Source of the DNA: Erythrobacter sp. JK5
Lineage (GTDB): Bacteria; Pseudomonadota; Alphaproteobacteria; Sphingomonadales; Sphingomonadaceae
DNA length: 64,000 nt
NCBI RefSeq assembly: GCF_018205975.1
Contig: NZ_CP073577.1
Location: 1,178,001 to 1,242,000, forward strand
Direction of reading: 5' to 3'
Positions 1 through 64,000 of the stretch are shown here, piece by piece. Below the pieces are notes generated by a model that saw nothing but the letters and a program-made list of their open reading frames with translations, made no database searches and was not told the DNA's origin. Each line of letters begins with the position of its first letter. The stretch's first letter is position 1. The position numbers and the translations under genes were made by a program.

Positions 1-1652
1 GTAGCAGAGGTTGCAGCCGAACAGCACCGCGAGCACCAGCGGTTCGGGCGGCAATCCGAGCTGCGCCGCGATGCTGAAGGCGATCGGCGTGCCGACCGTC
101 GCCGCAGTGGCGTTGGACGCGAAATTGGTGAGCAGCGTCACGAACGCCATGATTGCTGCCAGCACCAGCGCGGGCGGGAGCATTCCGAGCCCGAGCGACA
201 ACGCCTCGCCGAGCCACGCCGCCGCCCCGCTTTCGTCGATCACCCGCCCGATCGCGATACTCGCCGCGACCAGCACGATCACCTGCCCCGACAAGGCTCT
301 GCCGACCCGGTCGAACTTCACGCAGCCCGTCACGAACATCAGGATCGCGCCCGCCAGTGCGGAAATCGCGATCGGGAAAATCCCGATCGAAGCGGTGAAC
401 ACCGCGAAGCCCATGATTGCAGCCGACAGCAACGCCTTCGAGCGGCGCGGAAGCTCGCGCCCGCCTTCGAGCATCAGCAGGCTGTCCCCCGCGAAAACGC
501 CTCGAGGTCGTCCTGCAACCCCATCACCAGCAGCACGTCGCCTTCGACAATCCTGAGGTCGCCGCCTTCGGAATACTGGTCGCGCCCGCCGAGCAGGCGG
601 TCCGGACGGTGGATGCCCAGCACCGCGACGCCATACAGATCGGCGATCCCGGAGGAAGGCAGGGTGCGCGAAATCAGCCGCGAATCCGCGGTTACCGTCA
701 TCTCGACGGCCATGATGTCGGTACCCTGCGCGGAGGCGAGCCGGCGGATCCGGTCGAGCACCCAGCTTGGTGCAAGCTCGCCCTTGAGCACCCGCACCGC
801 GTCTTCGAGCGCTTCGTGGCTGCCCGAAATATGCAGCCGCTGTTGCGCCTGCAGCGGCCCGCGAGTCTGTTCGTGAATGGTGATTCCGCGCGGCAGGGTC
901 GGCTGGATTTCGCTCACATCCTTGCCGATCAGCGCGCTGTCGCCCGCGATCCTCAGGCGGGTGTGAAACCGGCGAACGTTGTCGTCGGCCTCGACCCGGT
1001 TGTCTCCGAGCAGGCGCGGCGTGACCAGCCAGATGAACGGCAGCGCCACCAGCGAAGCGAGCAGCACGATCGGGGTGAAATCGAATACCCCGATCTCGCG
1101 CATCCCCAGATCGACCGCGATCGAGACGACCAGGATGTTGGTCGAGGTGCCGATCGTGGTCGCCATCCCGCCGAGCAGCGACGCCGAATTGAGTGGCATC
1201 AGCGTCTTCGAGGTCGGCATCGCCCCGCGCTGCGCCAGGGCTGCGAAGATCGGGATCATCAGCACCAGCACCGGGGTGTTGTTGACGAACATCGACAGGA
1301 AGAACGCGATCAGCAGCGACACCAGCAGCCCGATCTGGAGATTGACCTTGAACACCTGTTCGAGAATCCGCGCCGCCGGTTCAAGCGCGCCGGTGACCAC
1401 CAGTCCCCTGCCCATCACCATCAGCGCGCAGATCGTGATCAGCGCGTAATGGCCGAACCCGCCGAACGCGAGCGCCAGCCCGTCGATCGGGCGCGTGCCT
1501 TCGAGCGGGAAGAAATACAGACCCACCGCGATCACCGCGATGGTCAGCAGCGACACGATCTCGATCGACATCCGCCCGCGGACGAAGCCCACGAACATCA
1601 GGATGGTAATCACCATGGCGGCGATGGCGTGATAGGAAGGCAAGGAAAGCAT
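1..1652 (-). CDS. SLC13-family permease with two TrkA-C domains (3' end outside window, frameshifted)
   Basis: Inner-membrane anion/dicarboxylate-type permease. The N-terminal half has hydrophobic helices, the NNT motif at residues 124-126 and GTSTN at 168-172. Two cytoplasmic TrkA-C regulatory domains follow (about 215-400), then the second membrane half with a matching SNATA motif near the window edge. The ATG at 1652 is preferred over a TTG at 1688 because the hydrophobic N-terminus starts there. The reading frame breaks at the CCCCC run 486-490 (plus strand). Adding one base restores GDSLLMLEGG and an open frame to base 1. The substrate cannot be told from sequence; sulfate, dicarboxylate or another anion are all possible. 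Confidence 0.85.
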
Positions 1653-1714
1653 CGAGCGGTGGAATACCCTTCGCCCGCGAACTTTCAAAGCTTACCTTCA
1701 ATTTCAAGCGATTT

Positions 1715-1799
1715 TGGTGCCCCTGGCCCGACTCGAACGGGCACTCCCGAAGGAAAGCGATTTTGAGTCGCTCGCGTCTACCAATTCCACCACAGGGGC
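1715..1799 (-). tRNA. tRNA-Leu (CAA)
   Basis: Class II tRNA with encoded CCA. The acceptor pairs GCCCCTG with CAGGGGC, the discriminator is A, the anticodon loop is CTCAAAA (anticodon CAA), there is a long variable arm and a canonical TTCGA T-loop. It lies 40 nt downstream of suhB on the same strand, behind a GC hairpin at 1814-1834 that lacks a T-run. It may therefore be processed from the efp-suhB transcript or have its own promoter. Confidence 0.96.
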
Positions 1800-1839
1800 A
1801 CGCCTGAAACGGAGCGCGGCTGTTAGCGCCGCGCGCCGG

Positions 1840-2658
1840 TCACTTCAAGCTGTTGACGAGCAGCTTGTGCAGCTTCGAATGCAGCGCATTGTTCGCGGCC
1901 AGCACCTGCTCCGAGTGGATCGGATTCGACCGGCCCCGGAAATCGGTGACGAATCCGCCCGCTTCGCGGATCAACAGGCACCCGGCGGCGGTGTCCCAAT
2001 CGTTCAGCCCGCTTTCCCAGAACCCGTCGAAGCGGCCCTGCGCGAGATAGGCCATGTCGAGCGAGGCCGCTCCGAACCGGCGGATGCCCGCGACTTCGGG
2101 TCCGATCGCGCCATAGATCCGGCTCCATTCCGCGAAATCGCCGTGACCCTGGAACGGGATGCCGGTCGCAATCAGGGCATCGGACAGGTGCGATCGCGCC
2201 GAAACGCGCAGTCGCGCATCCTGCAACCAGGCACCGCGGGTCTTTTCGGCCCAGTATGTCTGATCGTTGATCGGGTGATAGATGACGGCCGCAGTCACCT
2301 CGCCCCACCCCTTCCCGTCGAGCCGCGGTTCCTGCACCGCAATGCTGATCGCGAAATGGGGAATCCCGTGAAGGAAGTTGCTGGTCCCATCGAGCGGATC
2401 GATGATCCAGCGCGGCTTGTCCGGATCGCCTTCGATGATGCCCGCCTCTTCGAGTACGAAGCCCCAGCCGGGCCGCGCGTTGAGAAGCTCGTCGTAAAGC
2501 GTGCGCTCGGCGCGCATATCGGCCTTGCTGACGAAGTCCGCCGGCCCCTTGCGGCTCACCTGCAGGTGCTCGACCTCGCCGAAATCGCGCCGCAATCGCG
2601 CGCCCGCCTTGCGTGCGGCGCGCTCCATCACGCGGATCAGACCTGAAAACATCGACAT
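1840..2658 (-). CDS. suhB: inositol monophosphatase family protein (SuhB-like)
   Basis: Mg-dependent phosphatase of the IMPase/FIG superfamily; the usual substrate is inositol-1-phosphate, and SuhB also acts in rRNA processing in enterobacteria. The metal sites are visible: EE at 70-71, DPLDGTSNF at 87-95 and WDTAAG starting at 221, followed by REAGG. The length of 272 aa is typical. It lies 6 nt after the efp stop codon, so the two are probably co-transcribed. A second IMPase paralogue sits at 44380-45180. The family is certain; the symbol is by best resemblance. Confidence 0.9.
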   Translation of the reverse strand: MSMFSGLIRVMERAARKAGARLRRDFGEVEHLQVSRKGPADFVSKADMRAERTLYDELLNARPGWGFVLEEAGIIEGDPDKPRWIIDPLDGTSNFLHGIPHFAISIAVQEPRLDGKGWGEVTAAVIYHPINDQTYWAEKTRGAWLQDARLRVSARSHLSDALIATGIPFQGHGDFAEWSRIYGAIGPEVAGIRRFGAASLDMAYLAQGRFDGFWESGLNDWDTAAGCLLIREAGGFVTDFRGRSNPIHSEQVLAANNALHSKLHKLLVNSLK

Positions 2659-2664
2659 CGGAGG

Positions 2665-3228
2665 TTAGCCAGCCTTCCCGACGTAGGATTGTTCGTAGAC
2701 GTCGACCACGATCCGGGTGCCGCTTTCGATATGCGGCGGGACCATGATGCGCACGCCGTTGTCGAGCACGGCCGGCTTGTAGCTGGAGGAAGCGGTCTGC
2801 CCCTTCACCACCGCATCGGCCTCGACGATTTCGGCTTCGACCTGCGCGGGAAGCTCGACCGAGATCGGCTTTTCCTCCCACAGTTCGAGCTGCACCTGCA
2901 TCCCGTCCTGCAGGAACGGGCGCGCATCGCCGAGCAGGTCGGCGGGCAGGTTGATCTGTTCGTAGGTGTCGCCGTCCATGAACACCAGCATGTCCCCGTC
3001 TTCATAGAGGAACTGGTATTCGCGCGTGTCGAGCCGCACCTTCTCGACCGTGTCGGCGCTGCGAAATCGCACGTTGGTCTTGCGCCCGTCCTGCAGGTTC
3101 TTCATCTCGACCTGCATGTAGGCCCCGCCCTTGCCGGGCTGGGTGTGCTGGATCTTCGCGACCTTCCAGATGCCGCCTTCATATTCGATGATATTGCCGG
3201 GGCGAATATCGACGCCGCTGATCTTCAT
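2665..3228 (-). CDS. efp: elongation factor P
   Basis: Ribosome-binding factor that relieves stalling at polyproline. The protein has 187 aa, the standard size, with a KOW-like N-terminal domain and two OB domains. The tip loop reads PGKGGA with lysine at position 33, the site modified by EpmA-type enzymes in many bacteria. The ATG at 3228 gives the canonical [12 protein letters not shown] start; an upstream in-frame extension to 3396 has no family match. It heads the efp-suhB pair. A TTAACCAT motif lies about 125 nt upstream. Confidence 0.97.
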
Positions 3229-3352
3229 GGGGCTGAGTGCCTTTGTATCCGAAGGAACGGGCGCGCACTCGCACGGCGCGCCGCAGAAATGAAGCGCGCC
3301 AATAGCCGAGCCGGTGGGGGTCGGCAAGCGCAGCGACAGCCGCCGGCCATGG

Positions 3353-3360
3353 ATGGTTAA
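3353..3360 (-). promoter_or_regulatory. possible CtrA half-site (TTAACCAT)
   Basis: The minus strand reads TTAACCAT in the gap between the divergent efp and the 131-aa secreted-protein gene. This matches the conserved half of the alphaproteobacterial CtrA box. Only a half-site is seen, so the assignment is weak. Confidence 0.25.
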
Positions 3361-3416
3361 CGAACTGGCCTCCAGTACCGCACAATGATATGTCATGGAC
3401 CTATGGGATTATTGCC

Positions 3417-3812
3417 ATGAAAACGCGCTACGTCCTGATCCTGACGGCGATAGCGGCAGCGATTGCCGCCGCCTCTCCATTCGCCACGCAGGCGCAGGAT
3501 CCGAATGCGCCCGTCCCCGGCGGAATGCTGCGGACGATGCCGCACGGCACCTATCAATGCGCGCTGCCGGGCGATGCGGCGGGCAAGGCGTTTGAAGTGG
3601 TCGAGGCGGAGCAGTTCCGGATCGGAACGGCATCGAGCTATCGCAGCGAAGGTGGGCGCGGCGTCTACATCATGCGCGGCGACGAGCTGACCTTCACCCG
3701 CGGGCCCAGGAAAGGCGAGACGTTTCGCCGGGTCGGGACCAACCAGTTGCGCAAGCTCGAAAACGGTGTCGAGACCAAGCTGCTCTGCACTCGCCTCGGC
3801 GGGTCGGGCTAG
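3417..3812 (+). CDS. hypothetical secreted protein, 131 aa
   Basis: I do not recognise the family. Residues 1-28 form a clear Sec signal peptide (MKTRYVLILTA, alanine-rich core, cleavage after TQA). The mature part of about 100 aa has two cysteines (in YQCALPG and LLCTR), which may form a disulfide in the periplasm, plus the phrases MPHGTY and FTRGPRKGETFRR. The ATG at 3417 is chosen because the signal peptide starts there, although the frame opens at 3390. It is divergent from efp and convergent with the M23 peptidase gene, with 3 nt between the stops. Confidence 0.8.
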   Translation: MKTRYVLILTAIAAAIAAASPFATQAQDPNAPVPGGMLRTMPHGTYQCALPGDAAGKAFEVVEAEQFRIGTASSYRSEGGRGVYIMRGDELTFTRGPRKGETFRRVGTNQLRKLENGVETKLLCTRLGGSG

Positions 3813-3815
3813 GCC

Positions 3816-4499
3816 CTAGGGAGCGGTCAGCAACGGATAGGGATTGACCGCGTTCGCGGGCTCCCACCATTCCGCATCGGCGGTGGTGCGCAGGATCGCG
3901 AAATGCAGGTGCGGCGATTCCGCCGAGGCATTGCCGGTGCTCCCGACCGTCCCCAGCCGCTGGCCGCGCCGCACGCGCTGTCCTTCGCGCAGCCCCTCGG
4001 CATATTCATCCAGATGGGCGTAGAAATGGATCGTTTTCTTGTCGGGCGAGCGGATGTAGATCGAATTGCCGCCGCTCGCCGAGCGGTGCAGCTTTGCGAT
4101 CGTGCCCGGCGCAGCGGCGACGACGCTGGTGCCCTTGGGGGCCATGATGTCGATCGCCTCGTGCGGCCTGCCGCCTTCTTCCTCGCTGGTTTCGAGAAAG
4201 GTGTCGGACAGATCGGAAGCGCGGACGTTGAGCACCGGGATCCGCAGCGCGATCGTGTCCTCGGTCGGCGATGGCGACGGTGTGGGATCGAGCGGCGGAG
4301 CGGCGGTGGGAGCAGCTTGCCCTTCCGGCACAGCGCTTTCGCTGACGAGCGGTGACGGCGCGGCCTCCGCCGGGCGAAGCGAATCCTCGCCCTCCTGCTG
4401 GCTTGCCAGTTCTATCAGACTGCCACCGGCGACGATCCATATCGCCGAAGTAAGCGTGGCGGTGACGACGATGGTAAGCAGACGGTCGAAAAAGCTCAT
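3816..4499 (-). CDS. M23-family (LytM-type) peptidase
   Basis: Membrane-anchored cell-wall peptidase or LytM-like activator. One N-terminal membrane segment (about 8-30) is followed by a proline/alanine/serine-rich linker (40-80) and the LytM fold. Zinc ligands appear in HEAID (H113, D117) and HLHF (H197, H199), so the active site looks complete. It starts 9 nt after the corrected thiE stop, so fba-thiE-M23 form a run. The target, peptidoglycan cross-links, is inferred from the family. Confidence 0.88.
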   Translation of the reverse strand: MSFFDRLLTIVVTATLTSAIWIVAGGSLIELASQQEGEDSLRPAEAAPSPLVSESAVPEGQAAPTAAPPLDPTPSPSPTEDTIALRIPVLNVRASDLSDTFLETSEEEGGRPHEAIDIMAPKGTSVVAAAPGTIAKLHRSASGGNSIYIRSPDKKTIHFYAHLDEYAEGLREGQRVRRGQRLGTVGSTGNASAESPHLHFAILRTTADAEWWEPANAVNPYPLLTAP

Positions 4500-4508
4500 G
4501 CCCGGCTT

Positions 4509-5146
4509 TTACTCTACGCCGACGGCTTTGGCGAATGCTTCGATGGCGGCCGACTCGTCGCCATTCCAAACCGCGCCCGACACCGCAAGAAAGTCCGCCC
4601 CGCCGCGATCAGGGGTGCGCAATTGTCCGGCGTGATGCCGCCGATCGCGACGCAGGGAATCTCGAACAGCTTTGCCCACCATTCGATCAACTCGGGCGAG
4701 GCGCGCTCCGCGTCGCGCTTGTCCTTCATCGTGCTTTCGTAGAACGCGCCGAACGCGACGTAGTCCGCGCCTGCTTCACCCGCTTCCATCGCGAGATGTC
4801 TGGACGCGTGGCAGGTCACGCCGATCTGCGCCTCGCGGCCCAGCGCCTCGCGCGCTTCCTTCGGGTCGCCATCGTCCTGCCCCAGATGCACCCCGTCGGC
4901 CCCGAGCCGCTTCGCCAGCGAAACGCTGTCGTTGACGATGAACGCCACGTCGTGCGCCGCGCAGATAGCCTGCAACGGTTCGGCCAGCGCCGCCGCCGCG
5001 TGCTGGTCGACATCCTTAACCCGGAACTGGAACGCGGCAACCAGCCCTTCGCATGCCTTTAGTGCGCGCTCGAGACGCTGCGGGAACTCGCCGCTGACAT
5101 CGAGCGGAGAGATCAGATAGAGCTGGGTCGCGGTCGCGCTCCTCAC
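4509..5146 (-). CDS. thiE: thiamine-phosphate synthase-like protein (one-base frameshift)
   Basis: ThiE-type TIM barrel joining the pyrimidine and thiazole moieties in thiamine synthesis. Visible are QFRVKD, NDS and the substrate-site stretches GADGVHLGQDD and CVAIGGI. A GTG at 5146 overlaps the fba stop (GTGA), setting the start. The frame breaks at the CCCC run 4598-4601: as sequenced the C-terminus turns into an arginine-rich tail, while adding one base restores IAAGADFLAVSGAVWNG and a stop at 4509 (212 aa). TenI-like subfamily proteins look similar, so the exact reaction is less certain than the family. Confidence 0.85.
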
Positions 5147-6033
5147 CCCGCAAGGCTCGCATCGGTAATCCGGCCGATGGCACCGCTCAGTGCCGCATCG
5201 AACTCCTCGTCGGACTGGTCCTTGCGCAGGTCCTGCAGCAGGCCGCGGCTGAAGCTGGCGATCATTCCCGGATTCTTCGCCAGGTGCTCGCACGCCTGAT
5301 CGGTCGAATAGCCGCCCGACAGCGCTACCACCCGCAGCACCTTCGGATGCGCGATGGCGGGAGCGTACAGCCCCGGCGTGACCGGGATCGAGAGCTTGAG
5401 CATGACCTTCCGGCCTTCGGGCACGGCGTCGAGCTGCTGCATGATCTCTTCCAGCAGGATAGCTTCGCCCCCCGCCCGGTCGAGCGCCATGATGTCGTAT
5501 TCGGGCTCGAGAATTGGCACGAGCCCGGCATCTAGGATCTGCTTGCCGACCTCGAATTGCTGCGCGACGATCGCGGCGATGCCCGCGGGATTGGCTTTCT
5601 TGATGACGGATCGCATTTTGGTCCCGAACATGCCCTTGCCGACCGATTTTTCGAGCAGCGCGGGCAGCTTGTCGAGCGGCTTCATCAGCTGGACGCCGTC
5701 CGCTTCCTCGGCGAGTCCCTGATCGACCTTGATGAACGGCACGATACCGCGCGCCTTGAGCGCGTCAGCGGTCGGCATGCCGTCGACATCGCCGTCCATC
5801 GTCTTTTCAAACAGGATCGCGCCGATCACCTTGCCGCTGCCGAAGCATGGCGAGGTGATGACCCGGCTGCGCATCGCGTGGATCTGCGCGAACATCTCGT
5901 CATCGCCGTTCCACTCATCGTCCCCGACACCGTAGCCGCGCAGCGCCTTGGGCGTCGATCCGCCCGACTGATCGAGTGCCGCGATAAAGCCCTGCCCTGC
6001 GGCAATCTTTGCCGTCATCTGATCGCTGTTCAT
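5143..6033 (-). CDS. class I fructose-bisphosphate aldolase
   Basis: Cleaves fructose-1,6-bisphosphate to two trioses through a lysine Schiff base. The N-terminus has ALDQSGGSTPKAL, the signature of the class I bacterial/plant-like enzyme. The Schiff-base lysine is K213 in VMLKLSIP, preceded by PILEPEYD. It has 296 aa from the ATG at 6033, with AAGGGAC as ribosome binding site; a longer frame to 6066 has no good start. It heads fba-thiE-M23 and lies apart from the tkt-gap-pgk cluster. Confidence 0.95.
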   Translation of the reverse strand: MNSDQMTAKIAAGQGFIAALDQSGGSTPKALRGYGVGDDEWNGDDEMFAQIHAMRSRVITSPCFGSGKVIGAILFEKTMDGDVDGMPTADALKARGIVPFIKVDQGLAEEADGVQLMKPLDKLPALLEKSVGKGMFGTKMRSVIKKANPAGIAAIVAQQFEVGKQILDAGLVPILEPEYDIMALDRAGGEAILLEEIMQQLDAVPEGRKVMLKLSIPVTPGLYAPAIAHPKVLRVVALSGGYSTDQACEHLAKNPGMIASFSRGLLQDLRKDQSDEEFDAALSGAIGRITDASLAG

Positions 6034-6136
6034 TGCTGTCCCTTGCCTCGGATGAAAATTTTGCATTGTGTTGTGACGCGGGCATTAGCCAGCGCGTTCG
6101 GCCCTCGCAACAGCGCGCGCGCAAACCGCCAACAGA

Positions 6137-6168
6137 AAGGGCGGAGCACCCGTGGATGCCCCGCCCTT
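6137..6168 (-). terminator. intrinsic terminator after the band-7 gene
   Basis: Inverted repeat AAGGGCGG / CCGCCCTT with a GC-rich inner stem, about 23 nt after the stop of the band-7 gene. On the minus strand it is followed by a short TTTCT stretch. It separates that gene from fba. Confidence 0.7.
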
Positions 6169-6190
6169 CCGTTGTCAGAACCGGTCCGGC

Positions 6191-7336
6191 TTAGTCGCGA
6201 TCGGCGATCTTCACCAGCCGGTTGGTCAGGACCTCGAGGCCCTCGTTGGAGCCGGTGCGCACGTCGATGTGACCGATCTTCTCGGTCACGCGTTCGAGCG
6301 CTTCGAGTTCCTTCAGGCGCATCAGCACCGGGTTGTCGGCCATCAGCTTCGCGGTGTTGAGCAGGCTGCGGGTCGCAGCCGTTTCTTCACGCCGACGGAT
6401 CAGGTTCGCCTGCGCGACCTTTTCCGCTTCGACCACCCGGTTGATAAGCTCGCGCATCTCGCCCGGAAGGATCACGTCCTTGATGCCGAGTTCGGTCACC
6501 CGAACCCCGATTTCGCCCACTTCCTTGCGGACGTGCGCGACGATTTCGCCGTCGACCTTGACCCGGTCGTTGAGCAGCTCGTCGAGCGTCCGACCCGCCA
6601 CGGCCTCACGGACCGCGAACTGGATCAGCTTGTAGACGTGCCCCTCGTAATCCGGGGTCGACAGCGCCGCCTGTTCGACGCCGGTAACCTGCAGGAACGA
6701 CGTGAGCGTGATCCGCACGGACACACGATCCTTCGTCAGGATTTCCTGCGCGGTCACCTCCATCGGCACCGGGCGGGTGTCGAACGCCATGCTCGTCACC
6801 TTGCGGCCGACCTGCCAGTAACCGTGCTCTCCGGCACCGACAGTCTCGTGCAGCGCGCTATCGAACAGCACGATGGCGCTCTGCGCCTGCCCGACCGACA
6901 CGATCTCGACCGGCGCCGGGATCGGACGCCCGAACACCGTCGCCTGCTTGACCTCGGCCAGAAGCCGCTTGGCAAGCGTCGGCTCGGCTTCGACATCGAT
7001 CGCCTGCACGGTGACTTCGTCGAGAACCTTCCAGACCCGCGCGACGTCGCCCCCGCGCACGATCAGGCTGACCCGCCCGTCGATCCGCACGATCGCGACT
7101 TCGCCGACTGCCGGCGCGACGATCTCGAAATTCGCCTCCGCGAGCTCGGGGTGGCGCTTCTCGATTCCGTCTACCAACGGTGAGTGGCAGGCACCGGTCG
7201 CAGCCACGATATCGAGCTGCATCCGGGAGCTGTTCCACAGCCAGTAGAAGTGACGCCCGGGTTCGAGAACCCGAACGAGGCGGCCATCCTTGACCAGGAG
7301 ACCGCGCTGGTTTTCTGCAATGATGAACCACTTCAT
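6191..7336 (-). CDS. SPFH/band-7 (slipin-like) protein
   Basis: 381-aa protein of the stomatin/slipin superfamily, which organises membrane microdomains or protease complexes. The central part (about 190-330) has the band-7 pattern, including VPMEVTAQEILTKDRVSV, then a charged helical C-terminus (ELINRVVEAEKVAQANLIRRREE). The N-terminus (MKWFIIAENQRG) has no clear membrane anchor, so it may attach peripherally. The ATG at 7336 has AGGAG upstream. Two hairpins lie just before it, at 7357-7379 and about 7382-7399. It is monocistronic between a terminator and a 700-nt spacer. Confidence 0.82.
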   Translation of the reverse strand: MKWFIIAENQRGLLVKDGRLVRVLEPGRHFYWLWNSSRMQLDIVAATGACHSPLVDGIEKRHPELAEANFEIVAPAVGEVAIVRIDGRVSLIVRGGDVARVWKVLDEVTVQAIDVEAEPTLAKRLLAEVKQATVFGRPIPAPVEIVSVGQAQSAIVLFDSALHETVGAGEHGYWQVGRKVTSMAFDTRPVPMEVTAQEILTKDRVSVRITLTSFLQVTGVEQAALSTPDYEGHVYKLIQFAVREAVAGRTLDELLNDRVKVDGEIVAHVRKEVGEIGVRVTELGIKDVILPGEMRELINRVVEAEKVAQANLIRRREETAATRSLLNTAKLMADNPVLMRLKELEALERVTEKIGHIDVRTGSNEGLEVLTNRLVKIADRD

Positions 7337-7770
7337 CTTGCGTCTCCTGTGCTCGCTTTGTCGGGCCCATCCCGACAAGCCTCCCCGATTGGGGGAGCGC
7401 GCGGCTAGACGCGATTCGTTTCAGTTGCAACCGGTTTCTTCGCGATAATCTCCCGATGCCGTAGCGTCCTTGCTGTGATGTGCTCGGGAAATGGGTCGGC
7501 CGGGAGGCAATTCCCCGATACCGCGCCGGGCCCTCGGTTAAGGCAGACAGGCCCGGTTTCCGCTGCGCCCGCGTCCATGCCGCCGTAGCGAACATGCCGG
7601 TGGGCACCGCGTCATCGGGTGCCATGCCTGCCGGTATCCCCGAGAGCGCGAAGGCTCGATACCGGTGCCTTGGTCGCTTGGCTCGCCGAGCCCGAAGACC
7701 CGGCTCGCCGCGCTTCCGCGGCTGGATTGCCCGCCCGGCCTTCCCGTGCTCGAGAAGCCGTGTAAGGGCC

Positions 7771-7841
7771 GTTTGGTGCGGGAGTCGAACCCGCGACTCG
7801 TAGATTATCAGTCTACTGCTCTCCCACTGAGCTAACCAATG
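7771..7841 (-). tRNA. tRNA-Ile(GAT)-like element, probably degenerate
   Basis: The D-arm (GCTC/GAGC), anticodon arm (GTAGA, loop CTGATAA, TCTAC; anticodon GAT at 7807-7809), 5-nt variable loop and T-arm (GCGGG, TTCGACT, CCCGC) are all canonical. The acceptor pairs only five of seven positions (CATTGGT with ACCAAAC) and no CCA follows it. An ACCA occurs instead directly after the T-stem. The 5' end overlaps the neighbouring tRNA-like element. It could be a pseudogene, an atypical tRNA or another structured RNA. Confidence 0.5.
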
Positions 7842-7927
7842 GTGCTGGATTCGAACCAGCAGGGCTTGCGCCGTTCCCATGGAGACGATTTTGAGTCGTC
7901 GCTTGGACCTGAACCAAGTGCCTTGCA
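7840..7927 (-). other. tRNA-Leu(CAA)-like element, degenerate
   Basis: The minus strand shows a D-stem CTTG/CAAG with a nine-base loop, an anticodon arm GACGA-CTCAAAA-TCGTC (anticodon CAA at 7891-7893), a variable arm GGC-GCAA-GCC as in class II tRNAs, and a perfect T-arm GCTGG-TTCGAAT-CCAGC. No seven-base acceptor can be paired. ACCA follows the T-stem directly and runs into the 5' end of the Ile-like element. A complete tRNA-Leu(CAA) exists at 1715-1799, so this copy looks redundant. Confidence 0.4.
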
Positions 7928-8049
7928 GGGCAGCCTTCACCGGGAACACACACATGGCAGAGCCACAGCGCGCCCTGCGGCTCGCAATACCGCTGGCGAA
8001 GGGCCGCGCGGTTAGGCGCATCACTGGGTCGTGTAAAGCCCTTGCGGGT

Positions 8050-8502
8050 TCAGCCGCGCCTGGTCAGGCGGCGGATGATCCCGGTAAAGCTCAGCGCCGG
8101 TTCGCCATCGGCGGTCACCAGCCCACGCACGAAGATCGTCTTGCCGCCCCCGCGTGTAACCTCGCCGCGGGCCTCGACCAGCGCGCCTGCGGCGACCGCG
8201 CCCAGGAAATCGCCCGACAAGTTCATCGTTACCGCGTTGTCGCCGGCGAGTGCGTCGGTCGCGATTGCGAACAACGCGAAATCGGCGAAGGTCAGCAGGC
8301 ACCCGCCATGCATGAACCCCGCGCCGTTCATGTGATGCTCCGCTGCGCGAAAAGCGCACACGAAATCCCCGTTATCCTCTCGCCGGGTGAAGAACGGGCC
8401 GGAGCGGTTTTCATAGGGATCGTGATTCCAGAAACGCCATCCCGCAAATTCGCCGTCGTGCGCCTCGACCGCATTGCCGTAACCGTATTCGGTTTCACTC
8501 AT
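8050..8502 (-). CDS. PaaI-type hotdog thioesterase
   Basis: 150-aa acyl-CoA thioesterase-like protein. The hotdog core is seen in HHMNGAGFMHGGCLLTFADF (catalytic HGG-type motif) and the following NLSGDFLGAVAAGALVEARG strand region. The ATG at 8502 overlaps the stop of the serine hydrolase (ATGA), so translation is likely coupled. It is the last gene of the tkt-gap-pgk run. The substrate is unknown; the family usually handles aromatic or medium-chain acyl-CoA. Confidence 0.85.
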   Translation of the reverse strand: MSETEYGYGNAVEAHDGEFAGWRFWNHDPYENRSGPFFTRREDNGDFVCAFRAAEHHMNGAGFMHGGCLLTFADFALFAIATDALAGDNAVTMNLSGDFLGAVAAGALVEARGEVTRGGGKTIFVRGLVTADGEPALSFTGIIRRLTRRG

Positions 8503-9583
8503 TGTGCGAACTGCTCCAGAAACCGCAACGCGATCGGGCTTTCGACGATCTCGGCCTTGACCAGCGAATTGCTCCACCACACCGCCTCGGTGTTCGCCAG
8601 CACGATCAGCGTCAGCCGCTTTTGCGGGACCTTGAGGTACAGCGCCGAGTACTGCTTCTCGTTCCAGCCCGAATGCCACATCAACCGCTGATCGTTCCAG
8701 TCTTCGAGGAACCAACCGTCGCGGTAGTCGCCCAGCGGTCCGACCGGCGTGGCGATCAGGTCCGCGGTCCCCGCAAACATGCCCGAATCGAATGCGATAT
8801 CGAACTGGGCGATGGCTCGCGGGCTGGCGATGATTCCGGCCGCTGCGCGGAAGTCGTCGTCAGGAAGCGGTTGCTTGACTGCACGGCCATCGACAACATC
8901 AAACGGTTCGGCGAGGTATCGCAGTGCCGCACCGCCATCAGGATCGCGCCAGCCCAGGGCGGTATCCTTCATGCCGGCAGGGTCCGCGACCCTGTCGCGC
9001 ACGATCGTGCGCAAATCCCGTCCCCCGCTCCCGAAATCGCGCGGTCGATCCGGGCGAAGGCAATGGGATTGTAGACGAACGCATCGCCGTTCACCCGCAT
9101 GTCGAGCATGTCGCGCAGCGTCGATGGCTTGCTGCACGCCATCGGTGCGATGGCATTGCCGTGACGGTCCTTTCCGCCCGCCATAAAGGGAATACCGGTG
9201 GTTACGAAGAACTCGCACAGGTCGGTCCAGCCTTGGTCTGAAGTCATCGGTATCGCGAGGTCGATGCCGCCCGCTGCCGCTTCGGCGAGGATCGCGCTCG
9301 CCGCGATCGGCTTGGTCACCGATGCGATCTTGTAGGTGGTTTCGGCGCGCGTCGGCAATTCACCTTCGTCGTCATAGGTTCCCAGGTACGTTTCCCATGC
9401 GATCCCGCCATCCCTGACGATGACGGCACTGATTGCCGGTGTGCCCGTTTCCCTGCGGAACTCCTCGAGAAACGCGCCAAAGCTATCGTAGTCGGCATCC
9501 TCGGCAGCGGCAGGCGCGCCGACCATGGCCGCAGCGAAAGCGGCCAAGGAAGCCAACCGCCGGGCGACAAATCCGATTTTCAC
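8499..9583 (-). CDS. beta-lactamase-fold serine hydrolase, exported (one-base frameshift)
   Basis: Class C beta-lactamase/PBP-like hydrolase. Residues 1-27 are a signal peptide. The SxxK nucleophile motif is SVTK (88-91), the second motif lies at VYNP (170-173) and the HSG triad is in WHSGWNE near the C-terminus. The GTG at 9583 overlaps the upstream stop (GTGA). The frame breaks in the CCCCC run 9022-9026; one extra base joins ISGAG to GRDLRTIVRD and gives 361 aa. The product probably acts in the periplasm on an ester, amide or peptide substrate; the specific target is unknown. Confidence 0.83.
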
Positions 9584-10221
9584 GCGTCGGGCTTTCGCGC
9601 CGGGATGAGATTGATCGCGATCGAGATGCGCGTGCCGGGTCCGTGGAACGGGCGCACCGCGTGTTGCAGCCAGCTGGGAAACATCACGATCATGCCGGTA
9701 GCAGGTCGAATCAGGGGTTCGCTGACCTGCGCCTGCCCGCCGGCGTCCTTCAACCGCAGATCGGGAGCGGTCATGCGGATCATCGGCATTCGCGGGTCCA
9801 TCAGCTGCAGTTCCCCGCCCAGCCTGGGGTCTATCGCGCCGTCGTAACCATCGTCGATATAGGCGACCGCTGACCAGAAGCTACCCGGATGCATGTGGTA
9901 TTGATTGGCATTGCCCGTGCCCGAAACGTTGGCCCACATTTCCGGGATCCAGCTGTATCGGCTGTCGCGCGGGGCCTGTGCATCGATGGTTGCTGCGTCG
10001 GCCATGGTCATCGCCTTGTAAGCGAGCGCGCGCGCCGCCTCGCCGCCCCAATCAATCATCTGCGTGTTCGAATGCCACCCGCCGATATTGGATATGCTGA
10101 CACCGGCCTGGTCGCGCGCGCGCTCGGCCAGGATCGCGTCGCGCAGCACCTTGATCCCTTCGGGACTCTGGAGGCGGTCGACAACGAAAGGAGTTGCGAA
10201 CAGGTGGCGCGTTTCGCTCAT
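9580..10221 (-). CDS. putative 2OG-Fe(II) oxygenase (TIGR02466-like)
   Basis: 213 aa. Iron and 2-oxoglutarate ligand candidates are the histidines in NQYHMHPGSFWSA, the histidine in SWLQHAVRPF and the arginine in TRISIAINL, the usual H...H...R layout of this subfamily. No signal peptide, so cytoplasmic. The ATG at 10221 has GGGAGAGG upstream and lies 22 nt after the NTF2-like gene. Relatives often occur near tetratricopeptide proteins or in glycolytic neighbourhoods; the substrate is not known. Confidence 0.8.
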   Translation of the reverse strand: MSETRHLFATPFVVDRLQSPEGIKVLRDAILAERARDQAGVSISNIGGWHSNTQMIDWGGEAARALAYKAMTMADAATIDAQAPRDSRYSWIPEMWANVSGTGNANQYHMHPGSFWSAVAYIDDGYDGAIDPRLGGELQLMDPRMPMIRMTAPDLRLKDAGGQAQVSEPLIRPATGMIVMFPSWLQHAVRPFHGPGTRISIAINLIPARKPDA

Positions 10222-10243
10222 GATAGTGGCCTCTCCCGGGCGC

Positions 10244-10672
10244 TCAGTTCCATAGCTGCAATCGGTGCATGGCGTGAGCGAGCACCTCATCGGGCTCCAT
10301 CCGCGCCAGGCTCCGCTCGGCGAGCTTCCAGCCACGCCCAAACGCGTTCTTGCGCCACAGGTCGGAGATCCAGAATTCTCCCTTCCAGTCGAGCCGACCG
10401 AGCTTCATCTCAAGGTCGAATCCCGCGGTAAACCACACGCTCTTGCCATGCTGGCGCGAGAACACCTCGCGCATGCGATAGGCGGAGCAGTGGAAGTCGC
10501 CCTGGCAGGCCTCGAGAAAGCTGGGACGGTCGAGCAGCTCGGGTCGCGGCGAAGCCATGACCAGCAGGAAGTCGCGTGTCAGCAGCTTCTTGAGCTCGCT
10601 CTTTTCGCGCTTCATCCACGCCCGCATGAAGCGGTGTTCGAGCGTTTCGATCTCGGCGGATATGTCGGCCAT
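10244..10672 (-). CDS. NTF2-like (DUF4440/SnoaL-type) protein
   Basis: 142-aa alpha+beta cone-fold protein. The first helix and FMRAWMKREKSELKKLLTRD match the DUF4440 pattern, followed by a strand-rich part (WFTAGFDLEMKLG, WISDLW). No catalytic set can be read; members act as isomerases, dehydratases or ligand binders. It starts 3 nt after the pgk stop, so it is very likely expressed with glycolytic genes. Confidence 0.75.
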   Translation of the reverse strand: MADISAEIETLEHRFMRAWMKREKSELKKLLTRDFLLVMASPRPELLDRPSFLEACQGDFHCSAYRMREVFSRQHGKSVWFTAGFDLEMKLGRLDWKGEFWISDLWRKNAFGRGWKLAERSLARMEPDEVLAHAMHRLQLWN

Positions 10673-10675
10673 GGC

Positions 10676-11877
10676 TCAAGCGGAGAGCGCGGCGACGCCG
10701 GGCAGGTCCTTGCCCTCCATCCATTCAAGGAAGGCACCGCCAGCAGTTGAAACATAAGTGAATTCGCCCGCTACGCCCGCCTGCGCCAGCGCCGCCACGG
10801 TATCGCCGCCCCCGGCCACGGAGGTCAGCGACCCCTCCTGCGTGAGCGCGGCCGCATGCCGGGCCAGTGCGATGGTTGCGGCGTCGAACGGTTCGGTCTC
10901 GAACGCGCCCAGCGGGCCGTTCCACACCAGCGTGCGGCAGGTCTTGAGCACATCGGCAAGCGCCTCGGTCGCTCCGGGACCGATATCGAGGATCATCTCG
11001 TCCGCGGCGACTTCGTGAACGTTGCAGGTGCGCAGGGACGGCGGGTTGGCGGCGAATTCCTTGGCCACCACCACGTCGTAGGGCAGATGCACGGTGCACC
11101 CGGCATGATCGGCCTGGTCCAAGATGGTCGACGCGGTGTCGGTCAGGTCGTGCTCGCACAGCGACTTGCCGACATCGACTCCGCGCGCGGCGAGGAAAGT
11201 ATTAGCCATGCCCCCCCGATGATGAGGTGCTGGACCTTGGTCACGAGGTTTTCGAGCACAGCAAGCTTGGTCGAGACCTTGGCCCCGCCGACCACGGCGG
11301 CGACCGGCTGCTCGGGATTGCCGAGCGCGGCGTCGAGCGCCTTGAGCTCGGCTTCCATCGCGCGGCCCGCGTAGGCCGGCAGATGGTGCGCCAGCCCCAC
11401 CGTCGTCGCATGGGCGCGGTGCGCGGCGCTGAACGCGTCGTTGACGTAGAAATCGCCATGCGCCGCGATCGCCTTCGCGAGGTTGGGATCGTTGCCTTCT
11501 TCGCCGGGCCAGAACCGGGTATTGTCGAGCAGCCCGATATCGCCCGGGCTCAAGATGCCGATCGATTGTTCGACCACCGGCCCGGCGATTTCGGGCACGA
11601 ACATGAGCTCCTTGCCCAGCACGCCTTCGACATCGCCGACGACCATGCTGGTCGAAAGAACGGACGAACGCTTGCCGCCCGGACGCCCGAAATGCGCCAG
11701 CAGCAGGACTTTCGCGCCTTTCTGCGACAATTCGAGGATGGTCGGCTTGACCGCCTCGACCCGTGTGACATCGCTGGCCGAGCCATCCTTCATAGGAAGG
11801 TTCAGATCGACCCGCACGAGCGCGACCTTGCCGGTCAGGTCGGCGGGGAGATCATCGAGGGTTTTGAAGCTGCTCAT
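10676..11877 (-). CDS. pgk: phosphoglycerate kinase (one-base frameshift)
   Basis: Transfers phosphate from 1,3-bisphosphoglycerate to ADP. The N-domain has [18 protein letters not shown] and [13 protein letters not shown]; the C-domain has [10 protein letters not shown] and [11 protein letters not shown]. Both halves are canonical but lie in different frames. The break is at the seven-C run 11212-11218, where one more base restores IIGGGMANTF and a 400-aa protein, the normal length. Since the gene is normally essential, a sequencing error is far more likely than a pseudogene. Order tkt-gap-pgk is conserved in alphaproteobacteria. Confidence 0.93.
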
Positions 11878-11890
11878 GTTCCAAGCCTAT

Positions 11891-11958
11891 CCGTTCGGTT
11901 CGAGCGAAGTCGAGAACCATCAGCACAATCGTGTCTCGACTTCGCTCGACACGAACGG
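11891..11958. repeat. small sphingomonad-type inverted repeat between gap and pgk
   Basis: The arms CCGTTCGGTTCGAGCGAAG and its near complement ending ACGAACGG flank a 20-nt loop; both carry the TCGACTTCGCTCGA core. Elements with this core are scattered through sphingomonad intergenic regions. Here it would form a long hairpin in the gap-pgk mRNA and could affect the ratio of the two products. Confidence 0.75.
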
Positions 11959-11969
11959 AGATGCCGAAA

Positions 11970-12977
11970 CTACAGGAACTCCGCCATCACGCCAGCCGTG
12001 TCGATCATGCGGTTCGAGAAGCCCCATTCGTTATCGTACCAGCTGACGACGCGCGCAAGTTTGCCTTCCATCACGCTGGTTTCGAGGCTGTCGACCGTCG
12101 AGCTGGCCGGGTGGTGGTTGAAGTCGCTCGAAACGAGCGGCTGGTCGGTGTAATCGAGCACGCCTTTCATCGGGCCGTCGGCGGCCGCCTTCAGCGCAGC
12201 ATTGAGCTCTTCGGCCGACGTATCGCGGCCCGGCTGGAACACCAGATCGACCAGCGAAACGTTGGGCGTCGGCACCCGGACCGATGATCCATCGAGCTTG
12301 CCCGCCAGTTCCGGCAACACCAGCCCGACCGCGCGCGCCGCACCGGTCGTGGTCGGGATCATGTTCTGCGCGCCGCCGCGCGCCCGGCGCATGTCGCTGT
12401 GCATCTGATCGAGCATACGCTGATCGTTGGTGTAGGAATGGATCGTGGTCATGAAACCACGCTCGATCCCCACCGTGTCGTGCAGCACCTTGGCCACCGG
12501 CGACAGGCAGTTGGTGGTGCAGCTGGCGTTGGAGACGATGACGTCGTCCGCCGTCAGAACATCGTGGTTCACGCCGTAAACGATCGTGGCCGATACGTTC
12601 TTGGCCGGGGCCGAGATCAGCACCCGTTTCGCCCCTGCTTTGAGGTGCGGTTCTGCAGCCTCGTGGCTCTGGAAGAAGCCGGTGCATTCGAGCACCATGT
12701 CGATGCCCTGCGCCGCGTGCGGCAGGTTGCCGGGGTCGCGCTCGCTGGTCACCGCGATCGACTTGCCGTTGACCACGATAGCGCCGTCGGCGACCTCGAC
12801 CGTGCCGGGAAAACGGCCGTGGGTGCTGTCGTACTGGAACAGCAGCGCGTTCGACTTCGTATCGGCGAGATCGTTGATCGAAACCAGTTCCAGATCGTGA
12901 TCGCTGCGCTCGAGGATCGCGCGCGCGACCAGCCTTCCGATGCGACCGAAACCGTTGATGGCGACCTTGGTGGCCAT
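11970..12977 (-). CDS. gap: glyceraldehyde-3-phosphate dehydrogenase, type I
   Basis: NAD-dependent oxidation of glyceraldehyde-3-phosphate. 335 aa, with the Rossmann start INGFGRIGR, the catalytic cysteine C153 in [17 protein letters not shown] and the C-terminal [11 protein letters not shown]. All functional residues are present. It lies 15 nt after tkt and 92 nt before pgk, the gap being filled by an inverted repeat. Confidence 0.97.
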
Positions 12978-12992
12978 AAGAGAAACTCCTGC

Positions 12993-14972
12993 TTAGTGGT
13001 TCAGTTTGTTCTGGATTTGCGGGACGATCGCGTCCGCCGTGAAGCCGAAATGGGCAAACAGATCCTTGGCCGGGGCCGATCCGCCAAACCGGTCGAGCCC
13101 GATATTGAGGCCACCGCGACCGGTGTAGCGCTCCCACCCGAACGTGCTCGCCGCTTCGATCGAAACGATCAGCGCATCGCCAGGCAGGATTTCGGCGCGA
13201 TAGGCCTCGTCCTGCTCGTCGAACAGTTCGGTGCAGACCATCGACACGACATCCGCGCCCACGCCTTCCGCCTCGAGCCGTTCAGCACATTCCATCGCCA
13301 GGCCGACTTCGGACCCGGTCGCGAGGATCACGACCTTGCGGTTGGCCCCTGCATTCCTGAGTCGGTACCCCCCGCGCGCCGAGCGGTTCTCGTCGACGGT
13401 TTCGAGCCGAACCTGCGGCAGGCCCTGTCGGCTGAGCGCGAGGACCGACGGGCGATCCTTCGCCTTGAGTGCAATTTCCCAGCATTCGGCGGTTTCGACC
13501 GCGTCCGCGGGACGCATTACCAGCAGGTTGGGCATGGCGCGCAGCGACGCGAGATGTTCGACCGGCTGGTGGGTCGGCCCGTCTTCGCCCAGCCCGATGC
13601 TGTCATGCGTCATCACGTAGATCACCCGGCATTCCTGCAAGGCCGAGAGCCGGATCGCGCCGCGGGCGTAGTCGGTGAAGACGAGGAAGGTTCCGCCGTA
13701 GGGGATCACACCGCCGTGCAGCGCCATCCCGTTCATCGCCGCCGCCATACCGAATTCGCGGATGCCGTAGTATACGTAGCGACCGGAATAGTCGTCAGCG
13801 GTGAAGGCTTCGATCCCGCCCGCCTTGGTGTTGTTAGATCCGGTCAGGTCGGCGCTGCCGCCGATCGTATCGGGCAGGCGCGGGTTGATTTCGGCCAGCG
13901 CCATTTCGCTCGCCTTGCGGGTCGCGACGCTTTGCGGGTTTGCGACGAGGTTGGCGATATGGTGCTTCGCCGCATCACCGTGGGGCAGTTCGCCCGCCAT
14001 TCGCCGCTCGAATTCATCCTTGTGCGACGAATTCGCCAAGCGCGCATCCCACGCGGCGGACGCCTCGCGCCCTGTATCGCCGGTGGCGCGCCAGTTGGCG
14101 AGGATTTCGTCGGGCACGACAAAAGGCTCTGCGTCCCAACCGAGCATTTCGCGCGCGGCGGCGACCTCATCCGGCCCGAGCGGTGCGCCGTGGGTCGCGC
14201 TGGTGCCCTGCTTGTTGGGCGCGCCCTTGCCGATCACGGTCTTGCACGCGACCAGCGAAGGACGATCGGCTGCCTTCGCCTCGGCCAGCGCCCGCTCGAT
14301 ATCGGCGAAATCGTGCCCATCGCACTCGGTTACGTGCCACCCGGTCGCAGCGTAGCGCGCCCTGATGTCCTCGCTGGTCGAAAGGTCGGCGCTGCCGTCG
14401 ATCGTGATGTTGTTGTCGTCCCACAGCACGATCAGGCGATCGAGCTTGAGGTGCCCCGCGAGCCCGATGGCTTCGTGGTTGATGCCTTCCATCAGGCACC
14501 CGTCGCCCGCGACGACCCAGGTGCGGTGATCGACCAGCTCGTCGCCGAACACAGCGTTGAGATGCCGCTCGGCCATCGCCATGCCGACGGCCATCGCCAC
14601 ACCCTGTCCCAGCGGACCGGTGGTGCATTCGACTCCGTCGAGCAGGAAGTTCTCCGGGTGCCCCGCGCACGGGCTGCCGAGCTGGCGGAAGTTGCGAATG
14701 TCCTCCATCGTCGGCGCCACGTATCCGGTCAGGTGCAGCAGGCTGTAAATCAGCATCGATCCGTGTCCGGCACTGAGCACGAATCGATCCCGATCGGCCC
14801 AGTCGGGACGGGACGGGTCGAATTTCAGGTGGTTCGAAAACAGCACGCTGGCGACGTCGGCCATGCCCATCGGCATCCCCGGATGTCCCGAACTGGCGGC
14901 CTGTACCGCATCCATCGACAATGCGCGGATGGCGTTGGCCATCGGTTGCAGGCGGGCGGCGTCAATCGTCAT
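12993..14972 (-). CDS. tkt: transketolase
   Basis: TPP-dependent two-carbon transfer in the pentose phosphate pathway. 659 aa, a standard length. Visible are the N-terminal SSGHPGMPMGMAD, the TPP/metal site GDGCLMEG ... NN, the transketolase signature around GEDGPTHQPVEH, and the C-terminal domain. The ATG at 14972 starts MTIDAARLQP with AGGAG upstream; the frame extends to 15368 without family similarity. It is the first gene of the tkt-gap-pgk run and divergent from the zapA pair. Confidence 0.96.
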   Translation of the reverse strand: MTIDAARLQPMANAIRALSMDAVQAASSGHPGMPMGMADVASVLFSNHLKFDPSRPDWADRDRFVLSAGHGSMLIYSLLHLTGYVAPTMEDIRNFRQLGSPCAGHPENFLLDGVECTTGPLGQGVAMAVGMAMAERHLNAVFGDELVDHRTWVVAGDGCLMEGINHEAIGLAGHLKLDRLIVLWDDNNITIDGSADLSTSEDIRARYAATGWHVTECDGHDFADIERALAEAKAADRPSLVACKTVIGKGAPNKQGTSATHGAPLGPDEVAAAREMLGWDAEPFVVPDEILANWRATGDTGREASAAWDARLANSSHKDEFERRMAGELPHGDAAKHHIANLVANPQSVATRKASEMALAEINPRLPDTIGGSADLTGSNNTKAGGIEAFTADDYSGRYVYYGIREFGMAAAMNGMALHGGVIPYGGTFLVFTDYARGAIRLSALQECRVIYVMTHDSIGLGEDGPTHQPVEHLASLRAMPNLLVMRPADAVETAECWEIALKAKDRPSVLALSRQGLPQVRLETVDENRSARGGYRLRNAGANRKVVILATGSEVGLAMECAERLEAEGVGADVVSMVCTELFDEQDEAYRAEILPGDALIVSIEAASTFGWERYTGRGGLNIGLDRFGGSAPAKDLFAHFGFTADAIVPQIQNKLNH

Positions 14973-15198
14973 GCGCGAGGATGCTCCTGCTGGCAGCGAG
15001 ATGCTGTGGAAGCCCGTCGAAATCCTGTTCGCCCGGGCGATTCGATCCGTGCGGAGAGCCATTGCCGAGCGGTAAAGTGAGGTCAAGCTGCGACCGGCGA
15101 GGGTCCCCGGCAGAGTGAGTGGCCATGGGCCAGAGCACTTATCAACAGGGCGCGGCAAGACTTTGCGCGCGCTTGTCAATCTTGGTAAATCGCAGATC

Positions 15199-15411
15199 AT
15201 GACCGAAAGCCGGATCGAGCAGGCGATGGCGCGACTGGACGCGGCGATGGCGCGGATCGCGAAGGCGCGCACCGATGCAGCCGGCAAGGCGTCCGATCCG
15301 GCGGGGTCGGCACGCGTGATGGCGCTGGTGAACAACCACGAGAAGCTGCGCGAGGAAGTCGCCGACACGCTCGGCGAACTCGACGCGCTGATCGAAGAAC
15401 TCGAAGGATGA
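15199..15411 (+). CDS. small coiled-coil protein upstream of zapA
   Basis: 70 aa, almost entirely helical with heptad-like alanine/leucine spacing (RIEQAMARLDAAMARIAKA, then a C-terminal LREEVADTLGELDALIEEL). No enzymatic motif. The ATG at 15199 follows a TTGTCA-like element some 30 nt upstream. It ends 10 nt before zapA, so a cell-division link is plausible but unproven. Confidence 0.8.
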   Translation: MTESRIEQAMARLDAAMARIAKARTDAAGKASDPAGSARVMALVNNHEKLREEVADTLGELDALIEELEG

Positions 15412-15421
15412 AATCTCCGCG

Positions 15422-15904
15422 ATGAGCCAGGTGACGATCACGATCGGTCCCAAGCCCTACACCATCGTCTGCGGTGACGGCGAGGAGGCGAAGATCGCCG
15501 CGCTGGGCGAGGTGATCGACGGCTACTATGCCAAGCTCGGCAGCAGTCGGGCGGTACAGGAAACGCAGAATCTGGTTTTCGCGGCCCTGTTCATGGCGGA
15601 CGATCTCGAAGAAATCCGCAAGTCCGCCGATGCTGCGAGGCGCGCGGTCGAGCATACCGAAGCCAAGAACGGCGGACGGGACTCCGAAATGCGCACCGAG
15701 ATCGAAACGCTGCGCAAGGCCGAAGAGCGCGCGCGTGAGGACGCGAACGCGCTGAGAGCGGAGCTTGCGAAAATGCGCGAGGCGGCCCGGCATCAGCACG
15801 ACCTGTTTGGCGACGAGAAACAGGCCGAGGCGATTGCCGCAAAGCTGGAAGCGCTCGCCAGCCGCGCCGAAGAAACCGCTTCCGCGCTCGAAGGCGCCGC
15901 TTGA
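15422..15904 (+). CDS. zapA: cell division protein ZapA
   Basis: Z-ring associated protein that crosslinks FtsZ filaments. The N-terminal ZapA domain runs from 1 to about 85 (VTITIGPKPYTIVCGDGEE, then NLVFAALFMADDLEE). The C-terminal half is a long coiled coil to residue 160, longer than in E. coli but usual in sphingomonads. It sits upstream of 6S RNA and fthC, the conserved alphaproteobacterial order. Confidence 0.9.
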   Translation: MSQVTITIGPKPYTIVCGDGEEAKIAALGEVIDGYYAKLGSSRAVQETQNLVFAALFMADDLEEIRKSADAARRAVEHTEAKNGGRDSEMRTEIETLRKAEERAREDANALRAELAKMREAARHQHDLFGDEKQAEAIAAKLEALASRAEETASALEGAA

Positions 15905-15924
15905 AGCGCGACCGATCGAGGCTT

Positions 15925-16075
15925 AAGTGGATGTTGGCGGGACTGCCCGGCACGAGCCGTTCGAATATCCCTGAGGCTATAAGCATTCCTAGGGAGCTGT
16001 CCCTGCCTGGGTCCACCGGTTCGGCCGTGGGACCCGGGTATACGGCGCCCACCTGACGTTTAGGCGTCAGAGGAT
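15925..16075 (+). ncRNA. ssrS: 6S RNA
   Basis: Placed by position, between zapA and fthC, and by fold. An apical hairpin GGGTCCAC/GTGGGACCC, flanking stems such as GCCGT/ACGGC and a partly unpaired central region give the promoter-mimic shape of 6S RNA, which binds housekeeping RNA polymerase in stationary phase. A terminator-like hairpin follows at 16053-16070. The ends are approximate. Confidence 0.75.
16053..16070 (+). terminator. hairpin at the 3' end of 6S RNA
   Basis: CTGACG/CGTCAG stem with a six-base loop, followed by AGAGGATTTCT. It fits a weak intrinsic terminator or a processing signal between 6S RNA and fthC. Confidence 0.5.
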
Positions 16076-16133
16076 TTCTCTGGCAACGACCCATGGTGGT
16101 TCCGTCACTTGCCGCACCATGCACAGCAATGAT

Positions 16134-16224
16134 CCGTTCGGGCTGAGCCTGTCCAGGCCCCGCACTTCACTCATTCCGCAACCATCGAAGGATGAACGGC
16201 CTTCGGAAAGCTCAGGGCGACCGG
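16134..16224. repeat. sphingomonad-type inverted repeat in the fthC leader
   Basis: A left arm with TTCGGGCTGAGCCTGTC and a right arm with CTTCGGAAAGCTCAGGGCGA are partly complementary (CTGAGC/GCTCAG), as in the small palindromic repeats common in sphingomonads. It fills the space between 6S RNA and the likely fthC start. Confidence 0.65.
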
Positions 16225-16226
16225 GA

Positions 16227-16796
16227 TTGGACAAGGCGAACCTCCGAACGACAATGCGCAAGGCCCGGCGCGAGCATGTCGCTGCGCAGTCGGACAGCAT
16301 TCGCGCGCTGCTGTTCCACCGCCCGCCGGCGCCGCTGCTGACGATGGTGGAACCCGGGACGGTAATCGGGCTCTACCATGCAACCGGTCACGAAGCCCCG
16401 ACATCGGGATACATGAAATTCTTTCATGAAAGCGGACATCCGATTGCCCTGCCGCACTTCGCCGACCGCGATGCGCCCATGACATTTCGCCGGCATTCCG
16501 ATCCGCACGCCGAAAGCGATCTGGAGGCCGGGCCCTTCGGATTGCTCCAGCCCGCCGCACGCGCGCCGGTCGTAATCCCCGATCTGCTGTTCGTGCCGCT
16601 GCTGGGCTTCACCCGGCATGGTGACCGGCTCGGCCAGGGTGGCGGACATTACGATCGCTGGCTGGCGGAACATCCGGGCCGCACGACCATTGGGCTGGCA
16701 TGGGATGCGCAGCTGGTCGATGCGCTCCCGCTCGAACCGCACGACATCAGGCTCGATGCGGTCGTCACCCCGACCCGGATGTATGGACTGGATTGA
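16227..16796 (+). CDS. fthC: 5-formyltetrahydrofolate cyclo-ligase
   Basis: Makes 5,10-methenyl-THF from 5-formyl-THF with ATP. The conserved parts are MRKARREH, the central PDLLFVPLLGFTRHGDRLGQGGGHYDRW signature and the C-terminal LPLEPHDIRLDAVVTP. I choose TTG at 16227 (189 aa) because upstream codons back to an ATG at 16119 come from the repeat element and are unlike the family. The longer 225-aa form cannot be excluded. It is the usual gene after 6S RNA. Confidence 0.88.
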   Translation: MDKANLRTTMRKARREHVAAQSDSIRALLFHRPPAPLLTMVEPGTVIGLYHATGHEAPTSGYMKFFHESGHPIALPHFADRDAPMTFRRHSDPHAESDLEAGPFGLLQPAARAPVVIPDLLFVPLLGFTRHGDRLGQGGGHYDRWLAEHPGRTTIGLAWDAQLVDALPLEPHDIRLDAVVTPTRMYGLD

Positions 16797-17044
16797 TGCG
16801 CGAAACACCGACCTGGCGAATTCCGGTAGGCATCATCGGGCTGTTCGTGGCGCTGATCGTCTACGGCGCGATTATCGTCGGCCTGCTGGCGGACACGTTG
16901 CGGGCATGGCCGTGGTGGGCGCAGACGATCATCTACCTGGTCCTGGGGCTGGTCTGGCTGCTGCCGCTGAAACGCTATCTGATCTGGATGGAAACCGGCA
17001 AGTGGTCCGCCCCGGACCAGCAGCCCCCCCTGCCCAAGGACTAG
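16796..17044 (+). CDS. DUF2842 membrane protein
   Basis: 82 aa with two predicted membrane helices (IPVGIIGLFVALIVYGAII and AQTIIYLVLGLVWLLPL) and a C-terminal WMETGKW, matching the alphaproteobacterial DUF2842 pattern. The ATG overlaps the fthC stop by one base (TGATG), so it is coupled to fthC. The function is unknown. Confidence 0.85.
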   Translation: MRETPTWRIPVGIIGLFVALIVYGAIIVGLLADTLRAWPWWAQTIIYLVLGLVWLLPLKRYLIWMETGKWSAPDQQPPLPKD

Positions 17045-17111
17045 GGCAGGTTGCGTCCCGGCGGCAGAATGCGCCGCCCGCAATTCCATTGAGCTTCATG
17101 AAGGTCCCAAG

Positions 17112-17188
17112 TGGCGCGAGTGACGGGACTCGAACCCGCGACCCTCGGCGTGACAGGCCGATACTCTAACCAACTGAGCTACACCCGC
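17112..17188 (-). tRNA. tRNA-Asp (GTC)
   Basis: Cloverleaf with acceptor GCGGGTG/CACTCGC, discriminator G and encoded CCA; the anticodon loop CTGTCAC gives GTC. 77 nt. A strong promoter lies just upstream at 17223-17251. Confidence 0.97.
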
Positions 17189-17222
17189 GCATTAACGCGT
17201 CAGCGCCTCTTGGGAAGCAGCG

Positions 17223-17251
17223 CCACTAGGGCAGTGCAGGAGGGCTGTCAA
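17223..17251 (-). promoter_or_regulatory. promoter of tRNA-Asp
   Basis: The minus strand reads TTGACA, 17 nt, then TAGTGG, about 35 nt before the tRNA 5' end. Confidence 0.6.
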
Positions 17252-17288
17252 CGCTCTCCGCATGCCCTCCGGCGCATTTTTTTCGCCG

Positions 17289-18577
17289 TCAATCCGACAG
17301 CAGAAGAACCGGCGTCTCGATCAGCTTTTTCAGCTCCTGAACGAAGCTCGCCGCGTCGTAGCCGTCGACCACGCGGTGATCGCAAGAGATCGAAATATTC
17401 ATCAGCTTGCGCTTCTCGATCCGCTCGCCGCCCTGGCCATCGGATACGAACATCGGGCGTTCGATGATCCGGTTGGGGCCGATGATCGCGACTTCGGGGC
17501 GATTGATCACGGGGGTGGTCGCCACACCGCCAAGCGGGCCGAGCGAGGTCACCGTCAGCGTCGATCCCGAAAGTTCATCCGACTTTGCCGAGCCATCGCG
17601 CGCGGCGTTTGCCAGCCGCCCGATCTCGCTCGCCAGCTGCCACAGATTGCGGCTCTGCGCATCCTTGATCACCGGCACGATCAGCCCGCTATCGGTCTGC
17701 GTCGCCATGCCGAGATGCACACTGCCGTGGCGGGTGACGACGTTTGCCTCGTCGTCGTAGCGCGCGTTAATCATCGGGAAGTCGGGGATCAGCTTGCAGA
17801 TCGCGCTGATGAGCAGCGGGAGCATGGTGAGCTTCGGCTTGTTGCCGCGTGCTTCGTTGAGCTGCGCGCGCATCCGCTCGAGCTCGGTGACGTCGCATTC
17901 TTCGACATAGGTGAAGTGCGGGATGTGACGCTTCGCGGCCGACATGTTCTGCGCGATCCGCTTGCGCAGGCCGATGACCTTGATCGCTTCATCCGCGCGG
18001 GTCCGGCCCGCAGGCGAGAAGCCGCCGCCGGAATTGTAGGCCAGGAACTGGTCAAGGTCGCCGTGGCGCACACGGCCATCCTCGGCAGGCTTGACCTGCG
18101 CCAGATCGATGCCGAGGTCCTTCGCACGCTTGCGCACGGCTGGTGAAGCGAGAACCTTCTCTCCCCCTCCCTCGAGGGAGGGGTCGGGGGGTGAGTTTCC
18201 GACGTATCGGGCGTGGCCCCCCCATCCCCAACCCCTTCCCCCACGGGAAGGGGCTTATCCGGTTCGTGCTCGGCTTCGGGCTCCGGTTCGGGTTCCTGCT
18301 TGACCGGCTCAGGGTCCGGAGCATCCTCCACATCCCCCTCTACCTCGATCACCAGCAGCATCGATCCGACCGCGATCGTGTCGCCGAGATCGCCGGCCAC
18401 TTCGAGCACTGTGCCGTCGACCGGGCTTTCGATGTCGATCGTCGCCTTGTCGGTCATCACGTCGACGAGGTGCTGGTCCTCGGACACCGTGTCGCCGACC
18501 TTGACGTGCCATTCGACGATCTCCGCCTCTGCCACGCCCTCGCCCACATCGGGCATGTTGAATGTGAATTTCGCCAT
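17289..18577 (-). CDS. bkdB: branched-chain alpha-keto acid dehydrogenase E2 (one-base frameshift)
   Basis: Lipoamide acyltransferase. An N-terminal lipoyl domain (1-80; the attachment lysine is in TDKATIDIES) precedes an acidic Pro/Glu linker. A repeat-derived segment (PVGEGVGDGG ... PPTPPSREG) follows, then the E1/E3-binding domain (AVRKRAKDLGIDL) and the catalytic domain ending in SCDHRVVDGYDAA. The frame breaks inside the repeat at the CCCCC run 18163-18167; one more base joins the halves (429 aa). It is 234 nt downstream of the E1 beta gene. The branched-chain assignment rests on the E1 subunits; a general 2-oxoacid E2 is the alternative. Confidence 0.88.
18164..18253. repeat. palindromic repeat element inside the E2 coding sequence
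   Basis: A perfect 20-bp palindrome at 18164-18183 (CCCCTCCCTCGAGGGAGGGG) and a hairpin at 18232-18253 (CCCCTTCCC/GGGAAGGGG) are linked by about 48 nt. The inner G/C tracts (GGGGTCGGGGGG and CCCCCCCATCCCC) are also roughly complementary. This composition is that of REP-type intergenic repeats, yet it lies in a gene, in the flexible linker. Confidence 0.75.
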
Positions 18578-18811
18578 CGTCTCAAACCGTCCTTTTCAGC
18601 GCGCCGTGGCTCGCCGGAGAAGCCCTTCGAAGTTGACACACTTGACACTGTGTCATCCTGCGAAACCCGCTTCAATTACCTGAAATTGCTCGGTAAACAT
18701 GCCCACTCGCGAAGTTGACGCTTTTCCAACCCGGTTTCGCGCCCAATCGCCAAGTATTGCATTTGCCCTGCCACCGGAAAGCGGGTGTAGGAAAGCCCTG
18801 CGCGCCATGCC

Positions 18812-19873
18812 CTACTCCCCGAGAATCTTGTCGATTGCCTCGCCGATGCGGACCGGGCCGGGGAAATAGGCCCATTCGAGGCTGTGCGGATAGGGTGTGT
18901 CGAAGCCGGTGACGCGCTCGACCGGCGCTTCGAGGTGGTAGAAGCAGCGTTCGGTCACCAGCGCCGAGAGTTCGGCGCCGAAGCCGCTGGTGCGGGTCGC
19001 CTCGTGGACGATCAGGCAGCGCCCGGTTTTCCTGACCGACGCTTCGATCGCCTCGATATCGAGCGGAACGAGCGTGCGCAGATCGAGGATTTCGGCGTCC
19101 ACATCCTTCGCCGCGCACACTACCTCGGCCACATGAACCATCGTGCCGTAGGTCAGCACGGTCAGCGCCTCGCCCTCGGTCACGTAGCGCGCCTTGCCCA
19201 GCGGGATCTTGTAATAGCCCTCCGGAACGACGCTATCCTTGTGCTTTTTCCACGGTTCGACCGGCTTGTCGTAGAAGCCCGAAAACGGCCCGTTATAAAT
19301 CCGCTTGGGCTCGAAGAAGATCACCGGATCGTTATCTTCGATGCAGGAGATCAGCAGGCCTTTCGCGTCGTAGGGCGTTGCCGGGATCACGGTCTTGAGC
19401 CCCGAGACATGGGTGAAGATCGCCTCGGGCGATTGCGAGTGCGTCTGCCCGCCGAAGATGCCGCCGCCGAACGGCGAGCGCACCGTCATCGGCGCGATAT
19501 AGTCGGTCGCCGAGCGATAGCGCAGCCGCGCGGCTTCGGAGATCAGCTGGTCGAGGCCGGGATAGATGTAATCGGCGAACTGGATTTCCGGGACTGGACG
19601 CAAGCCGTAGGCGCCCATGCCGACCGCCACGCCGATGATCCCGCATTCGCTGATCGGCGTGTCGAACACGCGGGTCTTGCCGTGTTTCTCCTGCAAGCCT
19701 GCGGTGCAGCGGAACACGCCGCCGAAATAGCCGACATCCTCGCCCATCACGATCACGTCGGGATCGCGATCCAGCATCACGTCGAGCGCTTCGTTGATCG
19801 CCTCGATCATGTTGATGCGGCGTTCGGTCACTTCGGCGACACCGTCTGCTGTGGTTTCGGTCTGCGCGCTCAT
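18812..19873 (-). CDS. bkdA2: branched-chain alpha-keto acid dehydrogenase E1, beta subunit
   Basis: Transketolase-like beta chain of the E1 heterotetramer, 353 aa. Typical segments are MGEDVGYFGGVFRCTAGL, the pyrimidine-domain QFADYIYPGLDQL and the C-domain DLRTLVPLD ... VHEATRTSGFG. The ATG at 19873 overlaps the alpha-subunit stop (ATGA), implying coupled, equimolar synthesis. It starts with an extra 20-residue hydrophilic N-terminus. The complex feeds Val/Leu/Ile breakdown and branched-chain acyl-CoA supply. Confidence 0.93.
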   Translation of the reverse strand: MSAQTETTADGVAEVTERRINMIEAINEALDVMLDRDPDVIVMGEDVGYFGGVFRCTAGLQEKHGKTRVFDTPISECGIIGVAVGMGAYGLRPVPEIQFADYIYPGLDQLISEAARLRYRSATDYIAPMTVRSPFGGGIFGGQTHSQSPEAIFTHVSGLKTVIPATPYDAKGLLISCIEDNDPVIFFEPKRIYNGPFSGFYDKPVEPWKKHKDSVVPEGYYKIPLGKARYVTEGEALTVLTYGTMVHVAEVVCAAKDVDAEILDLRTLVPLDIEAIEASVRKTGRCLIVHEATRTSGFGAELSALVTERCFYHLEAPVERVTGFDTPYPHSLEWAYFPGPVRIGEAIDKILGE

Positions 19874-21198
19874 TTGCCTCGCCCCAAACCAGCAGCGTCC
19901 ATCGGATGGTGATCGGGCCACTTGATCTGCCGTTCCCGCGTCGCCTGCGCCGCCTGCTCCTCGAGATGCCAGGGCAGCTCTTCGAACACGTCCTCGAACA
20001 TGGTGTGGAACGGATGGTGCAGGCCGTGGCCGAGGATGCCGTTCTTCTCGGCTTCCTTGGTGGTGGCCTTGACCTCCTCGGCGCAGCGCTGGTCCATTTC
20101 GGCCTGCCGCTCCTCGTCCCACTCGCCGATCGCGATAAGGTGCTTCTTGAGCCGGTTGACCGGATCGCCCAGCGGCCATTCCTCGCGCTCTTGCGCGCTG
20201 CGGTAGCCGGATGGGTCATCCGAGGTCGAATGCCCTTCCGCGCGATAGGTGAAGAATTCGATCAGCGTCGGGCCGTGATTGGCGCGCGCGCGGTTCGCCG
20301 CCCATTGCTGCGCCGCATAGCACGCCAGCGCATCGTTGCCGTCCACGCGCAGGCCAGCAAGCCCATAGCCCAGCGCGCGCGCGGCGAAGGTGGTGCGCTC
20401 CGCCCCGGCAAACCCGCTGAAGCTGCTGATCGCCCACTGATTGTTGATAACATTGAGGATAACCGGTGCATTATACACGGTCGCAAAGGTGCAGGCGCTG
20501 TGGAAATCGCCCTCGGCGGTCGAGCCCTCGCCAACCCAAGTCGCCGCGATCCGGCTGTCGCCCTTGATCGCGCTCGCCATAGCCCAGCCGACCGCTTGCG
20601 GCGTCTGCGTGGCGAGGTTGCCGGAGATGCTGAAGAAGCTGTGCTCGCGGCTCGAATACATGATCGGCAGCTGGCGGCCCTTCAGCTTGTCGCCCTTGTT
20701 CGAATAGATCTGGTTGATCATTTCGATCAGCGGGTATCCGCGCTCGATCAGGATGCCCTGTTGACGGTAGGACGGGAACACCATGTCGTCGCTCGCCAGC
20801 GCCATCGAGGCGGCGACGCTGGTCGCCTCTTCGCCGGTGCACTTCATGTAGAAGCTGGTCTTTCCCTGCCGCTGTCCGCGAAACATGCGCTCATCGAACG
20901 CGCGCACCAGCGCCATGTGGCCGAGCATGGTGCGCAGGGTTTCGGGATCGAGCTTCGGATCCCACGGTCCGTGCGCCTGGTCGTCCTCGCCGAGCACGCG
21001 GATCAGGCCGTAGGCGAAATCTTTCATATCGCCGGGATCGGCGCTTTCGTCCGGGCGCGGCTGCGCACCCGCTTTGCCGATATCGATATCGCTGAAATCG
21101 GCCTGGTCGCCGGGGCGAAACTTCGGCTCGGGAACATGCAGCGCGAGCGCGGGACGATTGTCTCCGGTTGGCTGCGGGGTGTCGGCCGGATCGGCCAT
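19870..21198 (-). CDS. bkdA1: branched-chain alpha-keto acid dehydrogenase E1, alpha subunit
   Basis: 442-aa TPP-binding subunit. The TPP motif is GEGSTAEGDFHSA ... NNQWAIS; the regulated loop region is RAEGHSTSDDPSGYR, and the WPLGDPVNRLKKHL stretch is typical of branched-chain rather than pyruvate E1. The first 60 residues form a Pro-rich lead. A TTGACC-N17-TAAAAA promoter lies about 70 nt upstream; thyA precedes on the same strand. Confidence 0.93.
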   Translation of the reverse strand: MADPADTPQPTGDNRPALALHVPEPKFRPGDQADFSDIDIGKAGAQPRPDESADPGDMKDFAYGLIRVLGEDDQAHGPWDPKLDPETLRTMLGHMALVRAFDERMFRGQRQGKTSFYMKCTGEEATSVAASMALASDDMVFPSYRQQGILIERGYPLIEMINQIYSNKGDKLKGRQLPIMYSSREHSFFSISGNLATQTPQAVGWAMASAIKGDSRIAATWVGEGSTAEGDFHSACTFATVYNAPVILNVINNQWAISSFSGFAGAERTTFAARALGYGLAGLRVDGNDALACYAAQQWAANRARANHGPTLIEFFTYRAEGHSTSDDPSGYRSAQEREEWPLGDPVNRLKKHLIAIGEWDEERQAEMDQRCAEEVKATTKEAEKNGILGHGLHHPFHTMFEDVFEELPWHLEEQAAQATRERQIKWPDHHPMDAAGLGRGK

Positions 21199-21265
21199 AT
21201 GAGCGCTCTCCCTCGCTGGAACCGTCAGGGTGACGGCGCAATTCCAATCATTGCGCGCAAGGGAA

Positions 21266-21294
21266 TTTTTATTTCAAAGGCGGGAGTCGGTCAA
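21266..21294 (-). promoter_or_regulatory. promoter of the bkd operon
   Basis: On the minus strand TTGACC, a 17-nt spacer, then TAAAAA, about 70 nt before the E1 alpha ATG. It overlaps a GGGAGT/ACTCCC hairpin at 21282-21302 that could end thyA transcription. Confidence 0.5.
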
Positions 21295-21314
21295 GCACTC
21301 CCACGCGGTGCGCA

Positions 21315-22283
21315 TCAAACGGCAACAGGCGCTTTGATCGGAGGCAGCGGCGCGTAATCATGCACCACGAAATCGGCGATTGTGTAATCGAATATTGTTT
21401 CGGGCTTGCGGACGATCTCGAGCGTCGGGTTGCCCTGCGGCTCGCGCGAAAGCTGCTCCTCGATCAGGTGCGCGTGGTTGAGGTAGAGGTGCACATCCCC
21501 GCCCATCCACACCAGCTCGCCCGGTTCGAGACCGGTCTGCTGCGCGATCATCCGCGTCAGCAGCGCAGCGGACCACAGGTTGAACGGCAGGCCGAGCGCA
21601 ACGTCGCAACTGCGCTGGTAGAGCATGCAGTTGAGGCGGTCCCCAGCGACGTGGAACTGGTAGGTCTTGTGGCACGGCGGCAGAGCCATCCGGTCCAGTT
21701 CGGCGACGTTCCAGCCTTCGATGATGTGGCGGCGGCTGCCGGGATTGGTGCGCAGGCTTTCGATCACCTCGGCGACCTGGTTGATCCCCTCGCCCTTCTC
21801 GTACAGCCCGTCCGCGCGGTAGCGGTAGGTCGGCCAGTCGACCCATTGCTTGCCGTAGACCGGGCCGAGATCGCCCCATTTTGCCGCAAACGCCTCGTCG
21901 TCGGCGATCCTCTGGACGAAGGTGTCGAGCGCGATATTCTCACCCGTCTCCTTGACGTAGCGGGCGTGCGGCCACTCGTTCCAGATCTTCACACCCTGCA
22001 GGACCAGCGGTCGGATGTTGGTTTCGCCGGTCAGGAACCACAGCATCTCGCGCGTCGCGGTCTTCCAGTAGACCCGCTTGGTGGTGAGCAGCGGCATCGC
22101 GCCATCGGCCAGGTCGAACCGCAGCATCGCCCCGGCGATCGAGCGGGTGCCGACGCCGGTCCGGTCCTCCCGCTCGCTGCCGCCGTCCCAGATGTGCCGC
22201 ATCAGATCCAGATACTGCCACTCATAGTGACCCGACCCGTGAAGTTCGGAAGGAATCGTCTCAGCGGTTTCGAGCGTTGCCAT
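21315..22283 (-). CDS. thyA: thymidylate synthase (ThyA)
   Basis: Folate-dependent dUMP methylation. The 322-aa protein has the nucleophile C204 in MALPPCHKTYQF, the dUMP-site QRSCDVALGLPFN and the C-terminal PIKAPVAV. The ATG at 22283 is chosen; a frame to 22334 adds residues without family match. About 35 residues inserted around 100-140 relative to E. coli ThyA are normal for the longer form. Classical ThyA, not ThyX. Confidence 0.96.
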   Translation of the reverse strand: MATLETAETIPSELHGSGHYEWQYLDLMRHIWDGGSEREDRTGVGTRSIAGAMLRFDLADGAMPLLTTKRVYWKTATREMLWFLTGETNIRPLVLQGVKIWNEWPHARYVKETGENIALDTFVQRIADDEAFAAKWGDLGPVYGKQWVDWPTYRYRADGLYEKGEGINQVAEVIESLRTNPGSRRHIIEGWNVAELDRMALPPCHKTYQFHVAGDRLNCMLYQRSCDVALGLPFNLWSAALLTRMIAQQTGLEPGELVWMGGDVHLYLNHAHLIEEQLSREPQGNPTLEIVRKPETIFDYTIADFVVHDYAPLPPIKAPVAV

Positions 22284-22312
22284 GGCGAAAACTATAGGCG
22301 GCAATTGCCCGC

Positions 22313-22341
22313 TTGCCACCCCGCCCATCCACACCTATAGG
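22313..22341 (+). promoter_or_regulatory. promoter of tRNA-Pro
   Basis: TTGCCA, 17 nt, TATAGG, about 54 nt before the tRNA. The same -10 hexamer and spacing occur at tRNA-Asn in this window. Confidence 0.55.
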
Positions 22342-22394
22342 GCGCGCCTTGCCTCGACCTGCGCGGGCTCGTTTCTGCGCAGGACCGACACGGT

Positions 22395-22471
22395 CGGGGA
22401 GTAGCTCAGCCTGGTAGAGCACTGTCTTCGGGAGGCAGGGGCCGGAGGTTCGAATCCTCTCTCCCCGACCA
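22395..22471 (+). tRNA. tRNA-Pro (CGG)
   Basis: Acceptor CGGGGAG/CTCCCCG with encoded ACCA; anticodon loop TTCGGGA gives CGG. 77 nt with canonical D and T arms. Confidence 0.97.
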
Positions 22472-22660
22472 GTTTCGCAAAACTCCCAACCGCAAGGGCG
22501 GGAGGCGGCTCAGAGCCAAAGCCAGATCACGCTTCGATCCCAATACAAAAAGCCACCGCGCCGCAACTTTGTTGTTTAAGCGCGCCAATCGCGGTGCTAT
22601 TTGCATCGCGCCGACTGGCTGGACGCAATTGCGCTGTCGCGGGTCGCCGAGAATTCCCAC

Positions 22661-24235
22661 ATGATACTAGACCGGATCAAGCCGCTCGACGCCATCCTGG
22701 CCACGGCGCAGAAGAAGTCGCTCAAACGTTCGCTGGGCTGGCTGCAACTCACCCTGCTCGGAATCGGATGCGTTATCGGAACCGGGATATTCGTGCTGAC
22801 TGCCGTCGGCGCGCAGAAGGCGGGACCGGGTCTGATGGTCGCCTTTGCGATCGCCGGACTTGTCTGCATTGTCGCCGCGCTGTGTTACGCGGAGATCGCA
22901 GCGATGATCCCGGTGGCGGGCAGCGCCTACACCTACAGCTATGCGACGATGGGCGAATTCCTCGCGTGGACCGTCGGTTGGGCGCTCATCATGGAATACG
23001 CCATCGCCGCGAGCGCGGTATCGGTCGGCTGGTCGGGCTATTTCAGCGGTACGGTGCTCGGCGGGCTGGGGATCCATCTGCCCGCGTGGCTCAGCGCCGG
23101 CCCGCTTGCTTTGGGCGGAGCCGAGGGCGGTTTGATCAATCTTCCCGCCCTGGTCATCGCTCTGCTGGTCACCGGGCTACTGGTGGTCGGCACCAGCGAG
23201 AGCGCCAAGTTCAATGCGGTGCTGGTCGCGATAAAGGTCACCGCGCTGACGGCGTTCGTGGCGCTCACGCTGACCAGCGCGGATTTCACCGCTGAACATT
23301 TCAACCCGTTCCTGCCCGCCGGAATTTTCGGGGGTTGGGGCACCGGGGTCGGCGCGGTCGGCGCGGCGGCGACGATGTTCTTCGCCTATGTCGGGTTCGA
23401 TGCGGTTTCGACCGCCGCCGAAGAAACCAAGGACCCGCAGCGCAACGTGCCGATCGGGCTGGTCGGATCGCTGCTGTTCTGCACGGTGTTCTACATCCTC
23501 GTTGCAGGCGGGGCGATCGGGACGCTGGGCGGACAACCGATCATGGACGCGATGGGTTTGCCGCTGGAGGCCGGCTCACCCGAACTGGCGCGGCAATGTG
23601 CCCTTCCCCAGTATGCCGATGCGCTGGTGTGTTCGAACGAGCCGCTCGCCCATGTGCTCAAGGTGCTGGGTTTTACCGGGTTCGGCAACGCCATCGGGCT
23701 TGCGGCTTTCGTCGCCCTGCCTTCGGTCATCTTGGTGCTGATCTTCGGCCAGACGCGGATTTTCTTCGTGATGAGCCGCGACGGACTGCTGCCGGAGGCG
23801 CTGAGCCGGGTGCATCCCAGGTTTCACACTCCGCACATCGTGACGCTGATCACCGGCGTGGCGGTCGCGATCGGTGCGGCATTCTTCCCGGTCGGGCAAC
23901 TGGCCGATATCTCGAATGCGGGGACGCTCTATGCCTTCCTGATGGTCGCGATCGCGGTCATGGTGCTGCGGGTGAAGGACCCCGCGCGCAAGCGTCATTT
24001 CAAGGTTCCCGCCGTGTGGCTGATCGCGCCGCTGACGATACTTGGCTGCGTCCTGCTGTTCTTCAACCTGCCAACAGCGGCGATGCTATTCCTGCCCGGT
24101 TGGGGTGTGATCGGGATTGCGATCTACCTGTTCTATTCGCGCAGCCGCAGCCATCTCGGAAGGGGAATTGTCGAAGTGGTCGACGAGGTTGCGGGGGAAC
24201 AGACCATGGTTCCGATCCACCCGCCGGGAGAATGA
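22661..24235 (+). CDS. APC-superfamily amino acid permease
   Basis: 524-aa inner-membrane transporter with about 12 helices. TM1 has the [12 protein letters not shown] motif of the cationic amino acid transporter group, and [26 protein letters not shown] is the typical TM6 to loop segment. An extra periplasmic loop (near 300-345) with two cysteines (QCALPQ, LVCSNE) may form a disulfide. The ATG at 22661 gives [10 protein letters not shown]. The exact amino acid is unknown. Convergent with the DUF3429 gene, 3 nt apart. Confidence 0.9.
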
Positions 24236-24238
24236 TCG

Positions 24239-24694
24239 TCAGACGATCGCGTTGGCGACGAGGCCCAGTGCGATCGTCAGCGCACCGAGACCTGCCGAGA
24301 GTTGCACCCGCAATCGGAAAAAATCCTGCGCCGCGTATCCCAGCGCGCGGTCGACCAGCGGGGACAGCAGGATCAGCGCGCCGAGATACAGCAGCGCCGG
24401 GCCGGGCCATTCCCAACCGAGCGTCCACGGCAGAAACAGCGCGACGGAAAGCAGGCTGGGCATGACGGCAAGCACATAGGCGCCCGCTCCGCCTTTCCCG
24501 GCCTGAATCGCCTGCCCCCACCACACGCCGCCGAGGAAGCTGAAAATCGCAGCGGCATAGGCGAACCCTCCCGCAAGCGCGGTGTAGCCGTATTCGTGCC
24601 CACTCCACGCCAGCGCAAGACACAGGATTTGCGGCAACAGCCCGGCAAAGCCGAGCCAGCGCGACGCGGGGGTCAGCGATGTTTTTCCGTCCAT
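24239..24694 (-). CDS. DUF3429 membrane protein
   Basis: 151 aa, four to five hydrophobic helices. The phrase FSFLGGVWWGQAI is the DUF3429 hallmark. The start at 24694 (MDGKTSLTPASR) lies 78 nt from the divergent SDR gene. No function is known for the family. Confidence 0.82.
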   Translation of the reverse strand: MDGKTSLTPASRWLGFAGLLPQILCLALAWSGHEYGYTALAGGFAYAAAIFSFLGGVWWGQAIQAGKGGAGAYVLAVMPSLLSVALFLPWTLGWEWPGPALLYLGALILLSPLVDRALGYAAQDFFRLRVQLSAGLGALTIALGLVANAIV

Positions 24695-24772
24695 GGGGCC
24701 AGAACCGCGTGGAGACCCCGCCGGTTCCCGGCTGCTTGCAGACCGGCAACATTTGCGGCACCGCCCACGCCC

Positions 24773-25546
24773 ATGGACCTGTTCGATCTATCGGGCCGCG
24801 TCGCGGTCATCACCGGCGGCAATGGCGGCCTTGGACTCGGGATGGCGCGCGGGCTGGTGAAAGCCGGAGCCAATGTCGCGATCTGGGCGCGCAATGCGGA
24901 GAAGAACCGCGATGCGCTGGCAGAGCTGGCCGCATTCGGCGGCGGCGAGGCGATCGCGCTCGCTTGCGATGTCTCTCAGGAATACCAGATCGAAAGCGCC
25001 GTGGCCGCGACGCTGGAGGCGTTCGGCCGGGTCGATGCCTGCTTCGCGAATGCGGGCCGCCCGGGTCAGGGAGCGGGCGTGCCCGATCTTACCGCAGAAG
25101 GCTGGGACGCCGTGATGGCCGTCAACGCCCGCGGCCCTGCCCTTACTTACAAGCACGTCAGTCGCCATATGATCGAGCGCGCGAAGAACGGCGATCCGGG
25201 CGGAAAGCTGATCGCAACCTCGTCCGGTCAGTCGATCATGGGGGTGAACCGCAGCTCCGACTACGCAGCGTCGAAGGCTGCGCTCAACGGTCTGACGCGC
25301 GGGGCCGCCTTCGAGCTGGCACGGCATCAGATCACCGCCAACGCGCTGTTGTTTGGTTACTACGAGACCGATATCACCGCCGCCGCCGACCCGAAGTTCG
25401 CTGCATGGATGGAAAAGCGCATCCCGCTGCGCCGCCCGGGCGATCACGCCGGGCTTGAGGGACTGGCGGTGTTCTTCGCCTCGCCGCACTCCGACTATAT
25501 CACCGGGCAATGCCTACCGGTCGACGGCGGGTTATCCATCAGTTGA
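24773..25546 (+). CDS. SDR-family oxidoreductase
   Basis: 257 aa classical short-chain dehydrogenase. The NAD(P) motif is TGGNGGLGLGMA (15-26), the structural motif NAGR follows, and the catalytic set is S-S (SSGQS) and YAASK. The C-terminus ends in GQCLPVDGG. The aspartate/basic discriminator after strand 2 (WARN) suggests NADP(H), but this is weak. The substrate is unknown. The ATG at 24773 begins MDLFDLSGRVAVITGG. Confidence 0.88.
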   Translation: MDLFDLSGRVAVITGGNGGLGLGMARGLVKAGANVAIWARNAEKNRDALAELAAFGGGEAIALACDVSQEYQIESAVAATLEAFGRVDACFANAGRPGQGAGVPDLTAEGWDAVMAVNARGPALTYKHVSRHMIERAKNGDPGGKLIATSSGQSIMGVNRSSDYAASKAALNGLTRGAAFELARHQITANALLFGYYETDITAAADPKFAAWMEKRIPLRRPGDHAGLEGLAVFFASPHSDYITGQCLPVDGGLSIS

Positions 25547-25596
25547 CGGCGCCTCCGCAAATGCATGAGCAAACTATTGGTTCCGCACAATTTGTC

Positions 25597-25622
25597 GGAA
25601 CATGTTGCGCTCCGCAGCCGTT
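25597..25622 (+). promoter_or_regulatory. EcfG-type general stress promoter
   Basis: GGAAC, 17 nt, CGTT matches the alphaproteobacterial EcfG (sigma-EcfG) consensus, 64 nt before the YqaE ATG. A GTTCCG/CGGAAC inverted repeat overlaps the -35 part. Confidence 0.6.
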
Positions 25623-25685
25623 GATTGGGCAAACGACGACGCGACACCGCGCCACCCTGCAAACCCAATCACGGAGCCGCAAGAC

Positions 25686-25868
25686 ATGCTCGAACTTCTC
25701 GCTCTTATCGCCACCATCCTCATTCCGCCGCTGGGCGTCGCCATGAAGAAGGGTCTCAGCACCGATTTCTGGATCAACCTGATCCTGACGCTGTTGTTCT
25801 TTGTCCCCGGCCTGATCCACGCATTCTACGTGAACTACATCGCCGGCGGGACGCGTTCGATCGCGTAA
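25686..25868 (+). CDS. YqaE/Pmp3-family membrane protein
   Basis: 60-aa proteolipid with two helices (LLALIATILIPPLGVAM and FWINLILTLLFFVPGLIHAFYV), the complete Pmp3/UPF0057 pattern. Relatives are induced by salt, cold or starvation and modulate membrane potential. An EcfG-type promoter upstream and a hairpin terminator downstream make it a free-standing stress gene. The ATG at 25686 is preferred over an in-frame ATG at 25602 that would add a non-conserved, hydrophilic extension overlapping the promoter. Confidence 0.92.
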   Translation: MLELLALIATILIPPLGVAMKKGLSTDFWINLILTLLFFVPGLIHAFYVNYIAGGTRSIA

Positions 25869-25906
25869 ACCGACGTCACATTCCCTCGACGATTATCGAG
25901 CGGCCG

Positions 25907-25930
25907 GAGCCCGGGATAAAACCCGGGCTC
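25907..25930 (+). terminator. intrinsic terminator of the YqaE gene
   Basis: GAGCCCGGG/CCCGGGCTC perfect stem with loop ATAAAA, 38 nt after the stop; the following T-run is short. Confidence 0.75.
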
Positions 25931-25971
25931 TTGTCGTTCTGTATGCGGGAACCACATGCTAACGGAAGCTC

Positions 25972-27330
25972 ATGGACGACACGCCATCAGATAAATCACG
26001 CGAACGCGCGGTTCCTTCGGGTCGCCTGGCCCGCATCGGCACGTTCGGACGGCTCGTCGGCGGAGTTGCCGGAGGGATGGCGGCCGAAGGTGCGCGGCGA
26101 CTTGCAAGCGGCGGCAGCCTGTCGGCGCGCGATCTGATCCTTACGCCGGGCAATGTCCAGCGGCTCGCTGATCGCCTGTCCCACCTGCGCGGCGCGGCGA
26201 TGAAGATGGGCCAGATGATCAGCATGGATTCGGGCGATTTCCTGCCCAAGGAGCTCGCCGATATTCTCGCCACCTTGCGCGATCAGGCGAACTTCATGCC
26301 TGCGCGCCAGCTCGACGGTGTGCTCAAGGACCAATGGGGGCCGGATTGGCGCAAGCAGTTTCGCTGGTTCAATCCGCGCCCGATAGCAGCGGCTTCGATC
26401 GGTCAGGTGCACAAGGCGCTGACCCGCGACGGCGAATTGCTGGCGATCAAGGTGCAGTATCCCGGCGTCGCCAAAAGCATCGACAGCGATGTCGACAACG
26501 TCATGACGCTGCTCAGGATCGCCGGGTTTGCTCCACCCGAGCTGGAAATCGACAAGCTTCTGGTTGCGGCGAAGCAACAGCTGCACGAGGAAGCCGACTA
26601 TCACCGCGAAGGCGCGCAGATGGAGCTGTATCGCAAGAAGCTCGCCGATACGCCCGGCTTCGTCGTTCCGCGTCTGCACCACGGGCTGACCCGTGAACGC
26701 ATTCTCGCGATGAGCTTCGAAGAAGGCACTTCGATCGAAGCGCTGGCCGAAGAAACCGATGCGAGGCGCGACGAGATCGTTGGCCGCTTGATGAACCTGG
26801 TCGCGCGCGAACTGTTCGATTTCGGGGTGATGCAGACCGATCCGAATTTCGCCAACTTCCAGTATCGGCCGCGGACCGGGGAAATCGTGCTGCTCGATTT
26901 CGGCGCCTGCCGCGATGTCGATCCCGATGTCTCGAACGGCTATCGCAAGATGCTGCAGGCAGGCCTTTCCGGGGATCGCGAACAGGTGATCGAAGCGACG
27001 ATCGACGCCGGGTTCATGATGCCGATCGTGTTCGAACGCCACCCCGAGCGGGTGGGCCGCATGGTCGATATCGTCATCGGCGAAATGCGCGAGGACAAGC
27101 CGTTCGACTTCGGTGACCGAGCATTTGTCCCTCTGCTGCGCGACGAAGGCTGGGCCATCGCGCAGGACAAGGAGACCTGGGCCTTCCCGCCGGTGGAAAC
27201 GCTGTTCGTGCAGCGCAAGGTGAGCGGCACGGCGCTGCTCGGCGCGCGGCTGAAGGCGCAGGTGAACATTCGCCGGATCACCGAGGAGGTGCTGGCGAAC
27301 ACCGAACCGATGCCGGCGAAAGCGGCCTAG
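25972..27330 (+). CDS. ABC1/COQ8-family atypical kinase
   Basis: 452 aa UbiB/ADCK-like protein. The family hallmarks are the KxGQ motif KMGQ (78-81), the alanine-rich loop AAASIGQVH, the lysine in AIKVQYPG, DPNFANF (catalytic-loop equivalent) and LLDFGACR (metal-binding DFG). Such proteins support ubiquinone biosynthesis or lipid homeostasis by ATPase/kinase activity. It is not in an ubi cluster here, so the role is inferred. Ends 4 nt inside the convergent DUF885 gene. Confidence 0.88.
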   Translation: MDDTPSDKSRERAVPSGRLARIGTFGRLVGGVAGGMAAEGARRLASGGSLSARDLILTPGNVQRLADRLSHLRGAAMKMGQMISMDSGDFLPKELADILATLRDQANFMPARQLDGVLKDQWGPDWRKQFRWFNPRPIAAASIGQVHKALTRDGELLAIKVQYPGVAKSIDSDVDNVMTLLRIAGFAPPELEIDKLLVAAKQQLHEEADYHREGAQMELYRKKLADTPGFVVPRLHHGLTRERILAMSFEEGTSIEALAEETDARRDEIVGRLMNLVARELFDFGVMQTDPNFANFQYRPRTGEIVLLDFGACRDVDPDVSNGYRKMLQAGLSGDREQVIEATIDAGFMMPIVFERHPERVGRMVDIVIGEMREDKPFDFGDRAFVPLLRDEGWAIAQDKETWAFPPVETLFVQRKVSGTALLGARLKAQVNIRRITEEVLANTEPMPAKAA

Positions 27331-29087
27331 CCCTCCGCCTGCTCCCGCGCGATCCAGCGATCGACGTGCGCTTCAAGCACGTCGAGCGGCACCGCGCCGT
27401 TCTCCAGCACCGTGTCGTGAAACGCCCTGAGGTCGAAGTCCGGCCCAAGTGCTTCCTCCGCCCGCGCCCGCAACTCGCGGATCTTCAGCTCGCCGATCTT
27501 GTAGGCCAGCGCCTGGCCCGGCCAGGTCATGTAGCGGTTAACCTCCGCGTCGATATTGGCGGGTGAGAGCGCCGTGTTGTCGAGCATGAAATCGACCGCC
27601 TGCTGCTTCGACCATCCTTTCGAATGGATGCCGGTATCGACCACCAGCCGGGTCGCGCGCCACATTTCGTAGCTGAGCCGGCCCATTTCCTTCGCGGGTG
27701 TGTCGTACAGCCCCATCTCGATCCCGAGCCGCTCGGAATACAGCCCCCAGCCCTCGACAAAGGCGGTGAAAAACGTGCCGTTGGCGCGCAGCGGATGGAT
27801 GTCGAGTTCCTGCTGCAGCGCGATCTGGAGGTGATGCCCCGGCACCGCCTCGTGCACGCCGAGCGCGGGTAGCTCCCACAGCGGGCGCTGGTCGAGTTCG
27901 GTCAGGTTGAGGCGGTAGATTCCCGCCTGCCCGGTCTCGAGCGAGCCGGGCTCGTAATAGGCGGTGGTGTTGCCCGGCGCGTTCGCGGCGGGGATCGGTG
28001 CCACGGTATAGGGCTGGCGCGGCAGGCGACCGAACAGCTTGGGCATGAAGCCGTCGATGTGCTTGGCCAGCGCCTGTGTGTAGCGCAGATACTCGTCCTC
28101 GTCGGTCATGTAGTATTGCGAGTCGGTTCGCAGGTGCTCGATGAACGCCTCGCGACTGTCGAACCCGGCGCTCACGGCGACTTCCTCCATCTCGGCGCGG
28201 ATGCGCGCGACTTCGGACAGGCCGAGATCGTGCACTTCGTCGGGCGTCATGTCGGTGGTGGTGAAGCTCTTTACCCGGTGGACGTAATACTCGGCCCCGC
28301 CCGGCGTCGCGAGAATGCCCGGAGTGCCGGTGCGGCAATTGGGTTCGTATTCTTCGCGATAGAATTCTGCGAAGTCGCGGAACGCGCCGTTCACGCTACC
28401 GCTGATCGCCTGCCTTGCACGCTCGCTCAGGCGCTCCCAGTCCGCCTCGGAGATCGCGGCCGGCCGCTCTCCGGCGAAAGGCTGCCAGAATGCGGACGCT
28501 TCAAGGTCTTCGATGATGTAGGAATCGAGCCGGTCGCCGAAGCCTTCCATCGGTTCGCAAGGCTGCGTCAGGCCGAGTTCGATTGCCTTGCGGGTGCGTT
28601 CGATCCCGTCGTCATTGACCTTCGCATAGGCCTCCAGCCGCCCGACATAGCTTTCGTAATCGGCAAGGGTGAACAGCGGCGAGCGATAGGGGAGCGAATT
28701 GAAGCCGGAGAACCACCCCCCGCGATTGGTGAACAGGATGTAGTAATCGTGCTGGTGATCGCCCGCTTCGACCGCGTCGGACAGGCTGCTGCGGATCACG
28801 CCGAGGTCCACCTGCAGGTCCTGCGGCAGGGCATCGCGGTCGATCGCATCGAGCCGCTCCACGAATGCGCGCGCTTCCTCGATGCTGCGGGTATGCGCTT
28901 CGATCGACCAGTCGCCCAGCTTGCCGTCTCCCCGCCGGTCACCGACGCTCGTCGCCAGTGTCGGGTTGTTGTCCAATCGCCATTCCCACACCTCCTCACG
29001 CAGCGCTTCGTAATCCTCTACGGGTCCGGCCCACGCCGGTGCGATGGTGGCCATGGTCAGCGCGAGGCTACAAAGCAGGTGCCGCAT
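27327..29087 (-). CDS. DUF885 family exported protein (putative metallopeptidase)
   Basis: 586 aa. A signal peptide (MRHLLCSLALTM ... PAWA) precedes a large helical domain. The zinc-type motif HEAVPGHHLQ and a downstream EGWGLYSERLG resemble the M3/thermolysin-like HExxH plus Glu arrangement, so peptidase activity is likely but unproven. The ATG at 29087 has AGGAG upstream; an upstream in-frame extension is not used because it would precede the signal peptide. Convergent overlap of 4 nt with the ABC1 gene. Confidence 0.85.
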   Translation of the reverse strand: MRHLLCSLALTMATIAPAWAGPVEDYEALREEVWEWRLDNNPTLATSVGDRRGDGKLGDWSIEAHTRSIEEARAFVERLDAIDRDALPQDLQVDLGVIRSSLSDAVEAGDHQHDYYILFTNRGGWFSGFNSLPYRSPLFTLADYESYVGRLEAYAKVNDDGIERTRKAIELGLTQPCEPMEGFGDRLDSYIIEDLEASAFWQPFAGERPAAISEADWERLSERARQAISGSVNGAFRDFAEFYREEYEPNCRTGTPGILATPGGAEYYVHRVKSFTTTDMTPDEVHDLGLSEVARIRAEMEEVAVSAGFDSREAFIEHLRTDSQYYMTDEDEYLRYTQALAKHIDGFMPKLFGRLPRQPYTVAPIPAANAPGNTTAYYEPGSLETGQAGIYRLNLTELDQRPLWELPALGVHEAVPGHHLQIALQQELDIHPLRANGTFFTAFVEGWGLYSERLGIEMGLYDTPAKEMGRLSYEMWRATRLVVDTGIHSKGWSKQQAVDFMLDNTALSPANIDAEVNRYMTWPGQALAYKIGELKIRELRARAEEALGPDFDLRAFHDTVLENGAVPLDVLEAHVDRWIAREQAEG

Positions 29088-29151
29088 GATTTTCTCTCCT
29101 GTTGCGAGACGCATATTGCGATGCGCTGCCGTGGTCCAGTAGGGTGGTCCC

Positions 29152-29625
29152 ATGCCGCAAAATCCCGCGTACCTGTTCGTCTGCCTCGGCAATATCTGCC
29201 GCTCCCCCCTGGCCGAAGGGGCGATGCGTCTCGCCGCCGAGCGGGCGGCGCTGGACATCGCCATCGACAGCTGCGGCACGGCGGCATACCATGTCGGCGA
29301 ACCGCCCGATCCACGCTCGGTCGAAGTCGCTGCGGCAAACGGGGTCGACATTTCCGGGCTGAAAGGTCGCCAGCTCGATCGCGAGGACTTCGCGCGCTTC
29401 ACCCACATCTTCGCGATGGATCACCAGAACCTGCGCAATATCGAGGCGGTGCGACCGCCCAACGCTACCGCCGAGGTCATGCTGCTGCTCGACGTGGTCG
29501 AGGGGCGCGAAGGCGCAGCCATCGCCGATCCCTATTACGACGGGGAAGAAAGCTTCGAGGCCACCTGGGAGGATGTCTGGGCCGCAGCCGAAGCCCTCGC
29601 GGTCGGGTTAACCCGGTCCGGGTAG
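29152..29625 (+). CDS. low-molecular-weight protein tyrosine phosphatase
   Basis: 157 aa. The P-loop C(X)5R is CLGNICRS (C11, R17), and the general acid is the D of DPYYDG near the C-terminus, followed by a typical final helix. Bacterial relatives dephosphorylate tyrosine kinases of exopolysaccharide export or ribosomal kinases; no such partner is in the window. Divergent from the DUF885 gene by 64 nt. Confidence 0.93.
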   Translation: MPQNPAYLFVCLGNICRSPLAEGAMRLAAERAALDIAIDSCGTAAYHVGEPPDPRSVEVAAANGVDISGLKGRQLDREDFARFTHIFAMDHQNLRNIEAVRPPNATAEVMLLLDVVEGREGAAIADPYYDGEESFEATWEDVWAAAEALAVGLTRSG

Positions 29626-29631
29626 AATCGA

Positions 29632-29639
29632 TTAACCAT
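29632..29639 (+). promoter_or_regulatory. possible CtrA half-site (TTAACCAT) before the GGDEF gene
   Basis: TTAACCAT lies 5 nt before a TTGACG -35-like hexamer and 67 nt before the GGDEF ATG. Only one half-site, so the call is tentative. Confidence 0.35.
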
Positions 29640-29705
29640 AGCCCTTGACGCATTTTGTTATGCGTGAGGCGCATAGACACGGGATTGCTTCGACAATGAG
29701 GTTGA

Positions 29706-30914
29706 ATGTCGATCCTGAGTGCCTTTCGGATTCGCGGAATAGACCGGCGATCATCGGCGTGGCGCGGCCACGTCCTGATCGCTTTCGTCTTCCTGTTCGC
29801 GGTCCTGCTTGCCGCGACGAGCTTCTTCGCGCACCGGTCTGCGACCGAGCGCGGAGTGGCCGAACAGCGGCGCGCGCATGCCATGGAGGTCTTGCAGGCC
29901 ACCGACGAGCTCAAGATCGCGACGCTCAGCATGGTGCGCGGCGAGCGCGGCTACGTGATCAGCGGCAAGAGCGAATTTCTGCAGCCCTATCTGGCCGGCC
30001 AGCCCAATGCGCGGGCGCAGATCGCGCTGCTCCGCTCGAAACTGGCGGACAGTCCGGAACAGATCGCACGGCTTGATCGGGTCGAAGCCGAATTCGATCA
30101 TTACTCGGCGTGGTCCGCCGACGTGATCGCGCTCAAGCGTCGTTCGCTCGCAAGGGATGCAGTCGCTCAGGTTGCGCTCGGCGAAGCACGGTTGTCGCTC
30201 GATTCGATTCTGGGAGACCTCAGGCGGATCGAAGCCAAGGAGCAGGAAATCCTCGCGCGTCACGCGCTCGCCGCCAATCAGCGCGCCAGCGAGAACGAGA
30301 TGTTCCAGTATTGTCTCAGCATCATCGGGATCACGCTGATCTCGTTGTGCGTGCTGGCGACCGGCGCGCTCAAGCGTGCGGTCGACGCCGAAGCGGCAAC
30401 GCGCGCCGAGCTGCGCCGCCTTGCCTCGACCGACGAGTTGACCGGGACTGCGAACCGCCGCGAATTCATGCAGCAGCTGCAACGCTCGATTGAGCACGCG
30501 CAGAAACGGCACGAGTTGCTGGCTGTGGCGATTTTCGACATCGACCACTTCAAGCGGGTCAACGATCGCTATGGACATCCGGCGGGCGATGCGGTGATCC
30601 GCACCGTCGCCGCCATCGCGCTCGATACGGTGCGCGCGCAGGATATCGTCGGACGGATCGGCGGCGAGGAGTTTGCCATCATCCTGCCCGATTGCACGCC
30701 CGGCGATGCGTATATCGTATGCGAACGGTTGCGGATCGCGGTCCAGCAGGCGGACCTCGAAATGGAGACCGGCGAACCAATATTCGTGACGCTCAGCACC
30801 GGCCTGGCATCGATCGTAGAAGGCGACGATGCGCGCGGACTGATCGCGCGCGCCGACCGGGCGCTCTACGATGCCAAGAACAACGGCCGCGACCGGGTGC
30901 TGATGGCGGCGTGA
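29706..30914 (+). CDS. membrane diguanylate cyclase (CHASE3-like + GGDEF)
   Basis: 402 aa. Two membrane helices (about 22-42 and 195-215) enclose a periplasmic, helical CHASE3-like sensor with ERGYVISG. The C-terminal GGDEF domain has LTGTANRREF, DIDHFKRVNDRYGHPAGD and an intact GGEEF active site. An RxxD inhibition site is not obvious. It makes c-di-GMP; an EAL phosphodiesterase is encoded 6 kb away. CtrA half-site upstream. Convergent with recG, 2 nt apart. Confidence 0.92.
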   Translation: MSILSAFRIRGIDRRSSAWRGHVLIAFVFLFAVLLAATSFFAHRSATERGVAEQRRAHAMEVLQATDELKIATLSMVRGERGYVISGKSEFLQPYLAGQPNARAQIALLRSKLADSPEQIARLDRVEAEFDHYSAWSADVIALKRRSLARDAVAQVALGEARLSLDSILGDLRRIEAKEQEILARHALAANQRASENEMFQYCLSIIGITLISLCVLATGALKRAVDAEAATRAELRRLASTDELTGTANRREFMQQLQRSIEHAQKRHELLAVAIFDIDHFKRVNDRYGHPAGDAVIRTVAAIALDTVRAQDIVGRIGGEEFAIILPDCTPGDAYIVCERLRIAVQQADLEMETGEPIFVTLSTGLASIVEGDDARGLIARADRALYDAKNNGRDRVLMAA

Positions 30915-30916
30915 GG

Positions 30917-32980
30917 CTAGCCGCCGCGCAGCAGCTGCACGCCCCAGTCGCGTTCGAACAAGTACAGCAGGATCCGCGCCGCTTCTCCGCGATCTGACGT
31001 CAAGCCACCATCGCGCTCGATCAGCAGCCGCGCATCGGCATGCGCGGCGGGGAGCAGCTTCTGAACCTGTTCCAGATTGGCGATGTTGAACGCCGCCTCG
31101 CCCGATTGGCGGGTGCCGAGCAACTCACCTCCGCCGCGCAATTCCAAGTCTTCCTCGGCGATGCGAAAGCCGTCCTGCGTCTCGCGCATCAGGGCGAGGC
31201 GTTTCTTCCCGGTTTCGGATAGCTCGTTGCCGCGCAGCAGCAGGCAGCGGCTCTTCTCGCTCCCGCGTCCGACTCGTCCGCGCAGCTGGTGCAGCTGCGC
31301 AAGACCGAAGCGCTCGGCCTGCTCGATCACCATCAGCGTGGCGGAGGGTACGTCGACCCCGACCTCGATCACCGTGGTGGCGATCAGCAGCTTCGCGTCA
31401 CCGCCTGCAAAGCGCTCCATGTTGGCGTCCTTGATCTCGGACCGCAGCTGCCCGTGGACCAGCACCACATCATCGCCGAACCGCTCCTTCAGCGACGCGT
31501 AGCGCGCCTCGGCCGCCGCGATATCGGCGATCTCGCTGTCGCGGACCATCGGGCACACCCAATAGGCCTGCTGCCCGGTCTCCAGATGCCGCTCGACCCC
31601 AGCCACGACGTCATCGACCCGTTCCTGCGATACCACCAGCGTCTCGATCGCCTGCCGTCCGGGCGGCAGTTCGTCGAGGCGGCTGACGTCCATCTCGCCA
31701 TATTGCGCCAGCGTGAGCGAACGCGGGATCGGCGTCGCGGTCATTGCCAGAGTGTGCGGTGCGCGCTTTCCTTTGCCCGCCAGCGCGAGGCGTTGTTGCA
31801 CTCCGAACCGGTGCTGCTCGTCGATCACGACCAGGCCGAGATCCTTGTAGTTGACCGTGTCCTGAAAGATCGAATGCGTGCCCACCAGAATGTCGATCGA
31901 GCCGTCGAGCAGGCCCATCAGGATGCCCTCGCGCTCGCGACCCTTGGCGCGGCCAGTGAGGATCGCGACCTCGATTCCGGTCGGCGCCGCCATCGTGCGC
32001 AAAGTCTCGAAATGCTGGCGCGCGAGAATTTCCGTCGGCGCAAGCATTGCCGCCTGCCTGCCTGCCTCGACCGCGATCAGCATCGCTGCCAGCGCCACCA
32101 CCGTCTTGCCCGCGCCGACATCGCCCTGCAGCAGTCGCAGCATCGGCGCTTCCTGGTGCAGGTCGCCTTCGATCTCGGCAATCGAGCGCTTCTGCGCCGC
32201 GGTCATCTCGAACGGCAGGTCCAGCTTACCGCGCAGCGATCCGTCGCCCTTCAACGCCTGCCCCTTGCGCCGCCGCCCTTCGGCCTTGACCAGCAGCAGC
32301 GCCAGACTGTTCGCCAGCAACTCGTCATAGGCCAGCCGGTCGCGCGCCTGCTCGTGCTCGCCCTTGTGCGCGAGATGCAGCGCATCGCGCCAGTTTGGCC
32401 AGCCCGCGCGCTCGAACTGGCCCGGCTCGATCCATTCCGGCAGCTCCGGCATGCGGTCGAGTGCCTGCGCAACCAGACCCGCGACGCGAGGTTGGGTCAG
32501 CCCTTCGGACAGGCGGTAGACCGGCTCGTTGAGCCGCGCGAGATGCGCTGAACTTTCCTCTTCGATATGATCCGGATGGACGATCTGGAGCATGTCGCCG
32601 TAGCGATCGAGCCGCCCGGCGACCCAGCGCTTCTCGCCCACCGGCAGCTGCTTTTTCGCGGTGTAGGACGCGCGCCCGAAATAGGTCAGCGCACAGATAT
32701 TGCCCGCCTCGTCCTGAGCCAGCACCCGGTACGGCCCGCGCCCGGGGTTGCGCGCGGCGCGGTGTTCGGTCGGGGTCAGCGCGACGATCACCTGCTCGCC
32801 CTCCCCGGCCTCGTCGAGATTGGCGACCGCGCGGCGTGTCACGAACCGTTCGGGCAGGTGATAGGCGAGGTCGCGCACCCGCGTCAGCCCAAGCTTTTCG
32901 AGCGGCTTCATCAGCTTCGGCCCGACACCGTCCAGCGTCTGGGTCTCGGCGAACAGGGGATTGAGGGCGTCGGGGCGCAT
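30917..32980 (-). CDS. recG: ATP-dependent DNA helicase RecG
   Basis: 687 aa. An N-terminal wedge/OB domain (VGPKLMKPLEKLG, region to about 200) precedes two RecA domains with Walker A GDVGAGKTV, the DEQH box (VIDEQHRFG), TATPIPRSL and QLRGRVGRG. It reverses stalled forks and branches. All motifs are intact. It is divergent from sdhE, whose ATG lies 55 nt away. Confidence 0.97.
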   Translation of the reverse strand: MRPDALNPLFAETQTLDGVGPKLMKPLEKLGLTRVRDLAYHLPERFVTRRAVANLDEAGEGEQVIVALTPTEHRAARNPGRGPYRVLAQDEAGNICALTYFGRASYTAKKQLPVGEKRWVAGRLDRYGDMLQIVHPDHIEEESSAHLARLNEPVYRLSEGLTQPRVAGLVAQALDRMPELPEWIEPGQFERAGWPNWRDALHLAHKGEHEQARDRLAYDELLANSLALLLVKAEGRRRKGQALKGDGSLRGKLDLPFEMTAAQKRSIAEIEGDLHQEAPMLRLLQGDVGAGKTVVALAAMLIAVEAGRQAAMLAPTEILARQHFETLRTMAAPTGIEVAILTGRAKGREREGILMGLLDGSIDILVGTHSIFQDTVNYKDLGLVVIDEQHRFGVQQRLALAGKGKRAPHTLAMTATPIPRSLTLAQYGEMDVSRLDELPPGRQAIETLVVSQERVDDVVAGVERHLETGQQAYWVCPMVRDSEIADIAAAEARYASLKERFGDDVVLVHGQLRSEIKDANMERFAGGDAKLLIATTVIEVGVDVPSATLMVIEQAERFGLAQLHQLRGRVGRGSEKSRCLLLRGNELSETGKKRLALMRETQDGFRIAEEDLELRGGGELLGTRQSGEAAFNIANLEQVQKLLPAAHADARLLIERDGGLTSDRGEAARILLYLFERDWGVQLLRGG

Positions 32981-33035
32981 GGCGAACGTCTATACCCGCT
33001 TGAACGCGCTTGCCGAGTGCCTTACCTCGCGCGGC

Positions 33036-33314
33036 ATGACGGATATGCCCACCTTCGACCAACGGCTCGCGCGCGCGAAGTTCCGCGCGTGGCATCGCGG
33101 CACGCGCGAGGCCGATTACATGATCGGCGGGTTCTTCGATCGCTATCATGCCGACTGGGGCGAGCCGGAGATGGACTGGTTCGAAGACCTGCTGGCCGAA
33201 GACGACGTGGACGTGATGGCGTGGGCGCTCAAGACCCAGCCCGTTCCCGAGCGGTTCCGGGGCGCGCAGATCGAGAAGATGCAGGCGCTCGACTACGTCG
33301 ATATCCCGCGCTAG
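33036..33314 (+). CDS. sdhE: succinate dehydrogenase assembly factor 2 (SdhE, DUF339)
   Basis: 92 aa helical protein that helps attach FAD to SdhA. The family core RAWHRGTREADYMIGGFFD contains the RGxxE-like motif (RGTRE). The ATG at 33036 gives MTDMPTFDQRLARAK; longer forms reach into the recG start. A recG-sdhE-mfd neighbourhood is common in alphaproteobacteria. Confidence 0.92.
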   Translation: MTDMPTFDQRLARAKFRAWHRGTREADYMIGGFFDRYHADWGEPEMDWFEDLLAEDDVDVMAWALKTQPVPERFRGAQIEKMQALDYVDIPR

Positions 33315-33339
33315 GCGCCACGCCGAACACACCATCTCA

Positions 33340-33363
33340 GCCCCGTGCGGGAACGCGCGGGGC
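33340..33363 (+). terminator. hairpin between sdhE and mfd
   Basis: GCCCCG/CGGGGC stem, 26 nt after the sdhE stop, followed by CTTTGCC. May attenuate read-through into mfd. Confidence 0.5.
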
Positions 33364-33386
33364 CTTTGCCATTTGAGTCACCATCG

Positions 33387-36300
33387 ATGCCCGACCTCAA
33401 CCGCATCCTGAAGGCGGACCAGCCGCTAACCCTGTCGTCGCTCCCGCGCGGCGCGCTGCCGCTTGTGATGAGCGACCTGGCCCGCGCAGCGAAGCAGCGC
33501 GCGGTGTTCATCGCGCCCGACGATGCCGCGATGCGATCGGTAGCGGATGCGGCGCGGTTCTTCGCTCCCGAGGTCGAAGTGCTCGAGTTCCCGGCTTGGG
33601 ACTGCCTGCCCTACGACCGGGCCTCGCCTGCGCTTTCCGTCAGCGCCGCACGCCTATCCGCGCTGTTCCGGCTGCAGCGGCCCGAGAGCGGCTCACAGCT
33701 GCTCGTCACCACCGTCAACGCCGTGCTGCAGCGCGTGCTGACCCCGTTCCGCATTCGCGAAAGCGTGCGCGAATTCAGACCGGGCACGACGATCGGGCAC
33801 AATTCCCTCGCCGCGCTGCTCACCCGCCAGGGCTATTCGCGCACCGACACCGTGGTGGACCACGGCGAGTTCGCTGTGCGCGGGTCGATCGTCGATATCT
33901 TCCCCTCCAGCCTCGATCAGGGATTGCGGCTCGATTTCTTCGGCGATGAGCTGGAGAGCCTGCGGCTGTTCGATCCTTCGACCCAGCGATCCACCGGAAT
34001 CGTCAACTCGCATCTGCTCCTGCCCGCATCCGAAGCGCTGATCGACGACGACAGCATCAAGCGCTTCCGCACGCGCTATCGCGAGCTGTTCGGCGCGGCA
34101 GCGACGCAGGACCCGCTCTACGTAGCGGTGAGCGACGGACGGCGGCTGGCCGGGATGGAGCACTGGTTGCCGCTGTTCGAGGAACAGCTGGCGACCGTGT
34201 TCGATCATCTCGGCGAGGACGATGTGGTGGTGATCGACAACGCCGCCATCGGCGCTGCCGAGGAACGCCTGAACGACATCGCCGACTACCACGACCAGCG
34301 AGAGCGCATCGCGGGCGACAAGTCGGGCAGCTATCGCCCGCTCGACAAGCGGGCGCTGTATCTCGGCAAGGACGAATTCGACGCGGCGCTGGCCCGAGCG
34401 CCCGCGCATCGCAGCGTGATCTTCGCCGCGCCGGAGGCGGAAGCGAGCCTGGATTTCGGCTTCAAGGCCTCGCGCGATTTCTCGCCCGAGCGCGCCCGCG
34501 GCGACAACGTCTACGAAGCCGCCGCCGGGCATGTGCAGGCTATCGCCAAGACGGGCCGGAAGCCGCTGCTCGCCGCCTATTCGACCGGCTCGCGATCGCG
34601 CATCGCCTCGATCCTCGACGAGGCCGGGTGCAGGACGGCGATCGCGGACAATTGGCAGGAGGCGCTGGGGCTTTCCGCCAAGGGGCAGGTCGCGGCCATG
34701 GTGCTCCCGCTCGAAGCGGGCTTCGCCAACGACGATCTCGAACTCCTCACCGAACAGGACGTGCTCGGCGACCGGCTCGTTCGGCGCAAGAAGAAGCGCA
34801 AGGATTCCGACGCCTTCCTCGCCGAGCTTCAGGCGCTCGCAAGAGGCGATCTCGTCGTCCATATCGAGCACGGGATCGGCAAGTATCTCGGCCTCGATCC
34901 GATCACGGTCGGCAAGAGCCAGCACGATTGCGTCGCGCTCGAATATGCGGGCGGCGACAAGCTGTTCATCCCGGTCGAAAATATCGACGTGCTGTCGCGG
35001 TACGGGTCGTCCGAAGACAACGTCCCGCTCGATCGGCTGGGCGGCGAAGGCTGGCAGCGCCGCCGGGCCAAGCTGAAGGAACGGATCACCGCGATTGCCG
35101 GCGAATTGATGAAAGTCGCCGCCGAACGCGCGCTGAAGAAAGCTCCCGTACTCGAGGCCGAGGAAGCCAGCTTCAACCAGTTCGTCGACCGCTTTCCGTG
35201 GGAGGAAACCGACGATCAGGACGCCGCCATCGCCGACGTGCTGCGCGATCTCGAAAGCGGCAGGCCGATGGACCGGCTGGTGTGCGGCGATGTCGGCTTC
35301 GGCAAGACCGAGGTCGCTTTGCGCGCCGCTTTCGTCGCGGCGATGAGCGGGCAGCAGGTCGCAGTCGTTGCCCCCACCACCCTGCTCGCGCGCCAGCATT
35401 TCCAGAATTTCGCCGAGCGCTTCGCCGGGTTCCCGCTCAAGGTCGGACGTCTCTCGCGCCTCGTTTCCTCGAAGGAGATGAGCGACACGCGCGAGGGGCT
35501 TGCCAACGGCACGATCGACATCGTCGTCGGCACCCACGCGATCCTGTCGAAATCGACCAGCTTCAAGAATCTCGGCCTCGTCATCGTCGACGAGGAGCAG
35601 CGTTTTGGCGTGACCCACAAGGAGAAGCTCAAGCAGCTGCGTGCCGATGTGCACATGCTCACGCTCACCGCCACCCCGATTCCGCGCACGCTGCAGATGG
35701 CGATGACGGGCCTACGGGAGCTTTCCACGATCCAGACGCCGCCGGTCGATCGGCTCGCGGTGCGGACCTATGTGATGGAGTGGGACGACATGGTGATGCG
35801 CGAAGCGCTGCTGCGCGAACACCATCGCGGCGGGCAGAGCTTCATCGTCGTCCCGCGCATCGCCGATATGGCGGCGGTCGAGGAATGGCTCCACCAACAT
35901 GTGCCCGAGATCAAGGCGATTTCTGCCCACGGACAGATGGGCGCAGGCGAGATCGAGGAGCGCATGAGCGCGTTCTACGAGGGCAAATACGAGGTGCTGC
36001 TTTCGACCACGATCGTCGAGTCCGGACTCGACCTGCCAAGCGCCAACACCATAATCATCCACCGCGCCGACCGCTTCGGCCTCGCCCAGCTGTACCAGCT
36101 GCGTGGGCGGGTGGGCCGCGCGAAACTGCGCGCTTATGCCTACCTCACCTACGAGAAGGACGTGCAGCTGTCCGAGGTGGCGGAGAAGCGCCTCAAGGTG
36201 CTGGGCGATCTCGATTCACTGGGGGCCGGCTTCCAACTCGCCTCGCACGATCTCGACATTCGCGGCGCGGGCAACCTGCTGGGCGACGAGCAATCGGGCC

Positions 36301-36878
36301 ACATCCGCGAGGTCGGGTTCGAACTCTACCAGTCGATGCTGGAGGACGCGATCCTCGCGGCCAAGGCGGGTGAGATGGGTCTGGAAGCGGCCAAGGACAA
36401 AGTCTCGCCGCAGATCACCGTCGATGCGCCGATCATGATCCCGGAAGATTACGTGCCCGACCTCGCGGTGCGCATGGCGCTCTATCGCCGCCTCAACCAG
36501 GCGCAGGACAAGGCCGAGATCGAGAGCCTCGCCGCCGAGATGATCGACCGCTTCGGTGACCTGCCCGGGCCGACCAAGAATCTCGTCCGCCTGATCGAGA
36601 TCAAACATCAGGCGATCGAGGCGAACATCGCCAAGATCGATGTGGGGGCGCGCGGCACGCTGGTGACCTTCCACAACGACGATTTCCCCGACGGGCCGGG
36701 CCTGATCGCCTATGTCGACCGGCTGCAGGGCACCGCCAAGCTGCGCCCGGACATGAAGCTGGTGATCAACCGCGCGTGGGGCGACCCGCAAAGTCGCCTC
36801 AACGGGCTGTTCCAGCTGACCAAGGGACTGTCCGGAATCGCGCGCAAGGCGAGGAAGCGCGAAAAGGCGGCGGCCTGA
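33387..36878 (+). CDS. mfd: transcription-repair coupling factor
   Basis: 1163 aa. The UvrB-homology N-terminal module is followed by a CarD-like RNA-polymerase-interaction domain (LVVHIEHGIGKYLGL), then translocase motifs GDVGFGKTEVALRAA, VDEEQRFGVTHKE and QLRGRVGRAK, and a C-terminal TRCF domain. It removes stalled RNA polymerase and recruits UvrA. The ATG at 33387 (MPDLNRILKADQ) is preferred over an upstream GTG at 33345. Confidence 0.97.
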   Translation: MPDLNRILKADQPLTLSSLPRGALPLVMSDLARAAKQRAVFIAPDDAAMRSVADAARFFAPEVEVLEFPAWDCLPYDRASPALSVSAARLSALFRLQRPESGSQLLVTTVNAVLQRVLTPFRIRESVREFRPGTTIGHNSLAALLTRQGYSRTDTVVDHGEFAVRGSIVDIFPSSLDQGLRLDFFGDELESLRLFDPSTQRSTGIVNSHLLLPASEALIDDDSIKRFRTRYRELFGAAATQDPLYVAVSDGRRLAGMEHWLPLFEEQLATVFDHLGEDDVVVIDNAAIGAAEERLNDIADYHDQRERIAGDKSGSYRPLDKRALYLGKDEFDAALARAPAHRSVIFAAPEAEASLDFGFKASRDFSPERARGDNVYEAAAGHVQAIAKTGRKPLLAAYSTGSRSRIASILDEAGCRTAIADNWQEALGLSAKGQVAAMVLPLEAGFANDDLELLTEQDVLGDRLVRRKKKRKDSDAFLAELQALARGDLVVHIEHGIGKYLGLDPITVGKSQHDCVALEYAGGDKLFIPVENIDVLSRYGSSEDNVPLDRLGGEGWQRRRAKLKERITAIAGELMKVAAERALKKAPVLEAEEASFNQFVDRFPWEETDDQDAAIADVLRDLESGRPMDRLVCGDVGFGKTEVALRAAFVAAMSGQQVAVVAPTTLLARQHFQNFAERFAGFPLKVGRLSRLVSSKEMSDTREGLANGTIDIVVGTHAILSKSTSFKNLGLVIVDEEQRFGVTHKEKLKQLRADVHMLTLTATPIPRTLQMAMTGLRELSTIQTPPVDRLAVRTYVMEWDDMVMREALLREHHRGGQSFIVVPRIADMAAVEEWLHQHVPEIKAISAHGQMGAGEIEERMSAFYEGKYEVLLSTTIVESGLDLPSANTIIIHRADRFGLAQLYQLRGRVGRAKLRAYAYLTYEKDVQLSEVAEKRLKVLGDLDSLGAGFQLASHDLDIRGAGNLLGDEQSGHIREVGFELYQSMLEDAILAAKAGEMGLEAAKDKVSPQITVDAPIMIPEDYVPDLAVRMALYRRLNQAQDKAEIESLAAEMIDRFGDLPGPTKNLVRLIEIKHQAIEANIAKIDVGARGTLVTFHNDDFPDGPGLIAYVDRLQGTAKLRPDMKLVINRAWGDPQSRLNGLFQLTKGLSGIARKARKREKAAA

Positions 36879-36888
36879 CCGCGCCTCT

Positions 36889-37719
36889 CTACCCGTGCCC
36901 CTGCCCGCGTGCGGTGCGCGACAGGGCGACCACGGCCTGACCCTTCATCGGCTGCGCGCGCAGGAAGCCCTGCCAGTAATCGCACCCTTCGCTGATGATC
37001 GCGGCGCGCTGGATTTCGCTTTCGATACCCTCGGCGTAGATTTCCAGCTCCAGCGCGCGGCACAGCGCGATGATCGCGCGCAGCACGGCCAATGCCTTGG
37101 CGTCGCCGGGCACGCCCACGAGCATCTGCCTGTCGAGCTTGAGCGCATCGAGCGGCAGGTCGCGCAGATAGCGAAAATTGCAGAATCCCGCTCCGAAATC
37201 GTCGAGCGCGGTGCGAAAGCCGAGCTTGCGCAGCGCCCCCAGCGCGGCCGCCGCCTGTTCGAGATTGCGCAGCAGCACGTCTTCGGTGATCTCCAGCATC
37301 AATCGCCCGGGTGCCAGATCGCTGCGACCGATCAACGCTGCGAAATCGGCGGCAAAGCGCGGATCGCCCAGTTCTTCGGGCGTGATGTTGAGCGAAAGGT
37401 GCAATTCCTCCGGCCAGCTTGCCGCTTCCTCCAGCGCCCGCGCGACCACGTGGCGCGACAGCGGCGCGACCAGTGCCGCGCGCTCGGCGATCGCAAACAG
37501 ATCGCGCGCGCCGATCTCGCCCAGCGTCGGATGCCGCCAGCGTGCCAGCGCTTCCGCGCCCGCCACCGCGCCCGTGCGGCTCGCGAATTGCGGCTGGAAC
37601 AGCACTTCGATCTCGCGCCGGTCGAGCGCGCGCAGCAGGTCTGCCTCGAGCGAGTCGGGCTTGACCCCGGGAAAGGTTCCCCGGGCCGGTTTTCTCAGCG
37701 ACGGCGTATGCGACTCCAT
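36889..37719 (-). CDS. stand-alone EAL-domain phosphodiesterase
   Basis: 276 aa, EAL domain only, no signal or membrane segment. Catalytic residues are all present: E of AEALARW, N of LNITPEEL, E of LEITED, DD of ALDDFGAGF, K of LKLDRQ, E of YAEGIES, Q of WQGFLRAQPM. It should hydrolyse c-di-GMP to pGpG. With no sensor domain, its activity would depend on expression or on a partner. Convergent with mfd, 10 nt apart. Confidence 0.9.
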   Translation of the reverse strand: MESHTPSLRKPARGTFPGVKPDSLEADLLRALDRREIEVLFQPQFASRTGAVAGAEALARWRHPTLGEIGARDLFAIAERAALVAPLSRHVVARALEEAASWPEELHLSLNITPEELGDPRFAADFAALIGRSDLAPGRLMLEITEDVLLRNLEQAAAALGALRKLGFRTALDDFGAGFCNFRYLRDLPLDALKLDRQMLVGVPGDAKALAVLRAIIALCRALELEIYAEGIESEIQRAAIISEGCDYWQGFLRAQPMKGQAVVALSRTARGQGHG

Positions 37720-37840
37720 GGTGATCCCTTAACCGCGCGATCGGCACCATGGGCGGATCAATTGCAATCCGCCCGAATTTGGAACATCAGGATAAGTCAT
37801 TTGCGATGCTGCGCAACGGCAGGCGGGGGTTGAGGATTAC

Positions 37841-38632
37841 ATGGCCAACGACAACGGCTCGACGCGCGCGGCGCTGGTCGCTTCGGACACCGAACGCTCG
37901 CAGGAAGCCTATGAAGCGCTCACCGGGCGGCACGACTGGGTCCCGCTCGAACAGGCGGACGTGGTGGTGGTGCTGGGCGGCGACGGTTTCATGCTCCAGA
38001 CGTTGCACGCAATGCTGGATTCGGGCCGCATCATTCCGGCCTACGGGATGAACCTCGGCACGGTCGGGTTCCTGATGAACCGTTACGACCGGCGTGCCAA
38101 TGTCTTGCAGCGGATCGCCAAGGCGCGGCGCATCCGGATCGCCCCGCTCAGCGGTCAGGCGGTGACGACCGGCGGAGAAACGCACGAGCTTTCCGCTATC
38201 AACGAGGTATCGCTGCTGCGCGAAACCCGCCAGACCGCGAAGATCGAAGTCACCGTCGGCAACCGCGTGCGCATCCCGGAACTCGTATGCGATGGCGTCC
38301 TGGTTTCGACGCCTGCCGGATCGACCGCCTACAACCTTTCGGCCAACGGCCCGATCCTTCCGCTCGACAGCAAGGTGCTGGCGCTGACCCCGATCAGCCC
38401 GTTCCGCCCGCGACGCTGGCACGGCGCAATCCTGCCAGACCGGGTGCGGATCGAATTGCGCGTGCTCGATCCGGTCAAGCGCCCGGTCGCCGCGGTGGCC
38501 GATCAGAAGGAATTCCGCGATATTGCCGAGGTGACGGTGGAAATCGACCACGAAACCGAGCTCGAATTGCTGTTCGATCCGGGCCAGTCGCTCGAGGAAC
38601 GAATCGTCGCGGAACAGTTCGTCACGGATTGA
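37841..38632 (+). CDS. nadK: NAD kinase
   Basis: 263 aa, short alphaproteobacterial type. GGDG at 46-49, the NE motif in SAINEVSLLRE and DGVLVSTPAGSTAYNLSANGPI build the NAD site. Phosphorylates NAD to NADP in the cytoplasm. The ATG at 37841 has GAGG seven bases upstream. Divergent from the EAL gene (121 nt). Confidence 0.95.
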   Translation: MANDNGSTRAALVASDTERSQEAYEALTGRHDWVPLEQADVVVVLGGDGFMLQTLHAMLDSGRIIPAYGMNLGTVGFLMNRYDRRANVLQRIAKARRIRIAPLSGQAVTTGGETHELSAINEVSLLRETRQTAKIEVTVGNRVRIPELVCDGVLVSTPAGSTAYNLSANGPILPLDSKVLALTPISPFRPRRWHGAILPDRVRIELRVLDPVKRPVAAVADQKEFRDIAEVTVEIDHETELELLFDPGQSLEERIVAEQFVTD

Positions 38633-38687
38633 CGCAGGCGGGCGGCATCGGGGCAATCGGACGCGCCGCCGAAAACGAAAACCCCTC

Positions 38688-38716
38688 TTGCAAACCCGCC
38701 GCCGCGCCCATATAGG
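38688..38716 (+). promoter_or_regulatory. promoter of tRNA-Asn
   Basis: TTGCAA, 17 nt, TATAGG, 22 nt before the tRNA 5' end. Same layout as the tRNA-Pro promoter. Confidence 0.65.
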
Positions 38717-38738
38717 CGCGCTTCCGCCTTCGGGCTGC

Positions 38739-38813
38739 TCCCCGATAGCTCAGCGGTAGAGTAGGTGACTGTTAATCACTTGGTCGTTGGTTCGAATCCA
38801 ACTCGGGGAGCCA
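38739..38813 (+). tRNA. tRNA-Asn (GTT)
   Basis: Acceptor TCCCCGA/TCGGGGA, discriminator G, encoded CCA; anticodon loop CTGTTAA gives GTT. 75 nt. Confidence 0.97.
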
Positions 38814-38938
38814 TTTCATCACAGCACCGCGTTAAGGTTTGACCGACCGGCGATCCCGTTTCGGGACTGCGCCGATACAGCGTTGTCGTTAACGTCTGAA
38901 ACCCGACATGATTTCGGCCTTGGTAACAGGAGCCCGTC

Positions 38939-39094
38939 ATGTCGATCTACAGTTTCCGCGGTAGCGGCCCCGATGCCTGGAGCAGCCCGCGTCCGTACCG
39001 CGATCCGTCGCTGCGCCGCTATCACTACGGCAAGATCCAGCCGATGGAAGAGGACCGTCCCGGTTTCCTCGCACGGCTGCTGCGCGCAAGCTGA
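38939..39094 (+). CDS. small basic protein, 51 aa
   Basis: A short frame beginning MSIYSFRGSGPDAW and ending FLARLLRAS, with an ideal AGGAG eight bases upstream of the ATG. It is rich in arginine, tyrosine and proline (SSPRPYRDPSLRRYHYGK), with no membrane helix or signal. It has its own leader after tRNA-Asn and ends 9 nt before the convergent TauE gene. The family is not recognised; the strong ribosome site argues that it is real. Confidence 0.7.
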   Translation: MSIYSFRGSGPDAWSSPRPYRDPSLRRYHYGKIQPMEEDRPGFLARLLRAS

Positions 39095-39103
39095 TATCAC
39101 CCT

Positions 39104-39859
39104 TCAAGGGGCGATCAGCAGTCGCACTCCCACGGCGGTCACCAGCGCGGCAGTGAGCCACCGGATCCAGCGTTTGGGCAGGATTCTCACCGCCATCAGG
39201 CTGCCGATCTGGCCACCGATCGCGACCGCGATCAGCAGCGGAAGCGCGGCACCGACCGCGCCGCCGAGTGCGGCCGGCCCTTGTTTGAGCAGCTGACCGG
39301 CAAGGCCGAACAGCGAATTCACCAAAATGAAGAAGCTCGCGGTCGCGGCGATCGCGCGGGTGTCGCGCCAGCGGGTGAGGTGCAACAGCGGCGCAAGGAA
39401 AATTCCGCCGCCGATGCCGACCAGACCGGCGAGATAGCCCAGCGGCGCGGCGGCAACCGGCATGTAGCGCGCCAGCCTGCCCGGCTGCCCCATCGCACCT
39501 TCGTCTATCGGTATCAGCATCGTGGCGCCGGTCAGCAACAGGCTCGCGCCGAGCAGCAGCATGAAGGTCGCCTGGTCGATCGGCGTCAATCCGCCCAGCA
39601 GCGCCGCCGGGGCCGCGAGCGCGGTGAGCAGCAGCGCACCGCGCCACGGAGTCACCCCTGCCCGCGCGAAACGGATCGTTCCGCCCGCCACCACCACGAT
39701 GTTGCAGGCCAGCGCCACCAGCGGCAGCAAACGATAGTCGAGTCCCGAGAGCGCCAGCAGCGCAGCATAGGTCGACCCGCCGCCGAACCCGACGCTGGCA
39801 TAGAGCAGCGCGGTCAGCAGGAAGGCGAGCGCGAGCCCGATCGGCACCGCTGCGATCAT
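39104..39859 (-). CDS. TauE/SafE-family sulfite/anion permease
   Basis: 251 aa with about eight hydrophobic helices. Two repeated family motifs are seen: GFGGGSTYAALL near residue 24 and GLVGIGGGIFLAPLL near 145. Such proteins export sulfite, sulfoacetate or related anions; no sulfur gene is adjacent, so the substrate is open. Ends 32 nt upstream of the next marker, the secA stop lying beyond its start. Confidence 0.9.
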   Translation of the reverse strand: MIAAVPIGLALAFLLTALLYASVGFGGGSTYAALLALSGLDYRLLPLVALACNIVVVAGGTIRFARAGVTPWRGALLLTALAAPAALLGGLTPIDQATFMLLLGASLLLTGATMLIPIDEGAMGQPGRLARYMPVAAAPLGYLAGLVGIGGGIFLAPLLHLTRWRDTRAIAATASFFILVNSLFGLAGQLLKQGPAALGGAVGAALPLLIAVAIGGQIGSLMAVRILPKRWIRWLTAALVTAVGVRLLIAP

Positions 39860-39891
39860 CGCGGCTGGGTTCTCACCGCGCGCTCAGGCGC

Positions 39892-42654
<2,763 letters not shown>

Positions 42655-42679
42655 GGATCAAGTCCTGAAATATGGGAAA

Positions 42680-42696
42680 GGCCCGTTCGCGGGGCC
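42680..42696 (-). terminator. terminator of the 90-aa secreted protein gene
   Basis: GGCCC/GGGCC hairpin followed by TTTCCC on the minus strand, between that gene and secA. Confidence 0.6.
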
Positions 42697-42760
42697 GGAT
42701 TTGTCTGGGCTGGATTTGCGCTGCCAATGGCGCGCAGCAGGAAAAATTCGCCGACGCTGC

Positions 42761-43033
42761 CTATTCGAAGGCGCGCTCTATCCCCATTGCCACCGGAACC
42801 CGCAGGACCTGCGGAAGCAACACGCGCCTGGGCACCGTCACGGTACGGCAACGCACACGCCGCCGGGTGTCGGCTTCCCGCACTTCGGAAGGCGCGCCGG
42901 CCTTGTCCTCGCGCGCATCGGCCGAGGCGCCGATATCGCACGTCACTTCGCTCAGCACCGACGCATGAGCCGGAGTGCCCAGCACGGCTAGGCCCGAAAG
43001 CAGGGCCAGGAAGGCAAAGAAGTGACGCGTCAT
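42761..43033 (-). CDS. hypothetical secreted protein, 90 aa
   Basis: I do not recognise a family. A good signal peptide (MTRHFFAFLALLSG ... PAHA) is followed by about 66 residues, arginine-rich in the middle, with two cysteines and a C-terminus ending in GIERAFE. The start is divergent from argJ and there is no strong ribosome site, which lowers confidence. A hairpin terminator lies downstream. Confidence 0.55.
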   Translation of the reverse strand: MTRHFFAFLALLSGLAVLGTPAHASVLSEVTCDIGASADAREDKAGAPSEVREADTRRRVRCRTVTVPRRVLLPQVLRVPVAMGIERAFE

Positions 43034-43156
43034 CGCAACACTAAATAGGGGGTCTTGCCGCGTTCGTCCACATCCAGAAGCGAGGTAATTCTCAATCCTC
43101 GTCAGACGCCGATGGTCATTGCCGCGCAGGACTTTGCCGATTACGGCGGCCCCGAC

Positions 43157-44383
43157 ATGGACCTTCAAACCTCGCCCCTGGCTCTCCCCTTTCCCGAATT
43201 GCCGCCGATCGACGGCGTCACGCTGCGCGTCGCACGCGCACAATACAAGAGCTGGGATCGCTGCGATCTCACCTTCGTCGAGCTGACCGAAGGGACGACG
43301 GTTGCGGGTGTGTTCACGCAAAGCGCCTGCGCCTCGAGCGAGGTCGAGCTTGGCCGCAGTCAGGTCACGGCGGGCAGCGCCCGCGCGCTGGTGGTCAATG
43401 CCGGCAATTCCAATGCCTTTACCGGCTATCGCGGGCGCGAAGCGGTGGAGGCGATCATGGCGCAGGTGAGCGAGGCTCTGGGCTGCGAGCCCGCCCAGGT
43501 GTTCGTCTCCTCGACCGGGGTGATCGGCGTGCCGCTGCCGCAGGACAAGGCGCGCGCCGGTGTCGCCGCCGCGCTGTCGGCCGAGCCATGCGGCTGGCTT
43601 GATGCGGCCAATGCTATCGCCACCACCGATACTTTCGCCAAGGGAGCGCAGGCATCCGCGATGATCGGCGCAACACGCGTCGACCTCGCCGGGATTATCA
43701 AGGGTTCGGGCATGATCGCACCCGACATGGCGACGATGCTCGGCTACATCTTCACCGATGCGGCCGTGGCTCCCGCGTTCCTGCAGGAATGCCTGAACCG
43801 CGCCAATGGCGGGAGCTTCAGCTGCATCACCGTGGATGGCGACACATCGACCAGCGACACGGTGCTTGCGTTCGCGACAGGCAAGGCCGGCAATGCGCGG
43901 ATCGAGAACTGGGATAGCCCCGGAGCCGACGCCTTTGCCGCCGCGCTCGCCGATATCTGCCGCCAGCTGGCGCAGCTGGTGGTGCGCGACGGCGAAGGGG
44001 CCACGAAATTCATATCCGTGCGCGTCTCCAGCGCCGTGTCCGACGAAAGCGCGCGCCGGATCGGGCTTGCCATCGCGAATTCACCGCTGGTCAAGACCGC
44101 GATCGCGGGCGAGGACGCCAACTGGGGCCGCGTCGTGATGGCAGTCGGCAAGGCGGGCGAACCGGCCGATCGCGACAGGCTCTCGATCGCGTTCGGCGAC
44201 GTCTGGACCGCGCGCGACGGACTGCCGGTCGAAGATTACGACGAAACCCCCGTGGCCGATCATCTCAAGGGGCAGGAGATCGAGCTCGCGGTCGATATCG
44301 GCCTTGGCGAAGGCCGGGCTACCGTGTGGACCTGCGATCTGACGCATGGCTACATCTCGATCAACGCGGATTATCGGTCGTGA
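43157..44383 (+). CDS. argJ: bifunctional ornithine acetyltransferase / N-acetylglutamate synthase
   Basis: 408 aa. The self-cleaving site lies in GMIAPDMATMLGYIFTD, with the nucleophile T193 after DMA; the alpha and beta chains form from one precursor. Transfers acetyl from N-acetylornithine to glutamate in arginine synthesis. The ATG at 43157 (MDLQTSPLALPFP) matches the family start; the frame opens at 43055. The stop overlaps the next gene (GTGA). Confidence 0.95.
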   Translation: MDLQTSPLALPFPELPPIDGVTLRVARAQYKSWDRCDLTFVELTEGTTVAGVFTQSACASSEVELGRSQVTAGSARALVVNAGNSNAFTGYRGREAVEAIMAQVSEALGCEPAQVFVSSTGVIGVPLPQDKARAGVAAALSAEPCGWLDAANAIATTDTFAKGAQASAMIGATRVDLAGIIKGSGMIAPDMATMLGYIFTDAAVAPAFLQECLNRANGGSFSCITVDGDTSTSDTVLAFATGKAGNARIENWDSPGADAFAAALADICRQLAQLVVRDGEGATKFISVRVSSAVSDESARRIGLAIANSPLVKTAIAGEDANWGRVVMAVGKAGEPADRDRLSIAFGDVWTARDGLPVEDYDETPVADHLKGQEIELAVDIGLGEGRATVWTCDLTHGYISINADYRS

Positions 44384-45180
44384 CTGCGCTCGACGCCGAA
44401 ATCCGCGATTTGCTGCTCTTCGCGGCGCAGCGATCGATGCTGCCGCGCTTCCGCGCGCTCGCCGACGACGAGATCGAGATGAAGGGCAAGGACGACCCCG
44501 TCACCGTGGTCGATCGCGAGATAGAGAGTTTCCTTACCGAAGCGCTGACGAAGCTCGCGCCCGGTGTCGCCGTGGTCGGCGAGGAAGCGGTTGCCGACGA
44601 TGCAAGCGTGCTCGATCAGCTGACCGGCCAGTGCTGGATCATCGACCCGCTCGACGGCACGGCGAACTTCACCGAGGGGAAGCAACCCTTTGGGATCATC
44701 GTTGCCCTTGCCGATGCCGGGAAAGCGGTGGCGGGCTGGCTATACGACCCGATCAGGGACCGGCTCTGCCATGCGAAGGTAGGCGAAGGCGCGTTCGTGA
44801 ATGGCGAGCGCATTGCTGCGCGGACCACCGGCCAGCAGCCGCCCGTCACCGCGGTGAGCCGGATGTTCCTGACCGAGGAGCAGGCGGCAATGGTCGATGC
44901 CAAGCTCGCGCCGCATTACACGCTGGTCGACATTCCGCGCTGCGCCGCCGAGCAGTATCCACGCCTTGCCCTTGGCGAAAACGACGTATCCAGCTTCAAG
45001 CGCACCTACCCATGGGATCACGCCGCCGGGGTGCTGTGGCTCAACGAGGCCGGCGGAAAGGCCGCGCGGCTCGATGGCAGCGAGTACCGGGTCGACGAGC
45101 ACGGCAAGCCGGGGCTGGTCGGCGCGTCGAGCCCCGCCATCTGGGACGCATTCGTCGGGCGGGTCTTGGCGGAGAGGTGA
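44380..45180 (+). CDS. inositol monophosphatase family protein
   Basis: 266 aa from a GTG that overlaps the argJ stop. Metal motifs GEEAV, WIIDPLDGTANF and WDHAAGVLWLNEAGG are complete. Position after argJ and the sequence style fit the histidinol-phosphatase-like (HisN) branch, but this cannot be fixed without comparison. Paralogue of the SuhB-like gene at 1840. Confidence 0.87.
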   Translation: MTALDAEIRDLLLFAAQRSMLPRFRALADDEIEMKGKDDPVTVVDREIESFLTEALTKLAPGVAVVGEEAVADDASVLDQLTGQCWIIDPLDGTANFTEGKQPFGIIVALADAGKAVAGWLYDPIRDRLCHAKVGEGAFVNGERIAARTTGQQPPVTAVSRMFLTEEQAAMVDAKLAPHYTLVDIPRCAAEQYPRLALGENDVSSFKRTYPWDHAAGVLWLNEAGGKAARLDGSEYRVDEHGKPGLVGASSPAIWDAFVGRVLAER

Positions 45181-45237
45181 GTCCCCGCGCAGGCGGGGAC
45201 CTCTCAGCCGCAAACATGCTCCCGCCGGCGCGGGAGC
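45181..45237. repeat. double hairpin between two convergent genes
   Basis: GTCCCCGC/GCGGGGAC (45181-45200) and GCTCCCGC/GCGGGAGC (45218-45237). It begins right after the IMPase stop and ends 12 nt before the trxA stop. REP-like composition; it may stop transcription from both sides. Confidence 0.7.
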
Positions 45238-45248
45238 TCACGATCGGA

Positions 45249-45569
45249 TCAGATCTCGCTCTCGATCCATTCCTTGAGCTGGCTCTTGGGCGCAGCGCCG
45301 ACCTTGCGCGCGACCGCTTCGCCGTTCTTGAACAGCACCATCAGCGGGATCGACTGCACACCGATATCGGCGGGCACGCCGGTGTTCTCCATGATGTCCA
45401 TCTTGGCGATGGTCACCTTTTCGCCCAGCTCCTCGCTGATTTCCTCGAGCGCCGGGGCGATCATCTTGCACGGACCGCACCAGTCGGCCCAGAAATCGAC
45501 CAGCACGGGCTTGTCGCTTTCGAGCACATCGGATTTGAAACTGGCATCGGTAACGTTGACGGTAGCCAT
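45249..45569 (-). CDS. trxA: thioredoxin
   Basis: 106 aa, active site WCGPC (C31, C34), the cis-proline in SIPLM and the standard DFWADW lead. Cytoplasmic disulfide reductant. The ATG at 45569 is 49 nt after the addA stop, so it may be the last gene of the long divL-to-addA chain, as often seen next to addA in alphaproteobacteria. Confidence 0.97.
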   Translation of the reverse strand: MATVNVTDASFKSDVLESDKPVLVDFWADWCGPCKMIAPALEEISEELGEKVTIAKMDIMENTGVPADIGVQSIPLMVLFKNGEAVARKVGAAPKSQLKEWIESEI

Positions 45570-45618
45570 GGCGGCGTCTCCTGTTTTGCGTTGGTCGGAA
45601 CTTAGGCGGATTTGCGCT

Positions 45619-48600
45619 TCACTCAATATCGAGCGGCGCATAGGATTCCTGCGTCTCGCCCAATCGCTGCTTGTGCGGTGCGAGCCGGTCGGGCGAAATT
45701 TCGAACAGGCACGGCGTCTGCGTATACAGGATCGCCGCGCGAATGGCGCGGCCGGGATAGATCACCCCGAGCGCCGCCACATAGGCCGCCATCTGGCGCA
45801 GTGCAGCGGGAGGGATATCTTCTTGTCGGCGGGGCGGGCGGCGACTGGTCTTGAAATCGACCACCGTCACCGCATCGGAGGTCACCAGCAGCCGGTCGAC
45901 GGTACCGGCAACGACCATCCCGTCGACCGTCGCGGCGAGCGGGACCTCGGCCAGCGCGTCGGGCGAGAAAATCACCGCAAAGCCAGGATGATCGAGCACC
46001 GCAAGCGCGCTTGCGAGCATCTCGGCACGTGCATCGGCATCGAACGCACCGCCCTGCCGATCGAGCCACGTCCGCGCCACCTCGGCCCGGGTTTCGCGCG
46101 GCACGTCGGGGAGGCGTTCGAGCAGGCGGTGGACCAGCACGCCGCGCCGAGCGGCCTGTTGCACAAGCTCGGGTGCGAGCGGCGGATCGGCGCCCTGATC
46201 CTCGCCTGCGGCGCTCGGCGCCAGCGGTCGCGGCGGGCGCGGTTCGGGGCCGATCGGGGCTGTGACCCAGCGCGGAAGATCCGGGCCGGTTTCCGACAAT
46301 GTCTGGGCATCCTCACCGGACAGCGGATCGGCACGCCTGCCGATTTCGCGCCGCGCGCCCCAGATCGGGTCCGCGAGCTCATCTCCGAACAAGGGTTCGA
46401 GCCGGGCATACCAGCTGTCTTCGTGGGGGCCGTTCTTGAGGTCGCGCTTGCCCAGCGATCCGCCGATGAACAGCGCCTCTTCGGCCCGCGTCATCGCCAC
46501 ATAGAGCAGCCGCCAGTGCTCCTGCATCGCGCTCGCCGCCTTCGCTTCCGCTGCCGTCTTTACCGGACCCGCGCGTTCTTCCTTCTTGACCGAAGGCAGC
46601 GGGACCTTGCGGCGCTCTTGCTCGGGAGTGGCCTCGCCCAGCGGGGTCTCCCCAAGCTCGAGATCGCCGGGATCGCCCGGCTTTCCGGTCGCATCGGCGA
46701 GGATCACGATCGGCGCCTGCAATCCCTTCGACCCGTGCACGGTCATAACCCGCACCTGCCCGCCGGCATCGTCTGCATCGCGCTTCAATTCCTCGCTCGA
46801 AGCGTCGAACCATTCGATGAACGCAGCAAGGCTGGGAACGTGCGCGCTCTGATAGGCGAATGCGGTGTTGACCAGCTCGTCGATCGGATCGTTCGCCTCG
46901 CGACCCAGCCGTGAAACCAGCCTGCGCCGCCCCTGCCACGGGCCGGTGAGCAACCACGCCAGCAGCGCCTGCGGGGTCTCGAAGTCGGCCCGGGCCAGCA
47001 ATTGCCCGAGCCGCGCGCACGTTTCCCGGACGAAGGGCGCGGCGTGATCGCGGAGGTGATTCCACAGCCGCACGTCGCGACCGCGCGGGACGTATTCCAG
47101 CAGGTCGTCCTGGCTCCAGCCGATCAGCGGCGATCCGAGCAAATTGGCGAGCGACAGGTCGTCGAGCGGCTGCGCGGCGAACCTCAACGCCGCCATCAGG
47201 TCCTGCACCGCCAGCGGCGCGCCGAGGCGCAGCCGGTCGACCCCGGCCACCGGCACCTTGCGCGCGTGGAGCTGCGCGACGATCTGCGCCGCGAGCGCAC
47301 CGCGCTTGCGCACCAGCACCATGATATCGCCCGGTGCGGCATGGCGGCGCCTGCCGCCCTTTTCGAGCACGAAGCGCTCTTCGCCTTCGACCCAGCGCTG
47401 CACCTGCTCGGCGATCTTGCCAGCCAGCACGGTCTCGTGGGCGGGCAGCCAGTCGCGTTCCTGCGCTTCGTCTTCCTCCGGATCGAGCGTTTCTGCGGTC
47501 ACCGGCGTCCACAACGTGACCAGTCCGGCGCGCTCGTCGCCTTCGTGCGGAGCGGGTGGATCGGGCAGGCCGAAGGCATCGTGCCCGAGCGTTTCGATCG
47601 CGCGGTTGACGAAGGCCAGCACCGGCTGCGACGTCCGGAACGACCGCCCGAGATCGAGCTCCTCCCAATTGGGGATCAGCCGATTGGCGCGCAGCTGCGA
47701 CGCGTTCTCGCGCGCATCCATGATCCGTTGGCGGATCTTGATCTTGGCGCGCTCGTAATTCTCCGGACTGGTCCCCTGGAATCCGAAAATCGCCTGCTTG
47801 TAATCGCCGACCGTGAAGATGGTGCGCAGCTTGTCCCCCGCCGCGCCCTCGCCGCTGAAGAAATCGTCGATCAGCGCATCGACGATGTCCCATTGCGCGC
47901 GATTGGTATCCTGCGCTTCGTCGATCAGGATGTGATCGAATTGCCGATCGAGCTTGTAGCGAATCCAGTCGGACGCGATGCTGCCGTTGAGCAAGGCGGC
48001 CGCCTTGCGGATCAGGTCGTTGAAGTCGAGCAGCCCGTCGCGCCGCTTCGCCTCCTCCCAGCGCAGCCAGAACGCCCGCCCGAGCTCGAGCGCGTGAGTG
48101 AGGAGATCGGCGAGGTCGAGCAGGGCTTGGTGCTCAGAATAGATCGCTACCGCTTCGGCAACTTCCTGCTGCCGATTTATGAACTCAGGATCGTGCTTGG
48201 TAACAAATCTGATTTTTCCGTTGGGAAGCCCATCTGCATTGAGGACGGTTCCGAGGAGGCATGGAAGGCCCTGAGAACGGTCGGCCTTTCCAATGGCTAG
48301 CCATTCCCGAATAGCAGCCAGGGCCTTCAATCCATCTTTCTTTCCCCATTCTTCAAGCGGGCCGATCATCGCCTGAAGTTGATGGTCGGGGAACGTCGCA
48401 GGTTCGAGCAATCGGCTCGCCCAATTGTCATCGGCATCGGCCGGCATTTCAAGCAAAGTATGCACCCGCGGTCGCATCGGGGGCTGCCACGCGCCGGTCC
48501 CTTCCCACATCTCGGCCTGGCTGGCGCAGCGCATCAGCCAGCCGCGCAGCGCGCCCGGTTCCTTGCGCGTGGTGAACATCTCGACCGCATCGAGCACCGC

Positions 48601-49137
48601 CGCATCGCCGCGCGTGTCGGCGTCGTCGAGCATGTCGGCGAGGACTTCGCGCGCCAGCAATTCGCGCTCGCGATCCTCCATCGGCCGCGCTCCCGGCATC
48701 AGATCGGCTTCCTCGGGGAAATTGGCGAGCAGCCATTGCGAGAAGGCATGGATCGTATCGATTCTGAGGCCGCCGCCGGGGCAATCGAGCACGCTTGCGA
48801 ACAGCGTTCGGGCGCGCTCGCGCACCGCGTCGGTCTGCTCCGCCCCCAGATCGCCGAGTTCCCTGAACAGCTTGGTGTCGTCCAGCCGCACCCAGCGCGC
48901 CAGCACCGCGTTGATGCGATTGGCCATCTCCGCCGCGCCAGCCTTGGTAAAGGTCAGACACAGGATTTCGGACGGTTTGACGTCGGGCCTCAGCAAAAGC
49001 CGCAGCACCCGCGCGGACAGCACCTGCGTCTTGCCCGTTCCCGCGGAGGCCGAAAGCCAGACATTGTCGCGCGGATCGACTGCGCGGCGCTGGTTTCCCT
49101 CCAGCGGAAAGACGAGGCCCGAACCGGAGCTGCTCAT
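45619..49137 (-). CDS. addA: double-strand break repair helicase-nuclease AddA
   Basis: 1172 aa UvrD-like helicase with a C-terminal RecB-type nuclease. Walker A is SASAGTGKTQVL (29-40), motif II includes ILIDEAQDTNRAQWD, the helicase C-part has VMTVHGSKGLQAPIV, and the nuclease has VDFKTSRRPP followed by QMAAYVAAL. Works with AddB to resect broken ends for RecA loading. The ATG at 49137 overlaps the addB stop (ATGA). Confidence 0.96.
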   Translation of the reverse strand: MSSSGSGLVFPLEGNQRRAVDPRDNVWLSASAGTGKTQVLSARVLRLLLRPDVKPSEILCLTFTKAGAAEMANRINAVLARWVRLDDTKLFRELGDLGAEQTDAVRERARTLFASVLDCPGGGLRIDTIHAFSQWLLANFPEEADLMPGARPMEDRERELLAREVLADMLDDADTRGDAAVLDAVEMFTTRKEPGALRGWLMRCASQAEMWEGTGAWQPPMRPRVHTLLEMPADADDNWASRLLEPATFPDHQLQAMIGPLEEWGKKDGLKALAAIREWLAIGKADRSQGLPCLLGTVLNADGLPNGKIRFVTKHDPEFINRQQEVAEAVAIYSEHQALLDLADLLTHALELGRAFWLRWEEAKRRDGLLDFNDLIRKAAALLNGSIASDWIRYKLDRQFDHILIDEAQDTNRAQWDIVDALIDDFFSGEGAAGDKLRTIFTVGDYKQAIFGFQGTSPENYERAKIKIRQRIMDARENASQLRANRLIPNWEELDLGRSFRTSQPVLAFVNRAIETLGHDAFGLPDPPAPHEGDERAGLVTLWTPVTAETLDPEEDEAQERDWLPAHETVLAGKIAEQVQRWVEGEERFVLEKGGRRRHAAPGDIMVLVRKRGALAAQIVAQLHARKVPVAGVDRLRLGAPLAVQDLMAALRFAAQPLDDLSLANLLGSPLIGWSQDDLLEYVPRGRDVRLWNHLRDHAAPFVRETCARLGQLLARADFETPQALLAWLLTGPWQGRRRLVSRLGREANDPIDELVNTAFAYQSAHVPSLAAFIEWFDASSEELKRDADDAGGQVRVMTVHGSKGLQAPIVILADATGKPGDPGDLELGETPLGEATPEQERRKVPLPSVKKEERAGPVKTAAEAKAASAMQEHWRLLYVAMTRAEEALFIGGSLGKRDLKNGPHEDSWYARLEPLFGDELADPIWGARREIGRRADPLSGEDAQTLSETGPDLPRWVTAPIGPEPRPPRPLAPSAAGEDQGADPPLAPELVQQAARRGVLVHRLLERLPDVPRETRAEVARTWLDRQGGAFDADARAEMLASALAVLDHPGFAVIFSPDALAEVPLAATVDGMVVAGTVDRLLVTSDAVTVVDFKTSRRPPRRQEDIPPAALRQMAAYVAALGVIYPGRAIRAAILYTQTPCLFEISPDRLAPHKQRLGETQESYAPLDIE

Positions 49138-52100
49138 GTCGGATCCCCCCGCGTCCCTGACGCGGTCGCCTCGGCAATCCATTCTTCCAGCCGCATCAGC
49201 TGGTCATAATCGGTGTAGCCCGGATAGTCGGGATTTTCCTTGGCGGTGAACGGATCGCGACCGTTGATGAAGCGGCGGATCGCTTTGCCCAGCTTTTCCT
49301 CGTGCGCGGGAAGGAAGCGGTCGGGATCGAGCCCGGTGTTCTTTCGGTCGACCTTCAGGGGCTTGTCAATGAAACCGAATTTGCCGTCCTTGCGACAGCG
49401 CGCCAGGGACCAGTATTCGAACCCTGTCGCCTCGCCGCTGATCGATGCCCCGTCCGCCTTGAAGCTGCCGTCGCGCGCGATCAGTCCGAGCACGCCGAGT
49501 TGCAGGGCATACCCGGCTTCGACCTGCCTCGCAGTGGGCGGTGTGCCGGTCTTGTAATCGACGATCGCAAGCGAACCGTCGGCCAGTCGGTCGATCCGGT
49601 CGGCGCGGCCGCTGACGCGAACTCCGTCAAACACGATGCTGCCCTTGGTTTCCGTCGCGACAACCGTGCGCCCCTGCTCGCGCGCTTCGTCGATCCATCG
49701 CTCGAACCGCTCGAGCGCCGCGACGATCCGGGGTCGCCACAGGCCCCAGAACAGCGGATGGACCTCTGCCGCGCGCAGTTTGGCCTCTGCGAAGGGGCGG
49801 ATCGCGAGGTCGGGCTGCTCCACCCTTGCCTTATGCCAGGCATCAAGGATGTCGTGCACCAGCGTTCCGCGCAAGGCGGCGTCGTCGAACGGATCCGCAG
49901 CCAGCGGATCGAGCCTGTCCAGCCGCAGGATTTTCTGCGCGTAGAACTGGTACGGATCGCCCAGCAGGCGATCGAGCGCGGTGGCGCTTATTTCGGTCTG
50001 TCGGAGCTCCGGCGCTGGGTCGGGCGCGGGCCGAGGATAGGGTTCCGCCTTGGGCGGCGCGCGGTCGAGCTGCGGCAGGATCGCCGGAATGCGCTCCTCG
50101 CGGTGATCCGTGGCCAGATCGCCCAGCAGCGCTTCGACCCGCAGCAGGAATCGCGAAGGCCGCGTCGGCCCGTCGGCATCGCGCTGCGCCCGGCTCAGCA
50201 CAACTTCGGGCGCGCCCATCGCCCCCGCGAGATCGTGCGCCGAAAGACCGATCCGGAACTCCGCACCGGGCACGCCGAGCGCGCGCAACACGCCCGGTGC
50301 CAGCAGGGCGTCCGGCGCCGGTGCCTGCGGCCAGCTGCCTTCGTTGAGGCCGCCGCAGACAACCAGGTCGGCGCGCGTCATGCGGCTTTCGAGCAGGCCG
50401 TAGATCGCCACGCGCGGGTGCCCGCCATAGGGGGGGCGAACGGCAATCTCGTCCATCGCGTCGCGCAGCACCCCGGCGAGGTCGCGCGGCTCGATCATCG
50501 TTCCGACGTCGCGGGCGTGGAGGCGAAGGTCCTCGACCATTGCCGCCAGCGCCCGTCCATCCTCGCGCGCCCACACCGCCTCGCCGGCGAGCGTTTCGGT
50601 CGCGACGACCACCGCGTCGATCAGGCTCGCGAAGGGCAGCGCATGGCTGTCGAAAAGCAGCGGCTCGACGACCGCTTCGACCGCCTGCCACCACTCGGCG
50701 AGCTCAGCCTTCGCGGCCACCCGCCGCAGCGGCGCGAGACCCGGTGGAGGCGTGGGCCCACGCAGCGCGCGGTCGAATGTGCGCAGCGCGCGCAGCCACG
50801 CCGCCCGCTTCTCCCCGTCCTGCGAATGGACCAGCGGATGCGCGAGCAATGCAATCAGCCCGGCCGGCGGCAGACCATGCGAGACAATCTCCGCCAACAG
50901 AGCCAGCAACCGTCCGGCGGGTGTCAGCGACAAGGCGCGCCCGGCGGAATCGTCTGCGGCGATGTTCCAGCGCTCGAGGTGCTGCACCACGCGGCGCGCA
51001 AGCGCACGGTCGGCGGTCACCACCGCCACGCGCTTTTCAGGCTCCTCCAGTGCCTCTCGCACCAGCAATGCTATCGCCTGCGCCTCTTCCTCGCCGGTCG
51101 CGCTCGTCAGCAGGCGCACGCCGGACAAACGGCGATTGTCGGGGCCCAGGTGGACCCATGTCTGGCTCGCCTGCGGCGGCAGGAACAGCGAACTGATCGC
51201 GCGGCTGCGATCGGGCTCCGAAGCGGACGCACCCTTGCGGTGCCAGGGGCGGACTTCCTCGCGGGCGATGCCCATGCGGCCCAGCAGCAGCTTGAGGTGA
51301 TATTGCGGATGGGTCAGCGCATCGCCCTGCGCAAACACGGTCTCGCCCGGTTCGGGAGCCATTCCCGCCCGGCCCAACTCGTCCCACGCTGCCTTGTCCA
51401 TCGCGAGGTCGAGATCGGGCAGGATCACCGCGCCACGAGGCAGGTTGGCAATCGCGCGCAGCATCCGCGCCAGCGCCGGCGCGGCGCTGGTAACCCCCGC
51501 GGCCACGATCGGGGTCGGGGGCGGATTGGCACGCCAGCGCGCTGTGGCACGGTCGAACAACAAATTGCGCCGGGTCGCCGCATCGACTTCGCCCCGATCA
51601 CCGAGCGTGAACTGCCAGCGCGTATGGACCTGTGCGAACAGCCGGATCGAGTCTTCCCAATGCCTGGCGAGGTTGGGAGCCAGATCGAGCACCCTGGGGT
51701 CGATCAGGTCGCCCGGCGACTTCTCCTCGACCAGCAACCGGTCGATCGTGCGCGCGATGTCGCGCGCCATCCGCAACCGCGCGGCTCCGGGAAGCGGTGG
51801 CTTGCCCTGCGCGGCCATGGCCTCATCGAGCAGGTCGGCAAGTTCGAGCCAGCGCCGCGTCGGTTCGACCGCCGGAGGGACATCAGTTGCGCCGAGCGGG
51901 TCAAGCAGGTTGCCCAGTGCCTCGTCGAGATCGAGGTCGCCGACGGTGACCATGCGGGGCCTCAGCAGGCCCGTGTCGCCCGAATGGCGGATAAACGCAT
52001 CGGCTAGGGTGCGCGCGGCACGGCTGCTGGGCACCAGCAGCGTGAGCCGCGCCAGTCCCAGCTCCCCCTCGGAATAGCGCGGCACTAGCCCTGCGACGAG

Positions 52101-52163
52101 CGCATCGGCAAAGCCGCGATGCGCAGCGATCGAATAGATGCTGGGGGCGGCGGCCTCAGCCAC
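49134..52163 (-). CDS. addB: double-strand break repair protein AddB
   Basis: 1009 aa, alphaproteobacterial AddB type. The N-terminus has the degenerate nucleotide-site area LLVPSSRAARTLADAF, and the C-terminal nuclease has VDYKTGTPPTARQVEAGYALQL. Iron-sulfur cysteines of the Bacillus form are not seen. The GTG at 52163 overlaps the murU stop by 8 nt and gives VAEAAAPSIYSIAAHRG; longer forms are not supported. Partner of AddA. Confidence 0.92.
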   Translation of the reverse strand: MAEAAAPSIYSIAAHRGFADALVAGLVPRYSEGELGLARLTLLVPSSRAARTLADAFIRHSGDTGLLRPRMVTVGDLDLDEALGNLLDPLGATDVPPAVEPTRRWLELADLLDEAMAAQGKPPLPGAARLRMARDIARTIDRLLVEEKSPGDLIDPRVLDLAPNLARHWEDSIRLFAQVHTRWQFTLGDRGEVDAATRRNLLFDRATARWRANPPPTPIVAAGVTSAAPALARMLRAIANLPRGAVILPDLDLAMDKAAWDELGRAGMAPEPGETVFAQGDALTHPQYHLKLLLGRMGIAREEVRPWHRKGASASEPDRSRAISSLFLPPQASQTWVHLGPDNRRLSGVRLLTSATGEEEAQAIALLVREALEEPEKRVAVVTADRALARRVVQHLERWNIAADDSAGRALSLTPAGRLLALLAEIVSHGLPPAGLIALLAHPLVHSQDGEKRAAWLRALRTFDRALRGPTPPPGLAPLRRVAAKAELAEWWQAVEAVVEPLLFDSHALPFASLIDAVVVATETLAGEAVWAREDGRALAAMVEDLRLHARDVGTMIEPRDLAGVLRDAMDEIAVRPPYGGHPRVAIYGLLESRMTRADLVVCGGLNEGSWPQAPAPDALLAPGVLRALGVPGAEFRIGLSAHDLAGAMGAPEVVLSRAQRDADGPTRPSRFLLRVEALLGDLATDHREERIPAILPQLDRAPPKAEPYPRPAPDPAPELRQTEISATALDRLLGDPYQFYAQKILRLDRLDPLAADPFDDAALRGTLVHDILDAWHKARVEQPDLAIRPFAEAKLRAAEVHPLFWGLWRPRIVAALERFERWIDEAREQGRTVVATETKGSIVFDGVRVSGRADRIDRLADGSLAIVDYKTGTPPTARQVEAGYALQLGVLGLIARDGSFKADGASISGEATGFEYWSLARCRKDGKFGFIDKPLKVDRKNTGLDPDRFLPAHEEKLGKAIRRFINGRDPFTAKENPDYPGYTDYDQLMRLEEWIAEATASGTRGDPT

Positions 52164-52872
52164 GCTCGATCGCGTCTTCGGTGGGCTTGATCGCGTCCGG
52201 CGTTCCGACTTCGAACCATCGCCCGGTGAACGACAGGCCGAACAGCCGGTCTTCCTCGATCGCACGGTTCCACAGGATGTTGGTCGAGAACTTGCCCTCC
52301 GGCGCGTTACGCAGCAGCCGGTGCGAGATCAGCTGGATGCCGGTGTAGATGAACGGAGCGATGCGGCCCGAACTGCGGCGCGAAAGCCTCCCTCGCGGGT
52401 CCATGTGGAAATCGCCTGGCCCGTTGAAGTTGCTCGCGCGTGCGTGCGACACCACCAGAAGCAGTGCGTCCATTTCTTTCGGGTTCCAGCGCGCGGACAG
52501 GTCGGCAAAGGCGTCCCGCGGGCCTTCGAGCCAGATATTGTCGGCGTTGAGGCAGAAGAACGGATCGGGCAAATGATCCCGCGCCTTGATCAGTCCGCCG
52601 CCCGTTTCGAGCAGTTCCGCCCGCTCGTCGGAGATCAGGACCTGGGGGTGCGCGCGCTCGAGCACATGCGCTTCGAGCGCGTCGGCGAGATAATGCACGT
52701 TGACGACCGCGCGGGCGACGCCGGCTTCGGCCAGCCGATCGAGCGCGTGATCGATCAGCGGCTTGCCCGAAACCCGCACCAGCGGCTTGGGCATGGTCGC
52801 GGTGAGCGGGCGCATGCGCTTGCCGAGGCCCGCAGCCATCACCATCGCGGTGTCGCTCGCCAGCTTGCTCAC
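52156..52872 (-). CDS. murU: MurNAc-1-phosphate uridylyltransferase-like nucleotidyltransferase
   Basis: 238 aa nucleotidyltransferase. The NTP signature is AAGLGKRMRPLT with the following KPLVRVSGKPLIDHAL, and metal contacts are in LNADNIW. Together with AmgK it forms the peptidoglycan-recycling bypass that makes UDP-MurNAc directly. The GTG at 52872 overlaps the amgK stop (GTGA). A general sugar-phosphate nucleotidyltransferase is the alternative reading. Confidence 0.87.
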   Translation of the reverse strand: MSKLASDTAMVMAAGLGKRMRPLTATMPKPLVRVSGKPLIDHALDRLAEAGVARAVVNVHYLADALEAHVLERAHPQVLISDERAELLETGGGLIKARDHLPDPFFCLNADNIWLEGPRDAFADLSARWNPKEMDALLLVVSHARASNFNGPGDFHMDPRGRLSRRSSGRIAPFIYTGIQLISHRLLRNAPEGKFSTNILWNRAIEEDRLFGLSFTGRWFEVGTPDAIKPTEDAIERG

Positions 52873-53858
52873 GCGACCTTGCCCCCGCCCGATCTGCGCA
52901 ATTCGTCGGGGACATTGGCGGCGAACCATTGCGCCACCGGCTCCAGCGCCGGGTGCGCCAGATCGCGCTCCATGGCCGTCCAGACCCGCGGGATGAAATC
53001 GAGGTAGCGCGGCTTGCCGTCGCGTTTGTGGAGCCGCGAGAAGATGCCGACGATCTTGGCATTGCGCTGCGCGCCGAGCCGCGCATAATCCGCCGCAAAG
53101 TCGCCATCGACCTCGACACGGTCGCAATAGCGCGCCAGCATCGCCGCCTCGAGCTCTTCCGAAACGTCGCGCCGGGCATCCTGCAACAGCGAGACCAGAT
53201 CGTAGGCCGGGTGCCCGACCAGCGCGTCCTGAAAATCGATCAGCCCCTGCGGCGCGCGCCGGGCGGGGTCGCCCAGCAGCATGATGTTTTCCGCGTGGTA
53301 ATCGCGCAGCACCGTCACACCGTTGCGCTGGCGCGGCATCATCGGAGCCAGCGCGGCATCCCATGCTTCGCCGTAACCCGCAACATCCACGTCCAGTCCC
53401 CGCGCCGGGCAATACCATTCGGTGAACAGCCCCGCCTCGCGCTGATAGGTCGGCATGTCGTAATCGGCAAACGGCCCCGCCGGTCGACCATGCAGTTCGA
53501 CCAGCGTATCGATCGCGCCTTCATAGGCCGGCACCTCGCGGTCGGGGTGCGCGTCTAGCCAGTCGCGCATCCGGTCATCGCCGAAATCCTCGAGCAGCAC
53601 CCAGCCTTTGGCGGGATCGGCAGCGAATATCTCGGGCGCGCGCATCCCGTGTCGGTTGAGCCAGTCCGCGACCTTGAGGAACGGTTCGGGGTCCTCGTGC
53701 GGCGGCGGGGCGTGCATCAGCATCGCGCGCGACCGGTCGGGGCGGCGCACGCGGAAATAGCGGCGGAACGAGGCATCGCCCGGAATGGGATCGACCGCCG
53801 CGCCGCCCCATCCCGCTTCGGCGAGAAATTCCTGCAACCCTTCGGGAAGTTCGCTCAT
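52869..53858 (-). CDS. amgK: cell-wall sugar kinase AmgK (aminoglycoside phosphotransferase fold)
   Basis: 329 aa. Kinase-like catalytic loop LRDYHAENIML (D, H and N in the Brenner-type positions) and metal loop LIDFQDALVGHPAYDL. Phosphorylates MurNAc/GlcNAc at the anomeric position in recycling. The ATG overlaps the tsaE stop. Gene order tsaE-amgK-murU agrees with other proteobacteria. Confidence 0.88.
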   Translation of the reverse strand: MSELPEGLQEFLAEAGWGGAAVDPIPGDASFRRYFRVRRPDRSRAMLMHAPPPHEDPEPFLKVADWLNRHGMRAPEIFAADPAKGWVLLEDFGDDRMRDWLDAHPDREVPAYEGAIDTLVELHGRPAGPFADYDMPTYQREAGLFTEWYCPARGLDVDVAGYGEAWDAALAPMMPRQRNGVTVLRDYHAENIMLLGDPARRAPQGLIDFQDALVGHPAYDLVSLLQDARRDVSEELEAAMLARYCDRVEVDGDFAADYARLGAQRNAKIVGIFSRLHKRDGKPRYLDFIPRVWTAMERDLAHPALEPVAQWFAANVPDELRRSGGGKVA

Positions 53859-54301
53859 GGTGCGCGCCCTACCCAATCCGTGCCGGGATTCGCAATCGCA
53901 ACCCGCCCCTCGTCCGCATTTTCCAGCCGGATCGACAGGCAGCCCGGTTCGTGGCCGAACCCGCCCGCGTTTTCGGGCCATTCGGCGATCAGCGCCGCCC
54001 CCTCGCGATATTCGTCGAGCCCCAGCTCCACCAGCTCGGCGAGTGTCTCGATCCGGTAGAAATCCGCGTGCACGACAGGCACTGCGAGCGGCGGGGCGTC
54101 ATAGGTCTCGATGATGGTGAAGGTTGGTGACGGCACTTCGCCCTCGTACCCGAGAGCGGCAATTATCGCGCGCGCCAGCGTGGTCTTGCCCGCGCCGAGC
54201 GCGCCGGACAACGCCACCACGTCGCCCGCGCGCAGCTTTGCGGCGATTGCGGCTCCATAGCGCGCCATGGCGGCGAGATCGGGCAGGTCGGTTTTCGTCA
54301 T
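53855..54301 (-). CDS. tsaE: tRNA threonylcarbamoyladenosine biosynthesis ATPase TsaE
   Basis: 148 aa. P-loop GALGAGKT (33-40), the conserved PSPTFTIIETY, HADFYRIE and IAEWPENA. Part of the TsaBCDE system that modifies A37 of ANN-decoding tRNAs. ATGA overlaps on both sides, with divL upstream and amgK downstream. Confidence 0.95.
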   Translation of the reverse strand: MTKTDLPDLAAMARYGAAIAAKLRAGDVVALSGALGAGKTTLARAIIAALGYEGEVPSPTFTIIETYDAPPLAVPVVHADFYRIETLAELVELGLDEYREGAALIAEWPENAGGFGHEPGCLSIRLENADEGRVAIANPGTDWVGRAP

Positions 54302-56646
54302 GGCAGGCGGATGATCGCGGCGGTGCCGACGCCTTCCTCGCTGGTCAGTTCCAGCTCACCGCCGTGCGCCTCGATCAGCTGGCGGGCGAGCGGAATGCCC
54401 AAACCCTGCCGCCGCTCGATCGCGCCATCCTCGCCCGTGCGCACACCATCGAGCGCGCGCCCGAGCTCATCTTCGGTCATCCCACTGCCGTTGTCGGAAA
54501 TGACGAACTCGGCGGACCAGCGCCCGTCGCCGGGGTTCAGGATTTCCATCAGGATCTTGCCGTCCTGCGGGGTCCCGGCGATCGCGTTGTCCAGCAGTGC
54601 GCCGACGGCGCGGCCCAGCTGGCGCGGGTCGGCTTCGAGCGTGCGCCCTCGCCGCCCCTTGAGATCGAGGGCGAGGCCGGACTCGATGATCGCCTGCTCG
54701 CGCTCGCGCACGACCTTGGTCAGGAACCCGAGCAGGTCGATTTCTTCCTTGTAGATCGGCAGCAGTCCGGCTTCGCTCTGCGACAGGTCGAGCACGTTTT
54801 CGACCTGTTCGGTAAGCCGCGCGACCGATGCCAGGATCGCATCGACATATTCGCCGCCCTGTTCGCCCAGCTCGCCCGCCGCGCCGCCCTTGAGCAGCTC
54901 GGCATATCCGCCGATGGTGGTGAGCGGGGTGCGAAATTCGTAGGACATGTTGGCAAGGAAACGCGCTTTGACCGCGTCGGCCTCCTCGAGCGCGACGGCG
55001 CGATCGCGCAGCGCCTTTTCGGCCTTTTGCGAGTCGGTGATGTCGAGCACCGTGAGCAGCCCGTTGCCATCGGGCAGCGGCACCCCGGCGAATTGCAGCG
55101 TTCGCCCGTCGGCCAGTTCGACCCGCCCGACCTCTTCGTGCCGGTCGAGCGTCGCGGCGCGCACGACCGCACCAATCTGCGCCGCATCGCGGGGGTTCCT
55201 GAGGTTCTGCCCGATCGCCTCGAGCAGCCCGTCGGCGCTGGGATGCGTATCGAGGAATTCGGCAGGCAGACCCCAGGTCCCGGCAAAACTGCGGTTCCAC
55301 AATTGCACCGAACCATCCGGCGCGAATATCGCCAACGCCTCGAACAGGCTGTCGAGCGTCGCGGTGCGAGTCCGCAACAGCGTATCGCGCGTGGCCGACA
55401 GCGCGAGGCTTTCGGTGCGATCCTCGGCGATCATCACCAGACCGCCATCGGGCATCGGCTGCGCGACGATCCGCAGGTGTGTACCACCGGGAAGCGGCCA
55501 CGCCTCTTCCTGGGCCTCGCGCTCGCCGAACCATTCGACATGCTCGGCCCGCCATTCCGGAAAGTCGCGCACTTCGGGGGTTTTGCCGCGCTCGCGCGAA
55601 TCGGCAAGGAATCGCTCGAACGACAGACGCTGCTCGATCATTTCGCCGGTCACGTCGAAGGTGCGGCGAAACGGGCGGTTGGCAAAGGTCAGGCGTTCAT
55701 CCGAATCGAACAGCGCAACCCCGACCGAAAGCTGGTCGAGCATCGCGCGCTGGGCCTCGCGGAAGGCACGGAACTCACGGCGCTCCTGCTGCTGCTCCTC
55801 GATATCGATCGCGTATCCGGCGACCCCCTCGCGGCCGAGCGGCAATTCGCTGACCCTGAGGCTGCGTCGGGACCCGTGCAACGTCGAGGCGACCGTCCGT
55901 TCGGCCTCCTCCTGCGCTTCGAGCGTCGCCCGGGCAATGTCGGCAGGCGTGCGCCCATCTTCGGCTTCGAGCAGTTCGATCTGGTCGGCCACGACCTGTT
56001 CAGCACTGTCGGCACCGACCGCTTCGACATAGGCATGATTGACCAGCTGCAGGCGCATGTCGCGCCCGCGAAACCACATCGGCGTCGGCGCGGCCTCGAT
56101 CAGCCCTACCAGCGCGGCGAAGTCTCCTTCGGCCCGCGCGGCGGCGGCGCGCAGCCGCGATAGCTCGTCCTCGCTTTCGGAAAAATCGAACACCCACACC
56201 AGCGCCGCACCACCGGGCGAAACCTGCGGATCGGCCAGCGCTCCCTGCATTGCCAGACTGCGACTCGATCCCGGAGGGGTCAGCGCCAGCTGGAACGGTG
56301 CCGCGGTCTTTTGCGTTACCCTCACCTTTTCGGTCAGCTCCGCGAGCTGCTGCGCGGACAAGCCGACGCCTTCTCCGCCATCGAGTTCGCTGAGGTATCC
56401 GGGCATCGTTTCGAAACCGAGCCAGCGTGCCAGCCGCTCGGACCCGTCGATCCTCCCATCGACGCGCACCAGCATCGGCACGGCCGGGGCGACGTCGAGC
56501 ATATGCTGCATGCGCTTCTGCGAGGTTTGCAGCGCCTTCATCCGCCGCGCCTTGGCGTTGGCGCGCAACATCGCCAACGCCGCGCCGACCGTCCAGGCGG
56601 CCAGCACGAGGCCGATCAGGGCCAGCGCGGTCGGAGTGAGTTCCAT
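54298..56646 (-). CDS. divL: DivL-like PAS histidine-kinase homologue with Tyr in place of His
   Basis: 782 aa. One N-terminal membrane helix (about 5-27), then several PAS-type modules (about 175-290, 295-415, 430-540), a DHp helix and a C-terminal ATPase domain with GLGIPLARQLIEAHGG. The phosphoacceptor region reads NMSYEFRTPL, so Y569 (codon 54940-54942) replaces the usual histidine. This is the defining feature of DivL, which in Caulobacter acts with CckA and DivK to control CtrA. The gene starts the tsaE-amgK-murU-addBA chain. The ortholog call is by this residue and architecture. Confidence 0.85.
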   Translation of the reverse strand: MELTPTALALIGLVLAAWTVGAALAMLRANAKARRMKALQTSQKRMQHMLDVAPAVPMLVRVDGRIDGSERLARWLGFETMPGYLSELDGGEGVGLSAQQLAELTEKVRVTQKTAAPFQLALTPPGSSRSLAMQGALADPQVSPGGAALVWVFDFSESEDELSRLRAAAARAEGDFAALVGLIEAAPTPMWFRGRDMRLQLVNHAYVEAVGADSAEQVVADQIELLEAEDGRTPADIARATLEAQEEAERTVASTLHGSRRSLRVSELPLGREGVAGYAIDIEEQQQERREFRAFREAQRAMLDQLSVGVALFDSDERLTFANRPFRRTFDVTGEMIEQRLSFERFLADSRERGKTPEVRDFPEWRAEHVEWFGEREAQEEAWPLPGGTHLRIVAQPMPDGGLVMIAEDRTESLALSATRDTLLRTRTATLDSLFEALAIFAPDGSVQLWNRSFAGTWGLPAEFLDTHPSADGLLEAIGQNLRNPRDAAQIGAVVRAATLDRHEEVGRVELADGRTLQFAGVPLPDGNGLLTVLDITDSQKAEKALRDRAVALEEADAVKARFLANMSYEFRTPLTTIGGYAELLKGGAAGELGEQGGEYVDAILASVARLTEQVENVLDLSQSEAGLLPIYKEEIDLLGFLTKVVREREQAIIESGLALDLKGRRGRTLEADPRQLGRAVGALLDNAIAGTPQDGKILMEILNPGDGRWSAEFVISDNGSGMTEDELGRALDGVRTGEDGAIERRQGLGIPLARQLIEAHGGELELTSEEGVGTAAIIRLP

Positions 56647-56695
56647 GCACCACCAGCTATGCCGCGGACTGTCGCGATGCAACGGCCCGCAAAGA

Positions 56696-56723
56696 GAAAG
56701 CCCCCGCAGATGCGAGGGCTTTC
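56696..56723 (-). terminator. terminator of ahcY
   Basis: GAAAGCCC/GGGCTTTC stem, about 48 nt after the ahcY stop, in the gap before divL; on the minus strand a TCTTT stretch follows. Confidence 0.7.
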
Positions 56724-56770
56724 AGGTGATTGGAGCGAGCGGCGCCCGCGTTCGCGGGAACCGAAACCGA

Positions 56771-58189
56771 TCAGTAGCGGTAATGATCCGGCTTGAACGG
56801 CCCTTCCTGCGGCACGCCGATATAGTCGGCCTGCTTCCGCGAAAGCTGGGTCAGCTGGACGCCGAGCTTGTCGAGGTGGAGCGCGGCGACCTTTTCGTCG
56901 AGGTGCTTGGGCAGGACATAGACGTCATTCTCGTACTCGTCCGACTTGGTGAACAGTTCGATCTGGGCGAGCGTCTGGTTGGTGAAGCTGGCGCTCATGA
57001 CGAAGCTCGGGTGGCCGGTGGCGCAGCCGAGGTTGACCAGGCGACCCTTGGCAAGGATCAGCAGGTTCTTGCCATCGGGCAATGTCACCATGTCGGTGCC
57101 TTCCTTGATTTCCTTCCAGTCGTAATTGTCGAGCGCGGAAATCTGGATCTCGCTGTCGAAGTGGCCGATGTTGCACACGATCGCCATGTTTTTCATGTTC
57201 TTCATGTGCTCGCCGGTGATCACGTCTTCGTTGCCGGTCGCGGTGACGAAGATGTCGGCGCGCTTGCACGCTTCTTCCATCGAGACGACCTCAAAGCCGT
57301 CCATCGCCGCCTGCAACGCGCAGATCGGGTCGATTTCGGTGACCATGACGCGCGCGCCGCCGTCGCGCAGCGACGCTGCCGAGCCTTTGCCGACGTCGCC
57401 GTAACCAGCGACGCAGGCAACCTTGCCGGCCAGCATGACGTCGGTCGCGCGGCGTATCGCATCGACCAGCGATTCCTTGCAGCCATACAGGTTGTCGAAC
57501 TTCGACTTGGTCACGCTGTCGTTCACGTTGATCGCCGGGAACGGCAGCTTGCCCTGCTTGGCGATCTGGTAAAGGCGCATGACGCCGGTGGTGGTCTCTT
57601 CCGACACGCCCTTGATCGCCTTGACCGAACGGGTGAGATAACCCGGCTTCGCGGCGACATAGGCCTTCAGCGCGCGCTGGAATTCGATTTCCTCGGCATT
57701 GGCCGGGGCCGGCATTTCCTCGCCCGCTTCGATGCGGGCGCCCCACAGCGCGAACATCGTGGCATCGCCACCATCGTCGAGGATCATGTTGGCGGTCTGA
57801 TCGGGATCGGACTCGGTCGCCCAATCGAAGATGCGGCCGACATAGTCCCAATAATCGGCCAGCGTTTCCCCCTTGATCGCGAACACCGGGATGCCCTGAT
57901 CCGCGATGGCAGCGGCGGCATGGTCCTGGGTCGAGAAGATGTTGCAGGTGGCCCAGCGCACGTCTGCGCCGAGCGCGACGAGCGTCTCGATCAGCACCGC
58001 GGTCTGGATCGTCATGTGCAGCGATCCGGTGATCCGCGCGCCTTTCAGCGGCTGCGCAGCGCCGTATTCCTCGCGCAGGGCCATCAGGCCCGGCATTTCG
58101 GTTTCGGCGATGGCGATCTCGTCGCGACCATATTGCGCGAGACCGATGTCCTTGATGATATATTCGTGTTCGAGAGCTGCGGTGGCCAC
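56771..58189 (-). CDS. ahcY: S-adenosylhomocysteinase
   Basis: 472 aa. Cleaves SAH to adenosine and homocysteine, with NAD bound at [19 protein letters not shown]. Catalytic segments [14 protein letters not shown] and [10 protein letters not shown] are present, and the C-terminus ends in KPDHYRY as in all members. The start is a GTG at 58189 because a strong AGGAGG precedes it; the frame extends to 58264 without similarity. A palindromic operator lies 80 nt upstream. Confidence 0.97.
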
Positions 58190-58268
58190 GGGGTTGTCCT
58201 CCTGCCTGTGAAATCGGGGTATGCGAAAGTCTGCGCATGGCCCTAGCGTCCGGGGCCTGCCCAAGCAA

Positions 58269-58288
58269 ATATAAAGTTATCTTTATAT
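58269..58288. promoter_or_regulatory. ATATAAAG-N4-CTTTATAT operator upstream of ahcY
   Basis: Two perfect 8-bp half-sites around a 4-nt centre, AT-rich in a GC-rich region. The shape fits a dimeric ArsR-type repressor such as the SAH-responsive regulators of methionine-cycle genes. Its position between ahcY and the peroxiredoxin gene means it could act on either. Confidence 0.6.
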
Positions 58289-58363
58289 GTGTAATTGTTG
58301 CCGCATCGCCAACAGCCTATATATCGGACCCGGCGACATGATTTTGCGAAAGGAAATTACGCG

Positions 58364-58843
58364 ATGACGATTTCGGTGGGTGACAAGCTGCCCGATGTGA
58401 CCATGGTGAAAGCGACCGCTGAGGGTCCGCAACAGGTCCAGTCGGGCGAATACTTCGCGGGCAAGAAGGTGGCGCTTTTCTCGGTCCCCGGCGCGTTCAC
58501 GCCGACCTGCTCGGCCAAGCATCTGCCGGGCTTCGTGGAGAAGGCGGACGAGCTGAAGGCCAAGGGCGTCGACGAGATCGTCGGCACTGCCGTCAACGAT
58601 GCCTTCGTGATGGGGGCCTGGAACGAGGCAGCCGGATCGGACGACATCACGATGCTCGCCGATGGCAATGCCGATTTCGCTGAGGCGGTGGGCCTGACGA
58701 TGGACGGCTCGGGCTTCGGCATGGGCAAGCGCGGGCAGCGTTTTTCGATGGTGGTGAACGATGGGGTTGTCGAACAGCTCAACGTGGAAGAGCCAGGCGA
58801 TTTCCGCGTCTCCAGCGCGGAGCACATGCTCGGGCAGCTGTAG
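58364..58843 (+). CDS. peroxiredoxin (Prx5-type)
   Basis: 159 aa. Peroxidatic cysteine C49 in PGAFTPTCSAKHLPGF, the family signature of the Prx5 group; no clear resolving cysteine elsewhere, so it may use external thiols. Start ATG at 58364 with AAGGAA upstream. It reduces hydroperoxides in the cytoplasm. Convergent with the DUF6544 gene across a hairpin terminator. Confidence 0.94.
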   Translation: MTISVGDKLPDVTMVKATAEGPQQVQSGEYFAGKKVALFSVPGAFTPTCSAKHLPGFVEKADELKAKGVDEIVGTAVNDAFVMGAWNEAAGSDDITMLADGNADFAEAVGLTMDGSGFGMGKRGQRFSMVVNDGVVEQLNVEEPGDFRVSSAEHMLGQL

Positions 58844-58865
58844 ACCTCACCCCATGCAAAACGAG

Positions 58866-58894
58866 AAGGGCGCCCGATCGCGGCGCCCTTTTTC
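58866..58894. terminator. bidirectional terminator between peroxiredoxin and DUF6544 genes
   Basis: AAGGGCGCC/GGCGCCCTT hairpin followed by TTTTC on the plus strand, 23 nt after the peroxiredoxin stop. It lies between two convergent genes. Confidence 0.85.
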
Positions 58895-58916
58895 GATTCA
58901 GCTAGGCCTGCGCCGA

Positions 58917-59756
58917 TCAGGCTTTCGGGAACCGGACCGCTGTCACCTTGGCCTTGAAGAACGCAAAATAGTCGTCGGAGCCAAAGAAATTCCCGGCTTC
59001 GACTCTTGTCGGCAGGGTGAATCCGTCGAACTGTTCGAATTCCGAGAGGTATCCGCCGAACCGCTGGATGCGGTAGGTCTTTTCGGGATTGGCATCGCTC
59101 CAGCGATCGAATTCGACCCGGATCGGGCGACCGTCACGGGCGATGAAGATGTCGACCGACTGGCTGAGCCCGTCGTGGTCGACCGTGACCCGGGCGCAAT
59201 CGTCCGCCACCGCTTTCCAGGAGACGCCGGGGCCGGGAAGAAACGCGGCGGGAGTCCAGAATGCGGCTTCGGCCACATATCGTCCGAAGGCGGCGCGGCG
59301 ATGATCCAGCGTTCCACCCAGGCGAGCGACCGGGATCACGCCCGCGAGCCAGAAGCGGGTCCAGCTCGCGCTGTCGGACCCGGACATTCTGAAGGCTCCG
59401 CGTCCGGCGCGCATCTTCCAGACGAACCCGTGCGGTGCGGCCAGAACCTGAGTCGCCTCCATGTCGAGATAGTTGGGACTGCTGTTGTCCCCCATCCCGA
59501 ATTCGCCCTCCATTTCCAGCTCGGCGACACGCCAGGTCGGTGTTCCTTCGGCAATCAGGTATGCGAAATACCGCCGCGCGGGCTCGGGTAGGTCGGCGAC
59601 ACTATCGAGCGCGAACGGCGGCGGATCGGACGGCTGCATCGCCGCGAGCCGCGCCATCTCGTTGAGGTCGTCGCGCGTATCGTTCGCGCGCCACTTCACG
59701 AGCCCTCCGATCGAAGCGGCAGCCGCGACACCGAAGAATGGAACAAACCAGGCCAT
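58917..59756 (-). CDS. DUF6544 family protein
   Basis: 279 aa. The N-terminal helix (MAWFVPFFGVAAAASIGGLV) looks like an uncleaved anchor. The rest is strand-rich with LPEPARRYFAYLI, WKMRAGRGAFRMSGSDS and the C-terminal FGGYLSEFEQFDGFTLPTRVEAG, the lipocalin-like pattern of this family. The function is unknown. Its promoter shares an intergenic region with an FNR box. Confidence 0.8.
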   Translation of the reverse strand: MAWFVPFFGVAAAASIGGLVKWRANDTRDDLNEMARLAAMQPSDPPPFALDSVADLPEPARRYFAYLIAEGTPTWRVAELEMEGEFGMGDNSSPNYLDMEATQVLAAPHGFVWKMRAGRGAFRMSGSDSASWTRFWLAGVIPVARLGGTLDHRRAAFGRYVAEAAFWTPAAFLPGPGVSWKAVADDCARVTVDHDGLSQSVDIFIARDGRPIRVEFDRWSDANPEKTYRIQRFGGYLSEFEQFDGFTLPTRVEAGNFFGSDDYFAFFKAKVTAVRFPKA

Positions 59757-59834
59757 GGCGATCGATCCTTGCTTATCGGTAACGAATGGCGATTCGACGT
59801 GCCTTCCCAATACGCGGGCGGTGCAAGCGGATGT

Positions 59835-59848
59835 TTGATGCGGATCAA
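59835..59848. promoter_or_regulatory. FNR/FixK-type box (TTGAT-N4-ATCAA)
   Basis: Perfect TTGATGCGGATCAA, 95 nt before the nitroreductase ATG and 79 nt before the divergent DUF6544 start. Matches the consensus of FNR, FixK and DNR regulators. Confidence 0.75.
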
Positions 59849-59942
59849 TTAGCTCCATCCGAAAAATGAATATTCTGAAGCGCGTCGCAGAGGCTCTCGC
59901 GGTTTCGGCGAACACGAAAGAACGCACCGACACGGAGCAGAT

Positions 59943-61037
59943 ATGGCCTGGTCTCGACGTCAGTTCCTTGCCGCGAGCGGCGCGGCGACCACCCTGGCGA
60001 CCGTCGGTGGATGCACCGGACGCGGCATGGCGACTTACGATGCGGTATCCTCTGCATTGCGTGCCGAATTGCCGACCGAACCACGCCTGCAGGACCTGAT
60101 CCGGTTCGCGACGCTTGCTCCCAATTCGCACAACACCCAGCCCTGGAAATTCCGTCCGGGCCACCGCGCCGTCGAGATACTTCCCGACCTCGCGCGCGCC
60201 TGTCCCGCGACGGATCCAGACGATCACCACGTATTCGTGACGCTCGGCTGTGCTGCGGAAAACCTCTTGATCGCCGGCAACGCAAGCGGGATGCCGGGCG
60301 AAATCGTCGTGAGACCGGCCCGCGAGAAATCCTCGATCGAAGTGGCGCTGGGCACTGGACAATCCAGCGACAGGGAATTGTGCGATGCCATTGCGTTGCG
60401 GCAATCGACCCGCTCGGAGTACGATTCTCAACCGCTCTCGCTGGAAGAGCTTCGGCTGCTCGAAGACGCGGCCGCTATGCCCGGTGTGCACACCATCTTC
60501 ATTACCGACCGGACGAGGCTGGATGGGCTGCTCGCATATGTAATCGAGGCGAACAGCCTGCAATGCGACGACCCGGCTTTCGTCGAAGAGTTGAGGGACT
60601 GGATTCGGTTCAATCCCGAAGTTGCTCTGGATACGCGCGACGGGCTGTTTACCGCCTGCTCAGGCAACCCGACCTTCCCGACCTGGATGGGTCGTTTCAT
60701 GTTCGACCGGTTCTTTTCAAAAGAGGCCGAAAATGAAAAGTATGCCAGCCACCTCAACACCTCCGCCGGGGCGGTGATTTTCGTCGCCGATGTGGAGGCA
60801 CAGGAAGGCTGGATCGCAGTCGGCAGGAGCTTCCAGCGGTTCGCGCTTCAGGCCACGGCTCTCGGCATTTGCCATGCGCATCTCAACATGCCGATCGAAG
60901 TCGCAGCCGTCCGCCCGCAATTCGCGAATTGGCTGGGGATCGAGGGCAAGCGGCCCGATCTCGTCATTCGGTTCGGAAAGGCTTCGCCGATGCCGACGTC
61001 TTTACGCAGGCCCGCCGAAGCCGTCATGTTCGCCTGA
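59943..61037 (+). CDS. Acg-family nitroreductase-like protein with Tat signal
   Basis: 364 aa. Twin-arginine motif SRRQFLA at the start and a possible lipobox VGGC (C24). The rest has LAPNSHNTQPWKF and RQSTRSEYDSQPLS, hallmarks of Acg/Rv3131-type flavin-fold proteins. In mycobacteria such proteins are hypoxia-induced and may sequester FMN; a catalytic role is uncertain. The FNR box upstream agrees with low-oxygen induction. Convergent with folE, 13 nt apart. Confidence 0.87.
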   Translation: MAWSRRQFLAASGAATTLATVGGCTGRGMATYDAVSSALRAELPTEPRLQDLIRFATLAPNSHNTQPWKFRPGHRAVEILPDLARACPATDPDDHHVFVTLGCAAENLLIAGNASGMPGEIVVRPAREKSSIEVALGTGQSSDRELCDAIALRQSTRSEYDSQPLSLEELRLLEDAAAMPGVHTIFITDRTRLDGLLAYVIEANSLQCDDPAFVEELRDWIRFNPEVALDTRDGLFTACSGNPTFPTWMGRFMFDRFFSKEAENEKYASHLNTSAGAVIFVADVEAQEGWIAVGRSFQRFALQATALGICHAHLNMPIEVAAVRPQFANWLGIEGKRPDLVIRFGKASPMPTSLRRPAEAVMFA

Positions 61038-61050
61038 CGCGGCTTGGCTG

Positions 61051-61677
61051 TCAGCCGAAGCCCATCAGGGCCATCACTTCCTTGCGGCTGCGATGGTCTT
61101 CGAGGAAGCATCCCAGCATGCGGCTGGTTGTCATCTCGACGCCATGCGTCTTGACCCCGCGACCGGTCATACAGCCGTGCTGCGCCTCGATCACGACAGC
61201 GACGCCCTGCGGCTCGAGATGGTCCCAGATGCATTGTGCCACCTCTGCGGTGAGACGCTCCTGGATTTGAAGCCGCCGCGCAAAGCCGTGCAGCACGCGC
61301 GCGAGCTTCGAAATCCCGACGACCTTCTTGTCCGGCAGGTAAGCGACATGCGCCTTGCCGGTGATCGGGGCCATGTGGTGTTCGCAGTGCGACTGGAACG
61401 GGATGTCCTTGAGCAACACGATCTCGTCGTAGCCGCCGACTTCCTCGAACACACGGCTGAGGTGGATCGCGGGATCCTCCTGATAGCCTTCGCAATATTC
61501 GAGCCACGCGCGGCCCACGCGCTTGGGTGTATCGATCAGCCCTTCGCGTTCCGGATCGTCTCCGGCCCAGCGCAACAGAGTGCGGATGGCCTCCTGGACC
61601 TCCTCGGGAACATCGGGCTTGTTCAAGGGATTCTCGGGATCGAATTCGTCGTGATCATGGACATGCATGTAGTTCAT
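61051..61677 (-). CDS. folE: GTP cyclohydrolase I (FolE)
   Basis: 208 aa. Zinc ligands C98 and H101 in SHCEHHMAP and C169 in HGCMTGRG; the family's GVKTHGVEMTTSRMLG segment is complete. First step of tetrahydrofolate/pterin synthesis. The first ATG at 61677 is given; M4 is an alternative. The 153-nt gap to the hemerythrin gene shows no clear gene. Confidence 0.96.
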   Translation of the reverse strand: MNYMHVHDHDEFDPENPLNKPDVPEEVQEAIRTLLRWAGDDPEREGLIDTPKRVGRAWLEYCEGYQEDPAIHLSRVFEEVGGYDEIVLLKDIPFQSHCEHHMAPITGKAHVAYLPDKKVVGISKLARVLHGFARRLQIQERLTAEVAQCIWDHLEPQGVAVVIEAQHGCMTGRGVKTHGVEMTTSRMLGCFLEDHRSRKEVMALMGFG

Positions 61678-61830
61678 AGCTTGCAGGCTTCCTTTGGCAA
61701 CCGGCGGCCCGGCGCGTGGCCTTGCCCGATGTAATAATGATCCCGGAGGTAATACCGATCAGAACGCCAAGGGTTCCGCCACTTGCAAAGGTCGCAAGTG
61801 CCGGAACCGGCAGGCGTTTCGATCCGTGTG

Positions 61831-62322
61831 CTATTCCTTGGCGTCCTCAGCCGCTTCCGGCGTCACTTCCGCCTCGTCCTTCTCGACGGCTTTTCGCTCT
61901 TCGAAGACCTTCACCATTTCCTTGTCGCGCGCGCCATCGATTTTCTCGGCGAAATCGGGAAAGTGATCGTCCTCTTCCTCGGTGATATGGTGGCGATAGC
62001 GCTCGTCGAGCTGCTTGAATTTCTGCAGCCAGCCGGGCGAACTCATGTCGGTGGCAGCCAGGTCGTTGAGCATCTCGTCGATTTCATGATGTTCCGCGAC
62101 CGAATGCCGCGTTTCTTCGGTGACTTCCGGTTCGGCGAGCATTTCCGAGTACACGGCCTGCTCTTCGGCTGCGGCGTGGCTTTTCAGCTCCTTGGTCAGC
62201 TGAATGAACAATTCGCGGCGACGTTCACTGTCGCCGGTGGTTTGCGCGATGTCATCGAGCAACTTGCGCTGTCGGTCGTGGTCGTTGCGAAGATGTTCGA
62301 GCACTTGGGGTTGGTCGGTCAT
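61831..62322 (-). CDS. hemerythrin-domain protein
   Basis: 163 aa. Diiron ligand candidates are H in EHLRNDHDRQ, H-E in SHAAAEEQ and HHEIDEML, and H in RYRHHITEEEDDHFPDF, forming the four-helix HHE fold. The C-terminal 25 residues are acidic and disordered. Binds O2 or NO, or handles iron stress. The ATG at 62322 has AAAGGAG upstream. The next genes up and down are not obviously related. Confidence 0.88.
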   Translation of the reverse strand: MTDQPQVLEHLRNDHDRQRKLLDDIAQTTGDSERRRELFIQLTKELKSHAAAEEQAVYSEMLAEPEVTEETRHSVAEHHEIDEMLNDLAATDMSSPGWLQKFKQLDERYRHHITEEEDDHFPDFAEKIDGARDKEMVKVFEERKAVEKDEAEVTPEAAEDAKE

Positions 62323-62408
62323 GATTGCTCCTTTGATGGGTTTGGTGAATCAATGGAGAAGACGCGGCTCGGTTCCGGACTGTTGCGCTGCGCACGACAG
62401 TTCCCCAC

Positions 62409-62819
62409 ATGAAAGCGATGTACGGTTTCTCCCGCAGCCCGTCGCCGGACGAGTTCGACCGCGTCGCGCGTGCCGTGCTGTCGCGGCTGCCGCAGGAATT
62501 CCGCGACAAGCTGGGCGATGTCGTGCTCAAGATCGCGGAGTTCGCGACCGCCGAACAGCTTGCATCCGTCGGGATCGATAGCCGCTGGAACCTTTCGGGC
62601 CTCTACGAAGGAACGCCGCTGACCGAACAATCGGTATGGCAGGCATCGGAGATGCCGCCCGTCATCAGTCTGTTTCGCCAGCCGTTGCTGCTGGAAATGC
62701 GCGACACCGGCGTCGGGTTCGAGGAGCTGGTTCGGCATGTGGTGATCCACGAGGCCGGGCATCACTTCGGATTCTCCGACGACGACATGCACTGGCTGGA
62801 AGACAGCGTCGAAGACTAG
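62409..62819 (+). CDS. zincin-like metallopeptidase family protein (PF06262-type)
   Basis: 136 aa. The HExxH motif is HEAGHH (H114, E115, H118), followed by DDDMHWLED, the usual third-ligand region of this family. Small, cytoplasmic, no signal. The N-terminus (MKAMYGFSRSPSPDEFDRVA) gives two possible ATGs three codons apart. Peptidase activity is presumed, not shown. Confidence 0.88.
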   Translation: MKAMYGFSRSPSPDEFDRVARAVLSRLPQEFRDKLGDVVLKIAEFATAEQLASVGIDSRWNLSGLYEGTPLTEQSVWQASEMPPVISLFRQPLLLEMRDTGVGFEELVRHVVIHEAGHHFGFSDDDMHWLEDSVED

Positions 62820-62883
62820 GGCCTGCGGCAGGATTGCCCGCGCCGGGTCTCCTGAATCCCTTTCCTGTCCTTGACCCTACCAA

Positions 62884-62914
62884 AAAAGGGACCGCCCAGC
62901 GGGCAGTCCCTTTC
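62884..62914 (-). terminator. intrinsic terminator of tRNA-Arg
   Basis: Minus strand: AAGGGAC-T-GCCC, loop, GGGC-G-GTCCC, then TTTTTTGG. A strong hairpin with a six-T tail, just after the tRNA 3' end. Confidence 0.9.
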
Positions 62915-62915
62915 T

Positions 62916-62992
62916 TGGCGCGCCAGGAAGGATTCGAACCTCCGACCGCCTGATTCGTAGTCAGGTACTCTATCCAGCTGAGCTACTGGCGC
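62916..62992 (-). tRNA. tRNA-Arg (ACG)
   Basis: Acceptor GCGCCAG/CTGGCGC, discriminator G and encoded CCA; anticodon loop CTACGAA gives ACG. 77 nt, promoter and terminator both visible. Confidence 0.97.
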
Positions 62993-63005
62993 GCGAGAGA
63001 CGCGG

Positions 63006-63034
63006 CACATAAGGTGGCACGCACGGCTTGGCAA
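63006..63034 (-). promoter_or_regulatory. promoter of tRNA-Arg
   Basis: Minus strand TTGCCA, 17 nt, TATGTG, 14 nt before the tRNA 5' end. Confidence 0.55.
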
Positions 63035-63062
63035 CCTCTGATTTGGAGCCTTCCGGTGAGGA

Positions 63063-63473
63063 TCATCGGCGCGCGAACACCCGTTTCGCCAGCGCGCGAT
63101 CGAGCGGCGGAGTCGCGAGTCCTGCAATCTCCGCCGGAGTAAACCAGCCGATTCCTTCGCCTTCCAGCGCCCGCGGTTCGCCACTCCAGCGCGTGACGGT
63201 GTAAAGCAGGATGACAATCGACCGACCGCCGGTTTCGCGCGATTCCTCTGCAAAGGCGATCGGTTCGCACGCGTCGGGATCGATCGCGATGTCCAGCTCT
63301 TCGCGCAGCTCTCTTTGCAAGGCTTCCGCTGGAGTTTCAGCAACTTCCACCTTGCCCCCGGGAAATTCCCATAGGCCGCCGTGATGCTTTTCCAAAGGTC
63401 TCTGGTGCATCAACCAGCGACCATCCCGCCCCCGCAACGCCCCTGCAACGACCCATGTTACGCCCGTAGTCAT
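63063..63473 (-). CDS. Nudix hydrolase, MutT-like
   Basis: 136 aa. The Nudix box spans 39-61 ([14 protein letters not shown] then REEL), and WLMHQRP and WEFPGGK fit the MutT/8-oxo-dGTPase subgroup. It would remove oxidised nucleotides. The ATG at 63473 is used. Transcribed toward tRNA-Arg and divergent from the pilin genes. Confidence 0.9.
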
Positions 63474-63570
63474 GTCGGATTTTTTTCCAAGAAGGAGCCG
63501 CCAATCAACCCTTTCTTAAACTTCTGCGGCGATTTGTAACTCATCAGGAGCGTAAGAAACGGGTGTTCCC

Positions 63571-63753
63571 ATGATTTTGACGAAATTCCTAAAGCACATT
63601 GGAAACGACAAGTCGGGTGCCACTGCTGTTGAATACGGCCTGATTGCTGCGCTGATCGTGATCGCTGCCGTTGGCAGCTTCCAGGCCGTCGGCAACCAGA
63701 ACTCGACGGGCTGGGGCGCTGTGCAGCAAGCTGTCGAAGATGCGATGAGTTAA
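63571..63753 (+). CDS. Flp-family type IVb pilin
   Basis: 60 aa prepilin. A short positive leader is cut at G16/A17 by a prepilin peptidase; the mature start ATAVEYGLIAAL has the essential glutamate at +5 followed by a hydrophobic helix. The subunit of Tad (tight adherence) pili. It has its own leader after NUDIX, and a second pilin gene follows 114 nt later. Confidence 0.93.
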   Translation: MILTKFLKHIGNDKSGATAVEYGLIAALIVIAAVGSFQAVGNQNSTGWGAVQQAVEDAMS

Positions 63754-63867
63754 GGTTTTTGAAAGGCTCCCAATTAGGAATTCTTCAAGAGCAGGCCGTT
63801 ACATCATCGAATGTCTGATCGTTTTACGACGGGCACGGGTACCGAAGACTGAACCAGGAGACTACAC

Positions 63868-64000
63868 ATGAAGTTCATCAACAAGATGCTCCGCGACGAG
63901 CAGGGCGCCACCGCCATCGAATACGGCCTCATCGCCGCTCTGATCGCAGTTGCTGCGATCACCGCGATGCAGGGTCTCGGCAACCAGCTGAGCGACACTT
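63868..64000 (+). CDS. Flp-family type IVb pilin, second copy (3' end outside window)
   Basis: Partial, 44 codons visible. AGGAG precedes the ATG. Cleavage at G13/A14, then ATAIEYGLIAAL with glutamate at +5. It differs from the first pilin in the leader (MKFINKMLRDEQG) and mature helix (ITAMQGLGNQ). The tad assembly genes are expected further downstream. Confidence 0.93.
   Translation, partial: MKFINKMLRDEQGATAIEYGLIAALIAVAAITAMQGLGNQLSDT

Follow-up and report, generated by a model that had tools for sequence, protein, structure and literature searches.

The window, a 64,000-nt stretch of the Erythrobacter sp. JK5 chromosome, carries two tRNA-like elements head to tail on the minus strand, in a spacer between housekeeping-type genes where the neighbours are a 4HBT thioesterase gene and an SPFH gene. 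An initial annotation made from the sequence described them as an Ile(GAT)-like and a Leu(CAA)-like element with good arms but poor acceptor stems, and offered three readings: degenerate members of a tRNA array, an atypical processed RNA, or regulators. The question raised by this locus is what these elements are. The feature is real; it is not a pair of decaying tRNA genes, but both elements are modules of a single conserved RNA of ~520 nt, which bears out the reading as an atypical RNA and takes the place of the one as tRNA-array members.

The downstream element (element 2; 7773–7839, minus strand) is the better formed. The description as an Ile(GAT)-like element with good arms agrees with ARAGORN, which calls it at 7767–7842 on the minus strand, with the Rfam tRNA model (7773–7839, 56.4 bits) and with the strict module finder used below. 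The Rfam match spans model positions 3–68 of 71; the outer acceptor pairs are thus absent from the element. Its acceptor consists of five contiguous pairs, TTGGT (7839–7835) with ACCAA (7777–7773), where a functional tRNA would have seven, and this stub runs on into the rest of the RNA. ACCA does follow each T-stem, as had been pointed out (7843–7840 in element 1 and 7777–7774 in element 2), but in element 2 it is the 3′ strand of the five-pair stub, so that the accompanying statement that no acceptor strand lies in between fails for this element. The two bases reportedly shared by the elements (7840–7841) overlap only when a 7-bp acceptor is forced on element 2. Because the stub is continuous with the rest of the RNA, maturation or charging as a tRNA is improbable for good modules of this kind, which keep the D, anticodon and T arms.

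The proposed Leu(CAA)-like element was missed by ARAGORN, and nothing there reached the Rfam tRNA cut-off; the sole match over most of its length was to tRNA-Sec (15.2 bits, E 5.8). The anticodon arm of the first element at a related locus, L083, reads CACTTGGTTAAGGTCCAAG (CTTGG-TTAAGGT-CCAAG), and the window has the near-identical CACTTGGTTCAGGTCCAAG at the same place (CTTGG-TTCAGGT-CCAAG; 7902–7918, minus strand). From this match, the homologous anticodon would be CAG, and what had been taken for the D arm would be the anticodon arm; the Leu(CAA) parse is very likely off, and the anticodon arm of element 1 is probably 7918–7902. This hairpin (helix 6 of the consensus structure described below) is 82% paired and lost from some Erythrobacter copies. 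Immediately 5′ lies a D-arm-like hairpin, TGCC-CTGCAA-GGCA (7919–7932, minus strand; helix 5, 100% paired, one pair changed on both sides). The hairpin formerly read as the Leu CAA arm, GACGA-CTCAAAA-TCGTC (7884–7900, minus strand), falls inside an enlarged, poorly conserved variable region, of which both sequence and length differ in the Erythrobacter loci L034–L036. The T-arm, GCTGG-TTCGAAT-CCAGC (7844–7860, minus strand), from which the ACCA follows, is 100% paired in 6/6 copies (helix 9). Element 1 is a degenerate tRNA-like module beside the good Ile(GAT) module.

We searched 114 Erythrobacter genomes with two queries. A 171-bp query matched in seven genomes, its own included; the relatives comprised one full-length match, three partial ones at 87–93% identity and two confined to tRNA arms. 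A 521-bp query matched in 28 genomes, in six of them (own included) over nearly the whole length, with an identity of 72–81% in four genomes and, in G119, as two pieces (79 and 85%) flanking a gap; the remaining 22 align at tRNA arms only. In the alignment of the six copies, conserved 5′ and 3′ domains flank the variable tRNA-like part, placing the conserved structured non-coding RNA at 7487–8009 (minus strand), with ends that are approximate since they are drawn from conservation. The 5′ domain has the signature GGGCGCG-hairpin-TGTGTTCC (7943–7975, minus strand), recognised by pattern search and by the model R1 described below. Behind the tRNA-like module, a short hairpin (G/AGCC-n7-GGCT; 7755–7770, minus strand; helix 13) has four pairs, 100% paired over the six copies, and a long multi-helix structure, the 3′ domain (7487–7746, minus strand), is defined by helices 14–23 and the alignment. 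Ahead of the RNA, we recognised by eye a promoter-like block of the vegetative type, TTTACA-17-TAACC (8010–8037, minus strand), of which CTTTAC is identical in 6/6 aligned sequences.

The window copy folds better than 100 out of 100 shuffled sequences (MFE z-score −3.4). The consensus structure of the six copies has 155 pairs, 37 of which show compensatory (two-sided) changes. In all, 95.3% of its cells are paired, a level reached by 0/500 shuffles, which ignore relatedness, and falling to 35–47% upon sliding the partners, a control that is inflated because the structure was derived from the same alignment. None of the Rfam 15 families matched the window copy at their cut-offs except tRNA. As for the rapid decay in sister strains, one part of the refutation named by the initial annotation, the RNA is retained in five other Erythrobacter genomes, with the distal module intact in four of them and gone from G119 (locus L037), where a T-arm-like hairpin is present but no tRNA-like module. 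The four sister copies keep all pairs of the D, anticodon and T stems of the distal module (helices 10–12, 100% paired); both partners have changed in three pairs of the anticodon stem (helix 11) and in two of the T stem (helix 12). Those in the anticodon stem are common to G106 and G099, two related copies, and may represent one event or a module swap. The anticodon itself is GAT in the window and in G098, GTT in G121 and TCG in G106 and G099.

We also searched phage and plasmid DNA, where no record covered 80% of either query. With the short query, the best 20 of 98 and the best 20 of 498 records matched in the tRNA part only, 35–47% of the query; with the long query, so did the top 20 out of 87 records and the top 30 out of 497 (11–12%). 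An origin in a phage or plasmid was accordingly rejected. The 12 non-self matches of a first search for relatives were ordinary Asn, Lys or Thr tRNAs. These data bear on the explanation that two functionless, pseudogenised tRNAs persist in the spacer, possibly left by a mobile element. The imperfect acceptors, the weak first element and the sister genome without element 2 would suit such relics, but the arm stems are kept through sequence change, the flanking RNA domains are conserved, a like architecture occurs upstream of SPFH genes throughout the phylum (see below) and no phage or plasmid record reaches 80% coverage of the RNA; this explanation is largely refuted and we consider it extremely improbable.

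The gene downstream of the RNA (6191–7336, minus strand) encodes an SPFH/Band-7 protein of the membrane-scaffold type, 381 amino acids long and slipin/HflK-like (PF01145, 1e-27), that is similar to stomatin structures across residues 183–351 (3e-16). It starts 150 nt past the end of the RNA, on the same strand. In Erythrobacter, RNA and SPFH gene occur in the identical six of the 114 genomes and are both absent from the other 108 (Fisher p 4e-10); as they are neighbours, they would have been gained or lost as one unit. A scan of named genomes for the protein only yielded 15 SPFH loci, 14 of which have a match to the RNA profile directly upstream (E 2e-164 to 6e-4); four of these 14 sit in the profile itself, which leaves 10/11 for the others. 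The match is weak in L067, and there is none in L069. Across the class, seven of the 385 genomes searched have the SPFH protein; across Pseudomonadota, 23 of 398 sampled genomes have it at E 1e-45 or better (both figures include JK5).

Such tight coupling could also mean that the RNA is a cis-acting leader, the 5′ untranslated region of the SPFH mRNA, in which the mimics regulate SPFH expression (e.g., by binding a nuclease, a ribosome or a synthetase) and have no role in trans. The RNA is upstream and co-directional wherever it is found, and the co-occurrence is 6/6. Between RNA and gene, however, there is a second promoter-like block, TTGCAA-17-TAGCC (7403–7432, minus strand; identified by eye), largely conserved in the six aligned loci, and a multi-domain RNA of 520 nt would be long for a leader; on balance, we hold a purely cis-acting role to be unlikely.

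We inspected the upstream sequences of 44 SPFH loci found by means of the protein alone. T-arms are present within 650 nt upstream in 42 of them and on the reverse strand in none (0/44), while shuffled sequences gave 0 in each of 20 rounds (43 loci long enough). The two misses are L096, in which the contig ends 106 nt upstream, and L081, with a partial, more distant SPFH protein. Repeats (L068 and L070–L075 except L072) were left out of the 44, which are nevertheless non-independent, comprising six loci from Erythrobacter, three from one other genus, and L063, L065 and L066, which are close together. The Rfam tRNA model matches at cut-off upstream of the SPFH gene in 33 of the 39 loci scanned; L086 and L087 have additional matches at a much greater distance upstream, which look like ordinary tRNAs.

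A strict finder, requiring a 4-bp D stem, a 5-bp anticodon stem and a T stem of at least 4 bp and reporting one module per locus, was run on 42 loci (L096 and L081 being outside this set). It recognised 26 modules with 16 different anticodons, and in 25 of these 26 the acceptor has fewer than seven contiguous pairs: 0, 1, 2, 3, 4, 5, 6 and 7 pairs were counted in 1, 1, 2, 4, 10, 5, 2 and 1 modules, respectively. The recognised module is the first of two in L061, L086 and L097, and the lone 7-bp acceptor is that of L086; all 23 distal or sole modules thus have fewer than seven contiguous pairs, the one in L094 pairing at 6/7 positions. As a control, 39 other tRNA genes of the JK5 genome were put through the same finder, which recognised 16; 15 of these have seven pairs and one has five. 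The recurrence of the short acceptor, set against seven pairs in 15/16 genuine tRNAs, identifies it as a trait rather than decay, in keeping with the earlier remark that simple pseudogene decay does not account for the elements.

Whether the modules could be functional or specialised (stress) tRNAs, released from a long precursor, must be weighed here. The cloverleaf score of element 2 (56.4 bits) is good, some first elements (L064, L079, L086) do have 7-bp acceptors, and the distal module in L094 comes near. Set against this, the acceptor stub of element 2 runs unbroken into the rest of the RNA and the genome has other genes for tRNA-Ile(GAT), tRNA-Leu(CAA) and tRNA-Leu(CAG), which makes the release of working tRNAs very unlikely.

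The case for the whole RNA being homologous between classes depends on its short 5′ domain. Its main pattern, written after viewing the sequences, occurs upstream of 23 of the 44 SPFH genes, alphaproteobacterial and other. We built a model of the 5′ domain (R1) from 15 alphaproteobacterial sequences and tested it against 28 SPFH loci kept out of the training set, with 13 further loci as controls. It matched in place in 15 of the 28, mostly weakly (five at E <1e-4 and ten at E 0.03–0.6); three of the five stronger matches are close to the training set and the other two, L098 and L092, are outside Alphaproteobacteria. Elsewhere, R1 gave six out-of-place matches in SPFH loci (E 0.87–4.4) and two in controls (E 0.37 and 4.2). 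Matches of another profile, A1, in distant loci were mostly on the tRNA-like part and were not counted toward whole-RNA homology.

Side observations were made in individual lineages. In one non-alphaproteobacterial genus, that of G591 (loci L137–L166), the RNA is present in 31 of 91 genomes at 85–100% identity; among the 30 copies that were aligned, 19 have CTG as the distal anticodon, 10 have CGT and one has CCT, all on an invariant stem. We do not claim strong diversifying selection on the anticodon within this genus, there being three states in 30 copies and as much variation in other loops. In the myxobacterial (Polyangiaceae) locus L069, where the RNA profile is without match, a T-arm lies ~430 nt ahead of the SPFH gene; CAGGTCCACCA and a stretch like a D-arm come next, an arrangement that resembles a permuted tRNA. 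In Escherichia coli STEC639, a stretch with a T-arm (L167:5690–5997) adjoins a slipin gene; Rfam gave no match to it up to E 0.5. The copies in E. coli and Citrobacter, as read, have one T-arm only, and neither ARAGORN nor Rfam finds a tRNA in them. At least 80% of the STEC639 query is present in 1,620 of 5,426 complete E. coli genomes.

RtcB mends cuts in tRNA, and we sought Rtc genes around the SPFH loci by tblastn with the Rtc proteins of JK5 (from its locus L024). RtcB is found around the SPFH gene in all 14 non-alphaproteobacterial stretches from the phylum search and RtcR in eight of them; in six of these eight, RtcR is divergent and adjoins the RNA, while in L108 and L119 RtcB intervenes. 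By contrast, RtcB occurs in none of the 29 alphaproteobacterial SPFH stretches (L068 and L104 overlap). L127 gave a weak, partial RtcR-like match, and tblastn found no RtcB in L069. The gene table for Citrobacter freundii, which is incomplete, lists rtcR, slipin and a nucleotidyltransferase but no rtcB, and the likewise incomplete one for E. coli STEC639 lists slipin and the nucleotidyltransferase but neither rtcR nor rtcB. A dependence on RtcB in Erythrobacter is not supported: it is present in three of the six SPFH-positive genomes and in 20 of the 108 others (p 0.10). As three of the six do without it, repair by RtcB cannot be obligatory there.

A sigma54-type motif was found ahead of nine of 17 non-alphaproteobacterial units (0.08 expected by shuffling) versus none of 27 alphaproteobacterial ones, L069, L081 and L096 being excluded from both groups; since the pattern was shaped after viewing sites by eye, the count of 9/17 is not blind. 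A narrower pattern gave two credible sites (L089, L094) and one that looks like chance (L058). SPFH-family genes have been connected with rtc genes in other bacteria: mutation of the repressor TrcR, which has a tRNA operon under its control as well, raises the Anabaena slipin alr0740 42-fold along with rtcB (PMC10272220), and the Pseudomonas aeruginosa SPFH gene paFlo8 is placed within the rtc locus (PMC13086221).

JK5 has an Rtc locus of its own, L024 (G000:C1:2588000–2602000; 6705–7294 and flanks), with RtcR, a Ro60-like gene, a Y RNA array, RtcB, RlaP and RtcA. The array comprises four tandem YrlA-like units of 70.6, 35.7, 33.8 and 30.9 bits, one of them above the Rfam cut-off. A search for the TROVE family in 41 genomes gave nothing, but a Pfam scan of L024 detected the vWA domain of Ro60 and, below threshold, TROVE, so that the zero does not mean that Ro60 is absent. 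Some 12 kb away from the RtcB in L024, at G000:C1:2580767–2581792 (minus strand), there is another RtcB relative, matched in two pieces; several other Erythrobacter genomes have similar matches, also in two pieces.

Y RNAs suggest a further interpretation of the window, in which a permuted tRNA mimic of the YrlA type forms across the junction of the two elements, out of T-arm 1, D-arm 2 and a mini-stem ACC-AUU-GGU. The window has a weak YrlA match (25.2 bits over 7861–7818), and Y RNAs are tRNA-like partners of Ro60, another scaffold of Rtc operons, one of which is present elsewhere in this genome. The score is far from the RF02553 cut-off of 69, however; no Ro-binding stem could be discerned by eye, and tandem ordinary tRNAs of the same genome also score ~18–20 bits partially, so that we judge a permuted fold quite unlikely. 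The window RNA has no Ro60/TROVE neighbour, the Ro60-like gene being at the separate locus L024. YrlA and other Y RNAs are nonetheless comparable, as tRNA-mimicking RNAs beside a scaffold protein (Ro60/Rsr) in an Rtc operon; the window RNA has a different protein, shows no Ro stem and keeps the order D-anticodon-T, not T-D. For the tRNA-like domain of YrlA, it has been proposed that it might competitively inhibit an anticodon nuclease (PMC7790460).

Two other known RNAs invite comparison. GOLLD, as described in PMC12286853 and PMC6582537, is also a large, ornate RNA, sometimes with tRNAs in a linker; the window RNA is chromosomal and tied to an SPFH gene, not phage-borne. The Rfam GOLLD model had no match at gathering score in the window, nor up to E 10 in 7400–8200, and a search of 50,697 phage records with the SPFH query L088 at E 1e-10 gave nothing. 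Transfer-messenger RNA likewise has tRNA-like parts within a longer RNA; the window RNA differs by its full anticodon arm, and tmRNA models had no match in 7400–8200 up to E 10.

The nearest precedent is an SPFH/Band-7 module. Burroughs and Aravind, in their 2016 work in Nucleic Acids Res., reportedly predicted a scaffolding role in RNA-repair systems for such modules, paired with “a novel tRNA-like molecule”. The likeness lies in an SPFH protein with a tRNA-like RNA, near RtcB/RtcR outside Alphaproteobacteria, and in the window, too, a tRNA-like element lies beside an SPFH/Band-7 gene; since their abstract reportedly names both partners, the pairing itself is probably of a known kind. Compared with that reported system, the window unit would be set apart by the lack of Rtc neighbours, by an RNA of ~520 nt with further domains and by its stub acceptors. 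Among the papers listed by full-text literature searches, whose coverage leaves out most subscription papers, we recognised none as describing this RNA. What looks new is the unit standing alone in Alphaproteobacteria, the layout of the ~520-nt RNA, its short acceptors and the range of anticodons.

The best explanation we can offer, to which we assign a probability of roughly one half, is that the RNA and the adjacent SPFH protein form a ribonucleoprotein of a tRNA-damage response, in which the mimics serve as bait, sensor or scaffold. Pointing to such a response are the stub-ended mimics, the differing anticodons, the nearby RtcB and the sigma54-type motif outside Alphaproteobacteria; the partnership of RNA and protein is based on conservation of structure, adjacency and co-occurrence, from which we infer that the two bind each other. 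SPFH proteins form rings and other oligomers. The RNA would consist of the conserved 5′ domain, one to three tRNA-like modules and the large 3′ domain; with a protein of this oligomer-forming family it would assemble into the ribonucleoprotein, where the mimics, with anticodons that vary between lineages, could bait or sense anticodon-cleaving nucleases or tRNA-repair enzymes, or give them a place to dock. Across Alphaproteobacteria, Erythrobacter included, this unit would have become, or stayed, independent of Rtc genes.

The copies in G119, E. coli and Citrobacter, which have no full module, imply that an anticodon bait is not essential to the RNA. Moreover, the anticodon loop in the 30 copies of one genus is no more variable than some other loops, which counts against bait. 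A bolder form of the proposal is more doubtful and put forward tentatively: large RNAs of a family that Rfam 15 does not contain may each present one or more interchangeable anticodon-arm baits on stub-ended tRNA scaffolds, carried by an SPFH oligomer, as decoys or fuses that sense or absorb anticodon nucleases, in Alphaproteobacteria without neighbouring Rtc genes and in some Erythrobacter without any RtcB.

With the locus read as modules of one conserved RNA, apparent tRNA relics turn into part of an RNA-protein unit that is widespread but little studied. Should the mimics serve to bait or sense nucleases, this would explain why tRNA-like RNAs are kept beside repair or scaffold proteins (Y RNA with Ro60, tRNA-like RNA with SPFH), and marine bacteria of the Erythrobacter type, in which the unit stands alone, would be a direct test case.

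Elsewhere in the window, the genes for phosphoglycerate kinase and a PF00144 (beta-lactamase-fold) protein (10676–11877 and 8499–9583, minus strand) each appear to be divided between two overlapping open reading frames that do not share a frame, which may reflect sequencing errors or frameshifts.
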